A DNA stretch of 64,000 nucleotides, taken from positions 1-64,000 of the forward strand of contig NZ_JACJLV010000006.1 of the NCBI RefSeq assembly GCF_016902415.1, in the 5' to 3' direction. Below the pieces are notes generated by a model that was not told the origin of the DNA, made no database searches, and saw only the letters and a program-made list of their open reading frames with translations. A program made the translations under genes and the position numbers. Source of the DNA: Mordavella massiliensis (GTDB lineage: Bacteria; Bacillota; Clostridia; Lachnospirales; Lachnospiraceae). The number at the start of each line of letters is the position of its first letter. The stretch's first letter is position 1. Of the stretch, positions 1 to 64,000 are shown piece by piece.

Positions 1-51
1 ATATAGACTTTTGTACAAAATATCAATAGAAATTAGCTATTTTTCTCATTT

Positions 52-789
52 TTATTGCGGAATTTCTCCAATATCAAAGGTGATCGTATCACTGGACTCC
101 GAATAATTCTCCAGATGCAGGGTTCCCTCCTGTCCGCCCAGCTTTTCCAGGATGGGCGGGATCTGCGCGATCTGGTCGGAAGACACCTGATTGCCCAGGT
201 TGACATAGATCTTGCCGATATCCAGATAGATCTCGTCTCCCCGGCATACGATCCGGTCCGCGCTGATCTTTTGCTTCACCGCTTCCTGGGACGTTTCCAG
301 AATCTCCTCAAAGATCTTGCTGTCGTCCGTTTCCAGACGGCTGTAGAGTTTAATGTCCTTCATGCTGACCCCTTCGATACAGGGCAGGCCTTCGATCAGG
401 GTCGGAGACATGGATACGACCATTCCTTCTTTATCAAAATATGCATAATTATCTTTATTTTCCAGGTATCCGACAATGGGCTTTTCCCTGACTGTCACCT
501 TCAGCGTCCAGGGCGCGGACAGACTGACATGGATGCTCTCCAGACAGGGCAGGCTCTTTCCTTTCCCGATGGCATATTTGCCTGCGATATATAAGGTATT
601 GATCGAATACTTGTCGCTTCGTACGGTATCAACGATCTGCTGGTCCGTACAATATTCATTCCCCTCTACTTTAATCTGCTGTACATAAAAAAGAACCAGC
701 ACGCTCAGCACCAGGATGGCCGCCGCAAGAAGCAGCACCACAAAGGCATAAAGCCGGTGCGATTTTCGCTTTGTCTTCTTTTTTCCCAT
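52..789 (-). CDS. ftsQ: Cell division protein FtsQ/DivIB
   Basis: A 245-residue bitopic membrane protein of the divisome that links early and late division proteins. The N-terminus is very basic (KKKTKRKSHR), followed by one membrane segment at about residues 14-36 and a POTRA domain beginning near IKVEGNEYCTDQQIVDTV. The rest is a beta-rich extracytoplasmic domain, as in the FtsQ/DivIB family. The ATG at 789 follows an AGGGGAG ribosome site at good spacing. It is the last visible gene of the dcw operon, 29 bases after ftsW. Assignment rests on architecture and position, since sequence conservation in this family is low. Confidence 0.88.
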   Translation of the reverse strand: MGKKKTKRKSHRLYAFVVLLLAAAILVLSVLVLFYVQQIKVEGNEYCTDQQIVDTVRSDKYSINTLYIAGKYAIGKGKSLPCLESIHVSLSAPWTLKVTVREKPIVGYLENKDNYAYFDKEGMVVSMSPTLIEGLPCIEGVSMKDIKLYSRLETDDSKIFEEILETSQEAVKQKISADRIVCRGDEIYLDIGKIYVNLGNQVSSDQIAQIPPILEKLGGQEGTLHLENYSESSDTITFDIGEIPQ

Positions 790-818
790 TTGTATACTCC
801 CCTTATACCATGTTTTTC

Positions 819-1901
819 TTATTTTACCAGAGATGATACGCCAAATACAAGCCCCATTTCTATCAGTAGAAACACCACCGATGTACCGCCGTAGCTGACA
901 AAAGGCAGGGTGATCCCTGTATTGGGGATCGTGTTGGTCACAACGGATATATTCAGGATCACCTGGATCATCATATGGGCCATCGCCCCAAAGACCAGAA
1001 GCGCCCCGAAAAGATCCGTGCAGCGGGAGGCTGTCACGTAAAATCTCCAGATCAGCACCAGGAACAGAAAAAGGATCATTCCTGCCCCGAAAAGTCCCAG
1101 TTCCTCGCAGATGATGGAAAAGATCATGTCATTTTGCGCCTCCGGAACAAATCCCAGCTTCTGAATGCTCTCCCCCAGCCCTCTGCCAAACAGGCCGCCG
1201 GAGCCGATGGCATACAGTCCCTGAAGCGTCTGATAACCCTTTTCATAAGCCTCCGGATCTCTCCAGATGGCGATCCGCTCCAGCCGGTAGCTTTCCAGCG
1301 CCAGAAAGACGGCCAGAAATCCTGCGGCCGCCAGTCCCAGGATCACGAACTGGCCGTATCTGGGGCTGGCCGTAAAGATCAGCACCGCAGCAATCCCCAG
1401 AATGATAATGGCGGTACTTAAGTTACTGGCTCCCACCAGTCCCACAATGGGCAGGATCATCCCCATGATCTTCAGCATCACGCGCATCTTTCCCATATCG
1501 GCGCTGTTCTTTGTCACCTCATGGGCCAGGAAAATGATCACCGCCACCTTTGCAAATTCGGACGGCTGAAAAGAAAACGGGCCCAAAGACAGCCATCTTT
1601 TGGACCCGTTATATTCCTCTCCCACCAGCAGTACTGCCACGGACAGAAGAAGCGCCGCCAGATATCCCGGCACCGCAAGCTTCCTCCAGAAATGATAATC
1701 CACCCTGGCCGCCCCGTACATGGCGGCAATACCAAGAGCGGCGGCAAACAATTGTTTTTTCAGATAGTAAAAAGCGTCCTGGAACTTGACTTCTCCGTTA
1801 TAGGCGCTGGTACTGTACAAAATAACCAGCCCGGACAGCAGCAGCAGGCAAAATGCCGCCAGCATCGTCACGTCCACATTTCTTTTTCCCTGCCTGATCA
1901 A
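819..1901 (-). CDS. ftsW: FtsW/SpoVE-type SEDS glycosyltransferase (dcw copy)
   Basis: A 360-residue polytopic SEDS protein that polymerises lipid II into glycan strands together with a class B PBP. Visible family signatures are the NDMIFSIICEELG stretch, whose Asp matches the conserved catalytic Asp of SEDS enzymes, and GITLPFVSYGGTS near the C-terminus. The start is probably the TTG at 1901, which follows GGAGAAG at 6-7 bases. It sits between murD and ftsQ. No murG lies between murD and ftsQ, the place it often occupies. A second SEDS gene lies at 11546, so which copy serves septation and which sporulation or elongation is open. Confidence 0.92.
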   Translation of the reverse strand: MIRQGKRNVDVTMLAAFCLLLLSGLVILYSTSAYNGEVKFQDAFYYLKKQLFAAALGIAAMYGAARVDYHFWRKLAVPGYLAALLLSVAVLLVGEEYNGSKRWLSLGPFSFQPSEFAKVAVIIFLAHEVTKNSADMGKMRVMLKIMGMILPIVGLVGASNLSTAIIILGIAAVLIFTASPRYGQFVILGLAAAGFLAVFLALESYRLERIAIWRDPEAYEKGYQTLQGLYAIGSGGLFGRGLGESIQKLGFVPEAQNDMIFSIICEELGLFGAGMILFLFLVLIWRFYVTASRCTDLFGALLVFGAMAHMMIQVILNISVVTNTIPNTGITLPFVSYGGTSVVFLLIEMGLVFGVSSLVK

Positions 1902-1914
1902 TCTATGCTTCTCC

Positions 1915-3270
1915 TTATAAGGAATTTACGATTTCTTTGAACTTATCTCCTCGTACCTCATAACTTGGAAACATATCCCAGCTGGCGCAGGCCGGGGACA
2001 GAAGCACCGCGTCTCCGGATACCGCTTCCTTCACAGCCATATGGACTGCCTCTTCAAAGCTGTCTGCGAACACATAATCCGTAAACCCGCACTTTTTTGC
2101 ATCCCTTGCGATCTTTTCCCTGGTCTGGCCCAGAAGGATCAGCTTCTTTACTTTTCCGTCAAAGCTTTCGATCCATTCCGTATACTCGGAATCCTTATCA
2201 TACCCGCCGCCGATCAGCACGGTGGGGCGCTTCATGGCGCGGATCCCCTTGATGGCTGCGTCAGGGTTGGTTCCCTTGGAATCATTATAATAGGCTACGC
2301 CGTTTTTCTCTGCCACATACTCGATCCGGTGTTCCACACCGCCAAAGCTTAACACGCTTTTTCGGATCGTCTGTGCCGGAACGCCGTAGACATAAGCCAT
2401 GGCTGCCGCGGCCATCACATTTTCGTGATTGTGGGTTCCCAGGATCTGAAGTTCATCGACATGGCAGATCGTCTCTTTCTGCCCGTTCAGGCAAAGAACA
2501 ATCTTCCCGTCTTCCAGAAAGATTCCTTCTTCTAGTTTACGCTGACTGCTGAAATATAGAACCTTTGCCCGCAGATTTTCTCCAAATTCACGCAGGAGCC
2601 TGTCCTCATAATTTAAGATACAGAAATCATCTTCTGTCTGATTTACGGCGATATTTTCCTTCGCCTCGATATAGGCCTCCATCGTATGATGCCGGTTCAG
2701 ATGATCTGGCGTGATATTCAGGATCGCGCTGACTTTCGGGCGGAATTCCCGGATGGTCTCCAGCTGGAAGCTGCTGATCTCTGCCACGGTCACAGCCTGC
2801 TCTGTCATCTGTCCCGCCACAGCGGTATAGGGATTGCCGATGTTTCCTACTACATATACCTCTTCCCTCGCCTGCTTCATGATCTGTCCAAGCAGGGAAG
2901 TTGTTGTGGTCTTTCCATTGGTGCCGGTGATCGCCAGCACATCACCCTTCCCGAACTGATAGGCCAGCTCGATCTCTCCGATCACCTGAACTCCTGCCTC
3001 TTTCATGGCAAGGACCACCGGAAGGTCTGTGGGCACACCGGGACTTAACACTGCCATATCCAGACTGGTGATCGTCTCCTGCGGCAGTTTTCCGGTCAGT
3101 ACGGCCGCGCCGCTTTTTTCGCCCAGTTGTTCTTTTAAGGATGCCGGATCCAGCTTTTCATTGCCGTCATAGAGGATCACATCCGCCCCGTTTGCTTCCA
3201 AAAGCCCTGCGGCTCCGATCCCGCTGATGCCGGCTCCAAATACCAGTACCTTTCTGCCTTTTACTTCCAT
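1915..3270 (-). CDS. murD: UDP-N-acetylmuramoylalanine--D-glutamate ligase MurD
   Basis: Cytoplasmic Mur ligase of 451 residues that adds D-glutamate to UDP-MurNAc-L-Ala using ATP. The N-terminal Rossmann-like domain starts VLVFGAGISGIGAAGL. The ATP loop ITGTNGKTTTTS is near residue 115, and the central NITPDHLNRH and YNDSKGTNPDA motifs are typical of MurD. The length is normal for the family. It follows mraY by 13 bases and precedes ftsW by 13 bases, so it is translated within the dcw operon. Confidence 0.97.
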   Translation of the reverse strand: MEVKGRKVLVFGAGISGIGAAGLLEANGADVILYDGNEKLDPASLKEQLGEKSGAAVLTGKLPQETITSLDMAVLSPGVPTDLPVVLAMKEAGVQVIGEIELAYQFGKGDVLAITGTNGKTTTTSLLGQIMKQAREEVYVVGNIGNPYTAVAGQMTEQAVTVAEISSFQLETIREFRPKVSAILNITPDHLNRHHTMEAYIEAKENIAVNQTEDDFCILNYEDRLLREFGENLRAKVLYFSSQRKLEEGIFLEDGKIVLCLNGQKETICHVDELQILGTHNHENVMAAAAMAYVYGVPAQTIRKSVLSFGGVEHRIEYVAEKNGVAYYNDSKGTNPDAAIKGIRAMKRPTVLIGGGYDKDSEYTEWIESFDGKVKKLILLGQTREKIARDAKKCGFTDYVFADSFEEAVHMAVKEAVSGDAVLLSPACASWDMFPSYEVRGDKFKEIVNSL

Positions 3271-3283
3271 CTGTATCTTCCTC

Positions 3284-4240
3284 CTACATTGCCATCAGGG
3301 CGATCAGACACAGGATTGCCGTTATGATAGAAAATACGGCCACCACCCTGGTCTCTGACCATCCGCATAATTCAAAATGATGATGTATCGGCGCCATCTT
3401 AAAGATTCTCTTTCCGCCGGTCTTTTTGAAATATGTGACCTGAATGATCACGGACAGTACTTCCACCAGATAGATCAGGCCTACGATGATAATGAAAATA
3501 GGCATCTGCAGCATGTAGGCGGCAGAAGCTACAAATCCGCCAAGCGCCAGGGAACCGGTATCTCCCATAAACACACTGGCCGGATAGACATTGAAAAGAA
3601 GAAATCCCAGCAGCGCTCCCACTACCGCGCAGGTGATGGGGGAAATGCCGCTGTCAGTTCCAAGCGCCGCCACGGTGAAAAATGTGGCAACCAGCACCGT
3701 CACGCTGGAAGCAAGACCGTCCAGGCCGTCAGTAAAGTTCACGCCGTTGACCGTTCCGATCACCGCAAAGAATAACAGCGGGATCGCAAGCCACCCGATA
3801 TTCAGATACTGTCCGCCGGAAAACGGGATCAGCATGGCAAGGGATACGTCTGTAAATTTCACCAGATAAAATGCAAACACAGCAGTCACTACGATCTGCA
3901 GCGCCATCTTCTGCTTCGGATACAGGCCGTCGGAGCGTTTCATCACCACCTTCAGGTAGTCATCCAGAAATCCGATCAGGCCAAATCCCAGCGTCACAAA
4001 CAAGATCGGAATGATCTTGGGGTAACTGGGAATATAAAACACGGATGTGATCACGATCGACAGAAGGATGATCACACCACCCATGGTCGGGGTGCCTGCC
4101 TTTTTCAGATGAGACTGCACGCCATCCTCACGCTCGGTCTGTCCCATCTTCAGTCTGCGGAGTACCGGGATGATCACCGGTCCCATGATCACACTTAACG
4201 CAAAGGAAATGAGTACCGGTATAAATACTGTATAATCCAT
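3284..4240 (-). CDS. mraY: Phospho-MurNAc-pentapeptide transferase MraY
   Basis: Integral membrane enzyme of 318 residues that transfers phospho-MurNAc-pentapeptide to undecaprenyl phosphate to make lipid I. Diagnostic motifs are FLDDYLKVV (the DDxxK Mg site, about residue 90), NFTDGLDGLASS (about 168) and MAPIHHHFELCGWSE (about 283). About ten membrane segments are visible. The ATG at 4240 has GAGGTG four bases upstream. It lies between the second PBP gene and murD in the standard dcw order. Confidence 0.97.
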   Translation of the reverse strand: MDYTVFIPVLISFALSVIMGPVIIPVLRRLKMGQTEREDGVQSHLKKAGTPTMGGVIILLSIVITSVFYIPSYPKIIPILFVTLGFGLIGFLDDYLKVVMKRSDGLYPKQKMALQIVVTAVFAFYLVKFTDVSLAMLIPFSGGQYLNIGWLAIPLLFFAVIGTVNGVNFTDGLDGLASSVTVLVATFFTVAALGTDSGISPITCAVVGALLGFLLFNVYPASVFMGDTGSLALGGFVASAAYMLQMPIFIIIVGLIYLVEVLSVIIQVTYFKKTGGKRIFKMAPIHHHFELCGWSETRVVAVFSIITAILCLIALMAM

Positions 4241-4303
4241 AATCCACCTCTTTATCTTCTTCGTTGATCCTTATACTTAACCTTACATAGTATACTGCAT
4301 TTT

Positions 4304-6031
4304 CTACTCTTTTTCAATGCCAAGATAGGGGAATATATTACGGAAAATATCACCGATCACCGGAGCTGCGATGGTTCCCCCGTAATAAACGCCCTTCGGG
4401 TCATAGATTACGCACATCGCCAGGATCTGCGGATCGTCTGCAGGCGCGAATCCGAGAAAAGAAGAAATGTATTTTCCCGCGCTCCTTGGAAGGGTCTGGG
4501 AGGTGGCTGTTTTCCCGCCGATCCGGTAGCCTTCCACATAGGCGTTGCTCCCGGAGCCCTCCGCCACCACGCTTTCCAGAAGAGTCCGCATCTGGGCGGA
4601 GGTCTCTTCGGACAGGATCCGTTTCCCCTGCGCGTCATTCAGTGTCCGGATCTCCTTTTTTCCCTCACTGTCCAGGATCCGGACGCCCAGGTGGGGCGTC
4701 ACCCGTCTGCCTCCATTGATCAGGGCGCTGGCCGTGGCTGCCATCTGGATCGGCGTCACCTGAAAAGACTGGCCAAAACTTATGGTGGCAAGCTCCACCA
4801 GCCCCACATTTTCCTTTTTATGCATGATGGTCTGCGCCTCGCCGGGCAGGTCCACACCGGTCAGCTCCATCAGGCCGAACTGCCGGAAATACTCATAGAA
4901 CCGGTCCGCCCCCAGCCGGAGGCCGATATCAATAAACACCGGATTGCAGGAATTACGGATGCCGTCCGCAAAGGTTTCGGCCCCGTGGCCGCCCACCTTG
5001 TGACAGCGGATCTTCCGGTCTTCCACGATCCGGTAGCCGGGACACTGGAAAGTATCGTCAAGATCCACCACTCCTTCTTCCAGACTGGCCGAAGCGGTCA
5101 CGATCTTAAAAACAGAACCCGGCTCATAGGTATCATTGATGCACCCGTTTCTCCACATCTGGTTCAGGGCCTCCTGCTTTTCCTCGTCCGAAAGGCTTTC
5201 TCCCCCGTCCGGCGTATTTAAGGTAAATGGATCGTTCAGGTTAAATTCCGGCACATTGACCATGGCAAGGATTTCTCCGTTCTTCGGATTCATCATCAGG
5301 ATCGCCACCTTTTCCGCCTGCTTTTCCTCCATCACTTTTTCCGCCATCTGCTGGGCATAGGTCTGAATGTTGTAATCCAGACTGATCTGCAGGGTATGTC
5401 CAGCCTCCGGTTCGATCCTGTCTTCCGCCACGCCGTTCAGTTCGATCCCCCTGGCATCGGTAGTGGTCAGGATCTTCCCGTCGATCCCTTTCAGATATTC
5501 TTCATAGATCACCTCCAGTCCGATGATCCCCTGATTGTCTCCGCCGGTAAATCCCAGCACCTTCGAAGCCAGCTCATCATAAGGATAGTACCGCTTATAG
5601 TCCTCATCCACCTTTACGCCGGCAAGCCCCAGGGCCCGGATCTGGTCTCCGGTTTCTTTATCCACATTGGTCCGGATCCTTTCGATGGAAGAGACCTTCT
5701 CCACTTTCTTCCGGATCTCGCTTTCTTCCATATCAAGAAGACCGGCAAGCCCCCGGACCACCCCATCCGGGTCCTGGATCTGGCTGTGGATCACCGACAC
5801 CGTACAGACGGTGCGGTTGGACGCCAGTACGGTCCCGTTCGCATCCAGGATCTCTCCTCTGGCCGCCTTGATATCCCGCTCCCTCTCATGCAGATCTTCC
5901 GCCTTCTTCTGGTAGTACTCTGCTTCAAAAACCATCAGGTAGACCAGCCTTGCAAAAAGACCCAGGATCACCGCCAGAGCTGCAAGAAATACCACCAGCA
6001 TCTTTCGTCTGTGATACGTTTTATTGCGCAT
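4304..6031 (-). CDS. Class B penicillin-binding protein (FtsI/SpoVD type), KTA in place of KTG
   Basis: Transpeptidase of 575 residues with an N-terminal membrane anchor (about residues 12-33), a PBP dimerisation domain (ARGEILDANGTVLASN) and a transpeptidase domain. The nucleophile motif is GSVFK (Ser about 306) and the SxN motif is SCN (about 362). The third motif reads GGKTATSQ, so the usual KTG is KTA. The DNA (AAA ACA GCC) confirms this. There are no PASTA domains. I chose the ATG at 6031, because the upstream frame runs through a hairpin (6036-6083) whose U-tract ends at this ATG. It is the second of two tandem PBP genes, so one is likely FtsI and the other SpoVD. I cannot tell which. 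Confidence 0.9.
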   Translation of the reverse strand: MRNKTYHRRKMLVVFLAALAVILGLFARLVYLMVFEAEYYQKKAEDLHERERDIKAARGEILDANGTVLASNRTVCTVSVIHSQIQDPDGVVRGLAGLLDMEESEIRKKVEKVSSIERIRTNVDKETGDQIRALGLAGVKVDEDYKRYYPYDELASKVLGFTGGDNQGIIGLEVIYEEYLKGIDGKILTTTDARGIELNGVAEDRIEPEAGHTLQISLDYNIQTYAQQMAEKVMEEKQAEKVAILMMNPKNGEILAMVNVPEFNLNDPFTLNTPDGGESLSDEEKQEALNQMWRNGCINDTYEPGSVFKIVTASASLEEGVVDLDDTFQCPGYRIVEDRKIRCHKVGGHGAETFADGIRNSCNPVFIDIGLRLGADRFYEYFRQFGLMELTGVDLPGEAQTIMHKKENVGLVELATISFGQSFQVTPIQMAATASALINGGRRVTPHLGVRILDSEGKKEIRTLNDAQGKRILSEETSAQMRTLLESVVAEGSGSNAYVEGYRIGGKTATSQTLPRSAGKYISSFLGFAPADDPQILAMCVIYDPKGVYYGGTIAAPVIGDIFRNIFPYLGIEKE

Positions 6032-6083
6032 AAAAAACCCCGCAAACACTGTTTTTATAACTTATTACAGCATTTGCGGGGTT
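6032..6083 (-). terminator. Intercistronic hairpin with U-tract, abutting the start codon of the next PBP gene
   Basis: On the minus strand AACCCCGCAAA (6083-6073) pairs perfectly with TTTGCGGGGTT (6046-6036) over 11 bp. An inner CTGT/ACAG extension closes the loop, and the hairpin ends in a run of T that runs straight into the ATG at 6031. It has the form of an intrinsic terminator or attenuator between the two PBP genes. Its 3' arm also holds the only purine-rich stretch (GCGGGG) that could serve as ribosome site. Confidence 0.7.
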
Positions 6084-6089
6084 ATTCTC

Positions 6090-8015
6090 TTAATTGAGGA
6101 CTATGCCTGTCTCGTCCGTTCCGGTAAGATCCGTTTCCTCGCCGGTTCCGGTGAGATCCGCCGTCTCGTCCGTCTCCGCCGCGTCCGCGGATTTGGTAAT
6201 GCCAAGATACGGGAAAATGTCTTCCATGATAGAGGAAGCCAGTTCTGTGGCATAACCGCTGGAAGCCTGGGCAAGTACATTGGGTTCATCCACCACCACA
6301 TATACCACAACTTCCGGATTCTCCTGCGGCGCGTATCCGATGAAGGACACCAGGTATTTCCCGTTGCCGCGGGGCAGCTTTTCTGCAGTACCGGTCTTTC
6401 CGCCGATATCGTAACCTTCAACCGCCGCGGAGGCTCCGGTTCCCTCTTCCACAACTCCGAACATATAATCCTTGATGATCTCGCAGGTCTCTTCTGAAAC
6501 CGTTTTCTTCAAAAGTACCGGAGACTTGTTTTCTGTTACATTTCCATTCTCATCCTGGATCTGCCTTACCACATGAGGTTCGTAATAATTTCCTCCATTG
6601 ATGAGAGAACAAAAGGAAGCGGCAAGCTGGGTCATGGTCACGTTAAAGTTCTGCCCGAAAGCATTGGTGGCCAGACTGGCCGGGTCCATATTTTCCGGCG
6701 TATACAAAAGACCGGAGGTATCGCCTTCTCCGGGAAGGTCAATGCCTGTGTATTCTCCAAAACCGAACAGTTCCTGGTATCTGCAGAATTCTTCTGCTCC
6801 CAGCGCCTCGCCGATCTCCATCAGCGCCACGTTACAGGAATTTTCCAGAGACTGCTTCAGAGTCTGGGCCCCGTGTCCGTTCCGGTTATTACAGTGGATG
6901 TCGTGATCTCCCACGTGCAGCATACCGCCGCAGAAATAGTTTTCGTCTCCTTTGAGGATGCCGGTCTCCAGCCCTGCCGCTATGGTGAAGGGCTTAAAAG
7001 TGGAACCCGGCTCATAGGTATCGCTGACGCAGAAATTATTCCACATGGAGTTCAGGATCTCCAGCTGTTCCTCGTCGGACATGGCGTCGATCTGCTCTTC
7101 TGTGTAATACTTTGTCAGGTCTCTTGGCTGGTTCAGGTCATAATTGGGGTAGGATGCTTCCGCCAGGATCTCGCCGTTCTGCGGATCCATGACCATAACG
7201 GCTGTATTTTTACTTCCTTCTCCTGCGGAAACCTCATTTTTGTGCTGTTCATTAAATTCCAGGATGTGCTGTTCCACGATGCTCTGAACCTGCAGGTCAA
7301 TGGTGGACACTACGGTATCGCCGTCCACCGCTTCCTTTACGGTCTGCTCCACTGTGGAGGTGTCATCCAGATAGCCATATTCCCGGCCGTCAGTGCCGTT
7401 CAGAATGCTGTTGTAGGCAGCCTCGATCCCGTTGCTTCCCACATTTCCGTCTACCGTAAATCCGATCACATCGCTGGCCAGTGTATTATAGGGATATGTT
7501 CTGACATAGTCTTCCTCCAGCCAGATCCCTTCCACATCCGGATACTTTTCCGTATCCTTTTCAATGTTCCGGAATTTTTTGTATGTTTCATAGTCTACGC
7601 CTTTTTTTAGGATATTGTACCTGCTGTCCGGCTTTTCCTCCATCAGGTCTCTTACTTCCTGCTCATCAATCTCAAAGCAGTCCTTCAGCACCTGAATGGT
7701 GGGCTCGATATGATCTTCATCGCTCAGCATGGTCTTCATATCCAGGATCACATTGTACACACGCTCGCTGGTAGCCATCTTCGTGCCGTTCCGGTCTACA
7801 ATGTCGCCCCTCTTAAACGGGATGGTCCTGCTGTCATACTGCTGCTGATCCAGGACGATCCGGGTATAATCTTCACCATTTGCCGCATTGATATATGTAA
7901 TTCTTCCAACTAAGAAAACAAAAGCTAGTATAATTGCCGCGAAGAGCATTACTAGCTTTTTCTGCATATTTTTGGAAAATTTTTTCCGAAAGAAATTTTT
8001 TGTACGTCTTGCCAT
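6090..8015 (-). CDS. Class B penicillin-binding protein (FtsI/SpoVD type)
   Basis: Transpeptidase of 641 residues with a membrane anchor at about residues 18-40, a dimerisation domain (FKRGDIVDRNGTKMATSE) and a full transpeptidase domain. All three active-site motifs are intact: GSTFK (Ser about 338), SCN (about 392) and KTGTAE (about 540). The C-terminus carries a short repeated Asp/Thr/Gly-rich tail (DLTGT occurs twice) and no PASTA domain. It follows ftsL by 20 bases and precedes the other PBP gene behind a terminator-like hairpin. By position after ftsL this is the better candidate for the septal PBP (inference). Confidence 0.93.
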   Translation of the reverse strand: MARRTKNFFRKKFSKNMQKKLVMLFAAIILAFVFLVGRITYINAANGEDYTRIVLDQQQYDSRTIPFKRGDIVDRNGTKMATSERVYNVILDMKTMLSDEDHIEPTIQVLKDCFEIDEQEVRDLMEEKPDSRYNILKKGVDYETYKKFRNIEKDTEKYPDVEGIWLEEDYVRTYPYNTLASDVIGFTVDGNVGSNGIEAAYNSILNGTDGREYGYLDDTSTVEQTVKEAVDGDTVVSTIDLQVQSIVEQHILEFNEQHKNEVSAGEGSKNTAVMVMDPQNGEILAEASYPNYDLNQPRDLTKYYTEEQIDAMSDEEQLEILNSMWNNFCVSDTYEPGSTFKPFTIAAGLETGILKGDENYFCGGMLHVGDHDIHCNNRNGHGAQTLKQSLENSCNVALMEIGEALGAEEFCRYQELFGFGEYTGIDLPGEGDTSGLLYTPENMDPASLATNAFGQNFNVTMTQLAASFCSLINGGNYYEPHVVRQIQDENGNVTENKSPVLLKKTVSEETCEIIKDYMFGVVEEGTGASAAVEGYDIGGKTGTAEKLPRGNGKYLVSFIGYAPQENPEVVVYVVVDEPNVLAQASSGYATELASSIMEDIFPYLGITKSADAAETDETADLTGTGEETDLTGTDETGIVLN

Positions 8016-8035
8016 AGTTTCACCTGTCCTGCACT

Positions 8036-8578
8036 CTATTCTGACTGTGCCAGCATTCCATCTTCCGGAATATTTTCAAACTGTCTGACATAATCGGTTG
8101 CAGGATCTTCATATGTTACGATCTGATCCGGTGTGGCATATACCATTCCCAGATCGTTCTGTGCCCGATCTCTTACTTCGTCCAGGTTGACAGAGTCCAG
8201 CACTGCATTTTCCCTGGTGGTATTTTCTTCCCGGAGGTTCGCAAGCTCTTCCTGCATGGCGGTGATGCTCTTGGAATGCTCTGTGATCGTTGACTGCAGT
8301 CTGATGTAGTTGATACAGATGATCAGCACTGCAATCGCTGCAACTGTCAGGAAGATCACATAAGCGGCATTCATATGCATTGCCTGCTTTCTGTTCCTGC
8401 GGACCTGGCTGCTGGCCTTCTTTTGCGGCCGCTGCCTGCGCACGCGTTCATGATCCGGCTCATATACCGGTTTTGCCACAGTATTACCATACACATATGC
8501 CGCAGATGCGCTTCTGCCCGCGCCTCTGTGGTCCGCATATCTGGTATTTGTCCGGGTATATGACTGTCTCGCTGCCAT
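8036..8578 (-). CDS. ftsL: FtsL/DivIC-like cell division protein
   Basis: Bitopic protein of 180 residues. A long basic, Tyr/Arg-rich cytoplasmic N-terminus of about 95 residues precedes one membrane segment (AAYVIFLTVAAIAVLIICINYI) and a short coiled-coil (SITAMQEELANLREEN) of the septum-formation-initiator type. Family identity is inferred from this layout and the position between rsmH and the first PBP gene, because FtsL sequences diverge quickly. The ATG at 8578 follows AAAGGGG. Its product would bind FtsQ/DivIB and activate the FtsW-PBP pair. Confidence 0.82.
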   Translation of the reverse strand: MAARQSYTRTNTRYADHRGAGRSASAAYVYGNTVAKPVYEPDHERVRRQRPQKKASSQVRRNRKQAMHMNAAYVIFLTVAAIAVLIICINYIRLQSTITEHSKSITAMQEELANLREENTTRENAVLDSVNLDEVRDRAQNDLGMVYATPDQIVTYEDPATDYVRQFENIPEDGMLAQSE

Positions 8579-8602
8579 AAATACGTGCCCCTTTCTCCTA
8601 AT

Positions 8603-9538
8603 CTATGCCCGCTCAAAAATACGAAGCTTCGCACTCTTTGAACGGCTGTTATACTCCTGCTCTTCTTTGGTGGGAAGGATGGGTTTTCTCGTAATTACCT
8701 TCCCCTTTGATACTTTTCCACACACGCACACCGGAAAATCCGGCGGGCAGGTACATGGATGTTCGTTTTTCCGGAACGCGCTTTTCACGATCCGGTCCTC
8801 CAGCGAATGGAAGGTGATGATACACAGCCTCCCTCCCGGGTTCAGAAGATCGATCATATCATCCAGAGAATCTTTCAACACATCCAGTTCTCTGTTTAAT
8901 TCGATGCGGATCGCCTGAAACGTCCGTTTTGCCGGATGTCCGGACATTTTCTGATACTTCATCGGTATCGACTGGCGGATGATCCCGCTCAGCTGTCCGG
9001 TAGTCTCTATTGGCGCTTTGCTGCGTGCGGCTACGATATGTTTGGCGATATTTTTCGCAAACTTATCCTCCCCGTAGTCACGGATCACGCGGTAAAGCTC
9101 CATTTCGCTGTAGTCATTGACGATGTCCCTGGCCGTCCTTTCCTGACGGGTATCCATCCGCATATCCAGCGGAGCATCTTCGCGATAAGAAAATCCACGT
9201 TCTGCCGTATCTAACTGATAAGATGATACGCCCAGATCAAGGATGATTCCATCGACCCTGTCAATTCCCAGTTTCTGGAGCTGCGACTTCATTTCACAAT
9301 AGTTGCTCCTCACTATCGTGACCTTCTCCCCGAAGTCTTTTAATCGGATGCCTGCAGCCTCGATGGCCGCCGCGTCCTGGTCTATACCTATAATACTCCC
9401 TTTGTCCCCGAGGCGTTTCGCTATCTCGTAAGCATGTCCGCCTCCACCAAGCGTTCCGTCCACATATGTGCCGTCCGGCCTGATGTGCAATCCTTCGATT
9501 GTCTCTTCAAGCAATACTGATTTGTGCTGGAATTCCAT
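8603..9538 (-). CDS. rsmH: 16S rRNA (cytosine1402-N4)-methyltransferase RsmH
   Basis: SAM-dependent methyltransferase of 311 residues (formerly MraW). The start [17 protein letters not shown] and the glycine-rich [21 protein letters not shown] site are characteristic, as are the central [11 protein letters not shown] and C-terminal [14 protein letters not shown] motifs. It modifies C1402 of 16S rRNA in the P site. It lies 11 bases after mraZ, the most conserved gene pair of the dcw cluster. Confidence 0.97.
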
Positions 9539-9549
9539 ATCTTCTCCCT

Positions 9550-9990
9550 CTAGATACTGAATCCGCTGGCTTCCATATCCGATGCGATATCTTCAATGTT
9601 CTCTTCCACTTCAGTATTCTTTTCTACCCATCTTTGCTTGTCCCAGATCTCGGCACGCTTCCCCATACCGATAAACACAACTTCCTTATCCAGCTGTGCG
9701 AATTCCCTGAGATTTGACGGGATGAGTGTCCGGCCTTGTTTGTCAAGGTCTCCGTCAGTTGCTGCGCCTTGAAAGAAGTACGCAAATGCACGTGCTTTTT
9801 TGTCGGTGGTGGTCGGTAAGGCATTCAGCTTCGCTTCAAAGGTGGTCCATTCGTCTTCCGGATATACGTACAGGCAGTTCTCCATTCCCTTGGTAATGAC
9901 GAAATGCTCCCCTAAATCGTCACGGAACTTCGCAGGAATGATAAGTCTGCCCTTGGCGTCAATATTATGACTGTACTCTCCTTTCAACAT
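9550..9990 (-). CDS. mraZ: MraZ, transcriptional regulator of the dcw operon
   Basis: DNA-binding protein of 146 residues with two AbrB-like half-domains, each carrying the family signature: [13 protein letters not shown] near the N-terminus and [14 protein letters not shown] in the second half. It binds repeated TGG-containing boxes in front of its own gene. The ATG at 9990 gives the standard [15 protein letters not shown] start with a GAAGGGGAAAG ribosome site; an upstream TTG at 10011 in the same frame is less likely. It is the first gene of the operon. Confidence 0.96.
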
Positions 9991-10018
9991 AGAACTTTCC
10001 CCTTCTCGCAAGTGGCTT

Positions 10019-10065
10019 CCACATTTCTACCACTTTGCTCCACTTTTAACCACTTTCTACCACTT
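10019..10065 (-). promoter_or_regulatory. MraZ operator: five AAGTGG-type boxes at 10-11 base spacing
   Basis: On the plus strand CCACTT occurs at 10030, 10040, 10050 and 10060 with exact 10-base spacing, and CCACAT at 10019 continues the row. On the minus strand these read AAGTGG/ATGTGG, matching the known tandem MraZ boxes. They lie between the -10 element and the mraZ ATG, a position suited to autorepression of the dcw operon. Confidence 0.9.
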
Positions 10066-10071
10066 GACCCC

Positions 10072-10100
10072 ATTGTAAACTACTTTTCAGGCAAATTCAA
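10072..10100 (-). promoter_or_regulatory. Sigma-A promoter of the dcw operon
   Basis: Minus-strand TTGAAT (10100-10095), a 17-base spacer and TACAAT (10077-10072). It lies immediately upstream of the MraZ boxes, so bound MraZ would cover the transcription start. Confidence 0.8.
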
Positions 10101-10127
10101 CCCCTTTTTCAAAGATTTTTTCAAGTG

Positions 10128-10212
10128 GGTACAGGGTAAATTACGATTTGGGACAGGGCAAAATGCAATTTGGGACGTAGACCTTTGCAAAAGGTCTACG
10201 TCCCAAATTGCA
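10128..10212. repeat. Palindromic element A with two tandem 22-base arm units
   Basis: Two degenerate direct repeats of 22 bases (10128-10149 and 10150-10171, both of the form GGnACAGGGnAAA...ATTT) run into a perfect inverted repeat with 22-base arms, 10164-10185 and 10191-10212, and a five-base loop. The core is GGGACGTAGACCTT, as in elements C, E and F of this window. The element is downstream of the terminator of the 10255 gene and upstream of the mraZ promoter. It has no protein-coding role that I can see. Confidence 0.85.
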
Positions 10213-10213
10213 A

Positions 10214-10248
10214 TAAAAAAACTGTCGTGTGGTTCCCACGACAGTTTT
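10214..10248 (-). terminator. Intrinsic terminator of the small membrane protein gene
   Basis: Nine-base stem ACTGTCGTG/CACGACAGT (10221-10229 and 10237-10245) followed on the minus strand by a run of T. It lies six bases past the stop of the 10255-10527 gene. Confidence 0.85.
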
Positions 10249-10254
10249 ATCCGC

Positions 10255-10527
10255 TTATTCCGCCGGCGTCTCGGCCGCCTCTGCTTCCCTCGCCTGTGAA
10301 AGTTCCTGCGGCAGCTCGTCCACCGCGCTGTAATCGATCTGGATCTCATCTACCGGCCGGTTGGTCTGGTACGTATTGTACGCGGAATATCCGATCCAGC
10401 CGATCAGCGCCAGCCCGATCACGCCGATCACGCATTTATGCAGCGCATTCTGAAGCTTCTGCTTTTTTATATTTTTCTTGCGGTTTGCTTTTTCTGCTTT
10501 ATATTTATCTACTTTCTCCTGGCTCAT
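10255..10527 (-). CDS. Small single-pass membrane protein, function unknown
   Basis: Protein of 90 residues: a strongly basic N-terminus of about 32 residues (KVDKYKAEKANRKKNIKKQK), one membrane segment at about 33-48 (CVIGVIGLALIGWIGYSAY) and an acidic, Ala/Glu-rich external tail (about 40 residues) ending EAEAAETPAE. By the positive-inside rule the N-terminus is cytoplasmic. A good ribosome site (AAGGAG) precedes the ATG and a terminator follows, so it is a real gene. I do not recognise a family. It sits between degV and the dcw operon as its own unit or the end of the degV transcript. Confidence 0.75.
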   Translation of the reverse strand: MSQEKVDKYKAEKANRKKNIKKQKLQNALHKCVIGVIGLALIGWIGYSAYNTYQTNRPVDEIQIDYSAVDELPQELSQAREAEAAETPAE

Positions 10528-10586
10528 ACTGCTATACTCCTTCTTTCAGACTTGCTCTGAAAGTCATTCTACCACAGTCCGGAGGA

Positions 10587-11426
10587 TTATACAACCACAA
10601 TCACTCCGCCGTCTGCGGCGTACATGCTGCTGATCCCGGCAGTATCCAGGATGACTACATCTTTAAACTGTGCCCGTTCCTTGAGCATATCCCTTACATA
10701 TTCTGCTCTCTCCCGGCAGTTGCAATGGGAGATCGCCAGCACCTTTTCTTTGGAATTTTCCAGTTTCTTTATGACTTCATCTACCAGTTTGACCAGCGCC
10801 TTTTTGATCCCGCGGGCCTGTCCCAGCTGACAGATCGTCCCCGCGTCTGTCGCTCCCATCACCGGCTTGATATTGAGCACTGTGGCGACTACCGCTTTTA
10901 CGCCGGTCAGTCTGCCGTTCTTCCGCAGGATGTCCAGTGTCTCCAGCACGAAGTAAGTGTCCTGTTCCTGAATGTAAGCTTCCACTATGTCTATCACTTC
11001 CCTGAAGCTCATTCCTTTTTCCTCACACTCCTGGATCTTCATGGCGATCAGGGTCTCGCCTACGGAAGCCGACCGCGAATTAAATACGTAAATGTCTTTT
11101 TCTCCGTATTCTTCCCGGTAGAGATCCCTTCCCAGTACAGCGCTGTTATAAGAACCGCTGAGTTCTGCTGATAAGGTAACCGCGTAGACTCTCTCTTCTT
11201 CACAGCGGTACCCTTCCATATATCTTTCCGGTGACGGACAGGATGATTTCGGGCACTCCGGCGATGCGGACACCAGCTTCAGAAATTCCGCCTGATCAAA
11301 GGTCTCATCATCGACAATGCGCTGTCCTGCTACTTCAATCTGCAGAGAAGCCGTCTCAAAATGGCTGGACGCCTTCATCTCCTCTGTCAGTTCTCCGCAG
11401 CTGTCTACAATAATTTTATAACTCAT
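10587..11426 (-). CDS. DegV family fatty-acid-binding protein
   Basis: DegV-fold protein of 279 residues that binds a fatty acyl chain. Family features are the N-terminal YKIIVDSCGELTEEM, the SSCPSPERYMEGY loop that contacts the lipid carboxylate, and GSYNSAVLGR. Many Firmicutes use such proteins to deliver exogenous fatty acids to FakA, but no fakA is nearby, so the partner is unknown. The ATG at 11426 (six bases after GGGAGG) is preferred over an in-frame GTG at 11432. Confidence 0.9.
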   Translation of the reverse strand: MSYKIIVDSCGELTEEMKASSHFETASLQIEVAGQRIVDDETFDQAEFLKLVSASPECPKSSCPSPERYMEGYRCEEERVYAVTLSAELSGSYNSAVLGRDLYREEYGEKDIYVFNSRSASVGETLIAMKIQECEEKGMSFREVIDIVEAYIQEQDTYFVLETLDILRKNGRLTGVKAVVATVLNIKPVMGATDAGTICQLGQARGIKKALVKLVDEVIKKLENSKEKVLAISHCNCRERAEYVRDMLKERAQFKDVVILDTAGISSMYAADGGVIVVV

Positions 11427-11480
11427 TTTCACCCTCCCGGCACGCCCCTGTCTATAATCTCAAGCGCGTCTTTCGCATCT

Positions 11481-11507
11481 ATTATACGTAGTTTTTAATA
11501 CTACATA
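11481..11507 (-). promoter_or_regulatory. degV promoter -10 with overlapping inverted repeat
   Basis: Minus-strand TATAAT (11486-11481) overlaps an inverted repeat TATGTAGT-N7-ACTACGTA (11507-11500 and 11492-11485) with one mismatch. It lies about 55 bases upstream of the degV ATG. The -35 is weak. An operator for an unknown repressor is an inference. Confidence 0.45.
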
Positions 11508-11545
11508 TTTAATCATATCATAGTTGTACCGGAATGAAAAGGGTT

Positions 11546-12703
11546 TTATTCCTGAAACTTGATCTTCTTGGAGATTCCCAGCGCGATCCCCATCTCCGCC
11601 ATCAAAAACAGGGTTGCGGTTCCTCCGTAACTGATAAACGGCAGCGTGATCCCGGTCGTCGGGATCAGGTTGATCACAACCATCACGTTCAGCGTTACCT
11701 GAAGCGCAATATGGGTAAATATACCCGTCACCACCAGGGAGCTGTACACATCCGGGGCATTTTGCGCGATAAACATCAGGCGGAACAAAAGAAGACCGAA
11801 AAGCACCAGGACAATGATCGCGCCAAACACACCCAGCTCCTCACAGATCACAGAAAGGATCATATCATTCTGCACTTCCGGGATCATCATCTTCTGCGCG
11901 CTGTTTCCCAGGCCTTTTCCGAAAAATCCGCCGGAGCCGATGGCATAAAGCCCCTGCATCACCTGGTATCCGCCTTCCGAAGCATACTCCTCCGGATTCA
12001 GCCATACCAGGATACGCCGAAGCCGGAAGCTTTCGCTGGTAGACAGCATCGCCCCCAGGATCTGCACACCGATCAGGATCAGAACAAGACCTGCGCAGGC
12101 CAGGATCACAAACGGCCTGGTTTTTGGATGGACCACAAAGATCATGACACAGGTAATTCCCATAACGATAATAGCTGTACTCAGGTTTTCCGTCAGGATA
12201 TACACGCACCCTGCCGCCAGAAGCCCCCACAGGAATGCCTGTCCCATGCCTTTCAGCGTCTTGATCTCCTTTCCCAGCTGGCAGATCACCACCGGGATAA
12301 ACACGATCACCGCGATCTTCGTCACCTCTGCGGGCTGGAACTGCTGCCCGAACGGCAGCTGGATCCATCTCCTGGCGCCGTTCACTTCCACGCCCAGAGG
12401 CGTCTGCACCAGAGCCATCAGCACGATAGAACAATAAAAAATCTTCCTTCCCCATTTGATATACTCATGGTAATCGATCCTGGAAACCACATACATTCCT
12501 GCAAATCCCAGCACGCAAAAGAAGATCTGTCTCTTAAAATAATGCATGCTGTCATTGTATTTTACCAGAGCGCCGTAAGCGCTGCTGCTGTACAGCATAA
12601 CAAGGCCGAAACAGACCAGGAACACCAGGACCGCCAGCAGGCTGTAGTCAAAATACACCGCGCCTTTTATTTTCTTTCGAGGTTTTTTCTGCATATTACT
12701 CAT
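11546..12703 (-). CDS. Second FtsW/RodA/SpoVE-family SEDS glycosyltransferase
   Basis: Polytopic SEDS protein of 385 residues. It shares LYSSSAYG near the N-terminus, PEVQNDMILSVICEELG with the conserved Asp, and GITLPFISYGGTATLFL near the C-terminus with the dcw copy at 819. The ATG at 12703 follows GGGAG. It is monocistronic or paired with degV and divergent from the spore-coat operon cotJABC. It may be RodA (elongation) or SpoVE (cortex); sequence alone does not decide. Confidence 0.9.
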   Translation of the reverse strand: MSNMQKKPRKKIKGAVYFDYSLLAVLVFLVCFGLVMLYSSSAYGALVKYNDSMHYFKRQIFFCVLGFAGMYVVSRIDYHEYIKWGRKIFYCSIVLMALVQTPLGVEVNGARRWIQLPFGQQFQPAEVTKIAVIVFIPVVICQLGKEIKTLKGMGQAFLWGLLAAGCVYILTENLSTAIIVMGITCVMIFVVHPKTRPFVILACAGLVLILIGVQILGAMLSTSESFRLRRILVWLNPEEYASEGGYQVMQGLYAIGSGGFFGKGLGNSAQKMMIPEVQNDMILSVICEELGVFGAIIVLVLFGLLLFRLMFIAQNAPDVYSSLVVTGIFTHIALQVTLNVMVVINLIPTTGITLPFISYGGTATLFLMAEMGIALGISKKIKFQE

Positions 12704-12807
12704 CCGATTACACTCCCATCGTATATATTTAATCAGATATAAAAATAAATTGCAACCAGAAATATATGACGGTCCTGCGGAAGATATGCACAGTTACAGG
12801 CATACGC

Positions 12808-12815
12808 CATACAAT
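12808..12815 (+). promoter_or_regulatory. Candidate sigma-E -10 element of cotJABC
   Basis: CATACAAT is an exact match to the sigma-E -10 consensus, about 65 bases upstream of cotJA. The -35 region is weak. The assignment is helped by the known sigma-E control of cotJ in Bacillus. Confidence 0.5.
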
Positions 12816-12881
12816 ATTATTGAAAATGTTTTGGAGCAATCTTCGGAAGATCCGAAGACTGCGCGAAAAGGAGCATGACTG

Positions 12882-13175
12882 ATGCCAAATTATCGATACT
12901 CTGCTTCCGGCATTTCCCGGGCGTCCGGCTGTGCCAGGCAGGCCGCGTCAAATGTGGCGCAGACCGGAAACTGTCCGCTCCCGGCAGACGCCTCCTGCGG
13001 CACGCGCGCCGATCAGGGCGACCTGGCAGACCTTCCCATCGCCATGACCTATACCCCCTGGCAGGAGTGGAAAGGAATCTACAAGGCAGAAAAGGCCTTC
13101 CAGCGCGGAACAATTTTTGAAGAACTGGATAAACCATTCCGGGGAACAGGAGGATGCTGCAATGGAAGATCGTAA
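12882..13175 (+). CDS. cotJA: Spore coat-associated protein CotJA
   Basis: Protein of 97 residues. The C-terminal half (MTYTPWQEWKGIYKAEKAF, then RGTIFEELDKPF) is the CotJA signature. The N-terminal 50 residues are a poorly conserved, Ser/Ala/Cys-rich extension. The ATG at 12882 is eight bases from AAAAGGAG; an ATG at 12875 is out of frame. It is the first gene of cotJABC and overlaps cotJB by 14 bases. The product belongs to the inner spore coat. Confidence 0.9.
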   Translation: MPNYRYSASGISRASGCARQAASNVAQTGNCPLPADASCGTRADQGDLADLPIAMTYTPWQEWKGIYKAEKAFQRGTIFEELDKPFRGTGGCCNGRS

Positions 13176-13434
13176 ACGCCCCTGCCGCAGAGAGCTCTTA
13201 GACTGGATCAACGTGGTAAGCTTTGCCGCGGACGACACCAAACTGTTTCTGGATACCCACCCTGGCAATCAGGAAGCCCTGAAATGTTTTGACGCGCTGA
13301 AAAAGCAGCGCACAGAGGCTTTGAAGGAATATGCCAGATACTACGGCCCCCTGACCCTTGACACCGCCGCAGTCTCGTCAGACCGCTGGTGCTGGATCAA
13401 CGAACCCTGGCCGTGGCAGGAAGGAGGATGCTAG
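13162..13434 (+). CDS. cotJB: Spore coat protein CotJB
   Basis: Protein of 90 residues with the CotJB pattern: LLDWINVVSFAADDTKLFLDTHPGNQEAL, a stretch KQRTEALKEYARYYGPLTLD, then CWINEPWPWQEGGC at the end. The ATG at 13162 is used because AGGAGG lies eight bases upstream; the frame is open further up to 13117 but lacks a ribosome site. It is translationally coupled to cotJA and ends three bases before cotJC. Confidence 0.92.
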   Translation: MEDRKRPCRRELLDWINVVSFAADDTKLFLDTHPGNQEALKCFDALKKQRTEALKEYARYYGPLTLDTAAVSSDRWCWINEPWPWQEGGC

Positions 13435-13437
13435 TTT

Positions 13438-14037
13438 ATGTGGAATTATGAAAAAAGGTTACAGTACCCGGTAAAGATCACCCGCACCAACCCTAAGATG
13501 GCCCAGGTCATCATTTCCCAGTTCGGCGGCCCGGACGGCGAACTCGCCGCCTCCATGCGGTATCTCTCACAGCGCTACACCATGCCGTACAAAGAAGTAA
13601 CCGGGATCCTGACCGACATCGGCACCGAAGAGCTGGCCCACATGGAAATGATCTGCGCCATTGTGTATCAGCTTACCAAAGACCTGACCCCGGAAGAAAT
13701 CGAAAAATACGGCTTTGACAAATACTATGTGGATCACACGCTGGCGCTCTGGCCCCAGGCAGCCGCCGGAACCCCGTGGACCGCAACTTATTTCCAGTCC
13801 AAAGGCGATCCCATCACAGACTTAAGCGAAGATATGGCTGCGGAGCAGAAAGCCCGCACCACCTACGACAATATCCTGCGTCTGATCAAAGATCCTGAGA
13901 TCTGCGACCCCATCCGCTTCCTGCGGGAAAGAGAAATCGTACATTATCAGAGATTCGGCGAAAGTCTGCGGATCGTGCAGGACCATCTGGACAGCAGAAA
14001 CTTCTATGCCATCAATCCGGAATTTGACATTAAATAG
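13438..14037 (+). CDS. cotJC: Spore coat manganese catalase-like protein CotJC
   Basis: Ferritin-like four-helix protein of 199 residues, similar to manganese catalases. Metal ligands are visible as the two-helix patterns EELAHMEMI and REREIVHYQRFGE with the earlier Glu at GELAASMRYL. It ends at a TAG that is directly followed by palindromic element B. In spores it probably removes peroxide or acts structurally in the coat. Confidence 0.95.
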   Translation: MWNYEKRLQYPVKITRTNPKMAQVIISQFGGPDGELAASMRYLSQRYTMPYKEVTGILTDIGTEELAHMEMICAIVYQLTKDLTPEEIEKYGFDKYYVDHTLALWPQAAAGTPWTATYFQSKGDPITDLSEDMAAEQKARTTYDNILRLIKDPEICDPIRFLREREIVHYQRFGESLRIVQDHLDSRNFYAINPEFDIK

Positions 14038-14081
14038 TGAACGGGGACGGGGGATTTTCGAAAATCCCCCGTCCCCGTTCA
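14038..14081. repeat. Palindromic element B (GGGGACGGGGGATTT core)
   Basis: A perfect 44-base palindrome with two 22-base arms and no loop, beginning at the base after the cotJC stop codon. The outer TGAACGGGGACG is the same as the arm of element F, while the inner core is the GGGGGATTT type shared with element D. It lies between the convergent ends of cotJC and the 14098 gene and could form a hairpin in either transcript, but it has no U-tract. Confidence 0.85.
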
Positions 14082-14097
14082 TACGACTGATTACGAT

Positions 14098-15186
14098 CTA
14101 TACATATTTTTTCATTCCTTTAGGCATCTGCCCTTTCCTGGCTCCTTTTCCGTAAATTGCAGCCGCATTCATAAATGCGATCATATTTTCTTTAGAAGTG
14201 CCGACAGGCGTTGTACAGCCGGGGCACAAATTATATCCACAGGGATTATCTGCAGCATCTGCAATACACTGACGGATATTTTCTGCAATTTCATCCGGGG
14301 TGCCATTGCGCAGCACATCGACCGGAACCACATTTCCGCTGATCGCGATCCGGTCTCCGAAAGCCTCTTTAAGTTCCTTTAGACTTTCACAATTGTCTAC
14401 CCAGAAACTGCCGATTCCGGCGTCCACCACTTCCGCCCAGCGGTCATGCGTAGAACCGCAGATATGAATACCAGTGGAACCCTGAAACTGATTCATCCTC
14501 TCCACAGACTGTTTGAGGTATGGAATAAAAAATTCCATAAACTGCCGCTTGCTCAACAGATTTTTGGACACCATCGGTTCTGACAGAGTAAACTTAATCC
14601 CCAGCTTACGGTTCAGATCCTGACAGCATTTCACAACACAGTCCGTGGTATATTGCAAAAGTCTGTGCACTCCCTCTTTATCCTTTACCGTTGCTTTTAA
14701 AAATTTTTCTGTTCCATACAGGCTGGCCGCCGTCGTAAATGGTCCGGCAAGGCCGCTGCCCAATATCCGCTCCTCTCCAAAACGCTCCTGCAACCTTTCA
14801 AACGCTTCTGTGATCAGCGGAAAACGTCCGTCCTTTTCCACATTCACCAGTTCCATGTTTTCCACATCCCGTAAAGACGCCAATGCTGGTTTCACAATAT
14901 AAGATACACTTTCTTTTGGATATGCCAGTTCCGTTCCTAATGCTTCTACCAGTGTACGAAGCCCCAGCCCGATCCCCATATTATCCGCCTGAAAATCTTC
15001 TGCCAGCCGTGTTTCCACTTCCACCATGGCGTCTGCCGAAAAATAATAATCACAAATGGGTATTCCGTAAAGTGGAGGCGCGGTCTCTGAAGCGCTGAGA
15101 GATGTAGGTATCCGGTCCACTTCTTCTCCTCTTGCGTAGGCAAGCGCCCGCTCTTTTGGAGTCATTTCCAGTTTGATTAATTCCAT
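14098..15186 (-). CDS. Uroporphyrinogen decarboxylase-fold methyltransferase (MtaA/CmuA-like)
   Basis: Protein of 362 residues in the URO-D superfamily branch that moves methyl groups to or from corrinoids or thiols, not the heme enzyme. The opening LEMTPKERALAYARGEEVDRIP is typical of this branch. A zinc site of the H-x-C...C form is visible: GIHICGSTHDRW and NLCPGCTTPVGTS near the C-terminus. It is the last gene of the metNIQ-AEC operon, 14 bases after the AEC gene. The ATG at 15186 has GGAGG nine bases upstream. Substrate is unknown; no corrinoid protein is nearby. Confidence 0.85.
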   Translation of the reverse strand: MELIKLEMTPKERALAYARGEEVDRIPTSLSASETAPPLYGIPICDYYFSADAMVEVETRLAEDFQADNMGIGLGLRTLVEALGTELAYPKESVSYIVKPALASLRDVENMELVNVEKDGRFPLITEAFERLQERFGEERILGSGLAGPFTTAASLYGTEKFLKATVKDKEGVHRLLQYTTDCVVKCCQDLNRKLGIKFTLSEPMVSKNLLSKRQFMEFFIPYLKQSVERMNQFQGSTGIHICGSTHDRWAEVVDAGIGSFWVDNCESLKELKEAFGDRIAISGNVVPVDVLRNGTPDEIAENIRQCIADAADNPCGYNLCPGCTTPVGTSKENMIAFMNAAAIYGKGARKGQMPKGMKKYV

Positions 15187-15200
15187 TTTCACTTACCTCC

Positions 15201-16115
15201 TTATCCACAAAGCAACATCATCAGCGGAACCGTTACCACTGACAGCACTGTCGACAAAGCAAACAGTTCCGATGCGTATCCGGCATCTTTCCCGTAACGG
15301 ACAGCAAACAGACTGCCGGTGACTCCCGCCGGACAGGCTGAAGCAAGTACCATAATCGTCTTTACCATACCCTGCCCCGGAAACAACAGAAAAATCCCCA
15401 CCAATACTCCTGGCATTACCAACAGCCTGACCGCGCACAACCAGTACAGCCGCCATCTTTTTAAGCACTGCAGCAAATCTGTCTGTGCGATATTAACGCC
15501 TGCCACGATCATTGCCATCGGCGTATTCATCCCCGCGATCATTTCCAGAGGTTCCTCAGCCATCTCCGGTATCTGGATTTGGAAAAGAAAGCACAATACC
15601 CCTGCAACAATTGCCAGAATTGTCGGAGAAGTAAACACCTTTTTCACTGATCTGCGATCTACCTTCCCCGACATCACGATTACCCCATGGGACCAAAGGA
15701 GAAAATTGGCTGCTGCCACATAAGCTGTCATATACATGACTCCTTCTGGCCCGAAAAGCCCCTGCGCCATCGGAATTCCAATAAATCCGCAATTCGAATA
15801 CATAAGCGCAATGTGCTCCACGCATGCCGTATCCGGATCCTGTCCCCGGATCACCAGCCTGCTGATTCCCCAGATCACCGCAAACGATACCAGAGACAGA
15901 ACTGTGGCTACAAACAGCCCTTTTAACAAAGAGCGGTCATACTCTGTCTGAAATGAAGTAAACAACAGAATCGGTGTAAAAACCATCAGAACCAGATCCG
16001 ACAGTTTTTTGTTCAATTCTTCATCTATCATCTTTTGATGATAACAAAACACACCGACCAGCGCCAGTACGGCCATCACCACTGTTTTATACAGTGTCAT
16101 TGCTGCTAATTCCAC
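15201..16115 (-). CDS. AEC family (auxin efflux carrier-like) transporter
   Basis: Polytopic protein of 304 residues with about ten membrane segments and the AEC features YSNCGFIGIPMAQGLFGPEGVMY and ACPAGVTGSLFAVRYG. Family members move small carboxylates such as malate or malonate and other metabolites. The start is a GTG at 16115 with GGAG nine bases upstream. Placement between metQ and the UroD-like methyltransferase suggests it carries a substrate or product of that pathway (inference). Confidence 0.9.
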   Translation of the reverse strand: MELAAMTLYKTVVMAVLALVGVFCYHQKMIDEELNKKLSDLVLMVFTPILLFTSFQTEYDRSLLKGLFVATVLSLVSFAVIWGISRLVIRGQDPDTACVEHIALMYSNCGFIGIPMAQGLFGPEGVMYMTAYVAAANFLLWSHGVIVMSGKVDRRSVKKVFTSPTILAIVAGVLCFLFQIQIPEMAEEPLEMIAGMNTPMAMIVAGVNIAQTDLLQCLKRWRLYWLCAVRLLVMPGVLVGIFLLFPGQGMVKTIMVLASACPAGVTGSLFAVRYGKDAGYASELFALSTVLSVVTVPLMMLLCG

Positions 16116-16147
16116 CCTATCTGTCTCCTTTATTCTTCTTTACGAAG

Positions 16148-16175
16148 AAAAAGGCAGCCAGACTGCCGCCCTTTT
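16148..16175 (-). terminator. Weak intrinsic terminator between metQ and the AEC gene
   Basis: Minus-strand GGCAG-TCTGG-CTGCC hairpin followed by TTTTTCTTC. The stem is short, so partial read-through into the AEC and methyltransferase genes is likely. Confidence 0.6.
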
Positions 16176-16201
16176 CTTATCACATCTATGATTTCCGGTG
16201 C

Positions 16202-17044
16202 TTATTCCCAGCAGGGAATCTGTGTTCCTGCTTTATCTGTCTTAAAATATTCAGCCAGATCATCACACTGAACTGCTTCTGCAATCTCTTTTGCCCATTC
16301 AGCATCTTTGTCTTCGGACCTTACAACAAATCCCACTGCATATGTTTCATTGTCATCAGACTGGCAAAGATAATTATCCGCCGGAAGGCCCGCATTCACC
16401 ATGTGTCCTGCTGCAAGGCAGATGGCATCTGCATCTTTCAGAGACTGTGGCAGTACAGACATTTCCGCTTCAATAAATTGAAAATCATGCGGATTTTCAG
16501 CAATATCATACATGGTCGGAGACTCTACAGAATCATCCAGCGTGATCAGGCCCTGAGACTCCAACATATTCAGGCCGCGTGCCTGATTGGTGGCATCGTT
16601 GCAAAGCCCGATGGTTGCGCCATCCGGAATCTCATCTACAGACTCCCATTTATCTGAATACATCGCAAATAATGGATAAAATGTTTTGGGTTCGATCATC
16701 ACAAGATCTGTACCATTTTCCGCATTATAGCTCTGCATATAGGGTTCATGCTGATACCAGTTCATATCCAGACTTCCTTCTGCCAACGCGACATCCGGCT
16801 GAACACTGTCATCAAACACGCTTTCTTCCACAGTATATCCCAACGCCTCAATCTCATCACGGACAGATTCCAGCTGATCTACCATGTCGGCACGGATTCC
16901 AATCTTTACAGTTGTTTTTTCTTCGGAAGATCCGCTCTCACCGGAACCATCCGCAGAAGACTCATCAGAACCGCCTCCACAGCCAACCAGCAGAGTTCCT
17001 GCCATAGCCATTACCAAAAACATGCTCAATACTTTCTTTTTCAT
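16202..17044 (-). CDS. metQ: MetQ/NlpA-family substrate-binding lipoprotein
   Basis: Lipoprotein of 280 residues: signal peptide with lipobox LLVGC (Cys about residue 22), a Ser/Gly/Glu-rich linker, then a NlpA-type binding domain (VKIGIRADMVDQLE, MNWYQHEPYMQSYNAENGTDL). It would feed the MetN-MetI importer. NlpA proteins bind D/L-methionine or related amino acids; with a UroD-like methyltransferase in the operon, a methylated amino acid is plausible but unproven. Confidence 0.9.
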   Translation of the reverse strand: MKKKVLSMFLVMAMAGTLLVGCGGGSDESSADGSGESGSSEEKTTVKIGIRADMVDQLESVRDEIEALGYTVEESVFDDSVQPDVALAEGSLDMNWYQHEPYMQSYNAENGTDLVMIEPKTFYPLFAMYSDKWESVDEIPDGATIGLCNDATNQARGLNMLESQGLITLDDSVESPTMYDIAENPHDFQFIEAEMSVLPQSLKDADAICLAAGHMVNAGLPADNYLCQSDDNETYAVGFVVRSEDKDAEWAKEIAEAVQCDDLAEYFKTDKAGTQIPCWE

Positions 17045-17106
17045 AATCCTTTGTTTCCTTTCTTAAATAATAATATCCTAAAAATAGAGTTTTCTATTTT
17101 TATTAA

Positions 17107-17775
17107 CTATTTCAATTTTTTATAAATCCAGTCTCCGAAATACTGGATAGCCGCAACCAGGACGATCAAAACTATACAGATAGAATACATGATCTCCTGA
17201 TTAAAGTTCTGATACCCATACGTCAGAGCCACTGCTCCAAGCCCGCCTGCTCCCACAGCGCCAGCCATAGCTGTTGCACCCAGCAGGTTAATGATGGCAA
17301 GGCAAAGACCGGAAATGATAGAAGGAATCGATTCTTTCAACATAACCTTTACCACGATCTGCGCCTTGGACGCACCGAAAGATTTTGCTGCTTCAATCAA
17401 AGCCGGATCCACTTCCTTAAAACTATTCTGGAAAATACGCCCCATAAACGGTGTGACCGCCACGGTCAGCGGCACCAGAGCCGCAGTATCTCCAATCGAT
17501 GTCCCTACCACAAGACGGGTAAACGGAATGATCGATACCATTAAAATAATAAACGGAAAAGAACGTACCGTATTAACAATAAAATCCAGAATCCGGTTAA
17601 TGATTACATTTTCACACAATCCACCCTTTTCTGTGATAATCAGAACCACGCCTACAAAGAATCCCAGAAAAGTAGATAAAACTCCGGAGATCAAAAGCAT
17701 CTTCAGCGTATCAAAAAAAGCCGGAACAATAATCATCTGACAAATTTCTGCAAATGTAAAATTATTTAATGCCAT
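17107..17775 (-). CDS. metI: MetI-type ABC transporter permease
   Basis: Inner membrane permease of 222 residues with five membrane segments and the EAA loop AAKSFGASKAQIVVKVMLKES that docks to the ATPase. The end EIMYSICIVLIVLVAAIQYFG is typical of MetI. The ATG at 17775 follows GGAGAAAAG and lies one base past the metN stop, so the two are translationally coupled. Confidence 0.93.
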   Translation of the reverse strand: MALNNFTFAEICQMIIVPAFFDTLKMLLISGVLSTFLGFFVGVVLIITEKGGLCENVIINRILDFIVNTVRSFPFIILMVSIIPFTRLVVGTSIGDTAALVPLTVAVTPFMGRIFQNSFKEVDPALIEAAKSFGASKAQIVVKVMLKESIPSIISGLCLAIINLLGATAMAGAVGAGGLGAVALTYGYQNFNQEIMYSICIVLIVLVAAIQYFGDWIYKKLK

Positions 17776-17776
17776 A

Positions 17777-18781
17777 TTACTTTTCTCCTTCCTTTTCTTC
17801 TTTGCTGAGATTTTCAAGTTCATGCCAGTTGAAATCTCTCTGTGTCAGGTAATCCGTAACAGCATCCAGATGTTCGTCATCTACATTGATCACAAATATT
17901 CCCATATGATCATTCTGGTACTCCATGATCTTTCCATCCAGAATGGGAAATACATAATCCAGGTCTCTGGACATTTTCCCGAAAAGTTCTCCATCCTCCA
18001 GTCCATTAACCAGATGCGCGATCTGAATGTTATGGCCGGTTTTTGGAAGTTTCATCTCTTCTTCTCCCAGAAGTCTTCTAAGAGACTGGGGCTGTTTAAT
18101 AAAGATTTCTCTTACAGAACCCTCGTCTGCAATTCTTCCGCCTTCCAGGATGCAGGCTTTATTGCAGGCTTTTCTTACAACCTCCATCTGATGCGTAACA
18201 ATAACAACTGTAATTCCTGTTTTTGCATTAATTTCCATCAAAAGTTCAAGAATAGAATTCGTTGTTTTGGGATCCAGCGCTGAGGTTGCTTCATCGCAAA
18301 GCAGGATCTTCGGATCCATGGTAAGCGCCCTTGCAATCGCCACTCTCTGTTTCTGCCCGCCGCTTAAGTTTCTGGGCTTCGCATTCATTTTGTCCGACAT
18401 ACCCACAAGTTCCAGCAATTCCCTGACCTTCCGGTCAATCTCTTCTTTTTTATATTTCCAGCACTGCATGGGAAGTGCTACATTCTGATACACAGTCTGG
18501 CGTTCCAAAAGAGAAAACTGCTGAAAGATCATCCCCACATGTCTGCGGAACTCTCGTAATTCTTTCTCTTTCAGATCCTTTACCTCACATCCGTCCACCT
18601 TAAGGCTTCCTTCCTGATAAGATGTCAGACCATTGATACATCGCAGAAGCGTAGATTTTCCGGCTCCGCTCCGTCCCACCAGTGCATAAATATCACCATC
18701 TTCGATTTTCAGGTTGATGCCTTCCAGCACACTGCTGCCATCATCTTCCCAAATCTTCTTCAGATTATTAATCTCAATCAA
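17777..18781 (-). CDS. metN: MetN-type ABC transporter ATP-binding protein
   Basis: ATPase of 334 residues with Walker A GRSGAGKST, signature LSGGQKQR and Walker B LLCDEATSALD, followed by a C-terminal NIL regulatory domain (about residues 255-334) that senses methionine in MetN. I start it at the TTG at 18781 (protein begins MIEINNLKKIW), five bases after GGAGGGAG. The ATG at 18796 is in frame but has only a poorly spaced AAGGA. No SAM riboswitch or T-box is evident in the short leader. Confidence 0.92.
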   Translation of the reverse strand: MIEINNLKKIWEDDGSSVLEGINLKIEDGDIYALVGRSGAGKSTLLRCINGLTSYQEGSLKVDGCEVKDLKEKELREFRRHVGMIFQQFSLLERQTVYQNVALPMQCWKYKKEEIDRKVRELLELVGMSDKMNAKPRNLSGGQKQRVAIARALTMDPKILLCDEATSALDPKTTNSILELLMEINAKTGITVVIVTHQMEVVRKACNKACILEGGRIADEGSVREIFIKQPQSLRRLLGEEEMKLPKTGHNIQIAHLVNGLEDGELFGKMSRDLDYVFPILDGKIMEYQNDHMGIFVINVDDEHLDAVTDYLTQRDFNWHELENLSKEEKEGEK

Positions 18782-18833
18782 TGTTCTCCCTCCCATGTTC
18801 CTTACTGTGTCGCTTTTTCGCTGAATCTGTAAA

Positions 18834-18839
18834 ATTATA
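18834..18839 (-). promoter_or_regulatory. Extended -10 promoter of the metNIQ operon
   Basis: Minus-strand TATAAT preceded by TGG (ATGGTATAAT), an extended -10. The -35 region is weak. A start about 45 bases upstream of the TTG start codon would leave no room for a riboswitch. Confidence 0.6.
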
Positions 18840-18997
18840 CCATGCGGGATATCTGACTTCATTGGCAGTGAAAACAAATTTCGCCCTTACTATTGTGTAT
18901 TTTGTCCATACAATTCTTCTATTTTTAAGACATCTTATTTATTTTCTCTATAGCTGATACCCTGGTCCTGTTACGTATCATCTTAAATTCTCTCCAC

Positions 18998-19036
18998 AAA
19001 AAAATCGTCGAAGTCAAATGACCTCGACGATTTTTC
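18998..19036 (-). terminator. Terminator of the HgdB-like gene
   Basis: Hairpin ATCGTCGA.GTCA/TGAC.TCGACGAT (19004-19031, one mismatch) with A/T tracts on both sides. On the minus strand it ends the 19060 gene and separates it from metNIQ. Confidence 0.85.
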
Positions 19037-19059
19037 AGTATCTTATTTCCTTTTTTCTT

Positions 19060-20211
19060 TCACAACATTTCCAAAAACGCGGATATCCTGACTGTCAGCT
19101 GGGCAATATCTGCCTGGGAAAAATCCGTAACTACATCCATATAAGGGATATGTTTCTCTTCATGAATAAAATTCCTTACGCTGATAGATTCGATGCTGTC
19201 GGAATGGCACCCCTGAAGAATCATTTCAATAACCCCGTCCACATGAAATTCATCAATGGTACGCCCCAACAGCTCAATGCGGTTGTCGTTTGGCGTCATA
19301 ACCGCACAGCCGATCATCAGGTATCGTTCTGCCAGCGCAGCGTATAGATCCGGATTATCCTCATCTACCAGCCGGTCCTGAGCCTTAATGCCGGTGCAGT
19401 TTTCAAATGCAACCACCACGCCTCCATGTTTTTCTATCACATCCACGATTTTGGACGAATCCCCGCCCATCGGGCATCCGGTGATCAGAATCCTGGGCTT
19501 TCTTCCAGTCGGCGGATTCTTTTGATATTCCTCCAGGATCCGCTCCCGTACGGTATCCAGGACCTCCGGAACCTTTTGAAGGTCCAGCTGATATTTATTT
19601 CCATACAAGATCTGAAATAATTCTTTTCCTGTCATCGGCGGCGGATCCAGTTTCATTAACCCATACAGCCTCTGTACTGCTCTGCGGTTTTCATTACTTA
19701 AATGGATCGCATCTTTTACCATTTCATCAGTAATGACAATATGAAAATACTCTTCCAGATATTCTTTGAATCGGATGATTTCTTTTTTCCATAATTCCAG
19801 ACCATATTCTGACTGACGGTTCGGAAGTTCCATTACATAGACTTCTTTAAAATCGGACATCAGTTCGTACATTTTCTTTTTCCCGTCACAGGTCGTTTCA
19901 CCCACCACGATATCCGAAAAATAGTAAAACGGACATCTGTCGGAAACCGCAAATCCATAGCTGGACTTAATCAGAGGACAGATATTTGCCGGCAATGTCT
20001 GCTCAGCAATTACAACCGTATCATTGGATGATGAACAAAGTCCTACAGGAATGGCCCCTACTGCCATGGCAAGTTCCCTTGGAAAATAAGAACAATAGGC
20101 TCCGATCACCGGCTTCCCGGCTTCTTTATATTTTTTTACCTCCAGGAAAGATTCTCTTTTCTGCTCTGAGAACTGTTCAAATATCTCGGGCAGATCTTTA
20201 ACTAGTCTCAT
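19060..20211 (-). CDS. 2-hydroxyacyl-CoA dehydratase-family (HgdB/BcrC/YjiM-like) iron-sulfur protein
   Basis: Protein of 383 residues in the family of 2-hydroxyacyl-CoA dehydratase D-components, benzoyl-CoA reductase subunits and double-cubane cluster proteins. Conserved Cys sites are GAYCSYFPREL, ANICPLIKSS, SDRCPFYYFSD, GETTCDGKKKMYE, ITGCPMGGD and LQGCHSDSIE. True dehydratases need a second subunit and an ATP-driven activator; neither is visible, so it resembles the stand-alone branch (YjiM-like). It is downstream of the PucR gene and ends at its own terminator. The substrate is unknown. Confidence 0.82.
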   Translation of the reverse strand: MRLVKDLPEIFEQFSEQKRESFLEVKKYKEAGKPVIGAYCSYFPRELAMAVGAIPVGLCSSSNDTVVIAEQTLPANICPLIKSSYGFAVSDRCPFYYFSDIVVGETTCDGKKKMYELMSDFKEVYVMELPNRQSEYGLELWKKEIIRFKEYLEEYFHIVITDEMVKDAIHLSNENRRAVQRLYGLMKLDPPPMTGKELFQILYGNKYQLDLQKVPEVLDTVRERILEEYQKNPPTGRKPRILITGCPMGGDSSKIVDVIEKHGGVVVAFENCTGIKAQDRLVDEDNPDLYAALAERYLMIGCAVMTPNDNRIELLGRTIDEFHVDGVIEMILQGCHSDSIESISVRNFIHEEKHIPYMDVVTDFSQADIAQLTVRISAFLEML

Positions 20212-20270
20212 ATACCCTCTCCAATTTCTCTTGCTGACACTATCTTATCATATCCGGTCTAAAATGCAAT

Positions 20271-21482
20271 CTACTCTTTTTGTCCGCGCTGAAATTCTCT
20301 GAGAGTCATCGTCAGAAGGAGGCGTCTGGCCACATCCGGCTGGTTAATATCGTAACCTATAATTTCATGAATCTTAGCCAGGCGGTAAACCATCGTATTT
20401 CTGTGGATAAACAATTCTTTTGCCGCATGATTTACATTATTGCCGGAAAGAAGATATGCCTTTAAACTTTTATAAAAATCCGTACCTTTTTCCCTGTCTT
20501 CCGCTGCCAGACGGTCAAGATCCTGACAGCCGTATCCTTCGGCTCCCATCTGTTCATAAGCATAAGAACAGACCAGTTCCATATAATATTCATACTCTGT
20601 GAAAAAATGTTTCTCCGGCTCCATTTTCATTCCGATTTCAAGAATCCTCTCCAGGATCCGGCGCTTTTTCCATATCTGTTTTTCATCCTGAAATACATCT
20701 GCGGCCGCGGCAGTTCCCCCGCATTCCAAGGTGAGTTTTTCCGCCAGAAGCATTGCCTTCTTTTGCTTTTCCACGGAATTACATCTGGTAAACAAAATGG
20801 CGGCTTCTCCTTTTTCAATACATATCAGGACATCATCAAAATGATGGCAGATTTCCCTGTGCAAATGGTTGCCGTGCTTCATAAAATCCTGTGGAGTCTT
20901 CATTACTACAAGAACATAAGGACAGACCACATATTTACGAAACGCTTCTCCTCCGCTCTCCGGGATCTGATCCGGGCGGGCATCCCTGCCAAGAAGAAGT
21001 CTGCTCAACATCTGCTTGGTTCCCAGGTCCCGATATCCGTAAATCTGTTTATTCCAGCTCATCCCTATCGAAACCGCACCAGTGATCAGACTGTTCAAAG
21101 AGCAGGCATTTCTCTTTTTTTCATGGTAAGTAATACAGAAACCACTCATAATCCCCCGTACCAGCAGAGGACTTGCAGCCATGACGCCTTTCCCCACGTC
21201 CTTTTTCAACACCTTCTCTTCTGTTTTCTCATGTTCCGGATTCTCGCCTGCATAATATTCTCCCATCAGGCCTGTCCAGAAATCCTCACCGTCCCCGGAT
21301 ATCCCAAGTAGTTCATAAAACTGTTCCGCTCCGGAATCGACCAGCGTTTTCCCGCATGGATCTGTAATGATCACCGGAAGATCAAAAGCCGCTGATAATT
21401 CCCGAACCATATCATCTATCTGATCATTTTTTTCTAAAATCTCAAATACTGTTTTACTATACCGTTCGTATTCTTCCGCCAT
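20271..21482 (-). CDS. PucR/CdaR-type transcriptional regulator
   Basis: Protein of 403 residues. The C-terminal 60 residues (KAYLLSGNNVNHAAKELFIH, then RNTMVYRLAKI) are the PucR helix-turn-helix, and the N-terminal part (FDLPVIITDPCGKTLVDSG) is a sensory region of the kind that opens many PucR proteins. The ATG at 21482 is chosen for AGGAAG upstream; the ATG at 21506 has no ribosome site. It lies 59 bases upstream of the HgdB-like gene in the same direction and is the likely local activator. Members of this family control purine, glycerate or amino acid catabolism. Confidence 0.85.
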   Translation of the reverse strand: MAEEYERYSKTVFEILEKNDQIDDMVRELSAAFDLPVIITDPCGKTLVDSGAEQFYELLGISGDGEDFWTGLMGEYYAGENPEHEKTEEKVLKKDVGKGVMAASPLLVRGIMSGFCITYHEKKRNACSLNSLITGAVSIGMSWNKQIYGYRDLGTKQMLSRLLLGRDARPDQIPESGGEAFRKYVVCPYVLVVMKTPQDFMKHGNHLHREICHHFDDVLICIEKGEAAILFTRCNSVEKQKKAMLLAEKLTLECGGTAAAADVFQDEKQIWKKRRILERILEIGMKMEPEKHFFTEYEYYMELVCSYAYEQMGAEGYGCQDLDRLAAEDREKGTDFYKSLKAYLLSGNNVNHAAKELFIHRNTMVYRLAKIHEIIGYDINQPDVARRLLLTMTLREFQRGQKE

Positions 21483-21603
21483 AACCAACTTCCTAACTTC
21501 TATCATTTGACTTGTTATCTCGATATCATTTCTTTTATCGTATCATAAACAAACGGTCTTCCCAAATCATTAATTTTAATGCACTTATAGATTTTTTCTA
21601 TGC

Positions 21604-21643
21604 AAAAAAAGAGACGCCCCCGCCTGCCGGCGGTTGCGTCCCT
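21604..21643 (-). terminator. Terminator of the zinc-ribbon membrane protein gene
   Basis: Long GC-rich hairpin (GAGACGC and CCGCC on one arm, GGCGG and GCGTCCC on the other) followed on the minus strand by seven T, 13 bases past the stop at 21656. Confidence 0.85.
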
Positions 21644-21655
21644 GTACACCTGTAT

Positions 21656-22081
21656 TTAACGGAAGAACAGCATATATACGATCAGTGCCGCAACTACAAC
21701 GATTGCGATCGCCAGCACGATGATCGGCGCTTTGGACATCTTCTCCTCTTCTTCCAGTTCGTCGAAGAAATCATCATCCAACTCTTCCCGCTGTCTGGTT
21801 TTTTTCTTCTTCCCTTTCCGGCCATCCTCTACCGCAAGCATCTCATCGTACGCTTTGCGCATCTCTGTCTCGCGTTTTTTGCGGACATGCTTCGGCGGGA
21901 TGTTGGCGTATCTCTGCTCCTCTTCCTCTTCTACCTGTTTTTTCTTCTTAGGCGCTGCCTTTGGAGCAGCCTTTTGTGAACTCTGTGGAACTTTAAATTT
22001 CTTTTTGCATTCATAGCAAAGATAATAGTTCGGGTCTTTTTTGCTCGGCTGTAATTCCTGGCCACATATTGGACATTTCAT
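21656..22081 (-). CDS. Zinc-ribbon, highly charged, C-terminally anchored membrane protein
   Basis: Protein of 141 residues: an N-terminal zinc ribbon (MKCPICGQEL and LCYECKKKFKV), a central Lys/Glu-rich linker of about 80 residues with KAAPKAAPKKKK and DDDFFDELEEEEK, and one C-terminal membrane segment (APIIVLAIAIVVVAALIVYMLFF). The ATG at 22081 follows GGAGGG. No enzymatic domain is present; the layout suggests a membrane-tethered adaptor, with the zinc ribbon in the cytoplasm. Function is unknown. Confidence 0.75.
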   Translation of the reverse strand: MKCPICGQELQPSKKDPNYYLCYECKKKFKVPQSSQKAAPKAAPKKKKQVEEEEEQRYANIPPKHVRKKRETEMRKAYDEMLAVEDGRKGKKKKTRQREELDDDFFDELEEEEKMSKAPIIVLAIAIVVVAALIVYMLFFR

Positions 22082-22164
22082 CAGAACGTGTCCCTCCTCG
22101 TTTCGTAATATATGAAAGATTATACTACATCTGAAGAGAAAATTCAAAATTTTCTTTTAAATTT

Positions 22165-23037
22165 TTATTTTGTCTGTTTTCTGGCGTCATGGAAGAACAT
22201 CACAGCACAGATGACCATAACCACACATACCAGATAAGTCAGGATGGTAAGCGGCAGGCTGGTCACGATAAATCCGGCGATCAGTACGCCGATGGAACCG
22301 CTGATGATCATCGGGATGGTCGCCGCGCGGTTGTATTTGCCTTCTTTGATAAAGGTAATACCGCAGGCCGGGCAAAGGTAGGCGCAGGATCCCATCATAA
22401 CCGGGAATGCCACGTCCGCGCTCATGCCAAGCAGCAGAACTACTGCCATACAGGGCGCATACAGGCCGATTCCTGCCGTCATCAGGATACCAAGGACAAA
22501 ATTGGCCGCCACGCCGGCTACCAGAAGTCCGCCTTCCAGTCCTCTTGCTGTCCCCAGGATACCGAACGGTCCGATCGCATTGATCTTACACAGGGTAACC
22601 ACTGCCACCAGAAGCAGTGCCACACCCATTACCACACGGATCTTCATAATGTCCATCCGGGAAATAATCTTGGCGCCGATAATGGAACCAACGATAGCGG
22701 ATGCGATCATCAGGACCAGCGTCAGAGAATCCATCTCGATCCTGGTCATGGTAATGGTCGCCTCTACGCAGATCGGAATACCAAATGCTACGTTCAGGGT
22801 TCCGGGAATCAGGTCATCTTTGATGGCCTTATTGAACTTCCATGCGGAAGTAGCGATGGCATAACTTCCGATCCCCAGCGTATCAAAGAAGTTCGCCACC
22901 ATGCTGACGATCACGTTGTACCCCATTTTGCTCTTATCCAGTTCATTTTTGTGCGCCAGCACATCCTTGACCAGCACCACAAAAAAGACTGCAGCAAAGA
23001 GCCACATGATTACCAGTAAAATTGTTGCTGCACTCAT
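22165..23037 (-). CDS. TSUP/TauE-SafE family permease
   Basis: Polytopic protein of 290 residues with about eight membrane segments. NFFDTLGIGSYAIATSAWK and later IIGAKIISRM fit the sulfite/sulfoacetate exporter (TauE/SafE, TSUP) family. The ATG at 23037 follows GGGAGG. A consensus sigma-A promoter lies 63 bases upstream, so expression is probably strong. The substrate cannot be read from sequence. Confidence 0.85.
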   Translation of the reverse strand: MSAATILLVIMWLFAAVFFVVLVKDVLAHKNELDKSKMGYNVIVSMVANFFDTLGIGSYAIATSAWKFNKAIKDDLIPGTLNVAFGIPICVEATITMTRIEMDSLTLVLMIASAIVGSIIGAKIISRMDIMKIRVVMGVALLLVAVVTLCKINAIGPFGILGTARGLEGGLLVAGVAANFVLGILMTAGIGLYAPCMAVVLLLGMSADVAFPVMMGSCAYLCPACGITFIKEGKYNRAATIPMIISGSIGVLIAGFIVTSLPLTILTYLVCVVMVICAVMFFHDARKQTK

Positions 23038-23099
23038 AAAAAAACCTCCCTTAAAATGAAACAATGACTTTTGACTGACATACAGTTGTCTTATTACAG

Positions 23100-23128
23100 A
23101 TTATAACTTTTCGTTAAAATTATGTCAA
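23100..23128 (-). promoter_or_regulatory. Consensus sigma-A promoter of the TSUP permease gene
   Basis: Minus-strand TTGACA (23128-23123), 17-base spacer, TATAAT (23105-23100): a perfect match to consensus. Confidence 0.9.
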
Positions 23129-23181
23129 GAAGATTTCCTTATGAGTGCTATTAGAATTTCTTACAATTCGATTTTTATTTC

Positions 23182-24489
23182 TTATTCAAAACTTTTGCCC
23201 AGTGTCACTTCCACATCGCTGCTTTCGTATTCGCCGCCGCGTCCCGGCACAGCCACGGTCAGCGTCACTTTGTCGCCCACGCGGTAATACTGGAGCTGCT
23301 CCTGCAGGGCGGACATGCTGTTTACGGAAGTTCCGTTGATGGCAGTAATGATAGAGCCTTTCTCGATCCCCGCTTTCTGGGCGGCGCCGCCGTCGACTAC
23401 TTCAGATACATAGACGCCGGTAGGCATGTTATACATTTCCGCAAGATCCGTGCTTACATCCGCCTGGCTGCGGATCCCGATATACCCCTGCTCTTCTGCA
23501 GATACCTTGGTGCGGGTCTCCTGGTTCATCAGCTGATTGATGGTATCGCTTGCGTCTGAGATGGGGATGGCATACCCCATGCCCTCTACACTGTCTGCCG
23601 CTACTTTGGCGGTATTGATCCCGATCACTTCACCGTTGGCGTTCAGAAGCGCGCCGCCGCTGTTTCCGGGATTGATGGCCGCATCTGTCTGCAGCAGGTT
23701 TCCTTCATGGCCCTCCATGGTACGGTCTTTTGCGGAAATGATGCCTGTAGTCACAGACTGACCGTAACCCAGCGCATTTCCGATGGCGATCGCCGGTTCT
23801 CCCACTTTGAGTTTATCGGAATCTCCCATGGTCGCTACCGCGATCTGATCCATGGTGCTGTCCTTGATGTCTTTTAAGTTGACTGCCACAACAGCCAGAT
23901 CCTGTGCCGCGTCCGTGCCTTTTACATTGGCTTCTACGCTTTCTTCATCAATAAATGTAACCGTCAGCGTATCATTTCCCTCTACCACGTGGTTGTTGGT
24001 GGCAATGAGAAGCTCAGAGTCGTTCTGGCCGATGATAATACCAGAGCCGACGCTCTCGCTTTGCTGCTCCTGAATGCCTCCAAAGAAGTTCTGTACTTCT
24101 TCCACGCTCATGTTGGTGATGGAGACGATCGACGGCATGGCTTTTTCGGAAATATCCGCAATGTCCGAAGAAACTGTGCTTCCGGAAGCTGTGGTCAGTT
24201 TTGCGTCACCGGAGGTCTCTGTCTGTTTGAGGGAACCGGAAGATTTCTCTCCGGATCCGAAGATCCGGTCGCCTACCACATTTACCGCCTGGAAGGACGC
24301 GCCTGCCACCAGGCCGAACACCAGGCCAAGGCAGGCAGCCTTGATCCATTTTGGCGTCTTCTTTCCCGGTTTCTTTTGGGGCCCTCCCTGCGGGTCCTGC
24401 CCATGGAACTGGCCTGCGCCGTTCTGATTCTGAGATTGATAGTTTGTATTTTCATTGGGATTGTAATAGTTATACTGGTTATCCATCAT
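23182..24489 (-). CDS. HtrA/DegP-like membrane-anchored serine protease
   Basis: Protease of 435 residues for extracytoplasmic protein quality control. The Asn/Gln-rich cytoplasmic N-terminus is followed by one membrane segment (about residues 48-66). The trypsin-like domain has the catalytic triad in NNHVVEG (His), AQDLAVVAV (Asp) and NPGNSGGALL (Ser). One C-terminal PDZ domain begins near GVYVSEVVDGGAAQKAG. The ATG at 24489 follows AAGGAG. It stands alone, without an adjacent CssRS-like sensor pair. Confidence 0.95.
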   Translation of the reverse strand: MMDNQYNYYNPNENTNYQSQNQNGAGQFHGQDPQGGPQKKPGKKTPKWIKAACLGLVFGLVAGASFQAVNVVGDRIFGSGEKSSGSLKQTETSGDAKLTTASGSTVSSDIADISEKAMPSIVSITNMSVEEVQNFFGGIQEQQSESVGSGIIIGQNDSELLIATNNHVVEGNDTLTVTFIDEESVEANVKGTDAAQDLAVVAVNLKDIKDSTMDQIAVATMGDSDKLKVGEPAIAIGNALGYGQSVTTGIISAKDRTMEGHEGNLLQTDAAINPGNSGGALLNANGEVIGINTAKVAADSVEGMGYAIPISDASDTINQLMNQETRTKVSAEEQGYIGIRSQADVSTDLAEMYNMPTGVYVSEVVDGGAAQKAGIEKGSIITAINGTSVNSMSALQEQLQYYRVGDKVTLTVAVPGRGGEYESSDVEVTLGKSFE

Positions 24490-24593
24490 TTATATTCTCC
24501 TTTCACTGGCTCATTTTCTTTTTCTGCTTGTAGTCTACTTTGAAATTGTGTTGAAACTGTGATAAAAGAGTTAGAAAATCATGAATTCCCTGT

Positions 24594-25742
24594 CTAATTC
24601 CCAAAAAATCTCCGGATCTCTTCTTCGGTCCCGTGAACCGATCCCTGTACCATCTCCGCTTTGCCGCCGCCGCGTCCGTGGAATGCTTCATTCAGCCTTT
24701 TGCCCGCCGGACGAACGTCTTCCTTATGGCTTCCGCAGACATAACGGTAGCCGTCCTCGTCATTTCCCGCAAACACCAGACAAATGTTCGCGCCCCTCTC
24801 CAGGAGAAGATTCATCAGCTCCCTTGGGCCGTTTCCGGTCAGCTTCCCGTCAAAGACCAGCGTGTATTCTCCGTCTACCGGGATCTCGCGGGCCTGATAC
24901 CGCAGAAGCTTTTGCTGCATGGAGGCCAGACGGTCCTTTTGCTCTTTTTGTTCTTCTTTTAAGCGGGCTGCGGCTTCTGCCGTCTCCCCTTCTTTTACGC
25001 ACAAAAGAGCAGAGATTTCTTTTACATTTCTTTCTTTTTCCTCATAATCACGCAGAGCCCGGCTCCCCGCCAGCATGGTGATCCGCTCGCCGCCTTTGTA
25101 GTGGTCCATCTGCACCAGCTTGATCAGGCCGATCTCTCCGGTTTTCTTCATATGGGGCGCGCAGCAGGCGCACACATCGTAGCCGGGGATGGTGATGATC
25201 TGCACCGGTCCGGTCAGTTCGATCTTACTGCGGTATTCCATATGGCTTCTTTCCTCATCAGAGGGAAAAGAAGAGATCACATCCAGGTTCTGGAACACTG
25301 CCTGGTTTGCCTTCCATTCGATCTCTTTTAACTGCTCTTTTGTAATGGGGCCGTTAAAATCCATGGTGCAGTAGTCTTCTCCCAGATGAAAGCCTACGTT
25401 GTCGTATCCGAACATCTGGTGGACCAGACCGGACACGATATGCTCTCCCGTATGCTGCTGCATCCGCTCAAAGCGCACCTCCCACAGGATCCGCCCTTCC
25501 ACTTCTTTTCCTTCCGGAATCGGTTCTTTCGTGTAATGCCAGATCACTCCGTCCCTTTCATGGACGTCGGTGACTTCCACCTCATCCAGATATCCCGGAT
25601 CCGCATACTGGCCGCCGCCTTCCGGGAAGAATACGGTCCGGTCCAGCGCGATCTGGTAGCCGTCTTTTCTCTGCTCACAGGAAAGCACCTTTGCATGAAA
25701 GGTGCTTCTGTGGCTGTCCTGATAATATAATTTTTCTGTCAT
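24594..25742 (-). CDS. Alanyl-tRNA editing protein AlaX (long form) with DHHA1 domain
   Basis: Protein of 382 residues that hydrolyses mischarged tRNA-Ala. The N-terminal part resembles the AlaRS second core (RTVFFPEGGGQYADPG). The zinc-binding editing site is HTGEH plus CCAPH (HxxxH and CxxxH). The C-terminal DHHA1/C-Ala domain ends with HGRGGGKAEMVQG. The ATG at 25742 is four bases after the argS stop, so it is cotranscribed with argS. Confidence 0.92.
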   Translation of the reverse strand: MTEKLYYQDSHRSTFHAKVLSCEQRKDGYQIALDRTVFFPEGGGQYADPGYLDEVEVTDVHERDGVIWHYTKEPIPEGKEVEGRILWEVRFERMQQHTGEHIVSGLVHQMFGYDNVGFHLGEDYCTMDFNGPITKEQLKEIEWKANQAVFQNLDVISSFPSDEERSHMEYRSKIELTGPVQIITIPGYDVCACCAPHMKKTGEIGLIKLVQMDHYKGGERITMLAGSRALRDYEEKERNVKEISALLCVKEGETAEAAARLKEEQKEQKDRLASMQQKLLRYQAREIPVDGEYTLVFDGKLTGNGPRELMNLLLERGANICLVFAGNDEDGYRYVCGSHKEDVRPAGKRLNEAFHGRGGGKAEMVQGSVHGTEEEIRRFFGN

Positions 25743-25746
25743 CTTC

Positions 25747-27513
25747 CTACATCCTCTCCGGCGCTTCAAAGGCCAGTACGTCAATACATGCCTCCAGCAC
25801 CTCTTTGACCAGCTTCAGAAGGCCCAGATAACTCTGCTTCTTCTCTTCCTGCTCTTCTGTCAGGATCTTCGTCTCATGATAGAACCGGTTAAATGCATTA
25901 GCCAGATCATAAATATAAGCGCAGATCTTATGGGGCGCAAGCTCTTCGCTGGCTGCTTCCAGAACCTCGTTATATTTCACGGTCTCCAGCATCAGCGCCT
26001 TCTCACAGTCACTGTCTGCCGGCAGGATCGTAAGGCTGTCAAGCGCATTTCCCTCTTCCCGATACTTGTTCAGGATCGACTTGATCCGTACGATCGTATA
26101 CAGAATGTAGGGGCCTGTATTTCCCTCAAAGGAGGTAAACCGGTCCACATCAAAAATATAGTCTTTCGCCGCCTGGTTGGAAAGATCGCCGTATTTGATG
26201 GCAGCCAGTCCTACCGTCTCGGCAGTCTTTCTGGCGTCCTCTTCCTCCACTGTGCGGTTGTCCATGATTTTTTTCATCATCTCGCCGTTGATCTCTGCGA
26301 TCAGGTTTTCCAGGCGCATCACGCCGCCTTCCCTGGTCTTAAAGGGCTTTCCGTCTTTTCCGTTCATGGTGCCAAATCCCAGGAAGACAAGCTCCGTCTC
26401 CTTCGGCACGATGCCGGTCTTCTTCGCTGCGCGGAACACCTGCAGGAAATGCAGATCCTGCCGCTTATCTGCCAGATAGATTACCTGATCCGGGTGATAG
26501 TCTTCTTCTCTTTGCACCAGTGTGGCCAGATCCGTGGTGCCGTAAAGGGACGCGCCGTCGGACTTCTGGATCATGCAGGGCGGAACCTCCTTGGTGTCGG
26601 ATTCTTCCTGCACATCGATCACCAGAGCGCCCTGGTCTTCGTGAGCGTAGCCTTCGGCTTTCAGCCGTTCGATCATATCCGGGATATAAGCCTGGGCGTC
26701 TGATTCTCCTTTCCACAGATCAAATTCCACGTGAAGTTTTTCATAATTCTTTTTCAGATCTGAGACAGAAACCGCCATGATATGGTTCCAGACCGCCCGG
26801 TATCCCCGGTGCCCGTTCTGCAGAAGATAGGTGGCATGCAGGGCCTCCTCCCGGTACGCCTCGTCTTCTTTGGCCTTCTGGCTGGCAGTGGGGTAGATCT
26901 CTTCCAGTTCTCCGATGGTAAATGGCGCTTCTTCCGGATATTCTCCCTGGAAATCCTCCTGGAAATACGGAAGCTGCGGCTGACGTTTCTTCAGCTCTGT
27001 AATGATCAGTCCCATCTGATAGCCCCAGTCTCCCAGGTGGATATCCCCCAGAACCTTATGGCCCATTTTTCTTGCGATCCTTTTGATACTCTCCCCGATA
27101 ATGGCAGAGCGGAGATGCCCTACATGGAGCGGCTTTGCCACATTGGGTCCGCCGTAATCCACCAGGATCATCTTCGGATTTTCCACCGGATCAAGCCCCA
27201 GAGCGGGATCCTCTCCCATCTTATTTAAATAGTCTGCAATATATTCTTTGTTCAGTTTCAGATTGATAAAGCCCGGCTTTACCACAGACACCTCTTCAAA
27301 ACAGGGACGGTCTTTGATCCGGCCGGCCACGTCTTCTGCAATCATAAAGGGCGCCTTTTTGTAGGTCTTTGCTCCCGCCATCGCGCCATTGCACTGGTAT
27401 TCACAAAGATCCGGACGGTTGGACAATGTAACCTTTCCATAAGAAGGATCATACCCTGCCCCGGCAAATCCGTCCGCCAGTTCCTTACTGATCATATCTA
27501 TTATCTTCTTCAT
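25747..27513 (-). CDS. argS: Arginyl-tRNA synthetase
   Basis: Class I synthetase of 588 residues. The HIGH motif reads HVGHLRSA within VDYGGPNVAKPLHVGHLRSA. The KMSKS loop is degenerate (KPFKTREGG), which is normal for ArgRS. A C-terminal anticodon-binding helical domain (ALMLETVKYNEVLEAASEEL, then APHKICAYIYDLANAFNRFY) is present, as is the N-terminal additional domain. It heads the argS-alaX transcript. Confidence 0.97.
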   Translation of the reverse strand: MKKIIDMISKELADGFAGAGYDPSYGKVTLSNRPDLCEYQCNGAMAGAKTYKKAPFMIAEDVAGRIKDRPCFEEVSVVKPGFINLKLNKEYIADYLNKMGEDPALGLDPVENPKMILVDYGGPNVAKPLHVGHLRSAIIGESIKRIARKMGHKVLGDIHLGDWGYQMGLIITELKKRQPQLPYFQEDFQGEYPEEAPFTIGELEEIYPTASQKAKEDEAYREEALHATYLLQNGHRGYRAVWNHIMAVSVSDLKKNYEKLHVEFDLWKGESDAQAYIPDMIERLKAEGYAHEDQGALVIDVQEESDTKEVPPCMIQKSDGASLYGTTDLATLVQREEDYHPDQVIYLADKRQDLHFLQVFRAAKKTGIVPKETELVFLGFGTMNGKDGKPFKTREGGVMRLENLIAEINGEMMKKIMDNRTVEEEDARKTAETVGLAAIKYGDLSNQAAKDYIFDVDRFTSFEGNTGPYILYTIVRIKSILNKYREEGNALDSLTILPADSDCEKALMLETVKYNEVLEAASEELAPHKICAYIYDLANAFNRFYHETKILTEEQEEKKQSYLGLLKLVKEVLEACIDVLAFEAPERM

Positions 27514-27551
27514 CTGATACCTTCCTTCCCAAACTTACACTTACTTTACAT

Positions 27552-27580
27552 ATTCTATCACAAGCCCCAGCCTGCAACAA
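27552..27580 (-). promoter_or_regulatory. argS promoter
   Basis: Minus-strand TTGTTG (27580-27575), 17-base spacer, TAGAAT (27557-27552), about 40 bases upstream of the argS ATG. Confidence 0.65.
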
Positions 27581-27613
27581 CCTAAACTTTACAGGCAAAA
27601 TGCAGAACTTTGC

Positions 27614-27659
27614 TTGCAAAATCCCTGTGAATATGATAGTATTTTAGTAACAATTACTA
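27614..27659 (+). promoter_or_regulatory. Promoter and inverted-repeat operator of the flavin reductase-rubredoxin gene
   Basis: TTGCAA (27614-27619), 17-base spacer, TAGTAT (27637-27642), followed by the perfect inverted repeat TAGTAA-CAA-TTACTA (27645-27659). The operator covers the start region, so repression by a redox or MarR/PerR-type regulator is plausible. The regulator is not identified. Confidence 0.45.
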
Positions 27660-27690
27660 TTATTATCTTATCAGAACCAGGAGGTGCAGT

Positions 27691-28332
27691 ATGAATAAAA
27701 AAGTATTCCGCAATCTGTCCTACGGCGTCTATGTGGTGTCTACGCTGGACGGGACCAGACCTACCGGCTGTACGGCCAACAGCGTCATGCAGATCACATC
27801 CGAGCCGGCTTCCATTGCCATCAGCATCAACCATGACAACTACACCAATGGCTGTATCGCCAGAACCGGAACATTCGCAGTATCCATTCTGTCCGAAGAT
27901 TCCGACCCGGGCCTGATCGGCACCTTTGGATTCCAGTCCGGAAAAGACGTGGACAAATTCGACGGCACGGCCCACACCATCCGGGACGGCATGCCTGTCC
28001 TAGACGACTGCTGCGGCTATATCGTCTGCCGCGTCATCGACAAAATGGAAACATCCACTCACACCGTATTTTTAGGCGAAGTCACAGACGGCGACGTATT
28101 AGAGACCGCTCCCGCCATGACCTACGCCTACTATCACAACGTGATCAAAGGCAAGAGCCCCAAAAACGCGCCCACCTATCTTCCGGAAGAAGAAGCGGCC
28201 GAGCCTTCGGCCCGCTGGGTGTGCAGCGTCTGCGGATACGTGTATGACGGCGAGGTTCCCTTCGAAGAACTGCCGGAGGACTATACCTGCCCGGTATGCC
28301 GGCAGCCAAAATCCAAATTCGTCCGGAAATAA
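27691..28332 (+). CDS. Flavin reductase-rubredoxin fusion (high molecular weight rubredoxin, Hrb-like)
   Basis: Protein of 213 residues. Residues 1-150 form a flavin reductase-like FMN-binding split-barrel ([20 protein letters not shown]). Residues 165-213 form a rubredoxin with both Cys pairs, [12 protein letters not shown] and [13 protein letters not shown]. This layout is that of Moorella Hrb, which passes electrons from NAD(P)H to the flavodiiron protein FprA for oxygen or NO removal. No fprA is adjacent. The ATG follows AGGAGG. The TAA stop overlaps palindromic element C. Confidence 0.92.
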
Positions 28333-28407
28333 ATGTGAACAAAATGTGAAGGGGGACGTAGACCTTTTGCAAAGGTCTACGTCCCCCTTCACATTTTGTT
28401 CACATTT
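28331..28407. repeat. Palindromic element C, 37-base perfect arms
   Basis: Perfect inverted repeat, arms 28331-28367 and 28371-28407 with a TGC loop. It contains, from outside in, AAATGTGAACAAAATGTGAA, GGGGGACG and GTAGACCTTT. The stop codon of the flavin reductase gene (28330-28332) overlaps its first bases, and the -35 of the gntR promoter begins four bases after it. There is no U-tract directly after the stem. Confidence 0.88.
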
Positions 28408-28410
28408 CTC

Positions 28411-28458
28411 TTGACAATCCGCGGCCAATGCATTATTGTACTAATTAGATAATACAAT
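28411..28458 (+). promoter_or_regulatory. gntR-ABC operon promoter with overlapping operator
   Basis: TTGACA (28411-28416), 17-base spacer, TATTGT (28434-28439). The inverted repeat ATTGTA-N12-TACAAT (28435-28440 and 28453-28458) overlaps the -10 and start site, as expected for autorepression by the YtrA-type regulator encoded next. Confidence 0.8.
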
Positions 28459-28477
28459 TAGAAGCGAGGTGAAGTCT

Positions 28478-28846
28478 ATGCCATGGGAACTGGACAATGA
28501 CCGGCCGATCTATCTGCAGCTGATGGAACGGATCCAGCAGGATATCGTTTCCGGCGTTTACCATGCAGGGGATAAGCTCCCGTCTGTGCGGGACCTGGCC
28601 ATTGATGCCGCCGTCAATCCCAATACGATGCAAAAAGCATTGTCCGAACTGGAGCGGAGCGGACTTTTGCACTCCCGGCGGACCAGCGGGCGATTTATTA
28701 CGGAGGATGAAACGATGTTACAGGAATTAAGAGACCGGCTTGCCGACCGGCACATTCACGACTTTATGGAAAAAATGAAACAGCTAGGCTTCCGCGAGGA
28801 TGAGACTCTCAAGAAAATCCAGGACGCCATAAAGGAGGAACAGTAA
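28478..28846 (+). CDS. GntR family (YtrA type) transcriptional regulator
   Basis: Regulator of 122 residues. The winged helix-turn-helix is PIYLQLMERIQQDIVSG, AGDKLPSVRDLAIDAAVNP and NTMQKALSELERSGLL; the short C-terminal dimerisation tail is that of the YtrA subfamily. The ATG at 28478 follows GAGGTGA; the GTG at 28469 is part of that ribosome site. It is one base upstream of its ABC transporter genes and probably represses the operon until a cell-envelope or peptide signal arrives (family knowledge). Confidence 0.92.
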   Translation: MPWELDNDRPIYLQLMERIQQDIVSGVYHAGDKLPSVRDLAIDAAVNPNTMQKALSELERSGLLHSRRTSGRFITEDETMLQELRDRLADRHIHDFMEKMKQLGFREDETLKKIQDAIKEEQ

Positions 28847-28847
28847 T

Positions 28848-29561
28848 ATGAGCGGGGAAATGAATCCGATTCTGGAATGCCGGAATCTTTCTAAAAAATA
28901 CAATCATCAGACGTATGCCCTGAACGACCTCTCCCTCTCTCTGGGAAGGGGACAGATCGTCGGACTTCTTGGTCCGAACGGAAGCGGAAAAACTACCCTG
29001 ATCAAGCTGATCAACGGGCTTTTGATCCCTTCCGGCGGTTCTGTGCTGATCGACGGCATGGCGCCGGGCGTGGATACGAAGAAACTGATCTCCTATCTGC
29101 CGGAGCGCAGCTACCTGGACGATTCCATGAAAGTAAAGGATATCATCCATTATTTTACGGATTTTTATGAAAATTTCCACGCAGATAAAGCGTATGAAAT
29201 GCTGGCAGACCTGGAGATTTCTCCGGAAGCAAGGATGCGCACGCTGTCCAAGGGAACCAAGGAAAAGGTACAGCTCATCCTGGTCATGAGCCGGGAGGCA
29301 AAACTCTATATCCTGGACGAACCCATCGGAGGCGTGGATCCGGCAGCCAGAGATTATATCCTTCATACGATTCTGAGCAACTACAGCGAAGACGCGACCA
29401 TTCTTTTGTCCACGCATCTGATCCATGATATCGAAAATGTCCTGGACCACGTGCTTTTTCTGCAGAACGGACGTCTGGTCCTGAACGCTTCTGTAGACGA
29501 CATTCGGATGGAACAGCAAAAATCCGTTGACATTTTATTCCGGGAGGTGTTCCGATGCTAG
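28848..29561 (+). CDS. ABC transporter ATP-binding protein
   Basis: ATPase of 237 residues: Walker A GPNGSGKTT, Walker B LYILDEPIGGVD and a variant signature LSKGTKEKV in place of LSGGQ, common in this exporter-type group. It ends inside the next gene (7-base overlap), so ATPase and permease are coupled. It would power the membrane partner encoded next. Substrate is unknown; related YtrBC-type systems respond to cell wall antibiotics. Confidence 0.93.
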   Translation: MSGEMNPILECRNLSKKYNHQTYALNDLSLSLGRGQIVGLLGPNGSGKTTLIKLINGLLIPSGGSVLIDGMAPGVDTKKLISYLPERSYLDDSMKVKDIIHYFTDFYENFHADKAYEMLADLEISPEARMRTLSKGTKEKVQLILVMSREAKLYILDEPIGGVDPAARDYILHTILSNYSEDATILLSTHLIHDIENVLDHVLFLQNGRLVLNASVDDIRMEQQKSVDILFREVFRC

Positions 29562-30409
29562 GAAAACTGATTAAATACGACTTAAAATCCATGAACCGGT
29601 TTCTCATCATCCTGCATGCATTTCTGCTGTTGATCGCGGTGCTTTTGCGCGTCTTTGTCACCAGCAGGATCCAGCTTCAGACCGATGAAGGAAGCCTCCT
29701 TTTTGCATTTGCCATCCTGGCCTACGTTCTGGCCATCACAGGCATTGCCTTTGGAACCGCCATTGTCATTGCCGTACGGTTTTACAAAAATCTGTTTTCC
29801 GATGAAGGATATCTGACCTGGACCCTTCCGGTCACTCCCGGGACCCATCTGCTGGCCAAAACCATTTCCGGCAGCATCTGGTCATTCATCGATAACGTCC
29901 TGGTCTTTGCAGCTCTCTACATCGGGATCGCAACACCGGATTTTCTCCGGCTGTTTGAATCCCAGAAAGAAGACCTGATGACCGAACTGGGATTCGTCGG
30001 AAAATATGCGGACATCACAGCCGGACAGCTGCTGGCCATTTTTCTTTTGATGGGGCTTCTCAGCTGCATCTGCAACGTGGTCATTTACTACGCTTCCATC
30101 GTGCTTGGCCAGTTGTTCCCGTCCCACCGGGTCGTAGGCGCTGTTGCCTGCTACTTTGCCATCACAACACTGGGCTCTGTCGCGTCCTTCCTGTTTACAG
30201 GCATCGCCCAGCTGTCTTCCGGAAACCTGAATTTCCGCTTCATCGTAAACTTCGGAGCAGAAGGAGCCGCCGGCACAGGAATGTCACTCACCTTCGTTGA
30301 ATACATCTCGCAGGTTCTTGTCATCAGCCTGGGCGCTTCTCTACTTTTTAGCGCAGTGCTCTATATCATAAGTTATCAACTGATGAAGAAAAAAATAGAT
30401 CTAAATTAA
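29555..30409 (+). CDS. ABC transporter permease (six-helix, ABC-2 type)
   Basis: Integral membrane protein of 284 residues with about six hydrophobic segments and the opening MLGKLIKYDLKSMNRFLIIL typical of ABC-2-like permeases linked to GntR-ABC operons. Its stop codon (30407-30409) is inside palindromic element D. Confidence 0.87.
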   Translation: MLGKLIKYDLKSMNRFLIILHAFLLLIAVLLRVFVTSRIQLQTDEGSLLFAFAILAYVLAITGIAFGTAIVIAVRFYKNLFSDEGYLTWTLPVTPGTHLLAKTISGSIWSFIDNVLVFAALYIGIATPDFLRLFESQKEDLMTELGFVGKYADITAGQLLAIFLLMGLLSCICNVVIYYASIVLGQLFPSHRVVGAVACYFAITTLGSVASFLFTGIAQLSSGNLNFRFIVNFGAEGAAGTGMSLTFVEYISQVLVISLGASLLFSAVLYIISYQLMKKKIDLN

Positions 30410-30471
30410 CAAAAAAGTGACCGGGGACGGGGGATTTCTGGAAATCCCCCGTCCCCGGTCACTTTTTTGTT
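30408..30471. terminator. Palindromic element D, bidirectional terminator overlapping two stop codons
   Basis: Perfect 31-base arms (30408-30438 and 30441-30471) around a two-base centre. The core is the GGGGACGGGGGATTT type of element B. Here the outer arms are A6/T6 tracts, so it forms a U-tailed hairpin on both strands. The left end contains the stop of the ABC permease and the right end touches the stop of azlD on the other strand, so it serves both convergent genes. Confidence 0.88.
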
Positions 30472-30800
30472 TACAGACACTGGATCAATACCATATAAAG
30501 TACGGTTCCCGCGCCAATGCTAAGCAGGTTGTTCCGTTTCCAGACATGCAGGAGGGCCGTCACCGCCACTGCCGCCGCTTCCGGCAGCCCGTAGGGCGCG
30601 GACCATACGGTTGTGGACCTTAAGCAGTACACCACCAGCATGCCGATGACTGCCGGCGTCAGCACCCGCCCCAGATACTTCACCACATCCGGGATCTCTT
30701 TCCCTTTTGGGAATACCAGAAAGGGAAAGACTCTGGTGCCAAAGGTTGTAACTGCCACAGCCAGGATGATCAGAAATGATGTGAATGCGCTTACCGGCAT
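30471..30800 (-). CDS. azlD: AzlD, branched-chain amino acid export subunit
   Basis: Membrane protein of 109 residues with about four helices. TFGTRVFPFLVFPKGKEIP and LTPAVIGMLVVYCL are AzlD features. It overlaps the end of azlC by 10 bases. AzlC and AzlD together export branched-chain amino acids or analogues such as 4-azaleucine. Confidence 0.93.
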   Translation of the reverse strand: MPVSAFTSFLIILAVAVTTFGTRVFPFLVFPKGKEIPDVVKYLGRVLTPAVIGMLVVYCLRSTTVWSAPYGLPEAAAVAVTALLHVWKRNNLLSIGAGTVLYMVLIQCL

Positions 30801-31510
30801 GGCTCCTCCTCACCCCCTTCCAGTCTTTTCCTTCCCACGAACAGTAACAGTGTGATCAGCAGCATGGCCGGCAGTACAAAGCCGTCCGCCCCGAAGATCT
30901 GCAGGCAGAAGCATGCCGCCAGCACACCGATCACCTCCGGCGCCCGGTTTTTCTTTTCCATCCACTGTTCCACAAAGATCACTACAAACAGCGCCGTCAT
31001 GGCAAAATCTATGCCTTCGGAGTCAAAGGGCAGAAAATTTCCCGCGATCCCGCCGATCATGGATCCGATCACCCAGTAGGACTGATCAAGGAGTGACACG
31101 GCCAGAAGAAACTGATCTTCTTCCACATCTTCCGGAACCTTTGTGGTGCATAAAAGGGAATAGGTCTCGTCGGTCAGCCCAAAGATCATATACCATCTCT
31201 TCTTCCCCATGCCGTGAAATTTTTCCAGCAGGGAGATTCCGTAAAAAATGTGCCGGATGTTGACCATCAGCGTCAGAAAGATGACCTGGAGAAAGGAGAC
31301 GCCCGGAGCGAAGAAATTCACGGCCAGATACTGCCCGGATCCTGCGTAGACCAGGAGGCTCATCAGCCCGGCCCACAAAAAGGAATATCCTTTTTCCGAA
31401 AACATGACACCAAAAGCGATCCCGATAAACAGGTAACCTGTTAATACCGGGATCGTGTATGGAAATGCTCTTTGAAATGCTTTTCTGTATCCTTTTCTGT
31501 ATCCTTTCAT
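30791..31510 (-). CDS. azlC: AzlC, branched-chain amino acid exporter
   Basis: Membrane protein of 239 residues. PYTIPVLTGYLFIGIAFGVMF, YAGSGQYLAVNFFAPG and NIRHIFYGISL are typical of AzlC. The N-terminus carries an imperfect duplication (KGYRKGYRK). The ATG at 31510 follows GGAGG. It pairs with azlD downstream. Confidence 0.94.
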   Translation of the reverse strand: MKGYRKGYRKAFQRAFPYTIPVLTGYLFIGIAFGVMFSEKGYSFLWAGLMSLLVYAGSGQYLAVNFFAPGVSFLQVIFLTLMVNIRHIFYGISLLEKFHGMGKKRWYMIFGLTDETYSLLCTTKVPEDVEEDQFLLAVSLLDQSYWVIGSMIGGIAGNFLPFDSEGIDFAMTALFVVIFVEQWMEKKNRAPEVIGVLAACFCLQIFGADGFVLPAMLLITLLLFVGRKRLEGGEEEPCR

Positions 31511-31549
31511 TTTTCCTCCAAAAAGGAGGCCGCCTGCCTTTCTTCTGTC

Positions 31550-32188
31550 TTAGCTGCCTGTCGAATCCTCGTAGGCCTCTTTAAGATCCAGCAGGGCTTC
31601 CTGTAAAAGGGCGTCTGAGCGGACCGCCTCCTGATAGGAATCCTTCGTCTCCTGGAAAAGTTCCTGCACATCCTCATGCGCGGCCACTGTTTCCACAAAA
31701 TCCTGTATCTCCTGATCCGCCGCATCCGTCTCTACCTGATATCTGCCTTCGCCGTCTCCGGTCACATAGACCGTCCCAAGCCCCGGCACCCGGGTATACA
31801 CATCCCGGATCCTCATATCATACCGGACAAACGCCACGTATGTATCCTGGTACTTTCCAAGCTTTGTATAAACCTTCAGGTTCTCATACCCTTCCACAAA
31901 GCTTGTCTCATCCCCCAGTTTCCGGTAATACCGCTCCACTGCGGAAGCGATCCCCGAATGTTCCTGAAGTGTTAACGGGTTTGCGGACATGTCCCTGCTG
32001 CCTTCATTTTCCTGCTGAGCCGCTGTTCCCGTCATCTTTTGTTCTTCCATCGTTCTCTTCTGTGCTTTCTGGCTTTTGTCATCGGTAAGGATCCATCCGG
32101 CCGCCCCCACGATAAGGACCAGAATGATCAGAACAGCCGTTGTCCTGATCCTGCCCCGCTGGAGAAGGCCCTTTTGCCTTCCTTCCAT
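31550..32188 (-). CDS. Predicted membrane-anchored extracytoplasmic protein, function unknown
   Basis: Protein of 212 residues: basic N-terminus, one membrane segment (TTAVLIILVLIVGAAGWIL), a charged Gln/Glu-rich linker, then a compact alpha/beta domain (about residues 75-165) with VERYYRKLGDETSFVEGYEN and YDMRIRDVYTRVPGLGTVYV, ending in an acidic helix. It resembles the small NTF2-like or dimerisation domains found outside the membrane in Lachnospiraceae, but I do not recognise a named family. The ATG at 32188 follows GGAGG. Confidence 0.75.
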   Translation of the reverse strand: MEGRQKGLLQRGRIRTTAVLIILVLIVGAAGWILTDDKSQKAQKRTMEEQKMTGTAAQQENEGSRDMSANPLTLQEHSGIASAVERYYRKLGDETSFVEGYENLKVYTKLGKYQDTYVAFVRYDMRIRDVYTRVPGLGTVYVTGDGEGRYQVETDAADQEIQDFVETVAAHEDVQELFQETKDSYQEAVRSDALLQEALLDLKEAYEDSTGS

Positions 32189-32234
32189 AAGACTACCTCC
32201 ATATGGCACATACTAAAATTGGATAAAAAAAGTA

Positions 32235-32306
32235 CACACCCGGGCGGATTCGAACCGCCGCTCCCGCCTCCGGAGGGCGGTGCTCTATCCCCTGAGCTAC
32301 GGGTGC
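32235..32306 (-). tRNA. tRNA-Arg(CCG)
   Basis: The minus strand folds into a full cloverleaf of 72 bases: acceptor GCACCCG/CGGGTGT (first pair G-U), D arm GCTC...GAGC, anticodon stem CCGCC/GGCGG with loop CTCCGGA (anticodon CCG), T arm GGCGG-TTCGAAT-CCGCC. CCA is not encoded. A run of T follows and acts as terminator. Confidence 0.95.
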
Positions 32307-32378
32307 ATATCTCCGGTCTTCTAAAATGACCATGGATATATTAACACATATTTTTCATAAAGTAAAGAATAAAGTAAA

Positions 32379-32409
32379 GGAAATGCATCTCCGGCGAAAA
32401 TGCATTTCC
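32379..32409. terminator. Probable terminator of the DUF5688 gene
   Basis: Ten-base stem GGAAATGCAT/ATGCATTTCC. The plus strand is followed by seven T and the minus strand by TTTACTTTATT, so it may act in both directions. Confidence 0.7.
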
Positions 32410-32419
32410 TTTTTTTCTC

Positions 32420-33370
32420 TTAGGAACAGGGGAAATATGTCAGTTCTTTCCGGTTCCTGTCATAATAGTAGGCGTGATCCGAGAGCACCTCCTCTTCCCG
32501 CACCTGGCTTTCATTGATCTCCTTCACCATAGAAGAAAGCTCCTCATAGGAAAATCCGTGGCGGTCTGGCGTAAGGATCACCTCATGGATGCTGCTGGGG
32601 AGCACATAATAATTGCAGGCCAGTTCTGCCGCAATCTTCTCCAGACATCCCTCGTACAGCACCGCCGCGGCCCCGTGGCTCCTTAACCGGTTGGTCAACA
32701 CATACATCACGTCTGAGGCCACTTCCTCCGGCTCCTCTTCCGGCTCTTCTTCCGGCTCTCCTTCTGACTTCGGATCTCCCGCCTTTTCCAGAAAGGCCTC
32801 CGACAGTTCCATGATCACCGTCTTCATGGCAGAAAATTCCTCCGGCAGGATCCTTCTGGTGTTCCTGCAGGCCCTCTGATAAAGTTCCTCTTCGGTCACC
32901 TGCCACAGTTCCTGGTGCTCTTTGCAGACCATCATGGCTGCAGTGCCGGATTCCGCCGCCTCCACCATCACATAATAGACGATCGCCAGATCCAGGAAGG
33001 GGCGGAACGGCGCTTTCTCAAGCAGTTCCTGATTGGCTTTTCGATTCACCAGCCGGTAAACGATGCGATCCTTTACATAGCCGTAATCTTTCAGCTTCTT
33101 CGCCTCCCAGGAATGGCGGAACCGGACACGCGCATACAGCTCCAGCACTTCTCCTGCCACACATTCTTCCGAAAGCCCCATGCAGAATCTCTGGTAGTAT
33201 TCCTCCAGAAAAATCGTAGGCGCGATGTTGATCCCTTTCTCTGTAAGCGTCAGTCCCTTGCGCCTGGTCCCGTTATTCTTCACAGCGGTATGGACCGTCA
33301 CACGGACAGATGCTTCGGTCTTTTCCTCTACTCTTTCTCTTACGCGTAACACAAACTGATCATAGGTCAT
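32420..33370 (-). CDS. DUF5688 family protein
   Basis: Protein of 316 residues, recognised as DUF5688, a family frequent in Lachnospiraceae. The pattern MTYDQFVLRVRERVEE, then ...KNNGTRRKGLTL and IAPTIFLEEYYQRF, is its N-terminal signature. About residues 205-222 hold a Glu/Pro repeat (EGEPEEEPEEEPEE) that splits the domain. No signal peptide, membrane segment or catalytic motif is visible. The ATG at 33370 is taken because AAAGGAG lies four bases upstream. Confidence 0.8.
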   Translation of the reverse strand: MTYDQFVLRVRERVEEKTEASVRVTVHTAVKNNGTRRKGLTLTEKGINIAPTIFLEEYYQRFCMGLSEECVAGEVLELYARVRFRHSWEAKKLKDYGYVKDRIVYRLVNRKANQELLEKAPFRPFLDLAIVYYVMVEAAESGTAAMMVCKEHQELWQVTEEELYQRACRNTRRILPEEFSAMKTVIMELSEAFLEKAGDPKSEGEPEEEPEEEPEEVASDVMYVLTNRLRSHGAAAVLYEGCLEKIAAELACNYYVLPSSIHEVILTPDRHGFSYEELSSMVKEINESQVREEEVLSDHAYYYDRNRKELTYFPCS

Positions 33371-33490
33371 AATACTCCTTTCTTTGCTGCAGTTCTTGCC
33401 TCTTGTGGAATTCCCGGCAGATAAGCCGGACAGAAATATCTGACAGGCCGGCGGATGCGCCGGCGCATTTGGAATAGATAGGATCATTAT

Positions 33491-33522
33491 AAAAAAGCCC
33501 TGCAAAAAATGCAAGGCTTTTT
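33491..33522 (-). terminator. Terminator of efp
   Basis: Hairpin with arms 33492-33504 and 33510-33522 (AAAAAGCC.TGCA, one mismatch) ending in six T on the minus strand, 50 bases past the efp stop. Confidence 0.85.
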
Positions 33523-33571
33523 CTCTCATGTCTGATAGAAATTTGCAAAACGCCAGATGGCGCCGCGTCTC

Positions 33572-34135
33572 TTATACTCTGGACAGGTATTCTCCTGTAC
33601 GGGTGTCGATCTTGATCATCTCGCCCTGGTCTACAAACAGCGGAACAGAAACCTGCGCTCCGGTCTCCACGATAGCCGGCTTTGTAGCGCCCTGTGCGGT
33701 GTTGCCCTTGAATCCGGGCTCTGTCTCTGTTACCTGCAGCTCTACGGTAAGCGGCGGCTCGATCGCAAACGGCTTCTCCTGATATAAGCTTACCGTTACC
33801 TCTTCATTTTCCTTTACGAATTTTAAGGAATCTCCCACATCCTCTGCGCTGACAGCGATCTGGTCAAAGGTCTCGTTATCCATAAAATAGAAAAGGTCTC
33901 CGTCATTGTAGAGATACTGCATTTTCTTTCTCTCAATAAACGCTTCCTGGAAGGACTCTGTCGGACGGAAGGTAGTCTCAACCACACCGCCGTTGATGAT
34001 GTCTTTTAACTTCACGCGCACAAATGCTGCTCCCTTTCCAGGTTTTACATGCATAAATTCCATGACCTGACATACTTTTCCGTCAATTTCAAGGGTCATG
34101 CCATTTCTAAATTCACCTGCTGACTTTGTTGCCAT
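33572..34135 (-). CDS. efp: Elongation factor P
   Basis: Translation factor of 187 residues that rescues ribosomes stalled on polyproline. Three OB-like domains; the modified tip loop reads [19 protein letters not shown] with Lys in KPGKGAA. The C-terminal signature is [17 protein letters not shown]-like ([17 protein letters not shown]). The ATG at 34135 follows AAGGAGG. It lies 83 bases after yqeG on the same strand and has its own terminator. Confidence 0.97.
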
Positions 34136-34218
34136 TCTATAATCCTCCTTAATGGTGCCGTCCCGGCACTTCTACGTTTTGTTCGCTTTTATCATTTTAT
34201 ACTAAAATACGCCTGTTT

Positions 34219-34731
34219 TCAACCATTTTTTCGTTTCCTGGTCTCTCTCCTGTAAAAGAACAGCACGATCTTTTCCAGATACCGCTTCAGAACGATCTGA
34301 ATCTCCTCCTTCGGATGCAGCGGCTTCACCAGGATATTGGGGATCCCCGCCCGCTTGGCGCCCCATACATCTGTAAAAAGCTGGTCTCCGATGAACAGGG
34401 TGTTGCTCCTGTCCGTCCCCATGATCTCCATGGCCCGGATATAATTTTTCGTGGAAGGCTTGTGGGCGTTATAGACGTAATCCACCTGGATCTTTTCATT
34501 AAACATCTTCACCCGCGGCTCCTGGTTGTTGGAGATCAGGCAGCATCGGTAGCCGATCCTTTTTAACCGTTCAAACAAGGCAACCGCCCGGTCGTCTGCC
34601 GGGGCATTGTGAGGGACCAGGGTGTTGTCAATATCAAAGATCAGCCCCCGGAATCCTTTTTCATACAGTTTTTCAAAATCGATCACATAGGTGGACGCAA
34701 GATACTGGTCCGGATAAAAGGTTTTAAACAT
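34219..34731 (-). CDS. YqeG family HAD-IIIA phosphatase
   Basis: HAD-superfamily hydrolase of 170 residues. The nucleophile motif is LIFDIDNTLVPHNAP (DxD), with the Ser/Asn motif CCLISNNQEP and the final acidic motif FIGDQLFTDVWGAKRAG. This is the YqeG branch, related to mitochondrial PGP phosphatase Gep4; phosphatidylglycerophosphate may be the substrate (family inference). It overlaps the end of the chorismate mutase-shikimate kinase gene by 8 bases. Confidence 0.92.
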   Translation of the reverse strand: MFKTFYPDQYLASTYVIDFEKLYEKGFRGLIFDIDNTLVPHNAPADDRAVALFERLKRIGYRCCLISNNQEPRVKMFNEKIQVDYVYNAHKPSTKNYIRAMEIMGTDRSNTLFIGDQLFTDVWGAKRAGIPNILVKPLHPKEEIQIVLKRYLEKIVLFFYRRETRKRKNG

Positions 34732-35515
34732 TGGTCTCTTCCATTTCTGTCAGCCGCTGTACCAGTTCTTCACAAACCTGGAGAACACTCTTGTGGTCCG
34801 TCTGTACCACCAGGTCCGCGGCCGCCTCATATTTTTCTCTACGCTGTTCCATCAGTTCCGCGATGCCTTCCACATTTTTCCGTCCCTTTAAGACCGGACG
34901 CTCATCGCTGTCCTTCACTCTTTCATAGATGGTCTGGGGACTTGCGGTCAGAAGGACCACGCGGCCGTTCTTCTTCATTTCCTCCACATTGCGCTGCCGC
35001 AGGGCCGTGCCTCCGCCGCAGGAAATGATCATATTTTTACGCTCCTGCATCTCTTCCAGAAGCGCCGTTTCCAGATCCCGGAAATATTCTTCTCCATAGG
35101 TGGCGAAGATGTCCGGGATGCTCATTTCCTCCCGCTCTTCGATCACCTGGTCCATCTCCACGATCTCCATGTCAAACACGGTGCTCAGATAGTCGGAAAT
35201 GGTCGTTTTCCCAGCGCCCATAAATCCGATCAGCACGATATTATAGTCAAAAAGTTTTCTCGCCTGGATCCGCTTGCTGTTTTTCAGGATCCGGTCAAAA
35301 ACGTCATAGATCTCTTCCTGATACTTGTTATGCGTAAGCTTCTCCTCCAGCCTTCTCTTCTGCTTTTTCTCCTGAAGAGGCTGCAGGATCGGCATGCCGT
35401 ATTCTTCTTTGTAAGCCATGATCTTCTCGACGATGCTGTTTCTTTCCACCAGCGCGTCAATGATCCTGTCGTCACACAGGGCCAGCTGCTCCCGGTACAT
35501 TTCCAAATCATTCAT
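34724..35515 (-). CDS. Bifunctional chorismate mutase-shikimate kinase
   Basis: Fusion protein of 263 residues. Residues 1-85 are an AroQ-type chorismate mutase helix bundle (MNDLEMYREQLALCDDRIID, then ALVERNSIVEKIMAYKEE). Residues 92-263 are shikimate kinase: Walker A GFMGAGKTT, shikimate site DQVIEEREEMSIPDIF and ISCGGGTALR, lid DERPVLKGR. It thus joins two non-consecutive steps of aromatic amino acid synthesis. No other aro gene is in the window; the neighbours are an HAD phosphatase and an amidase. Confidence 0.93.
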   Translation of the reverse strand: MNDLEMYREQLALCDDRIIDALVERNSIVEKIMAYKEEYGMPILQPLQEKKQKRRLEEKLTHNKYQEEIYDVFDRILKNSKRIQARKLFDYNIVLIGFMGAGKTTISDYLSTVFDMEIVEMDQVIEEREEMSIPDIFATYGEEYFRDLETALLEEMQERKNMIISCGGGTALRQRNVEEMKKNGRVVLLTASPQTIYERVKDSDERPVLKGRKNVEGIAELMEQRREKYEAAADLVVQTDHKSVLQVCEELVQRLTEMEETNV

Positions 35516-35558
35516 GGTGCATTTCTCCTCTTACTCTACTTTTACCTGTACAATCATA

Positions 35559-36269
35559 TCAGTAATTGAAATCTTTCGCAAGAGCTTCCTTTACATCTGC
35601 CCGGAAGTTTTCCCAGGCGTCCGTATGCTCCACAAAATACCGGGGACATTCTTTTCCCGTCACATCGTAATGACGGATCACGTCCTCTTCTGTCAGATCA
35701 AACTTCAGGCAGAGCCAGGCACAAAGATCCACCAGGGACGCATAGGTGGCGTCTGTAAATGCCCCGCTCTCGTCCGAATGGCAGCATTCAATGGAGACTG
35801 TATCGTTGTTCCGGCTGTTGGACGCATACGCCACCTCCCAGGTGGGCACGCACTGAACGATCTCGCCTTCCATCCCGATCACGAAATTACTGCTCACCTT
35901 TGTCTCATGGGTATCTTTCAGATTTTCAAAATAATTGCGGTTATCCATGGCTGTCGCCCCGGGATTGGCTGTATAATGCACCACGATCCCCCGGATCTTT
36001 TCCGTGGCGGTCCCTGGTCTGGAATAAGGATTCACCGTCAGAAGCTCCACATCCATGGGCGGCCGGAGGGCGTCGATCCCCTCGCCTGTGCGTTCCGTAT
36101 AGGCGTTGGAGCAGCGGCCGGTAAACCAAAGGACGCCAAGGATCAGGAGCAAAAAAAGAAGCAGCACAAACCCCAGGCGGAGATTCCGTTTTCTTCTCCT
36201 CCTTCGCTGTGCTGCCATTCTCTTTCCGGCCGGATACATCCGGTCTCTTCTCACCTGCTGGTTCCTCAT
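35559..36269 (-). CDS. Membrane-anchored N-acetylmuramoyl-L-alanine amidase (Amidase_2)
   Basis: Protein of 236 residues: very basic N-terminus (AAQRRRRRKRNLR), one membrane segment (GFVLLLFLLLILGVLWF) and an extracytoplasmic zinc amidase of the PGRP/Amidase_2 fold. Zinc ligands are visible as VVHYTANPG (His), RHYDVTGKECP (His and Cys, with the catalytic Lys) . It cleaves the bond between MurNAc and the stem peptide. The ATG at 36269 follows AAGGA; a TTG six bases upstream is less likely. Confidence 0.92.
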   Translation of the reverse strand: MRNQQVRRDRMYPAGKRMAAQRRRRRKRNLRLGFVLLLFLLLILGVLWFTGRCSNAYTERTGEGIDALRPPMDVELLTVNPYSRPGTATEKIRGIVVHYTANPGATAMDNRNYFENLKDTHETKVSSNFVIGMEGEIVQCVPTWEVAYASNSRNNDTVSIECCHSDESGAFTDATYASLVDLCAWLCLKFDLTEEDVIRHYDVTGKECPRYFVEHTDAWENFRADVKEALAKDFNY

Positions 36270-36351
36270 TTGCAAATCCTTCTTTACACTTCCTGTTCCT
36301 TTTCATCTTACCACAGGAAAAAGCATTTTTCCAAAAGAGAACCTTAGGATT

Positions 36352-37389
36352 TTATGAATTTTTCAAGAACCGGTATACAGTAGTGGTCTGGTAAATCTCC
36401 CCGGCCTTTACCACCGGAGTCAGGAAATTCTCATGATGAAGGGCGTCCGGATAATACTGGGTCTCAAAGCAGGCCGCCTGGCGCTTCTCATAGACCGCTC
36501 CGTCTTTTCCTGTTTCATGATCCACGAAATTAGCGGTGTAGAACTGGATGCCCGGAAGATCTGTGTAGACTTCCATGCGGATGCCGCTTTCTTCAGACTC
36601 CATTCCTGCCACCATCCGGAACCCGCTTCCGTTCAGAGCCCAGTTGTGGTCATAACCGCCTGCCAGTACAAGGGCTTCGTACTCTGCCCCGATCTCCCGG
36701 CCGATCTTCTTTTCCTTCCTGAAATCCATGGGCGTACCCTCTACCGGAAGGATCTCCCCGGTAGGGATCAGTTCCTCATCGGTCGGCGTGTATGCGTCCG
36801 ATGAGATCCATGCCGTATGGTCCAGTACATTTCCCGCGTCGTGTCCGTTCAGGTTAAAATAACTGTGATTGGTAAAGTTAAGAGGGGTGTCCTGATCCGG
36901 TACTCCGCGGTAGAAAAGCTTCAGTTCTCCGTCTTCTGTCAGAGTATAGGTTACCTCCATGTCTACAGCGCCCGGGAAGCCCTGGTCTCCGTCGGGGCTG
37001 TGCAGGGAAAATGTAATTTCCTGGCCGGAGCGGGCTTTCACCTGCCAGATCCGCTGTCCTGCAAAGTCTCTTCCGCCGTGAAGGGTATTTTTTCCATTGT
37101 CATTTCGTGTCAGTTCGTACGTCTTTCCATTCAGAGAAAAACTTCCGCCCCCGATCCGGTTGGCCACCCGTCCGACAGTGGCGCCAAAGTGGCCGGTTCC
37201 ATTCTCATAGCCTGCGACCGTATCATATCCCAGCACCACGTCCCGCAGCTGTCCATCTTTATCCGGCACCAGAAGCTTTACCAGCGTTGCTCCGAAATCC
37301 GTCACATACGCCTGCATCCCCTGCCCGTTTTCCAGGCGGTACATGGATGCTTTCTCCCCTTCTTTTGTCATTCCAAATGCTTCTGTCAT
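36352..37389 (-). CDS. galM: Aldose 1-epimerase (galactose mutarotase)
   Basis: Protein of 345 residues that interconverts alpha and beta anomers of aldoses. Family motifs are NDNGKNTLHGG, FTNHSYFNLNGHD (catalytic His) and ETQYYPDALHH (catalytic Glu). The ATG at 37389 follows GGAGGAGG. It lies after guaB, separated by a strong hairpin; no other galactose gene is nearby. Confidence 0.95.
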   Translation of the reverse strand: MTEAFGMTKEGEKASMYRLENGQGMQAYVTDFGATLVKLLVPDKDGQLRDVVLGYDTVAGYENGTGHFGATVGRVANRIGGGSFSLNGKTYELTRNDNGKNTLHGGRDFAGQRIWQVKARSGQEITFSLHSPDGDQGFPGAVDMEVTYTLTEDGELKLFYRGVPDQDTPLNFTNHSYFNLNGHDAGNVLDHTAWISSDAYTPTDEELIPTGEILPVEGTPMDFRKEKKIGREIGAEYEALVLAGGYDHNWALNGSGFRMVAGMESEESGIRMEVYTDLPGIQFYTANFVDHETGKDGAVYEKRQAACFETQYYPDALHHENFLTPVVKAGEIYQTTTVYRFLKNS

Positions 37390-37411
37390 GATTCTTTCCT
37401 CCTCCATATAA

Positions 37412-37443
37412 GACAGGCCCGGACCTTCCGGCACGGGCCTGTC
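37412..37443 (-). terminator. Hairpin between guaB and galM
   Basis: Perfect ten-base stem GACAGGCCCG/CGGGCCTGTC (37412-37421 and 37434-37443). On the minus strand it is followed only by TTATAT, so it may be a weak terminator or an RNA processing or stability stem. Confidence 0.5.
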
Positions 37444-37455
37444 AATGTGTCTTTT

Positions 37456-38937
<1,482 letters not shown>

Positions 38938-38990
38938 CTATGATTTTATATTTACCGGCAATCATATCAAAGATTGCCATGATTTGTCAA

Positions 38991-39482
38991 CTACTTTCTG
39001 ATCACTTTTCTGGGCGCCAGAATATAAAATCCTTCGATGATCGTCTCGTTCGGCTCAAAAATCACTTTCTTCAGTTCTCCGTGATCGGAAAGGATCAATG
39101 CATATTCTCTGGCCTGTCCGGTTCCGGAAGTAAAGTCCACGGCCTTTGCCTGCTGATAGAGACGCAGTTCCGGTGCGTCCAGAGGAGCCAGAAGCTCCAT
39201 CTCTGATACATTCATGGAAAACATTCTCTTTCTCTTGGCCCGGTTCATGATCTTGTCAATGTCCAGATCGCCGTTGACATACAGATACTCGTACTCTACG
39301 TTCAGCCGCCGGAACATGATCACATCCAGCACGATCGCCAGGATCGGCAGGATCAGTCCGACCGGGAATATAAATACGATCAGAACGGTAAGAACCGTCA
39401 GCACGATCAGCCCTGTCTTGATCGCAAGATCCTTTGCGTCCGGCCGCTTTTTCACAAGCTGTTCTGTATAGTAGTCACTCAT
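38991..39482 (-). CDS. Conserved membrane protein, DUF6106-like
   Basis: Protein of 163 residues with two membrane helices near the N-terminus (LIVLTVLTVLIVFIFPVGLI, then LPILAIVLDVIMF) and a cytoplasmic domain (YEYLYVNGDLDIDKIMNRAK, then RKRMFSMNVSEMELLAP). The domain layout resembles DUF6106 proteins of Lachnospiraceae, but this assignment is from memory and uncertain. It lies between groEL and guaB in the same direction. The ATG at 39482 follows GGAGG. Confidence 0.72.
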   Translation of the reverse strand: MSDYYTEQLVKKRPDAKDLAIKTGLIVLTVLTVLIVFIFPVGLILPILAIVLDVIMFRRLNVEYEYLYVNGDLDIDKIMNRAKRKRMFSMNVSEMELLAPLDAPELRLYQQAKAVDFTSGTGQAREYALILSDHGELKKVIFEPNETIIEGFYILAPRKVIRK

Positions 39483-39540
39483 TTGTTTATCCTCCAACTA
39501 TATGATCTATGCTTTCCCTATTGTAACATATTTCTGCATA

Positions 39541-39574
39541 AAAAGAAAACTCCTCATACGAGGAGTTTTCAAAA
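39541..39574 (-). terminator. groESL terminator
   Basis: Eleven-base stem GAAAACTCCTC/GAGGAGTTTTC with a four-base loop, followed by TTTT on the minus strand, 18 bases past the groEL stop. Confidence 0.9.
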
Positions 39575-39592
39575 TTTTCATATTTCCGGGAA

Positions 39593-41227
<1,635 letters not shown>

Positions 41228-41259
41228 CTAAATAAATTCAGATTCTGGATTGCTGCTTT

Positions 41260-41544
41260 CTATTCTACGATTGCAAGAATGTCATCCTGTTTTACAATGA
41301 TGTACTCTTCATCGTCGATCTCTACGGTAGTTCCTGCGTATTTGGAATAGATGACCTTCTGTCCGACAGACACGTTCATCTGTACTTCTTTTCCGTCAAC
41401 AGTTCCGCCGGGGCCGACTGCGATCACCTCTGCCTGCTGCGGCTTTTCTTTGGACTGTCCGGGGATCACGATCCCGGATTTGGTAGTCTCCTCTGCGATC
41501 AACTGCTTCAGAACAACTCTGTCGCCTAATGGTACTAATTTCAT
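41260..41544 (-). CDS. groES: Co-chaperonin GroES
   Basis: Hsp10 of 94 residues: MKLVPLGDRVVLKQL, the mobile loop EETTKSGIVIPGQSKEKPQ and IYSKYAGTTVEIDDEEYIIV. The ATG at 41544 has GGAGG nine bases upstream, whereas the ATG at 41550 would be only three bases away. It forms the lid on GroEL. Confidence 0.97.
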   Translation of the reverse strand: MKLVPLGDRVVLKQLIAEETTKSGIVIPGQSKEKPQQAEVIAVGPGGTVDGKEVQMNVSVGQKVIYSKYAGTTVEIDDEEYIIVKQDDILAIVE

Positions 41545-41575
41545 AGTCATATGCCTCCTTCGATGAATCTATTTG

Positions 41576-41602
41576 TTAGCACTCACTAAAAGAGAGTGCT
41601 GA
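41576..41602 (-). promoter_or_regulatory. CIRCE operator for HrcA
   Basis: TTAGCACTC-N9-GAGTGCTGA (plus strand), one mismatch from the CIRCE consensus, between the groES promoter and ATG. HrcA repression of groESL is well established for this element. A further half-site, TAGCACTC (41621-41628), lies within the promoter. Confidence 0.95.
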
Positions 41603-41616
41603 AAAACTCTAGGTAT

Positions 41617-41645
41617 AAAATAGCACTCTCTTTCTGATTTGTCAA
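41617..41645 (-). promoter_or_regulatory. groESL sigma-A promoter
   Basis: Minus-strand TTGACA (41645-41640), 17-base spacer and TATTTT (41622-41617), directly upstream of CIRCE. The spacer contains an additional CIRCE half-site. Confidence 0.85.
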
Positions 41646-41656
41646 CACACTTTTAT

Positions 41657-41959
41657 TTAGTTTACAAGATTTTTATAAAATCCATTTTGGATCCGGAATT
41701 TGATCACATTTCCCAGTTCATTCCAGTAGCGCTCCAGGATCATCCCCGTACAGGCGACGGTCCCGTCCGGCGTATCGATCCGGCATTCATAGATCCCGTC
41801 CAGGGAAAAGGCCGGAAGATCGGTCTCTGTTAATAAGTATATGCACTCTTCTTCCTTTTGATACCGGATCACCTGGCAGGAATAAGAGGCTTCGTCCAGA
41901 TAACCGTCTTTTAAGATCACGCGCATCATCTTAAACCGGGCTTTACATTTCTCGTACAT
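41657..41959 (-). CDS. Small protein of unknown function after codY
   Basis: Protein of 100 residues starting MYEKCKARFKMMRVILKDG, predicted beta-rich, with no membrane segment or signal peptide. The pattern YECRIDTPDGTVACTGMILE, then RYWNELGNVIKFRI, suggests a small beta-barrel (PilZ-like in style), but the PilZ c-di-GMP residues are not present. It begins 10 bases after the codY stop, with AGGGGCGG upstream of the ATG at 41959, so it is cotranscribed with codY. Unknown function. Confidence 0.65.
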   Translation of the reverse strand: MYEKCKARFKMMRVILKDGYLDEASYSCQVIRYQKEEECIYLLTETDLPAFSLDGIYECRIDTPDGTVACTGMILERYWNELGNVIKFRIQNGFYKNLVN

Positions 41960-41969
41960 ACGACCGCCC

Positions 41970-42755
41970 CTATTTCTGCATCCGTTCTTCTTTGATATGC
42001 TCAAGTTCTGTAAACACGTAGTCATTTACGACCTTGATGTAAGTTCCCTTCATACCGGAAGAGCGGGATTCGATGACGCCGGCGCTTTCGAATTTACGCA
42101 GGGCGTTTACGATCACGGATCTGGTAATGCCGACCCGGTCGGCGATCTTGCTGGCCACCAGGATCCCTTCTGTTCCGTCCAGCTCATCAAAAATATGGAT
42201 GATGGCTTCCAGTTCGGAATAAGACAGGGTGCTGATGGCAGACTGCACGATATGCTCTTTTCTGCTTTCTTCTGCATTCTCCTCGTTGACGGAGCGGAGC
42301 ATTTCCAGACCTACCACTGTGGTGCCGTATTCACTTAAAATGATGTCGTCGATCTCGTAGATCTGATTGATCTTGTAAATAAACAGAGTTCCCAGGCGTT
42401 CTCCTGCGATATCAATGGGGGTGATGATCGCCTGATATCCGCCTGCCACATCCGGGGAAAATCCCAGGGTTTCCAGGTTTACATTTTCTTTTGTGGACAG
42501 AATGCTCAGAAGTCTTTCATTCAACATTCCATCAATGTGGGTTCCCACCTTCTGCTCGATCAGTTCCTGGATCATCGGAACGCCTTCGCACTGGCTGCAG
42601 CCCAGCACTTTGCCCTTCTTGCTGATCACGACTACATTGGAATCCAGAATCTCCGTCAGTACTGCACAGATATCATTAAATACAACTTTACTGGAATTGT
42701 TATTGTGCAGTAACTTGTTAATTTTTCTTGTTTTGTCTAATAATTGTACACTCAT
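41970..42755 (-). CDS. codY: GTP- and branched-chain amino acid-sensing regulator CodY
   Basis: Global repressor of 261 residues. It opens MSVQLLDKTRKINKLLHNN, carries a GAF domain, and the C-terminal winged helix-turn-helix shows ASKIADRVGITRSVIVNALR and KFESAGVIESRSSGMKGTYI. It represses starvation genes when GTP and Ile/Leu/Val are plentiful. The ATG at 42755 follows GGAGG. The upstream neighbours topA and dprA are as in many Firmicutes. Confidence 0.97.
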   Translation of the reverse strand: MSVQLLDKTRKINKLLHNNNSSKVVFNDICAVLTEILDSNVVVISKKGKVLGCSQCEGVPMIQELIEQKVGTHIDGMLNERLLSILSTKENVNLETLGFSPDVAGGYQAIITPIDIAGERLGTLFIYKINQIYEIDDIILSEYGTTVVGLEMLRSVNEENAEESRKEHIVQSAISTLSYSELEAIIHIFDELDGTEGILVASKIADRVGITRSVIVNALRKFESAGVIESRSSGMKGTYIKVVNDYVFTELEHIKEERMQK

Positions 42756-42829
42756 GGGCAATCCTCCATCCTTATGAAGTTATATTATCATATGTTTTCA
42801 GTACGTTCAATAAATTTTCTAAATATTCT

Positions 42830-44914
42830 TTATACTTCTTTTGTTTTTTGTATATCTTCTACATATCCACATTTTTCGTCGCTGCACAGCAGTTTATTTC
42901 CTCTTTCCACCATGTAGCTTCCGCAACGCGGACATTTCTTTACGGATGGCTTCTGCCATGACATAAACTCACATTCCGGATTATTCTCACACCCGTAATA
43001 CTTCCTGCCCTTCTTTGTCTTGCGGATGACCACGTCTTTTCCGCAGATCGGGCAGGGCACGCCGATTTTCTCCAGATAAGGCTTGGTGTTGCGGCATTCC
43101 GGGAATCCCGGGCAGGCCAGGAATCTTCCGTGCGGCCCGTATTTGATCACCATATGGCGGCCGCACTGTTCACAGACAACATCGGTGACCTCGTCCTCGA
43201 TCTTGACCTTTTCCTGCTCTTCCTCCGCCTTCTTTACCGCCTCTTCCAGATCCGGGTAGAAGTTTTCAATGATCGTCTTCCAGTGGACCTTGCCTTCCGC
43301 CACGCCGTCCAGCAGGCCTTCCATATTGGCCGTAAAGTTGACGTCTACGATGCTGGGGAAGGACTGCTTCATAATGTTGTTGACCACTTCTCCCATTTCC
43401 GTCATATAGAGGTTCTTATTTTCTTTGGCCACATAGCGTCTGGATATGATCGTTGTGATCGTCGGCGCGTAAGTGCTGGGCCGTCCGATCCCCAGTTCCT
43501 CCAGGGTCTTGACAAGCGCAGCTTCTGTATAATGCGCCGGCGGCTGGGTGAAATGCTGCTTTGTCTCAAAACTGTCTTGGGTAAGTCTGGACTCCTGATC
43601 CAGCCCCTTCAGCAGCACATTGTTTTCTTCTTTCTCTTCGTCTGCTTCTGTATATACGCAGCGGAATCCTTCAAATACCACTCTGGACGCCGCCACGCTG
43701 AACCGGTACTCTCCGGCCGCGATCCGCACAGAGGTCGTCTCATATTTTGCCGGCTGCATCCTGCTTGCCACAAACCGCTTCCAGACCAGCTGATACAGGC
43801 GGAACTGATCTCTGCTCAGAGAATCCTTCATGGCAGCCGGCGTTCTGGTCACGTCGGTGGGACGGATGGCCTCATGAGCGTCCTGGATGCTGTGGTTTTC
43901 TTTTGCCTTTGCGGCATTTCCGGCTGCGACAAACTGCGGGCCGTAATTTCCCGCTATATATTCCCGGACATTCTGATCCGCCTCATCGGACACACGGGTA
44001 GAATCGGTACGCAGATACGTGATCAGACCCACCGTTCCATTTCCTTTGATGTCCACGCCTTCGTATAACTGCTGGGCGATCCGCATGGTTTTTGAAGTGG
44101 CAAAGTTCAGCACCTTGGACGCTTCCTGCTGCAGGGTACTGGTGGTAAAGGGGACCGGCGCTTTTTTGAACCGCTCTCCCTTTTTGATCTCTTCGATCTG
44201 ATACTCTGCCCCGTCCAGATCTTTTACGATCTGATCCAGCTCTTCCTTTGATCGGATGGTCAGCTTCTGATTGCCTTTTCCATAGAATTTCGCCTTTAAA
44301 AGCTTCTTTTCCCCTGCTACTTTCAGATTCGCGTCCAGGGTCCAGAATTCTTCCGGGATAAATGCGTTGATCTCGTCCTCCCGGTCCGCAATGATCCGCA
44401 GAGCCACGGACTGTACGCGGCCCGCGCTTAATCCCCGTTTTACTTTTGCCCATAAAAGGGGACTGATCTTATATCCCACGATACGGTCCAGGACTCTTCT
44501 TGCCTGCTGGGCGTCCACCAGATCCGTATCGATCTCCCTTGCATTTTTCAGGGATGCTTTTACCGCTGTCTTTGTAATCTCGTTAAAACTGATCCGATAG
44601 GTTTTCTTTTTCTCCAGCTTCAGGGCCTGGCTTAAGTGCCAGGAAATCGCCTCTCCCTCCCGGTCCGGGTCAGTTGCAAGATAAACCTTGTCTGCTTTTT
44701 TGACTTCCTTTCTCAAAGCAGCCAGGATCTCGCCTTTTCCGCGGATCGTGATGTACTTTGGCTCATAATCATGCTCAATGTCTATTCCAAGCTGGCTCTT
44801 GGGAAGATCTCTTACATGGCCGTTGGATGCCATAACCACATAATTGCTTCCCAGAAACTTTTTGATCGTTTTCACCTTTGCCGGTGACTCCACGATTACA
44901 AGATAGCGTGCCAT
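42830..44914 (-). CDS. topA: DNA topoisomerase I
   Basis: Type IA topoisomerase of 694 residues that relaxes negative supercoils. The Toprim domain opens YLVIVESPAKVKTIKKFLG and has ATDPDREGEAISWHL. The active-site Tyr is in LITYLRTDSTRVS. Three C-terminal zinc ribbons are complete: CEQCG...CPGFPEC, CPICG...CENNPEC and CPRCG...CSDEKCG. It follows dprA by 15 bases. Confidence 0.98.
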   Translation of the reverse strand: MARYLVIVESPAKVKTIKKFLGSNYVVMASNGHVRDLPKSQLGIDIEHDYEPKYITIRGKGEILAALRKEVKKADKVYLATDPDREGEAISWHLSQALKLEKKKTYRISFNEITKTAVKASLKNAREIDTDLVDAQQARRVLDRIVGYKISPLLWAKVKRGLSAGRVQSVALRIIADREDEINAFIPEEFWTLDANLKVAGEKKLLKAKFYGKGNQKLTIRSKEELDQIVKDLDGAEYQIEEIKKGERFKKAPVPFTTSTLQQEASKVLNFATSKTMRIAQQLYEGVDIKGNGTVGLITYLRTDSTRVSDEADQNVREYIAGNYGPQFVAAGNAAKAKENHSIQDAHEAIRPTDVTRTPAAMKDSLSRDQFRLYQLVWKRFVASRMQPAKYETTSVRIAAGEYRFSVAASRVVFEGFRCVYTEADEEKEENNVLLKGLDQESRLTQDSFETKQHFTQPPAHYTEAALVKTLEELGIGRPSTYAPTITTIISRRYVAKENKNLYMTEMGEVVNNIMKQSFPSIVDVNFTANMEGLLDGVAEGKVHWKTIIENFYPDLEEAVKKAEEEQEKVKIEDEVTDVVCEQCGRHMVIKYGPHGRFLACPGFPECRNTKPYLEKIGVPCPICGKDVVIRKTKKGRKYYGCENNPECEFMSWQKPSVKKCPRCGSYMVERGNKLLCSDEKCGYVEDIQKTKEV

Positions 44915-44929
44915 ATCTTTCCTCCGTTA

Positions 44930-46099
44930 CTACGCTTTTTCGCCAGAACTTTTTCCTGCCCTGACATAATGATTTTTTGAAACTTCTCTGGCATATCCTT
45001 CCAGCACCAGCGATACCAGGGCTTCCATAACCTTTTGCGGGCTAAAACCTGTTTCTTCTATAATAGTGCCGGTACTTTTTGGAAATAAGCCGAGACAACT
45101 ATACACCATATGTTCGGGACTTTCAAGCATTTTTTTATTTCTGTCAGATTTTTTCAATAAATGAATCCGATCTATCCCCAATTCTTCCAGAAGGTCTTCC
45201 GGCGACAGAAGGATGCCGGCGCCCTGGCGGATCAGCCGGTGGCACCCCTGGCTCAGCGCGCTGTCTGCAGGCCCGGGCAGGGCATACACATCCTTTCCCT
45301 GTTCCAGCGCCTGGTCCGCCGTGATCAGTGAACCGCTTTTCTCTTTTGCTTCCATGATCAGGATCACATCGGAAAGGCCGCTGATGATCCGGTTGCGCTC
45401 CGGAAAATAAGCAGGCAGCGGCGGTTCCCCCGGGGCGCGCTCCGCGATCAGGCCGCCGTTCTTCAGGATGTCCATGTACAGCCCGATGTGCTCCCTCGGG
45501 TAGCAGACATCCACACCGCAGCCCAGGACTCCGTAGGTCTTCCCGCCTGCATTGAGGGCTCCCCTGTGTCCGGCGCCGTCAATCCCCCTGGCCATGCCGC
45601 TGATCACCGCGACTCCGGCTCCCGCCAGGGTTTCTGCATACTCCAGCGCCATCTCCTCCCCGTAGGGCGTACATTTCCTGGCTCCTACGATCGCGACTGC
45701 CGGCTGGTTCTCAGGCGGCAGCTCTCCGCGGACATAGATGGCATAGGGCGGATCCGGAATCCGGGAAAGCCTGGACGGATAGGCAGGATCGTCATAGAGG
45801 ATCAGCCGGATCCCGCTTTCTTGCAGTTTTTCCCAGCTTTCTTTGAGCCCCCGCAAAAATTCTTCCTGGTTCCGGCTGTCACGCCCGGTCTGCAGGACTC
45901 TGCGGTCCCGGTCGGTCAGATATATTTCCTGATCCAGCCTGGTTTCTTCTATATAATATACAGCCCGGGCGCTTCCGTATGCATCCCGCAGCATTCTTTT
46001 TTTCCTGGCCGAAAGAGGCTTCAGCGAAGCCAGCCAGTATTCGTAGAACATGTCCTCCTCCCCGACAGAAGGAGAACCTGGATTTTTCTTATTTTCCAT
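44930..46099 (-). CDS. dprA: DNA processing protein DprA
   Basis: Protein of 389 residues that loads RecA on incoming single-stranded DNA. The Rossmann core has AIVGARKCTPYGEEMA and VISGMARGIDGAGHRGAL, and later GVLGCGVDVCYP. A C-terminal winged helix (STGTIIEETGFSPQKVMEAL) of the DprA_WH type is present. It lies between comM and topA. It suggests capacity for natural transformation or at least ssDNA handling. Confidence 0.95.
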   Translation of the reverse strand: MENKKNPGSPSVGEEDMFYEYWLASLKPLSARKKRMLRDAYGSARAVYYIEETRLDQEIYLTDRDRRVLQTGRDSRNQEEFLRGLKESWEKLQESGIRLILYDDPAYPSRLSRIPDPPYAIYVRGELPPENQPAVAIVGARKCTPYGEEMALEYAETLAGAGVAVISGMARGIDGAGHRGALNAGGKTYGVLGCGVDVCYPREHIGLYMDILKNGGLIAERAPGEPPLPAYFPERNRIISGLSDVILIMEAKEKSGSLITADQALEQGKDVYALPGPADSALSQGCHRLIRQGAGILLSPEDLLEELGIDRIHLLKKSDRNKKMLESPEHMVYSCLGLFPKSTGTIIEETGFSPQKVMEALVSLVLEGYAREVSKNHYVRAGKSSGEKA

Positions 46100-46111
46100 A
46101 TCCTGTCCCTC

Positions 46112-47659
46112 CTAACGTCCCCAGTATTTCTTATCCATGGTGCGGTACCCCACGGCTTCTTTCAGATGCCGGGCCAGGATCCGGTCGCTTTCTTCCAGAT
46201 CGGCAATGGTGCGGGCTGTTTTCAGGATCTTATGATACGTCCGGGCTGTCAGGTCCAGCGCCTGAAATGCTTTTTGCATCAGCTTCTCCCCTTCCCGGTC
46301 CAGGGCGCAGTATTGCTCCAGACTCTTACTGTCCAGCTGTGCATTTGCGCGGATCCCGGTTCCCAGGTATCGGCTTTCCTGGATCCTTCTTGCCCGGCAC
46401 ACCCTGTCCCGGATTTCTCTGGAAGTTTCTTCCTTTGGCGGCGTACCTTCCCTGGAAAGGCGCAGATCCTCATAAGCGGCTTTGGGCGCCTCCACGCACA
46501 GATCGATCCGGTCCAGAAAGGGCTGGCTGATCTTTCCCAGATATTGCCGGATCTGCCCCGGGGTGCAGCTGCATTTCCCCAGATCCGGATAATTTCCGCA
46601 GGGGCAGGGGTTCATCGCAGCCACCAGCATAAAATTTGCCGGGAACCGGTAGGTTCCGTGGGTTCTGGCGATGCAGACCGTGTGTTCCTCCAGAGGCTGG
46701 CGCAGGACTTCCAGCACCGGTTTCTGAAATTCCGTCAGCTCATCCAGGAACAGCACTCCGCCGTGGGCAAGGCTGATCTCCCCGGGCGACGGCGTCCGGC
46801 CTCCGCCGATCAGCGCGGCCTTTGTCACAGTATGGTGGACCTCACGGAACGGCCGCTCCGTAATCAGCGGGCGGCGCTCATCCACCAGCCCGAGGACACT
46901 GTAGACCGATGTCATCTCCAGGCTTTCTTCCCAGGCAGGCGGCGGCAGGATGGTGGGGATCCTCCTTGCGATCATGGACTTTCCGCTGCCGGGAGGCCCC
47001 ACCAGCAAAAGATTATGCCCGCCTGCGGCCGCAACTTCCGCCGCCCGCTTTACTGCCTGCTGCCCCCGGACTTCCGAAAAATCCGTGTTCTTTTCAGCTG
47101 TTTGCACATTTCCCGCACCCTCTCCGGAAAACGGGCAAAGCTCTATTTCTCCGTTCAGATAGGCCAGAAGCTGTCTGATATGCGATACGCCGATCACCGG
47201 GATCCCTTCCGCCAACGCCCCCTCCGGCCCGTTCCCTTCCGGCACGATACAAGCACGAAGCCCGGCCTTCCTGGCCTGCCAGACCACCGGCAGGATCCCA
47301 GGCACCTTCTTTACACTTCCATCCAGGCTCAGTTCTCCCACGATCAGGAGATTTTCCAGCCTGCCCGGCGGAATCATCCCCAGCACAGCCAGGATAGAAA
47401 CCGCAATCGGCAGATCATAAGAAGCCCCCTTTTTCCGCAGCGTAGCCGGCGCCAGATTTACCATGATCTTTTTCGGCGGAAGCTTCACATCCACATTCCG
47501 CAGCGCCGTACGCACCCGGTCCGCAGCCTCCTTCACCTCCGAAGAAAGATATCCCACCATATGCAGCATCGGCAGCCCGTTACTAATATCCGCCTCCACG
47601 CGGATCATCTCCACCTGCAGCCCCTGGATGCAGGCAGACGTTACACAACAAAACGCCAT
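46112..47659 (-). CDS. comM: ComM/YifB family Mg chelatase-like AAA+ ATPase
   Basis: Protein of 515 residues. The N-terminal Lon-protease-like fold starts MAFCCVTSACIQGLQVEMIR. The AAA+ module has Walker A VGPPGSGKSM and Walker B GGVLFLDEL, and a Mg_chelatase C-terminal lid. ComM is a hexameric helicase that promotes branch migration in transformation in gammaproteobacteria; the role in Clostridia is inferred. It starts the comM-dprA-topA-codY run. Confidence 0.95.
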   Translation of the reverse strand: MAFCCVTSACIQGLQVEMIRVEADISNGLPMLHMVGYLSSEVKEAADRVRTALRNVDVKLPPKKIMVNLAPATLRKKGASYDLPIAVSILAVLGMIPPGRLENLLIVGELSLDGSVKKVPGILPVVWQARKAGLRACIVPEGNGPEGALAEGIPVIGVSHIRQLLAYLNGEIELCPFSGEGAGNVQTAEKNTDFSEVRGQQAVKRAAEVAAAGGHNLLLVGPPGSGKSMIARRIPTILPPPAWEESLEMTSVYSVLGLVDERRPLITERPFREVHHTVTKAALIGGGRTPSPGEISLAHGGVLFLDELTEFQKPVLEVLRQPLEEHTVCIARTHGTYRFPANFMLVAAMNPCPCGNYPDLGKCSCTPGQIRQYLGKISQPFLDRIDLCVEAPKAAYEDLRLSREGTPPKEETSREIRDRVCRARRIQESRYLGTGIRANAQLDSKSLEQYCALDREGEKLMQKAFQALDLTARTYHKILKTARTIADLEESDRILARHLKEAVGYRTMDKKYWGR

Positions 47660-47813
47660 TCACACACCCCATTTCCAAAACATCATCCGTGAACATCGGC
47701 CGAAGCGGCCAACAGAACAAAAGAAATCCGGAACCCCGTCAGAAACAGCCAGAAGGCATCCGTTCCGGAAAGATAACAACATCATAGCCCATCTCCCCCG
47801 AAGCTGTCAATCG

Positions 47814-47912
47814 GGTACAGGGTAATTTCCAATTAGGTACAGGGTGAAACGCAAATGGGGACGTAGACTCTTTGCAAAGGACTACGTCCGTGTTCACACT
47901 TTGTTCACATTT
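47814..47912. repeat. Palindromic element E (degenerate copy) with tandem arm units
   Basis: Two 21-22-base GGTACAGGG units (47814-47835 and 47836-47856) lead into a decayed core GGACGTAG-actctttgcaaagga-CTACGTCC. The other flank, TTCACACTTTGTTCACATTT, is the outer arm of elements C and F with one change. It reaches into the 3' end of sigK, and the sigK stop (TGA) is in this arm. Confidence 0.8.
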
Positions 47913-48522
47913 CCCTGCGCAATTTTTCGATCGCGCTTTTTTCGATCCGCGAAACGTAAGAACGAGAGATGCCTAGCTGCCCGGCTATCTCCCGCTGGGT
48001 ATATTCTTCTTCGTTATACAGTCCGTAGCGCATTTTTAATACCAACCGTTCTCTTGGCGAGAGTTCGGATTCTACTTTTTGGTAAAGAAGGCGGATGTCT
48101 TCGCTTAGCTCGGCTTTCTGGTGTGCGTCTTCTTCCTCTGTCTCGATGATGTCGAAGAGCTGGATCTCGTTTCCTTCCCGGTCGGTGCCAATGGGTTCGT
48201 AGAGGGAGATTTCTCTGGATGATTTCTTCTTTGCCCGCAGGTACATCAGGATCTCATTTTCGATGCAGCGGGCCGCGTATGTGCCAAGGCGCACGCATTT
48301 TTCCGGGTTGAAGGTGACGACTGCCTTGATAAGCCCGATGGTCCCGATGGACAGAAGGTCTTCGGTTTCTTCTTCGCAGGTCTGGTACTTTTTTACGATA
48401 TGGGCTACGAGGCGCAGATTTCGTTCGATCAGTATATGCTTTGCCTCCAGGTCACCCTCTGTATATCTTTGCATATATTCTCTTTCTTCCGACGCTGTGA
48501 GGGGTTGGGGAAATGATTTCAA
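47905..48522 (-). CDS. sigK: RNA polymerase sporulation sigma factor SigK, without pro-sequence
   Basis: Late mother-cell sigma factor of 205 residues. Region 2 is ILIERNLRLVAHIVKKYQTC, SIGTIGLIKAVVTF and ARCIENEILMYLRAKKK; region 4 has QREIAGQLGISRSYVSRIEK. It starts KSFPQPLTASEE, so the 20-residue pro-peptide of Bacillus pro-sigma-K is absent, and an in-frame TAA lies just upstream of GTG 48531. I prefer the TTG at 48522, six bases after GAGGTG. The gene is uninterrupted: there is no skin element. The last Met and the stop lie in palindromic element E. Confidence 0.93.
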   Translation of the reverse strand: MKSFPQPLTASEEREYMQRYTEGDLEAKHILIERNLRLVAHIVKKYQTCEEETEDLLSIGTIGLIKAVVTFNPEKCVRLGTYAARCIENEILMYLRAKKKSSREISLYEPIGTDREGNEIQLFDIIETEEEDAHQKAELSEDIRLLYQKVESELSPRERLVLKMRYGLYNEEEYTQREIAGQLGISRSYVSRIEKSAIEKLRREM

Positions 48523-48550
48523 GAAAAGCACCTCTTAGCGTGTTTGCTAT

Positions 48551-48578
48551 TAATCTATGTCGCATTTTCTTTTTTTGT
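48551..48578 (-). promoter_or_regulatory. Candidate sigma-K/sigma-E-type promoter of sigK
   Basis: Minus-strand AC (48578-48577), 17-base spacer, CATAGATTA (48559-48551), which fits AC-N16/17-CATAnnnTA of sigma-K promoters and is close to the sigma-E -10. It would allow autocontrol. Confidence 0.35.
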
Positions 48579-48676
48579 GCTTTTCCATGTAATTTAATCT
48601 ATACAAAAACTCTGGAAAAAGTTATAGTAAATGTAAGATATGTAGTCGGATGTTTGTTTTCTGGCCGGAGATTTTT

Positions 48677-49948
48677 ATGAAGAGAACAACGAAAATGGCG
48701 CTGTTTTGCAGCCTGCTGATTATACTGGCCGCACAGTTCAGTGTAAATGTTTTTTTTGCGGATTTTGAGATTTCTATAGCAGTGGTCCTGCTGCCTGTTT
48801 TTTTATCTGTCTCGGACCGTTTTCCCCTGCTGCCGACAGCTTTTCTGTCTGCCGCCGGTGTTTTTTTGATGCGGCTGTTCCTGTCCTGGCTGCGGGGCGG
48901 CAGTCTTGACGCGGCAAGGACGCTTTCCCCGGAGATCCTTTTTTATGTCTGCTACGGAATCCTGTTGTTTGCGGCCAACCGGATCTACCGGAAAAAAGAT
49001 TTTGACCTTCGGAGCTTTCTTGTGATCCTGGCTCTTATTGATTATGTTTCCAATCTGACGGAGCTTTTCGTCCGGGAAGGCACCCGGGCTTTTGACCTTT
49101 CCGCCCAGGCCGGCATCTTTCTGGTGGCCGTCCTTCGTACTCTCCTTGTCTGGTGCATCCTTACGGCTATGGAACAGTACCGTATGTTTCTTCTTCGCAG
49201 AGAGCACGAAAAGCGCTATCAGGAGCTTTTGCTTCTGATCTCCCGGCTGAACGGCGAAGTCCTCTGGATGGATAAAAATACGGCGCTGATCGAAAAAACC
49301 ATGAGCACCGCCTACCGGCTGTATGACCAGCTAAAGGCCGATCCTTCGCAGGAAGCTGCCGCCCGGTCGGCTCTTGCCGTGGCCGGCGACGTCCATGAGA
49401 TCAAAAAGGAATATTTCCTGATCATGCGGGGGATTTCTGAAGTGCTGGATCAGGAACTGAAAAGCAGCGGCATGTACATGGATGAGATCCTGCACTTGTT
49501 AAAAGGCGCCCTCACCCGCCTGGGAAAAGAAAAAGGCAAAGAGGTCGTCTGCTCTATCCACTGCCCCCACAGACTCTACACCACCAGCCACTACGCCTGG
49601 ATGTCCGTTTTCCGTAACCTCTTTACCAACGCCCTGGAAGCAGAGACAGGCAGACTGGTACAGATCGAGGTGACGCAGAAATTTGCCGGGGAAACCTGCA
49701 TATTCCGGGTTACGGACCACGGGCCCGGCATTCCGGCGGAAAGTCAGGAGGAAATCTTTCAGCCCGGCTTTTCTACAAAGATCAACTATGAAACCGGCGA
49801 GATCAGCCGCGGCCTTGGGCTGAACCTGGTGCAGAACCTGGTGGAAGAACAGTTCCACGGCCAGATCCGCGTCTCTTCCCGGCCGGGCGAGACCACATTT
49901 ACCATACAGATACCAAAGACAGAATTTACGGAAGAAAGGATGATATGA
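48677..49948 (+). CDS. Membrane sensor histidine kinase (GlnK/YcbA-like)
   Basis: Sensor kinase of 423 residues. The N-terminal 170 residues hold about six membrane helices with little extracytoplasmic loop. The kinase part has a phospho-acceptor region GDVHEIKKEYFLIMRG, N box FRNLFTNALEAETG, G1 DHGPGIP, and G2 SRGLGLNLV. The ATG at 48677 follows GGAG; an ATG 27 bases upstream lacks a ribosome site. It overlaps the response regulator gene by one base. By the YcbB-type partner it resembles Bacillus GlnK, which senses glutamine; the ligand here is unknown. Confidence 0.87.
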   Translation: MKRTTKMALFCSLLIILAAQFSVNVFFADFEISIAVVLLPVFLSVSDRFPLLPTAFLSAAGVFLMRLFLSWLRGGSLDAARTLSPEILFYVCYGILLFAANRIYRKKDFDLRSFLVILALIDYVSNLTELFVREGTRAFDLSAQAGIFLVAVLRTLLVWCILTAMEQYRMFLLRREHEKRYQELLLLISRLNGEVLWMDKNTALIEKTMSTAYRLYDQLKADPSQEAAARSALAVAGDVHEIKKEYFLIMRGISEVLDQELKSSGMYMDEILHLLKGALTRLGKEKGKEVVCSIHCPHRLYTTSHYAWMSVFRNLFTNALEAETGRLVQIEVTQKFAGETCIFRVTDHGPGIPAESQEEIFQPGFSTKINYETGEISRGLGLNLVQNLVEEQFHGQIRVSSRPGETTFTIQIPKTEFTEERMI

Positions 49949-50829
49949 TGAAATTTTATCTGCTGGATGACGACAGAAATATCCGAAGGATCCTGACCCA
50001 GATCATTACCGACCGGGAGCTTGGGACCGTATGCGGCGCCGGAAGCAACGGCCACGAGGGGCTGGAGGAAGTCTTTGACCTGAAGCCGGACATCATCATC
50101 GCAGACCTTCTGATGCCGGAGATGGACGGGATCACGTTTGTAGAGCACGCCAGACCCGGTCTTCCCGACACTGCGTTTATCATGCTGTCCCAGGTTTCCT
50201 CCAAAGAAATGATCTCCGCCGCCTACGAGGCCGGCGTTGAATTCTTCATTCAAAAGCCCATCAACAGCATTGAGGTGGAAAATGTGATCCAGAAAGTCCG
50301 TCAGAATCTGACGATGAAGCGCACTCTCCAGAAGGTTCAGGAGCTTTTCACGGAAGACATCCCCGGAACGCTTCCGGAGGAATCAGAAACCATCACCACC
50401 GACGACGGGGACGAGACGCTCCCCTCCCACCAGGAATCTCTGGCAACGCTCCAGATCATCCTGCAGAGGCTGGGGATCAGCGGCGATATCGGCAGCCGGG
50501 ACATTACCACCGTGGTGGAATACATGATCCTGCACCACGCAAAAGCCGCCGACCTGACGCTCCACGAGTTGTGCAGCCAGTTTTGCGACTCTCCCAAATC
50601 CATGGAACAACGGATCCGGCGGGCGGCCGCGGCGGGACTTGTCAATCTGGCACACCTGGGACTGGAGGATTATGGAAATGAGATTTTTACGGAATACTCC
50701 AATACGCTTTACAATTTTGAACAGGTCCGAAAGGAAATGGATTATATCCGGGGACGCAGTGATAAACACGGCAATATCAAGATCCGCAATTTCCTGAATG
50801 CACTGGTCATGTACTGCGTGCACAAATAA
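49948..50829 (+). CDS. Response regulator with YcbB (GlnL-type) output domain
   Basis: Response regulator of 293 residues: receiver domain (MKFYLLDDDRNIRRIL, phospho-Asp in DIIIADLLMPEMDG, Lys in FFIQKPI), a Thr/Glu/Asp-rich linker, and a C-terminal YcbB domain (HELCSQFCDSPKSMEQRIRR, then AAAAGLVNLAHLGLEDYGNE). GlnL of Bacillus has the same layout and activates a glutaminase-transporter operon. ATG 49948 is seven bases from AGGA; ATG 49945 is also possible. Confidence 0.9.
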   Translation: MKFYLLDDDRNIRRILTQIITDRELGTVCGAGSNGHEGLEEVFDLKPDIIIADLLMPEMDGITFVEHARPGLPDTAFIMLSQVSSKEMISAAYEAGVEFFIQKPINSIEVENVIQKVRQNLTMKRTLQKVQELFTEDIPGTLPEESETITTDDGDETLPSHQESLATLQIILQRLGISGDIGSRDITTVVEYMILHHAKAADLTLHELCSQFCDSPKSMEQRIRRAAAAGLVNLAHLGLEDYGNEIFTEYSNTLYNFEQVRKEMDYIRGRSDKHGNIKIRNFLNALVMYCVHK

Positions 50830-50846
50830 TCTTCTTTCCACACAAA

Positions 50847-50903
50847 AATACGCATCCATATTTTGTCTATTTTGCACAAAATTTTATGGATGCGCATTTT
50901 TTT
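50847..50903 (+). terminator. Terminator after the two-component system
   Basis: Fourteen-base stem ATACGCATCCATA-type/TATGGATGCGCATT with one mismatch, followed by seven T. It separates the regulator genes from the permease. Confidence 0.85.
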
Positions 50904-50904
50904 A

Positions 50905-50940
50905 TTGTCTATTTTGATACGGTTTGAAACGGTTTGAAAC
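50905..50940 (+). promoter_or_regulatory. Candidate response-regulator operator: repeated boxes before the permease gene
   Basis: TTGTCTATTTTG occurs at 50863-50874 (in the terminator loop) and again at 50905-50916, 42 bases apart, about four helical turns. It is followed by a perfect tandem repeat of GGTTTGAAAC (50921-50930 and 50931-50940). Bacillus GlnL binds repeated TTTTGT boxes, which the first motif resembles. Confidence 0.5.
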
Positions 50941-51015
50941 CTCTGTTTTATATTTGTTTCATCAATCAATCAGTGGAACTTATTTATAAAATCAACAAGA
51001 AACGGAGGAACCTTT

Positions 51016-52032
51016 ATGATTACGATTTTATCTGGCGTTGGATTACTGCTGGCTGCGCTGGCCGGCTTCTCGCTTTTCAGCCTCAAGATGCCCAAAGGAC
51101 AGCTTGCCATGTCCGGCATGGCAAATGCGGCTGTCGCAACCTTTCTGGTGGAAGCGATCCACAAATATATCACCGGCGACCTTCTGGGCCTTTCCTTTTT
51201 CCGCACAGTAGGCGAAACATCCGGAAGCCTGGGCGGTGTAGCAGCCGCCATCATGGTGCCCTTAAGCATGGGAGCCAATCCGGTGCTTTCCGTGGTTGCC
51301 GGCGTAGCAGTGGGCTCTTACGGCATCCTGCCCGGCTTCATCGCGGGCTATCTGGTAGGCATGGTCTCACCCATCCTTGAGAAGAAACTGCCGGAAGGCT
51401 TAAATATCATCCTGGGCGCCCTGCTCATCGCTCCCTTTGCCCACCTGATCGCCTGGGCCTCTGACCCGGTCGTCTCGGTGGTGCTGACCCGCATCGGCGG
51501 AACCATTACCGCAGCCACCGAGCAGTCTCCCATCGTCATGGGCTTCCTCCTTGGCGGCATCATGAAAATGATCTGCACCTCTCCTTTAAGCTCTATGGCG
51601 CTGACCGCCATGCTGGGCCTCTCCGGCCTGCCGATGGGGATCGCGGCCATTGCCTGCGTGGGCGGCTCTTTCACCAACGGCATCATCTTCGCAAGACTGA
51701 AGCTTGGCGACAAGAGCAAGGTCGTGGCTGTCATGCTGGAGCCTCTGACTCAGGCGGACATTGTCACCTCCAACCCGATCCCGATCTACTGCTCCAATTT
51801 CTTTGGAGGCGGGCTGGCAGGCGTTTCCGCGGCCGTTTTCCACATCGTCAACAATGCGCCCGGCACTGCCTCCCCGATCCCGGGACTGTTAGCGCCCTTT
51901 GCCTTCAACCCGCCTTTACAGGTGATACTGGCTCTCGCCTTCGCCATCGCAGGCGGTTCCCTGGCAGGCTTTGTCGGCAGCCTGGTGTTCAAACGCCACA
52001 AAAAACGGGCATTAGTTCTCTGCTCTTCTTAA
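51016..52032 (+). CDS. PTS EIIC-like permease (PTS_EIIC_2 family), stand-alone
   Basis: Polytopic protein of 338 residues, Gly/Ala rich, with about ten membrane segments and the motif LTQADIVTSNPIPIYCSNFF, which I associate with the PTS_EIIC_2 family. No EIIA or EIIB domain is encoded with it, so it may not be a sugar phosphotransferase. It follows the two-component system and probably is its regulatory target. Its last 21 bases overlap the 3' end of trhP on the other strand. The ATG follows GGAGG. Confidence 0.8.
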   Translation: MITILSGVGLLLAALAGFSLFSLKMPKGQLAMSGMANAAVATFLVEAIHKYITGDLLGLSFFRTVGETSGSLGGVAAAIMVPLSMGANPVLSVVAGVAVGSYGILPGFIAGYLVGMVSPILEKKLPEGLNIILGALLIAPFAHLIAWASDPVVSVVLTRIGGTITAATEQSPIVMGFLLGGIMKMICTSPLSSMALTAMLGLSGLPMGIAAIACVGGSFTNGIIFARLKLGDKSKVVAVMLEPLTQADIVTSNPIPIYCSNFFGGGLAGVSAAVFHIVNNAPGTASPIPGLLAPFAFNPPLQVILALAFAIAGGSLAGFVGSLVFKRHKKRALVLCSS

Positions 52033-53241
52033 GATATCATAGCGCTCTGCCTTTCCGGCAAGGTCCACATACAGGACCTGCCTGGGATGCGGGGCGCTTT
52101 CCATTTCCTTTCCCTCTTCATCCAGGATCTTCCCGACCGTCACTTCTACATTTCTGCCGTCCGGCTTCATGATCTCGATGGTCTCTCCGACGGAAAATTT
52201 ATTTCTCTGTTCTATGCGGTACAGACCGTCCTTTTCTCCGCCGATGATCCCCAGGTAGGTATACTCTTTGATATACGTATTATTGTCATAGATCTGGGAA
52301 GTCTCGTCCGGTTTTCCAAAGTAGAATCCAGTAGTAAACTGCCGGTAGGTGCAGTCCTTGATCTGATCCAGATACCAGGGCATATTGGCTTCGTATTTTT
52401 CCGGATCTTCCAGATAATCATCGATGGCCTTCCGGTAAGTCCTGGCCACCGTGGCCACATAAAGCGCCGTCTTCATCCGTCCCTCGATCTTAAAGCTGTC
52501 GATGCCTGCATCGATCATTTCCGGAATGTGTTCGATCATGCACAGATCCTTGGAATTAAAAATATACGTTCCCCGCTCATTTTCATAGACCGGCATATAC
52601 TCGCCAGGCCTTGTCTCTTCCACCACCGCATATTTCCAGCGGCAGGGGTGGGTGCAGGCCCCCTGGTTAGCGTCCCGCCCGGTAAAGTAATTGCTCAGAA
52701 GGCAGCGCCCGGAATACGAAATGCACATAGCGCCATGAATGAAGCTTTCGATCTCCATTTTCTCCGGAATGCGTTCGCGGATCTCCCGGATCTCCTTTAG
52801 CGAAAGCTCTCTGGCAGACACCACCCGCTTTGCCCCCTGCTTCCACCAGAAGAGATAAGTCCCGTAATTGGTGTTGTTGGCCTGGGTGCTGATGTGCCGC
52901 TCAATCTCCGGGCAGATCTCTTTTGCCAGTTCAAAGATGGCCGGGTCGGCAATGATCAGTGCGTCCGGCTTTAACTCTTTTAATTCTTTTAAATACTCCT
53001 CCACTCCCGGAAGGTCGTCATTATGGGCCAGGATATTGACGGTCACATGCACTTTCGCCCCGTGCGCATGGGCAAAGGCAATGCCCTCCCGCATATCCTC
53101 CATTGAGAAATTCTTGGCCTTGGCCCTCAGGCCAAAGGCTTCGCCGCCGATATAAACCGCATCGGCCCCAAAAACCACCGCAGTCTTCAGAACCTCCAGA
53201 CTGCTGGCGGGTATCAGTAATTCCGGCCGTTTCCTTTCCAT
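52012..53241 (-). CDS. trhP: U32 family peptidase-like tRNA hydroxylation protein TrhP
   Basis: Protein of 409 residues in the U32 family. It opens MERKRPELLIPASSLEVLKT. The cluster-binding part has IHGAMCISYSGRCLLSNYF and ANQGACTHPCRWKYA, giving the Cys set of the tRNA and rRNA hydroxylase group. With TrmR just upstream it should make 5-hydroxyuridine at tRNA position 34 using prephenate (Bacillus YrrN/YrrO). A single protein is found here. The ATG at 53241 follows AAGGAG. Confidence 0.88.
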   Translation of the reverse strand: MERKRPELLIPASSLEVLKTAVVFGADAVYIGGEAFGLRAKAKNFSMEDMREGIAFAHAHGAKVHVTVNILAHNDDLPGVEEYLKELKELKPDALIIADPAIFELAKEICPEIERHISTQANNTNYGTYLFWWKQGAKRVVSARELSLKEIREIRERIPEKMEIESFIHGAMCISYSGRCLLSNYFTGRDANQGACTHPCRWKYAVVEETRPGEYMPVYENERGTYIFNSKDLCMIEHIPEMIDAGIDSFKIEGRMKTALYVATVARTYRKAIDDYLEDPEKYEANMPWYLDQIKDCTYRQFTTGFYFGKPDETSQIYDNNTYIKEYTYLGIIGGEKDGLYRIEQRNKFSVGETIEIMKPDGRNVEVTVGKILDEEGKEMESAPHPRQVLYVDLAGKAERYDILRRAEN

Positions 53242-53260
53242 GAATCCAATTCTCCTTTCA

Positions 53261-53905
53261 TCAGGCTTTTTTCACCGTCAGAGCCACCCCGTCGCCCAGA
53301 GGCAGGATGCTGGTCATAAGATCCTCCCTGTGCTTCAGCTCGTAGAGATACTCCCGCATCCGGCTGTGGATCGTCCGGTCTCTTCTTTCCACCGCAAAGC
53401 GGGATTCAATAAGACTGCCGTCCTGCAGCACATTGTCCGACATCAGCACGCCCCCCGGCGTCAGAAGCCTTAGAACTTCCGGCAGATAATGGGGGTACTG
53501 GCCTTTCGCCGCATCCATAAACACAAAATCAAAGAGCCCGTCAAGAGACCTCAAAACCTCCATGGCGTCCCCCTCGATCAGCGTGATCTGCTCCTCTTTC
53601 CCGGCTCTTCGAAAATTCTGCCGGGCAATCGGGATCCGCTTTTCATACTTTTCTATCGTCGTAATATGGGCGCCCTCCGGCAGATACTCACTCATCAAAA
53701 GCGCCGAAAAACCCACTGCTGTCCCCACTTCCAGCACCCTTGCGGGCCGCAGCATGGTAAGCAGCGTTTTCAAAAGACTCTGCGTTTCCTTGCGGATGAT
53801 CGGCACATAAGAGGCAAGCGCCTCCTGCTCAATCTCCTCCAGAAGCGGATTTTCCGGGCTCTCCAGCGACCGCAGGTAGACCGCGATCCGTTCATTTCTA
53901 TCCAT
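53261..53905 (-). CDS. trmR: tRNA 5-hydroxyuridine methyltransferase TrmR (YrrM-type O-methyltransferase)
   Basis: SAM-dependent O-methyltransferase of 214 residues. The SAM motif is RVLEVGTAVGFSALLM, with the metal site FVFMDAAKGQYPHYL and GVLMSDNVLQDG. It is 19 bases upstream of trhP, as in Bacillus yrrMNO, where the product methylates ho5U34 to mo5U34. The ATG at 53905 follows GGGGTG, and this ribosome-site region lies next to the arm of palindromic element F. Confidence 0.9.
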   Translation of the reverse strand: MDRNERIAVYLRSLESPENPLLEEIEQEALASYVPIIRKETQSLLKTLLTMLRPARVLEVGTAVGFSALLMSEYLPEGAHITTIEKYEKRIPIARQNFRRAGKEEQITLIEGDAMEVLRSLDGLFDFVFMDAAKGQYPHYLPEVLRLLTPGGVLMSDNVLQDGSLIESRFAVERRDRTIHSRMREYLYELKHREDLMTSILPLGDGVALTVKKA

Positions 53906-53907
53906 AA

Positions 53908-53984
53908 GGTACACCCCATTTCGCAATTTGGGACGTAGACCTTTGCAAAAGGTCTACGTCCCCGTTCACATTTTGTTCACATTT
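53908..53984. repeat. Palindromic element F
   Basis: One 22-base GGTACA-type arm unit (53908-53929), a core GGGACGTAGACCTT-N5-AAGGTCTACGTCCC (53930-53943 and 53949-53962), then CGTTCACATTTTGTTCACATTT, the arm of element C. The stop codon of RNase J (53983-53985) is at its right end and the start of trmR is at its left end. Confidence 0.87.
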
Positions 53985-55650
53985 ACACGTCCATGATGAT
54001 GGGCAGGATCATGGGCCGGCGCTTGGTCCGTTTCCAGATGAATTCGTTCATGGTGTCCCGGATCACCAGCTTGATCTTGCTCCAGTCTGCGTTGCGCTGA
54101 TGGGTCAGGCAGTCTTCTACCGCGTCTGTCAGCACATGTCTTGCCTCTTCCATCAGTCCTTCGGATTCGCGTACATAGACGAAACCGCGGGATACGATAT
54201 CCGGGCCGGCCAGCAGCTGATTGCTGCCTTTTTCCAGGGTCAGTACCACGATGAGGATTCCGTCTTCCGCCAGATGCTGCCGGTCGCGGAGCACGATGTT
54301 TCCTACGTCTCCTACGCCCAGGCCGTCTACCAGGATGGAACCTGTGTGGACTTTATCCACGACTTTGGCTTCCTGGCTGCTGACCTCCAGCACGTCGCCG
54401 GACTGCAGGATATAGACATTATCCTTGGGGATTCCAAGGCTCATGGCCAGTTCGGCGTTTGCCTTCAGATGCCGGAACTCGCCGTGCACCGGAATGGCGT
54501 ATCTGGGTTTCACCAGGGAATAGATCAGCTTCAGTTCTTCCTGACAGGCATGTCCGGATACGTGAACATCCTGGAAAATGACATTGGCTCCCTTTGCGGA
54601 CAGTTCATTGATCACCCTGGATACAGATTTTTCATTTCCGGGAATCGGATTGGAACTTAAGATGACCGTATCTCCCGGCATGATCGTTACTTTTTTATGG
54701 ATGTCCGCCGCCATCCGGGACAGGGCCGCCATGGACTCGCCCTGGCTTCCGGTGGTGATCAGCACCGTCTTCTCCGGCGGATAATTCTTCATCTGATCGA
54801 TCTCGATCAGCGTTTTATCCGGCACATTCAGATATCCCAGCTCCTGGGCAACCTGGATGATATTTACCATACTGCGGCCTTCCACCACAACTTTCCGGTC
54901 ATATTTGCATGCCGTATTGATGATCTGCTGCACCCGGTCTACATTGGATGCAAAGGTGGCGATGATCAGCCTGGTATTCTGATGCTCCGCAAAAATGTGG
55001 TCAAAGGTAACGCCCACTGTTCTCTCTGACTGGGTAAATCCCTTGCGCTCCGCATTGGTACTGTCGCTCATCAGAGCCAGCACGCCTTTTTTGCCGATCT
55101 CCGCAAATCTCTGAAGATCAATGGCGTCTCCGAATACCGGCGTGTAATCCACCTTAAAGTCTCCGGTGTGGACCACGATCCCTGCCGGCGAATAGATGGC
55201 AAGAGCCGCCGCATCCTGGATGCTGTGATTGGTCTTGATAAACTCAATCCGGAAATGTCCCAGATTGATGGACTGTCCGTGGCGCACCACTTTTCTTCTG
55301 GTGCTGCGCAGAAGATTGTGTTCCGTCAGCTTCCGTTCAATGATACCCATGGTCAGCTTGGTCGCGTAAATAGGCAGATTCATTTCCCGCAACACATAAG
55401 GCAGCGCTCCGATATGGTCCTCATGGCCGTGGGTGATCACAAACCCTTTTACCTTCTCAATATTGTCCTTCAGATAGGACACGTCCGGGATCACAAGGTC
55501 GATTCCCAGCATGTCCTCCTCCGGGAAAGCCAGACCGCAATCCACGACAATAATACTGTCTTCGTACTCAAAGGCAGTGATGTTCATTCCGATCTTTTCC
55601 AATCCTCCGAGCGGAATGATGCGCAGTTTTCCGTTGTTTTCTTTTTTCAA
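53983..55650 (-). CDS. rnj: Ribonuclease J
   Basis: Metallo-beta-lactamase/beta-CASP RNase of 555 residues with endo- and 5'-exonuclease activity in mRNA decay. It opens LRIIPLGGLEKIGMNITAFE, with metal motif HGHEDHIG and VVHTGDFKVDY, and beta-CASP motif GSQGESMAAL. The TTG at 55650 is used because GGAGG lies seven bases upstream. It starts two bases after the fur-like stop. Confidence 0.94.
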   Translation of the reverse strand: MKKENNGKLRIIPLGGLEKIGMNITAFEYEDSIIVVDCGLAFPEEDMLGIDLVIPDVSYLKDNIEKVKGFVITHGHEDHIGALPYVLREMNLPIYATKLTMGIIERKLTEHNLLRSTRRKVVRHGQSINLGHFRIEFIKTNHSIQDAAALAIYSPAGIVVHTGDFKVDYTPVFGDAIDLQRFAEIGKKGVLALMSDSTNAERKGFTQSERTVGVTFDHIFAEHQNTRLIIATFASNVDRVQQIINTACKYDRKVVVEGRSMVNIIQVAQELGYLNVPDKTLIEIDQMKNYPPEKTVLITTGSQGESMAALSRMAADIHKKVTIMPGDTVILSSNPIPGNEKSVSRVINELSAKGANVIFQDVHVSGHACQEELKLIYSLVKPRYAIPVHGEFRHLKANAELAMSLGIPKDNVYILQSGDVLEVSSQEAKVVDKVHTGSILVDGLGVGDVGNIVLRDRQHLAEDGILIVVLTLEKGSNQLLAGPDIVSRGFVYVRESEGLMEEARHVLTDAVEDCLTHQRNADWSKIKLVIRDTMNEFIWKRTKRRPMILPIIMDV

Positions 55651-55652
55651 AT

Positions 55653-56132
55653 TTACACCTCCACGTGTTGATCCGTACTGTTTTGCCTCTTTTGGCACTC
55701 CCTGCATTGTCCGTAGAACTTTAATTCGTGGTCTAACACATGAAATCCGGTCTCTTCCTCGATCCGATGCTCCAGTTCATCCAATAAATCATCGTGAAAC
55801 GGAAGGATCTTTCCACACGTTTTACAGATCAGATGATGATGGTGATGTTTCCCCAGGCCCGCGCCCGGTTCTCCGATCTCGTATCGCACACACCCGTCAT
55901 CCAGACTGATCCGATCCACCAATTGCATTTCCAGTAACAACTGCACTGTCCGGTAAATGGTGGCCAGTCCGATCTCCGGATAGTCCTCCTTTACCATCTC
56001 ATAGATGTCCTCGGCAGTCATATGCCTGTCGCGGTTTTCTGCCAGAACCTCTAAAACAAGCAACCTCTGATTGGTCACTTTTAATCCTTTTTCTTTCAGC
56101 ATCTGCCTGAACTGTTCTTTACTGATAGACAT
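55653..56132 (-). CDS. Fur family metalloregulator
   Basis: Regulator of 159 residues. The winged helix is GLKVTNQRLLVLEVLAENR, with MTAEDIYEMV and IGLATIYRTVQLLLE. The metal sites are KHHHHHLICKTCGKILPF and GQCRECQKR. It may be Fur, PerR or Zur; the metal-site residues do not decide. The ATG at 56132 is seven bases after the DUF1292 gene. Confidence 0.93.
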   Translation of the reverse strand: MSISKEQFRQMLKEKGLKVTNQRLLVLEVLAENRDRHMTAEDIYEMVKEDYPEIGLATIYRTVQLLLEMQLVDRISLDDGCVRYEIGEPGAGLGKHHHHHLICKTCGKILPFHDDLLDELEHRIEEETGFHVLDHELKFYGQCRECQKRQNSTDQHVEV

Positions 56133-56139
56133 CCGTACT

Positions 56140-56397
56140 TTACCTTTCAATCGCCACGTCTTCGAGAAGCTCCTCAAACACTTTCGAAACCGCCGAAAGT
56201 TCCACGTCGTCTTCCACGATCTCATAAACGCTCTCGCCTTTTTCCGCCGAAGGCGTTTCCTTCAGGATCAGGCACTGCGCCTCGTCCTCTTCAGAATCCG
56301 CCACCAGAAGATAGTTCACCGCGTTTACCGTTGTCTGCTCCAGTACATAAAATGCTTCTTCCTGCATATCTTCAGACATGAATTTGATCTTTTCCAT
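56140..56397 (-). CDS. DUF1292 (YrzB) family protein
   Basis: Acidic protein of 85 residues with the DUF1292 form: EEAFYVLEQTTVNAVNYLLVA, then DSEEDEAQCLILKE and YEIVEDDVELSAVSKVFEEL. Function unknown. It lies in the conserved Firmicute run ireB-ruvX-DUF1292-fur. The ATG at 56397 follows AAAGGGTG. Confidence 0.9.
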   Translation of the reverse strand: MEKIKFMSEDMQEEAFYVLEQTTVNAVNYLLVADSEEDEAQCLILKETPSAEKGESVYEIVEDDVELSAVSKVFEELLEDVAIER

Positions 56398-56438
56398 AAG
56401 CGAACACACCCTTTGCTCTGTCAATCTGCGGGCTTTTC

Positions 56439-56861
56439 CTAAAATGCAAGCGAATCCAGATATCCCTGCAATATAAAAACAGCCGCAATCTGATCAACAT
56501 ACTTCTTGCGGTTCTCACGTCTTACTTTATTCTCTATCAACGTCCGTTCTGCTTCTACTGTTGTCAGGCGCTCGTCCCACATCACGACCTCAAGGCCGGT
56601 CCGTCTTTCAAGCATCCGTCCGAATTCTATTGATTTTTCCGCCCGATCTCCGATATCGTTATTCATATGCTTTGGAAGGCCCAGCACGATCTTTTCCACC
56701 TGATACTCATCAATCAGCTCCTCGATACGCGCACAGGTCCTCCTCAGCTTATTTTCGTCCTTCCTGGTAATCGTCTCCACAGCCTGGGCCGTGATCTTTA
56801 ACGGATCACTGACCGCCACTCCCACGGTCCGGGAGCCGTAATCCAATCCCATGATTCTCAT
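56439..56861 (-). CDS. ruvX: Holliday junction resolvase-like RuvX (YqgF)
   Basis: RNase H-fold nuclease of 140 residues: [20 protein letters not shown] with the catalytic Asp, [16 protein letters not shown], and [14 protein letters not shown]. Probably acts in 16S rRNA 5' processing or in recombination. It is three bases after ireB. Confidence 0.96.
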
Positions 56862-56864
56862 AGA

Positions 56865-57131
56865 TCAGTCTTCCCAGCCGTTATGCTTAATATACGTTTT
56901 CAGCATCTCTTCCACCAGTTCGTCCCGCTCCATCTTCATGATCAGACTTCTGGCGCCGTTGTGGCTGGTGATATAAGTCGGATCCCCGGACATAATATAT
57001 CCTACCATCTGGTTTACCGGGTTATATCCCTTCTCCTTTAAAGCCTTGTACACAATTTCAAGAATATCTTTTGCCTGAATCTGTGGACCGCTTTCTACCT
57101 GAAAAAACTGAGTGCTGCTTAAATCCTTCAT
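56865..57131 (-). CDS. IreB family regulatory phosphoprotein
   Basis: Protein of 88 residues: [20 protein letters not shown], then [20 protein letters not shown] and [19 protein letters not shown]. IreB in Enterococcus is a substrate of the kinase IreK and affects cephalosporin tolerance. The N-terminal Thr (SSTQFF) is the conserved region. It opens the ireB-ruvX-DUF1292-fur-rnj run. Confidence 0.94.
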
Positions 57132-57188
57132 ATACTCACGTCCTCCAATCATACTTCATCCTTATTCTACATGAAACCCTTACAAAAT

Positions 57189-58496
57189 TCAATGAATTAT
57201 TTGAAAAGGATTCTCTATTTCAACCGGGACCAGCTGATTGACCAGATTTTCCCGGCTTTTGATCCCTGCTTTTACGTATTCCCGGGTATGGCCCACCTGC
57301 CAGATCTCCCCGTCTCTTTCAATCTCTTCTTCGATCAGCACCTCCTGCGTGGTGCCAAGGAGCCGCTCCTCATAAGCCTTCTGCTTCTTTTTACTGAGTT
57401 CCAGCAAAATGGCGCTCCGTTCCGCCTTCACCGGCTCCGGCACCTGATCCGGCATCACCGCAGCCTTTGTGCCCTCTCTTCTGGAATACTTAAAGACATG
57501 GGTCTCATAAAAATCCACCTTGTCCACAAAAGCCCTGGAGGCTTCAAATTCCTCCTGCGTCTCCCCCGGAAATCCAACGATCACGTCCGTGGTCAGAGCC
57601 GGCTCATGAAAATATTTCCGCAAAAGTTCGCATTTTTCAAAATATTCCTCCGCCGTGTAGCGCCGGTTCATCCGCTTCAGCGTCTCCGTGCAGCCGCTCT
57701 GGAGAGAAAGATGAAAATGCGGGCACATTTTCGGAAGTCCGGAAATGGTCCGGACAAATTCTTCGGTAATGATCCGGGGTTCCAGTGATCCCAGCCGGAT
57801 TCTTCGGATCCCCTCCACCTCGTGTACCGCCAGGATCAAAGACAGCAGGTCTTCCCCGTTATCGATCCCGTACGAGCTTAAATGAATGCCGGTCAGCACC
57901 ACTTCCTGATAACCGGCTCCGGCAAGCGCCTGCACTTCCTCCAGCACATGGTCCTTGCTCCGGCTCCGAACCCTTCCTCTGGCATAAGGGATGATGCAGT
58001 AGGAACAGAACTGGTTGCAGCCGTCCTGCACCTTGATATAGGCGCGGGTATGCTCGGCGGTCCGGGAAAGGCTTAACTCCTCGTATTCTTTTGTATGCCC
58101 GATGTCCACCAGATCTTTTAAGGGCTCCCCGGGCCGTTTCTTTTCCCCGCCCCGGCTGTTTTCATATTCTTCCAGAATGCGGACGATCTCTTTTTTCCGG
58201 TTATTTCCGATCACGATATCCACACAGTCCGCCGCCTCGTCGGGCTTTTCCTGGACGTAACAGCCGCAGGCCGCCACAACCGCCTCCGGGTTCATCTTTC
58301 TGGCGCGGTGCAGCATCTGGCGGGACTTACGGTCCGCCATATTCGTCACCGTACAGGTATTAATGATATAAACATCCGCTTTTTCCTGAAACGGCACGAT
58401 CTCATAGCCTGCCTGTTCCAGAAGCTCCTGCATGGCCTCTGTCTCATAAGCATTGACCTTGCAGCCCAGATTGTGCAGCGCAGCTTTCTTTCCCAT
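57189..58496 (-). CDS. mtaB: tRNA t6A37 methylthiotransferase MtaB
   Basis: Radical SAM methylthiotransferase of 435 residues. The N-terminal UPF0004 domain has HNLGCKVNAYETEAM, NTCTVTN and ACGCYVQ. The radical SAM motif is DGCNQFCSYCIIPYARG. A C-terminal TRAM domain ends the protein. It converts t6A to ms2t6A at tRNA position 37. Confidence 0.95.
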   Translation of the reverse strand: MGKKAALHNLGCKVNAYETEAMQELLEQAGYEIVPFQEKADVYIINTCTVTNMADRKSRQMLHRARKMNPEAVVAACGCYVQEKPDEAADCVDIVIGNNRKKEIVRILEEYENSRGGEKKRPGEPLKDLVDIGHTKEYEELSLSRTAEHTRAYIKVQDGCNQFCSYCIIPYARGRVRSRSKDHVLEEVQALAGAGYQEVVLTGIHLSSYGIDNGEDLLSLILAVHEVEGIRRIRLGSLEPRIITEEFVRTISGLPKMCPHFHLSLQSGCTETLKRMNRRYTAEEYFEKCELLRKYFHEPALTTDVIVGFPGETQEEFEASRAFVDKVDFYETHVFKYSRREGTKAAVMPDQVPEPVKAERSAILLELSKKKQKAYEERLLGTTQEVLIEEEIERDGEIWQVGHTREYVKAGIKSRENLVNQLVPVEIENPFQIIH

Positions 58497-58557
58497 AATT
58501 TCTGTCCTTTCCTACTGTCGTTACTCTTTCCATCACCTGATTTTAACAAAATCTTCC

Positions 58558-58586
58558 TTGACTTTTCCATATCTTGCTCTTAAGAT
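58558..58586 (+). promoter_or_regulatory. Promoter of the HPr-like gene
   Basis: TTGACT (58558-58563), 17-base spacer, TAAGAT (58581-58586), 46 bases upstream of the ATG. Confidence 0.7.
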
Positions 58587-58632
58587 GGTTATAGAAGCGA
58601 ATAATATATGAAATATAAGGAGGATTCATCCA

Positions 58633-58875
58633 ATGAAAACAGTACAAATTTCCTTAAATTCCATCGATAAAGTAAAGTCATTCGTAAATGAGATCACCAA
58701 GTTTGATTATGATTTTGATCTGGTATCCGGAAGATACGTTATCGATGCAAAATCCATCATGGGTATCTTCAGCCTGGATCTCTCCAAACCCATCGACCTG
58801 AACATCCATGCGGACAACGGCGCTGATGTGGATAAGATCCTGGAAGTACTTACCCCTTATATCTGCGAATCATAG
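58633..58875 (+). CDS. HPr-like protein lacking the catalytic histidine
   Basis: Protein of 80 residues in the PTS HPr family. The Ser46-kinase site is preserved (DAKSIMGIFSLDL, Ser about residue 41), but the active-site loop GIHARPA is replaced by NSIDKVKSFV, with no His. It therefore cannot carry phosphate between EI and EIIA. Like Crh of Bacillus it may be purely regulatory through Ser phosphorylation. It is a single-gene unit with its own promoter and terminator. The ATG follows AAGGAGG. Confidence 0.9.
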   Translation: MKTVQISLNSIDKVKSFVNEITKFDYDFDLVSGRYVIDAKSIMGIFSLDLSKPIDLNIHADNGADVDKILEVLTPYICES

Positions 58876-58890
58876 AAGATCATACAGATT

Positions 58891-58925
58891 GGTCAGGCCC
58901 GGTTACCGGAGCCTGACCTTTTTAC
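58891..58925 (+). terminator. Terminator of the HPr-like gene
   Basis: Stem GGTCAGGC-CCGG/CCGG-A-GCCTGACC with a three-base loop and five T on the plus strand. It starts 15 bases after the stop. Confidence 0.93.
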
Positions 58926-58945
58926 TTTTTGTTTCTCGTCTGCTT

Positions 58946-60130
58946 TTATTCTTCCACTTCTATGATCTCTGCGGAATCAATGGCCTCTTTCACCAGTTCG
59001 TCGATCTTTTCCGCCAGCTTCTCTTCTGACCGGCGGATCACACCCAGGTTCGGCTTGGTCACCGGATGTTTTGCCACGAAAATGGTACAGCAATCCTCAA
59101 AGGGCTGGATGGAAGTCTCAAAGGTTCCGATCTTTTCCGAAATATTTACGATCTCCTGCTTATCGTATCCGATCACCGGACGGTACACAGGCAGCGTACA
59201 TACGTCGTTGGTCGCAGCCAGGCTCTGCATGGTCTGGCTGGCCACCTGGCCGATGCTCTCCCCTGTGATCAGGCCCAGACACCCGTCTTTTCTCGCGAAA
59301 TGCTCTGCGATCCGCATCATATAGCGGCGCATGATGATGGTCAGTTCATCATGGGGGCACTGGTCATAGATATAAAGCTGGATATCCGTGAAATTCACCA
59401 CATGCAGACGGATAGGTCCTGCGTATCTGGACACGATCTTTGCCAGATCCACCACCTTTTGCTTGGCCCGCTCGCTGGTATAGGGCGGCGCGTGAAAATA
59501 TGCGGCCTCCAGGCCGACGCCCCGCTTGGAGATCATATAGCCCGCCACCGGACTGTCGATCCCTCCGGATAAAAGGAGCATGGCCTTGCCATTGGTCCCC
59601 ACCGGCATGCCGCCGGCTCCGGGAATGATCTGGGAATATACGTAGATCTGATTTCTCACCTCTATATTCACCTGTACATCCGGATGATGCACATCCACCC
59701 GGATCTCGGGGAACGCCTCTAAGATAGCCTCTCCCAGATCCCGGCTGATCTCCATGGAATTCATGGGATAGGACTTCTTCGCCCGCCTGGACTCCACCTT
59801 GAAGGTAAACTTTTTATCCGGGTACATTTCATCCATGTACGCCACAACATCCTTTTTCAGCTGGTCAAAGCCCTGATCTTCCAGACGCACCACCGGGCAG
59901 ATCCCCACCAGGCCAAACACCCGCTTTAAATGCTCCACTGCGTCCTCATAATCATAATCGCCTTCACAGTCCACGTAGATCCGGGCCTGGGACTTATACA
60001 CCTGAAACTCTCCGTCCACCGGTTCCAGCGCGCGGCGCACCTGGCGCACCAGAGCGTCCTCAAAAAGATACCGGTTCTTTCCCTTGATCCCGATCTCGCC
60101 GTATTTTAACAAAAATGTGTGAAATCTCAT
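58946..60130 (-). CDS. thiI: tRNA 4-thiouridine synthase ThiI
   Basis: Protein of 394 residues: N-terminal ferredoxin-like region and THUMP domain (about residues 60-165), then a PP-loop domain with LLSGGIDSPVAGY. It has no C-terminal rhodanese domain (the E. coli protein is about 90 residues longer), which is usual in Firmicutes. It makes s4U8 in tRNA, using sulfur from the cysteine desulfurase encoded just upstream. Confidence 0.96.
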   Translation of the reverse strand: MRFHTFLLKYGEIGIKGKNRYLFEDALVRQVRRALEPVDGEFQVYKSQARIYVDCEGDYDYEDAVEHLKRVFGLVGICPVVRLEDQGFDQLKKDVVAYMDEMYPDKKFTFKVESRRAKKSYPMNSMEISRDLGEAILEAFPEIRVDVHHPDVQVNIEVRNQIYVYSQIIPGAGGMPVGTNGKAMLLLSGGIDSPVAGYMISKRGVGLEAAYFHAPPYTSERAKQKVVDLAKIVSRYAGPIRLHVVNFTDIQLYIYDQCPHDELTIIMRRYMMRIAEHFARKDGCLGLITGESIGQVASQTMQSLAATNDVCTLPVYRPVIGYDKQEIVNISEKIGTFETSIQPFEDCCTIFVAKHPVTKPNLGVIRRSEEKLAEKIDELVKEAIDSAEIIEVEE

Positions 60131-60166
60131 CTGTAAGAATCTCCTTCACTTGTTCTATTTCTCAGA

Positions 60167-61324
60167 TTATCTTCTGGTATATCTCCGAAGCATCGGTACT
60201 ATATTATATAGTGTCCGAAGCGTCTCGTCAATCTCCTCGGCCGTGGTAAATTCCGACATACTGAAGCGAAGCGTGGCGTCCAAAAACTCCCGTCCGGCGC
60301 CGATGCCTCTTAATACGCCGCTGATCTGCGGATGGTTGGAGGCGCAGGCTGAACCGCTGGACACATAGATCCCTTTTTCTTCCAGCGCGTGAAGCAGCAC
60401 CTCGCTTCGGATCCCCGCAAATCCCACGCTGACAATGTGGGGCGCGCTGGTCTCGTCACAGAGCCCGTGGACCACAGTATCCGGGATCTCTCCTACACCT
60501 TCCACAAAACTCTGCTTTAAGTTCCGCATTCTCTCTACCTTTTCATCCAGATCCTGGTAGATCATCTTTGCCGCAAGGCCAAGTCCTGCGATCCCCGGCA
60601 CATTTTCCGTACCGGAACGGATATTCTTCTGCTGTTCTCCGCCGAACACGATAGGCTGGATCTTCACATGCTCTCCGATATAGAGCGCGCCGATCCCCTT
60701 TGGCCCGTGGATCTTATGGCCGCTTAAGGACAGAAGATCCACCTTGATCCGTTTCGGATAGATCCGGTATTTCCCAAATCCCTGTACAGCGTCCACGTGA
60801 AATAAAATGTTCTGGTCATAGGCTTTCACCAGACTGGCCGCCTCCTGCACCGGCTGCACGGAGCCCACCTCATTATTCACATACATCATAGACACCAGGA
60901 TAGTCTCCGGACAAAGTGCTTCCTTTAACGCCTCCAGGCTTGCCCGCCCGCTGCTGTCTACCGGCAGAAACGTCACCCGGTATCCTTCTTCCTCCAGATA
61001 CCGCATGGTATTTAAAACCGCCGGATGTTCGATGCCGGTGGTGATCAGGTGATTCCCCCGCCGCCAGTTCGCCCTGGCGCATCCGATCAGCGCCAGATTA
61101 TCGCTCTCTGTTCCGCCGGAGGTAAAAAAGATCTCCTTTTCCTGCACCTTCAGAAGCTTTGCCAGCCGTTCTTTTGCTTCTTTCACATAACGCTCCGCGG
61201 CCACGCCTTTGGCATGCATGGAAGATGGGTTGCCATAGTCCTCGCACATCACCTTGCGGACCAGGTCTCCCACTTCCGGATACGCCATGGTCGTCGCGGA
61301 ATTGTCCAGATATATTTCTTTCAT
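60167..61324 (-). CDS. Cysteine desulfurase (NifS/NifZ-like)
   Basis: PLP enzyme of 385 residues. It opens EIYLDNSATTMAYPEV. The PLP Lys is in LSLSGHKIHGPKGIG. The active-site Cys loop is YVSSGSACASNHPQ. It supplies persulfide sulfur. Pairing with thiI 36 bases downstream matches Bacillus nifZ-thiI, so tRNA thiolation is the likely main role. Confidence 0.95.
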   Translation of the reverse strand: MKEIYLDNSATTMAYPEVGDLVRKVMCEDYGNPSSMHAKGVAAERYVKEAKERLAKLLKVQEKEIFFTSGGTESDNLALIGCARANWRRGNHLITTGIEHPAVLNTMRYLEEEGYRVTFLPVDSSGRASLEALKEALCPETILVSMMYVNNEVGSVQPVQEAASLVKAYDQNILFHVDAVQGFGKYRIYPKRIKVDLLSLSGHKIHGPKGIGALYIGEHVKIQPIVFGGEQQKNIRSGTENVPGIAGLGLAAKMIYQDLDEKVERMRNLKQSFVEGVGEIPDTVVHGLCDETSAPHIVSVGFAGIRSEVLLHALEEKGIYVSSGSACASNHPQISGVLRGIGAGREFLDATLRFSMSEFTTAEEIDETLRTLYNIVPMLRRYTRR

Positions 61325-61375
61325 GTTTTCACTTCCTGCTCAAAATATTCCTTACTATACTATATGATACAGAGG

Positions 61376-62119
61376 TTAAAAGGGCTTCTCCAGCCGGTAC
61401 ATCAGGATCGAAAGCACCGCGATCCCCGCCGTCTCTGTGCGCAGGATCCGCTTCCCAAGGGTAATGGGCAGGGCTCCCGCTTCCACGGCTCGACCCACTT
61501 CCTCTTTTTCAAAACCGCCCTCCGGGCCGATGAAGATCCCCACCGACTGCCCGGGCCGGATCCCGTCCAGGATCTTTCTGGTCCCATCCATGCCGTCCGC
61601 CAGTTCATAAGGGATCAGCCGGATATCCAGCGTTTCTGAAAATGCCAGAGCCTCCTGGAAGGTCATTACCTCCGAGACCACAGGGATATACCCTCTTCCG
61701 GCCTGCTTTGCCGCGCTTTCGGCAATCTGCTGCCAGCGCTGCACCTTTTTTGCCGCCTTCTTCGCATCCAGCTTCACCACGCAGCGACGGGTCTGTACAG
61801 GGATCACCTGGCAGACGCCAAGCTCTACCGCCTTTTGCACGATCAGTTCCATCTTTTCCTGCTTGGGAAGCCCCTGGAAGAGATAGATCCTGGAAGGAAG
61901 CTCCGTATCCACAAGGCCCGCCTCCAGGATGGCAAGGACCGCCTCCCCTTCCGGATAGTCCTCCACCCGGCAGCGGTACTGGCGGTTATTGCCGTCGCTT
62001 ACCATCACTTCTTCCCCCGGTCGCATCCGGAGCACATTTTTCATATGATTGACGTCCGAACCCTGGATCCGGATCTTGTCCTCCCCGACCTGGTCAGGCG
62101 TCACAAAAAACCGCTGCAT
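61376..62119 (-). CDS. rsmE: 16S rRNA (uracil1498-N3)-methyltransferase RsmE
   Basis: SPOUT methyltransferase of 247 residues with an N-terminal PUA-like domain (VNHMKNVLRMRPGEEV) and the knot motif IGPEGGFEKEEV plus LGKRILRTETAGIAVLSIL. It lies 10 bases after prmA, a common gene pair. Confidence 0.96.
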   Translation of the reverse strand: MQRFFVTPDQVGEDKIRIQGSDVNHMKNVLRMRPGEEVMVSDGNNRQYRCRVEDYPEGEAVLAILEAGLVDTELPSRIYLFQGLPKQEKMELIVQKAVELGVCQVIPVQTRRCVVKLDAKKAAKKVQRWQQIAESAAKQAGRGYIPVVSEVMTFQEALAFSETLDIRLIPYELADGMDGTRKILDGIRPGQSVGIFIGPEGGFEKEEVGRAVEAGALPITLGKRILRTETAGIAVLSILMYRLEKPF

Positions 62120-62129
62120 TTTCTTCTCC

Positions 62130-63086
62130 TTATTCCGGCTTTCTGGCAGTTACAGACACCCATTCGCCCTGATGATGTACTTCCAGTACCTCCATGCCGG
62201 CGGCCCGGACTGCTTCTGTCACCGTTTCTTCTTTGTCATCAATAATCCCGCTGGTAATATAGATCCCGCCCTTTTTCAGCTGATGAAGGATCACCGGCGT
62301 CAGCGGCACCAGCACGTCCGCCAGGATATTGGCGGCCACAATGTCATACTTCTCATAACCGGCCTTGTCCTGGACTTCTTTGTCGTCAATGATATTTCCG
62401 ATCATCACCTCATACTGGTCCTCCCGGATGCCGTTGGCCTTCATATTTTCATGGGTGGCGTCGATGGCGCAGGGATCCAGATCCGTTCCCACGGAATGAG
62501 CCGCGCCGAACTTTAACGCCAGCATGCCAAGGATGCCGCTTCCGCAGCCCACATCCAGGATCTGCGCGCCGGGTTTTACATATTTGCGCAGCTGCCGGAT
62601 ACAAAGCTGGGTCGTCTCATGCATGCCGGTTCCAAAGGCCGTGCCCGGATCAATATGGATCACCATCTTGTCGCTGTCCTTTGCCTCCACCTGCTCCCAG
62701 GACGGGATCACCAGAATGTCGTCAATGGAAAACTGATGGAAATATTTTTTCCAGTTGTTGACCCAGTCCACATCCTCGGTCTGGGACTCTTCGATGGTGC
62801 ATTCCCCCACATCCACATAGGAGCGCATCTCCTCCAGTTCCCTGCGGATTCTTTCCAGCACTGCTTCCGGATCTTCCTCTTCCTCCAGGTAAAAGGTCAG
62901 GTAAGCCACCCCGTCATCCGCCGGGATCTGAGGCAGGATGTCCACAAACATCTGCTCCTTATCCTGTTCGGTCAGCGGCACCTTATCCTCGATCTGCACG
63001 CCCTGGATCCCCAGATCCATCAGCATGCTGCTGACAATATCTTCTGCTTCTGTGGTCGTCTTGAGACGGAACTGATTCCATTTCAT
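62130..63086 (-). CDS. prmA: Ribosomal protein L11 methyltransferase PrmA
   Basis: Protein of 318 residues. The SAM motif is ILDVGCGSGILGMLALKFGA, after DPGTAFGTGMHETT. The NxL motif is IVAANILADVL. It trimethylates L11. It opens MKWNQFRLKTTTEAEDIVSS, typical of the substrate-recognition domain. Confidence 0.96.
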   Translation of the reverse strand: MKWNQFRLKTTTEAEDIVSSMLMDLGIQGVQIEDKVPLTEQDKEQMFVDILPQIPADDGVAYLTFYLEEEEDPEAVLERIRRELEEMRSYVDVGECTIEESQTEDVDWVNNWKKYFHQFSIDDILVIPSWEQVEAKDSDKMVIHIDPGTAFGTGMHETTQLCIRQLRKYVKPGAQILDVGCGSGILGMLALKFGAAHSVGTDLDPCAIDATHENMKANGIREDQYEVMIGNIIDDKEVQDKAGYEKYDIVAANILADVLVPLTPVILHQLKKGGIYITSGIIDDKEETVTEAVRAAGMEVLEVHHQGEWVSVTARKPE

Positions 63087-63137
63087 CCGGTGAAAACCTC
63101 CTTCTATCTATTCAAAACTCTTTCTGTGACTGTTCCT

Positions 63138-63707
63138 TTACCATGGCAAAATTCCCAGATGTTCCAGCAGGATCTTGGCCCCGATCATGATCAGGATCAC
63201 GCCTCCTGCCAGCTCTGCCTTTGCCTTAAACCTCGTCCCGAATACATTTCCTATTTTAACACCTGCCGCGGACAAAGTAAATGTGATCACGCCGATAAAG
63301 CAGACGGCCGGGACGATGTTGACCTGCAAAAATGCGAAGGTCACGCCCACCGCCAGGGCATCGATGCTGGTGGCGACCGCCAGGGCCAGCATGTTTCGCA
63401 CATCCAGAGAGGCGTCCGCCGTCTCACACGCTTCCGGCCCAAGCGCTTCCCGGATCATATTTCCGCCGATAACGCCAAGGAGGATAAATGCGATCCAGTG
63501 ATCCACCGATGTGATCACATCCCGGAACTGGACGCCCAGGAAATATCCAATGAGAGGCATCAGAGCCTGGAATCCGCCAAAATACAGGCCGACGATCCCG
63601 GCCTTCCCCAGAGTGCAGCGCTTCATGGCAAGGCCCTTGCAGATCGACACCGCAAAAGCGTCCATGGAGAGCCCGGTTGCTATCAGAAATAACTCGATCC
63701 AGCTCAT
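63138..63707 (-). CDS. mntP: Manganese efflux pump MntP
   Basis: Membrane protein of 189 residues with six helices and the paired acidic motifs [14 protein letters not shown] and [13 protein letters not shown] that form the metal path. It starts five bases from the stop of the ArsC-family gene, leaving no room for a manganese riboswitch directly upstream. Confidence 0.95.
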
Positions 63708-63711
63708 CTGC

Positions 63712-64000
63712 CTACACTCCCTGCTCCCATTCTTTCTCCCGGAATCCCACCAGGACCCGTTCTTCTGTCACCAGGATGGGGCGCTTCACCAGCATGCCGT
63801 CCGTCGCCAGCAGGTCGTACTGCTCCTCCTCGCTCATCTTGGGAAGCTTGTCCTTTAACTGCATTTCCTTATAAAGATTTCCGCTGGTATTAAAGAAACG
63901 CTTCAGCGGAAGGCCGCTCTTTTCGTGCCATTTCTTCAATTCCTCCTTCGTCGGATTCTGCAGTTTGATATCTCTCTTCTCATAATCGATCCCCTGGCCG
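63712..64000 (-). CDS. ArsC/Spx-family protein, 5' end outside the window
   Basis: About 95 C-terminal residues of a protein whose start lies beyond position 64000. The visible part ([20 protein letters not shown], then [17 protein letters not shown] and [20 protein letters not shown]) is the arsenate reductase-like/Spx fold, including the RPI segment. The N-terminal Cys motif is not in view, so reductase or regulator cannot be decided. It is upstream of mntP in the same transcript. Confidence 0.9.

What the first reader, a model, noticed from the sequence alone, without database searches (positions are those of the whole stretch)
14098..21482. Uncharacterised cluster: PucR regulator, HgdB-like protein, metNIQ importer, AEC carrier, UroD-like methyltransferase
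Seen: seven consecutive minus-strand genes in two transcripts, flanked by housekeeping genes. Known: UroD-fold methyltransferases of this branch move methyl groups to or from corrinoid or thiol carriers; NlpA importers take up methionine-like amino acids; HgdB relatives are low-potential Fe-S proteins; PucR regulators control catabolism. Inference: the cluster may import a methylated amino acid or thioether, demethylate it and export the product by the AEC carrier, with the HgdB-like protein giving low-potential electrons, perhaps for corrinoid reactivation.
Basis: partly seen in the sequence, partly recalled or inferred. Interest (0 to 1): 0.65.

Follow-up and report, generated by a model that had tools for sequence, protein, structure and literature searches.

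The report
Importer-linked corrinoid methyltransferase operon
This operon pairs an altered methionine-type importer with a methyl-transferring enzyme; the pair recurs in related bacteria and probably feeds a vitamin-B12-like enzyme system that strips methyl groups from sulfur or selenium compounds.

Summary
In detail: seven minus-strand genes (PucR, a double-cubane-cluster protein DCCP, metNIQ, an AEC carrier, a UroD-fold methyltransferase), with a terminator-like hairpin between DCCP and metN. The grouping is not chance: in 21 of 21 fetched loci with a UroD orthologue (57-92% identity), metN, metI and metQ are its neighbours. DCCP (9 of 21) and AEC (8 intact, 3 partial) are optional. A core (corrinoid protein, RACE-type activase, Mlp3-like methyltransferase) lies in the same locus in 9 genomes and elsewhere in 10 more; the window's genome has it on contig C132. 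It matches the type 1 mlp gene cluster (PMC10418091), proposed for methyl-selenium/sulfur metabolism. selA occurs in 23 of 23 module genomes and in this one. New here: the linked UroDs form their own clade, and their MetQ partners have lost both asparagines that hold methionine's amino and carboxyl groups (0 of 22 keep either; 48 and 47 of 51 MetQ not paired with UroD keep them). So this is probably not a methionine importer. Best reading: an importer-methyltransferase arm of a corrinoid system. Substrate, direction, and selenium versus sulfur remain inference.

The parts
20271..21506 (-). PucR-type regulator, next to DCCP
   Evidence: PF13556 HTH_30 E 1.2e-16; a PucR-type gene (74% identity in L063, 30-36% in the others) lies before DCCP in 7 of 9 DCCP-bearing loci
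19060..20211 (-). Double-cubane-cluster protein (HgdB-like), accessory; no activator gene adjacent
   Evidence: NF040772 497 bits over cut-off 350; best PDB 6eno/7yyl E 3.8e-70; no activase in the window; one next to a 59% paralogue on C50
18998..19035 (-). Terminator-like hairpin separating PucR-DCCP from metNIQ-AEC-UroD
   Evidence: 16 pairs, -21.7 kcal/mol, T run
17777..18796 (-). metN ATPase with NIL domain (likely ATG start 18796; longer TTG frame from 18877)
   Evidence: TIGR02314 283 bits (cut-off 499.7), PF09383; starts listed
17107..17775 (-). metI permease (likely ATG start 17775)
   Evidence: NF008049 197 bits (cut-off 212)
16202..17044 (-). MetQ/NlpA-family binding lipoprotein with altered ligand pocket; the only NlpA match of the genome
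   Evidence: PF03180 188.5 bits; sole match at E 0.001; pocket residues
15201..16115 (-). AEC-family carrier, optional part
   Evidence: PF03547; intact in 8, partial in 3 of 21 loci
14098..15192 (-). UroD-fold corrinoid methyltransferase (Mlp-like), zinc ligands H242, C244, C325 (likely ATG start 15186)
   Evidence: PF01208 215 bits; ligands; model pLDDT 93.8, best fold match MtaA 4ay7 TM 0.80/0.86
14038..14081 (-). Terminator-like hairpin after UroD
   Evidence: 20 pairs

Best explanation
The operon is an uptake-and-methyl-transfer arm of a corrinoid methyltransferase system of the type 1 mlp kind, whose core (corrinoid protein, RACE activase, Mlp3-like UroD and others) lies on another contig. 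The MetNIQ-type importer brings in a methylated sulfur or selenium compound that carries a carboxylate but is not held like methionine. UroD, with a His-Cys-Cys zinc site, moves its methyl group to the Co(I) corrinoid protein; RACE repairs oxidised corrinoid; the Mlp3-like enzyme passes the methyl to a thiol. The freed selenide or thiol goes to selenocysteine synthesis or sulfur metabolism. DCCP is an optional reductase, AEC an optional exporter, PucR a regulator. Shown: gene content, conserved pairing, zinc ligands, altered MetQ pocket, core and Sec genes in the genomes. Inferred: direction of methyl transfer, substrate class, use of the product, roles of DCCP, AEC and PucR.
For: UroD pairs with metN, metI and metQ in 21 of 21 loci. 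In G124/L036 the operon runs straight into the core. A corrinoid protein of at least 54% identity is in 22 of 23 module genomes plus own; a core with RACE and Mlp3-like gene in 19 of 21. Linked UroDs form one clade (SH-aLRT 99), joined at 99 with the core MlpC group. Zinc ligands HCC in all 88 rows outside the MlpS group. Both pocket asparagines lost in 22 of 22 linked MetQ. Only two Pterin_bind matches in the genome, one of them MetH-like. Sec genes YedF, SelD, SelA, SelB, YedE; selA in 23 of 23. Published: recombinant ClMlp2 moves methyl from methylcobalamin to selenide, and an Mlp2-type gene (sdmC) is needed for dimethylselenide use in M. voltae (PMC10418091, main text and legends read); SdmABC-like genes rise on selenium depletion in M. 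maripaludis (PMC11097638, passages read).
Against: No substrate or reaction is known for any protein of this clade. The window's MetQ is the genome's only NlpA match, so a wider role, methionine included, cannot be dismissed on genomics alone. Three of 51 MetQ not paired with UroD also lost both asparagines, so the loss is not unique to this pairing. The Sec trait is common in genomes with type 1 clusters anyway (87% by PMC10418091), and I ran no background count, so 23 of 23 is weak support for selenium over sulfur. L076's genome (a 1.5-Mb MAG) has no corrinoid hit. UroD might work in the reverse sense (corrinoid to imported thiol), as MtaA does.
Confidence: 0.6

Rival explanations
1. Sulfur, not selenium: the module imports a methylthio compound and feeds methyl and thiol into methionine or sulfur salvage; the selenium genes are coincidental.
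For: Kountz and Balskus propose this for a minority of clusters (PMC10418091). Zinc His-Cys-Cys fits both elements. A MetH-like frame is present.
Against: selA in 23 of 23 genomes plus own. The preprint ties sulfur-type clusters to MarHDK-like genes in genomes without selenium traits; MarHDK was not searched here.
Confidence: 0.35
2. Reverse direction: MetNIQ imports a thiol or selenol acceptor, UroD methylates it from the methyl-corrinoid protein, and AEC exports the methylated product (methyl disposal or detoxification).
For: The nearest solved relative, MtaA, works from corrinoid to thiol (similarity; direction: PMC10418091). An intact AEC gene is present in 8 of 21 loci.
Against: No AEC hit in 10 of 21 loci; energy spent on importing an acceptor only to export it is hard to justify (inference).
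Confidence: 0.2
3. Plain methionine uptake operon with an unrelated methyltransferase gene next door.
For: The transporter parts are nearest to methionine models, though below their cut-offs; it is the genome's only NlpA match.
Against: Pairing in 21 of 21 loci against no UroD-type hit in 63 stretches round other NlpA genes; own groups of both UroD and MetQ; loss of N213 and of N238, the latter worth over 100,000-fold in L-Met affinity in Neisseria MetQ (PMC6739813, passages read).
Confidence: 0.1
4. One reading: DCCP supplies low-potential electrons for corrinoid reactivation in the same pathway.
For: DCCP beside the module in 9 of 21 loci and beside core clusters in L037, L038 and L039.
Against: The 19 cores found have a RACE gene of their own; 12 of 21 loci show no adjacent DCCP (two of them cut at metN by the contig end); no DCCP activator lies in the window.
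Confidence: 0.1

Closest known systems
Type 1 mlp gene cluster (MGC), Kountz and Balskus preprint PMC10418091
   Same: Several UroD-superfamily methyltransferases, corrinoid protein, RACE activase, His-Cys-Cys zinc site, DCCP and 'methionine transporters' as non-core genes, Sec-trait genomes.
   Different: In the window the arm is split from the core; it has a UroD clade paired with metNIQ and a MetQ with a changed pocket. The preprint's main text has no occurrence of MetQ, PucR, CobW or riboswitch and one of 'methionine transporter'; its supplements were not read.
SdmABC dimethylselenide system of Methanococcus (Niess and Klein 2004, seen only as cited in PMC10418091 and PMC11097638)
   Same: Corrinoid protein plus UroD-type methyltransferases, selenium-linked.
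   Different: Archaeal, volatile substrate, no dedicated ABC importer in the passages read.
MetNIQ methionine importer (Neisseria and E. coli MetQ, PMC6739813, PMC12357092, passages read)
   Same: MetN with NIL domain, MetI, NlpA-fold binding protein; of 22 linked MetQ, Arg156 kept in 22, His100 in 22, Tyr103 in 21.
   Different: Asn213, Asn238 and Tyr81 replaced in 22 of 22 linked proteins.
DCCP of Carboxydothermus hydrogenoformans (PDB 6eno, 7yyl)
   Same: Similarity over nearly the whole length, NF040772 over cut-off, most cysteines of the pairwise alignment line up.
   Different: No activator gene in the window; physiological substrate unknown for both (recalled).
MtaA methylcobalamin:CoM methyltransferase (PDB 4ay7)
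   Same: Fold (TM 0.80/0.86), same three zinc-ligand positions.
   Different: 24% identity in the structural match; bacterial, no coenzyme M pathway shown here.

Membership tests
[quoted passage not shown]
   Not in the window: one UroD-type gene, no corrinoid or RACE hit by tblastn over all 64 kb. Met by the core on C132 of the same genome, 6526-11838 of L034, and by the contiguous cluster in L036.
Type 1 mlp gene cluster | No tetrahydrofolate methylase within 20 kb | tested here: inconclusive
   Only two PF00809 matches in the genome, on C110 and C25, none on C88 or C132; the MtrH family was not searched.
Type 1 mlp gene cluster | Mlp2 and Mlp3 members present | tested here: inconclusive
   The Mlp3-like label rests on NF004889 (422 bits, cut-off 244) and on the tree; no reference Mlp1/2/3 sequences were at hand, so the labels are mine.
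Type 1 mlp gene cluster | His-Cys-Cys zinc ligands in the Mlps | tested here: met
   HCC in the window UroD and in the 87 other rows outside the MlpS group, MtaA included; none of the 23 MlpS rows has all three.
L-methionine importer MetNIQ | MetN ATPase with NIL domain, MetI permease, NlpA lipoprotein | tested here: met
   Pfam domains over cut-off; NCBI's methionine-specific models below their cut-offs
L-methionine importer MetNIQ | Pocket residues R156, N213, N238 for amino and carboxyl groups | tested here: not met
   R156 kept, N213 to Ala, N238 to Val in the window protein.
L-methionine importer MetNIQ | Measured L-Met binding and transport | not testable with these tools
   needs protein
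Double-cubane-cluster protein (NF040772) | Score over the curated cut-off | tested here: met
   497.1 bits, cut-off 350
Double-cubane-cluster protein (NF040772) | Partner ASKHA activator encoded with it | tested here: not met
   None in the window; one next to a 59% paralogue on C50.
Double-cubane-cluster protein (NF040772) | [8Fe-9S] cluster bound | not testable with these tools
   needs protein

The most novel reading that the evidence does not exclude
Hub and spokes: one corrinoid core (corrinoid protein, RACE, Mlp3-like enzyme) serves several importer-methyltransferase arms, each with its own UroD clade and its own transporter type. Seen so far: UroD with MetNIQ (21 of 21 loci); a second clade beside antiporter-type permeases (6 of its 9 rows: L056, L059, L073, L074, L075, L119); a third beside SBP_bac_8-type ABC importers (4 of 11 rows seen so: L035 of this genome, L045, L046, L047). 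The 'methionine importers' of the first arm would be misannotated importers of a non-methionine methyl-sulfur or methyl-selenium acid, used by clostridia to scavenge selenium or sulfur.
Probability: 0.3. Interest if true: 0.75.

Novelty: new variant of a known kind. Interest (0 to 1): 0.55.

Why it matters
The substrates of bacterial type 1 mlp clusters are an open question. A methyltransferase clade locked to one importer turns it into a binding assay: whatever this MetQ holds is likely what the UroD acts on. It also warns that a set of NlpA proteins that resemble methionine importers probably are not.

Tried and rejected
SAM riboswitch as a sign of methionine control: none in the linked loci scanned (L072 not scanned, L065 scanned as its twin L036), but none in 13 control metNIQ loci either, so it says nothing and was dropped.

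HgdB-like as 2-hydroxyacyl-CoA dehydratase or benzoyl-CoA reductase: these NCBI models score far below cut-off, DCCP well above.

Route to acetate through a methyl-corrinoid:folate methyltransferase: only two Pterin_bind matches, a 349-aa frame on C110 (FolP-like by inference) and a 799-aa MetH-like frame on C25. Acetyl-CoA synthase and MtrH were not searched.

UroD as uroporphyrinogen decarboxylase: hemE model 41 bits against a cut-off of 303. UroD as folate-independent methionine synthase: MtaA is the best PDB fold match, MetE types are far behind; the held text of PMC7857596 has no hit for UroD, uroporphyrinogen, MtaA or MtbA.

MetQ controls: the 30 were among the top-scoring rows, a bias towards true MetQ; the 31st is L057_13, which lies about 2 kb from the UroD-paired metNIQ of L057 but belongs to a second metNIQ. 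I added 20 proteins from 20 further regions, most of them lower rows (L162 gave no NlpA frame, L150 gave two). In these N213 is kept in 17 and N238 in 16; three (L145, L149, L150_6) lost both, L154 lost N238 only. In four of them the alignment is gapped in the N-terminal half. That the controls are not beside a UroD was checked by tblastn in 63 stretches, without a hit; 30 of these reach only 1.5 kb to each side. One search translated only 10 of 30 control loci because of a strand slip in my script; one search repeats it with all 30. The linked set of 22 is the window, 20 of 21 loci (the L078 frame was missed by my ORF caller, though tblastn finds it) and L057_10, whose UroD belongs to another clade; L055's MetQ was left out. 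L065 is the same contig as L036/G124; L071 and L072 are near copies.

Trees: the MetQ tree carries a warning on long branches (L057_10, L081, Neisseria MetQ). The UroD tree is a quick one without bootstrap, several long rows are of unsure place, and 23 MlpS rows and near copies (15 of 126) were dropped before it.

Lin 2015 (PMC5322559) was read for passages only: a 2-hydroxyglutaryl-CoA dehydratase subunit and an activase appear among YedF-, YedE- or LysR-linked genes. Haft 2023 and Jeoung and Dobbek 2018 are not held. Searches for print on this pairing.
Full report
OBSERVATION. The seven genes exist as described. A 16-pair hairpin with a T run at 19035-18998 parts PucR-DCCP from metNIQ-AEC-UroD, and a TATAAT lies 38 bases before the likely metN start, so two transcripts are plausible. 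The HgdB-like gene is a double-cubane-cluster protein: NF040772 at 497 bits against a cut-off of 350, best solved relative the Carboxydothermus DCCP (organism name recalled). The MetN, MetI and MetQ proteins score below NCBI's cut-offs for the methionine models.

REST OF THE SYSTEM. The window itself holds no corrinoid or RACE gene. The genome (2.61 Mb, 141 contigs, 99.87% complete) has a corrinoid methyltransferase core on contig C132: DUF1638, a CobW-type GTPase, a short UroD-like protein (MlpS), a corrinoid protein, an Mlp3-like UroD, a RACE activase and another UroD 40% identical to the window's, followed by two DCCP-like genes. A cobalamin riboswitch precedes it. In G124 (the same contig as Faecalicatena contorta ET51, L065) metNIQ-AEC-UroD, 80% identical in UroD, runs directly into such a core.

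RECURRENCE. One scan of the genome collection with three aligned orthologues gave 21 loci, UroD identity 57-92%, labelled Lachnospiraceae, Anaerovoracaceae, Oscillospiraceae and Peptostreptococcaceae (the 'Ruminococcus' MAG of L071 is a near copy of the Faecalicatena locus L072, so its label is doubtful). By tblastn, metN, metI and metQ flank UroD in 21 of 21, same strand in 20; in L081 they are on the opposite strand, as in G194. In 63 stretches round about 50 other NlpA genes there is no UroD-type hit. DCCP is adjacent in 9 of 21 (in pieces in L066), with a PucR-type gene before it in 7 of those 9; L075 has a DCCP paralogue about 8 kb off; in L065 and L076 the contig begins at metN. AEC is intact in 8, partial in 3. 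The corrinoid protein is in the locus in 13 of 21 and RACE in 9. Over whole genomes, a corrinoid protein of at least 54% identity is in 22 of 23 module genomes (21 plus G194 and G444) and the own genome; the exception is the 1.5-Mb MAG of L076. A core with corrinoid protein, RACE and Mlp3-like gene is found in 19 of 21: 9 in the locus, 10 elsewhere (in L119 only part of RACE, near the contig end); L077 shows a corrinoid protein and a partial RACE at the contig end; L076 none.

METHYLTRANSFERASE. Zinc ligands H242, C244 and C325 are invariant in 29 aligned rows and coincide with His-Cys-Cys of MtaA, the pattern that PMC10418091 assigns to S/Se rather than O substrates. The AlphaFold model (pLDDT 93.8) matches MtaA 4ay7 best. 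MetNIQ-linked UroDs form one clade (21 rows, SH-aLRT 99), joined at 99 with the core MlpC group and its neighbours.

IMPORTER. In Neisseria MetQ, R156, N213 and N238 hold the amino and carboxyl groups of methionine, and Y81, F98, H100 and Y103 pack round the thioether; N238A weakens L-Met binding over 100,000-fold (PMC6739813, passages read; for E. coli N229A PMC12357092, passages, states over five orders of magnitude). In 22 UroD-linked MetQ: N213 kept in 0 (Ala 21, Gln 1), N238 in 0 (Val 19, Leu 1, Ala 1, Ile 1), Y81 in 0 (Ser 20), R156 in 22, H100 in 22, Y103 in 21. In 31 other MetQ: N213 31, N238 31, R156 31; the two sets split at 100/99 support, with a long-branch warning. With 20 more proteins added, most of them lower-scoring, the totals are 48 of 51 (N213) and 47 of 51 (N238), three of 51 having lost both. 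The loss is total in the linked set and rare but real outside it. I infer a ligand that keeps a carboxylate and perhaps a methylthio or methylseleno group but is not bound like methionine; deaminated acids such as methylthiopropionate or methylthio-oxobutyrate are guesses. The model resembles known MetQ folds. This MetQ is the only NlpA match of the genome.

SELENIUM. The genome carries YedF, SelD (with an in-frame TGA), SelA, SelB, a cysteine-desulfurase-family gene and YedE close together on C121. selA is in 23 of 23 module genomes. PMC10418091 gives 87% for species with type 1 clusters and cites 42% of 184 Clostridia genomes, so 23 of 23 adds little on its own; I ran no background count.

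OTHER ARMS. A second UroD clade (9 rows) sits beside antiporter-type permeases in 6: L056 (Pfam), L059 (NhaC model, under its cut-off), and L073, L074, L075 and L119 by place and look of the neighbour only; L040, L124 and L127 show none. Of 11 rows nearest to UroDx, four (L035 of this genome, L045, L046, L047) sit beside SBP_bac_8 binding proteins or permeases (one search tested one to three genes of each); L044 has core genes on one side and was not tested on the other, and the rest were not examined. This suggests that several importer-methyltransferase pairs share one corrinoid core. It is a pattern, not a tested claim.

COMPARISON AND NOVELTY. The core is the published type 1 mlp gene cluster, whose authors already note methionine transporters and DCCP as non-core genes and propose methyl-selenium or methyl-sulfur metabolism (main text and legends read; supplements not read). 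The window locus alone fails that cluster's definition; it reads as a detached arm of it. What I did not find in print (searches, of open-licence papers only) is the UroD-metNIQ pairing as its own clade, the MetQ pocket change, and the cobalamin riboswitch before the core. Hence a new variant of a known kind.

MECHANISM. Most likely: import of a methylated S/Se acid, demethylation by UroD on to the corrinoid protein, RACE upkeep, methyl disposal through the Mlp3-like enzyme to a thiol, and use of the freed selenide or thiol. Shown: anatomy, conservation, ligands, pocket loss. Inferred: everything about substrate and direction.

Noticed in passing
L034:4378-4554 (+); also L036:4712-4887, L039:16969-17146, L067:8453-8628, L069:7233-7453, L117:5111-5288, L118:12811-12987, L120:5507-5687, L122:7596-7782: A cobalamin riboswitch lies before corrinoid-dependent core genes in nine of about 25 scanned loci that hold a corrinoid gene, in L069 and L120 with a terminator-like hairpin right after it, in L034 with none listed on that strand. 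A B12-dependent system behind a B12 riboswitch is odd if the switch is of the OFF type.
   Followed up: partly
L034:6526-7395 and 22 relatives: MlpS, a 289-aa UroD-like protein in the core, lacks the final zinc cysteine in 23 of 23 rows and the histidine in 20 of 23, so it is probably not an ordinary zinc methyltransferase.
   Followed up: partly
L034:13925-16202: Two tandem DCCP-like genes (NF040772 436 and 314 bits, cut-off 350) close to the core on C132; no activase recognised among the neighbours looked at.
   Followed up: no
L060 (G000:C121) about 9617-10643: SelD of this genome has an in-frame TGA and is probably itself a selenoprotein.
   Followed up: no
L035:1920-6232: A further UroD-type gene followed by an SBP_bac_8 binding protein and two permeases in the same genome: a possible second importer-methyltransferase pair.
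   Followed up: partly
window 13117-14037 (+): CotJB and a manganese-catalase-like (CotJC-type, name recalled) gene converge on the operon; spore-coat rather than housekeeping neighbours.
   Followed up: no
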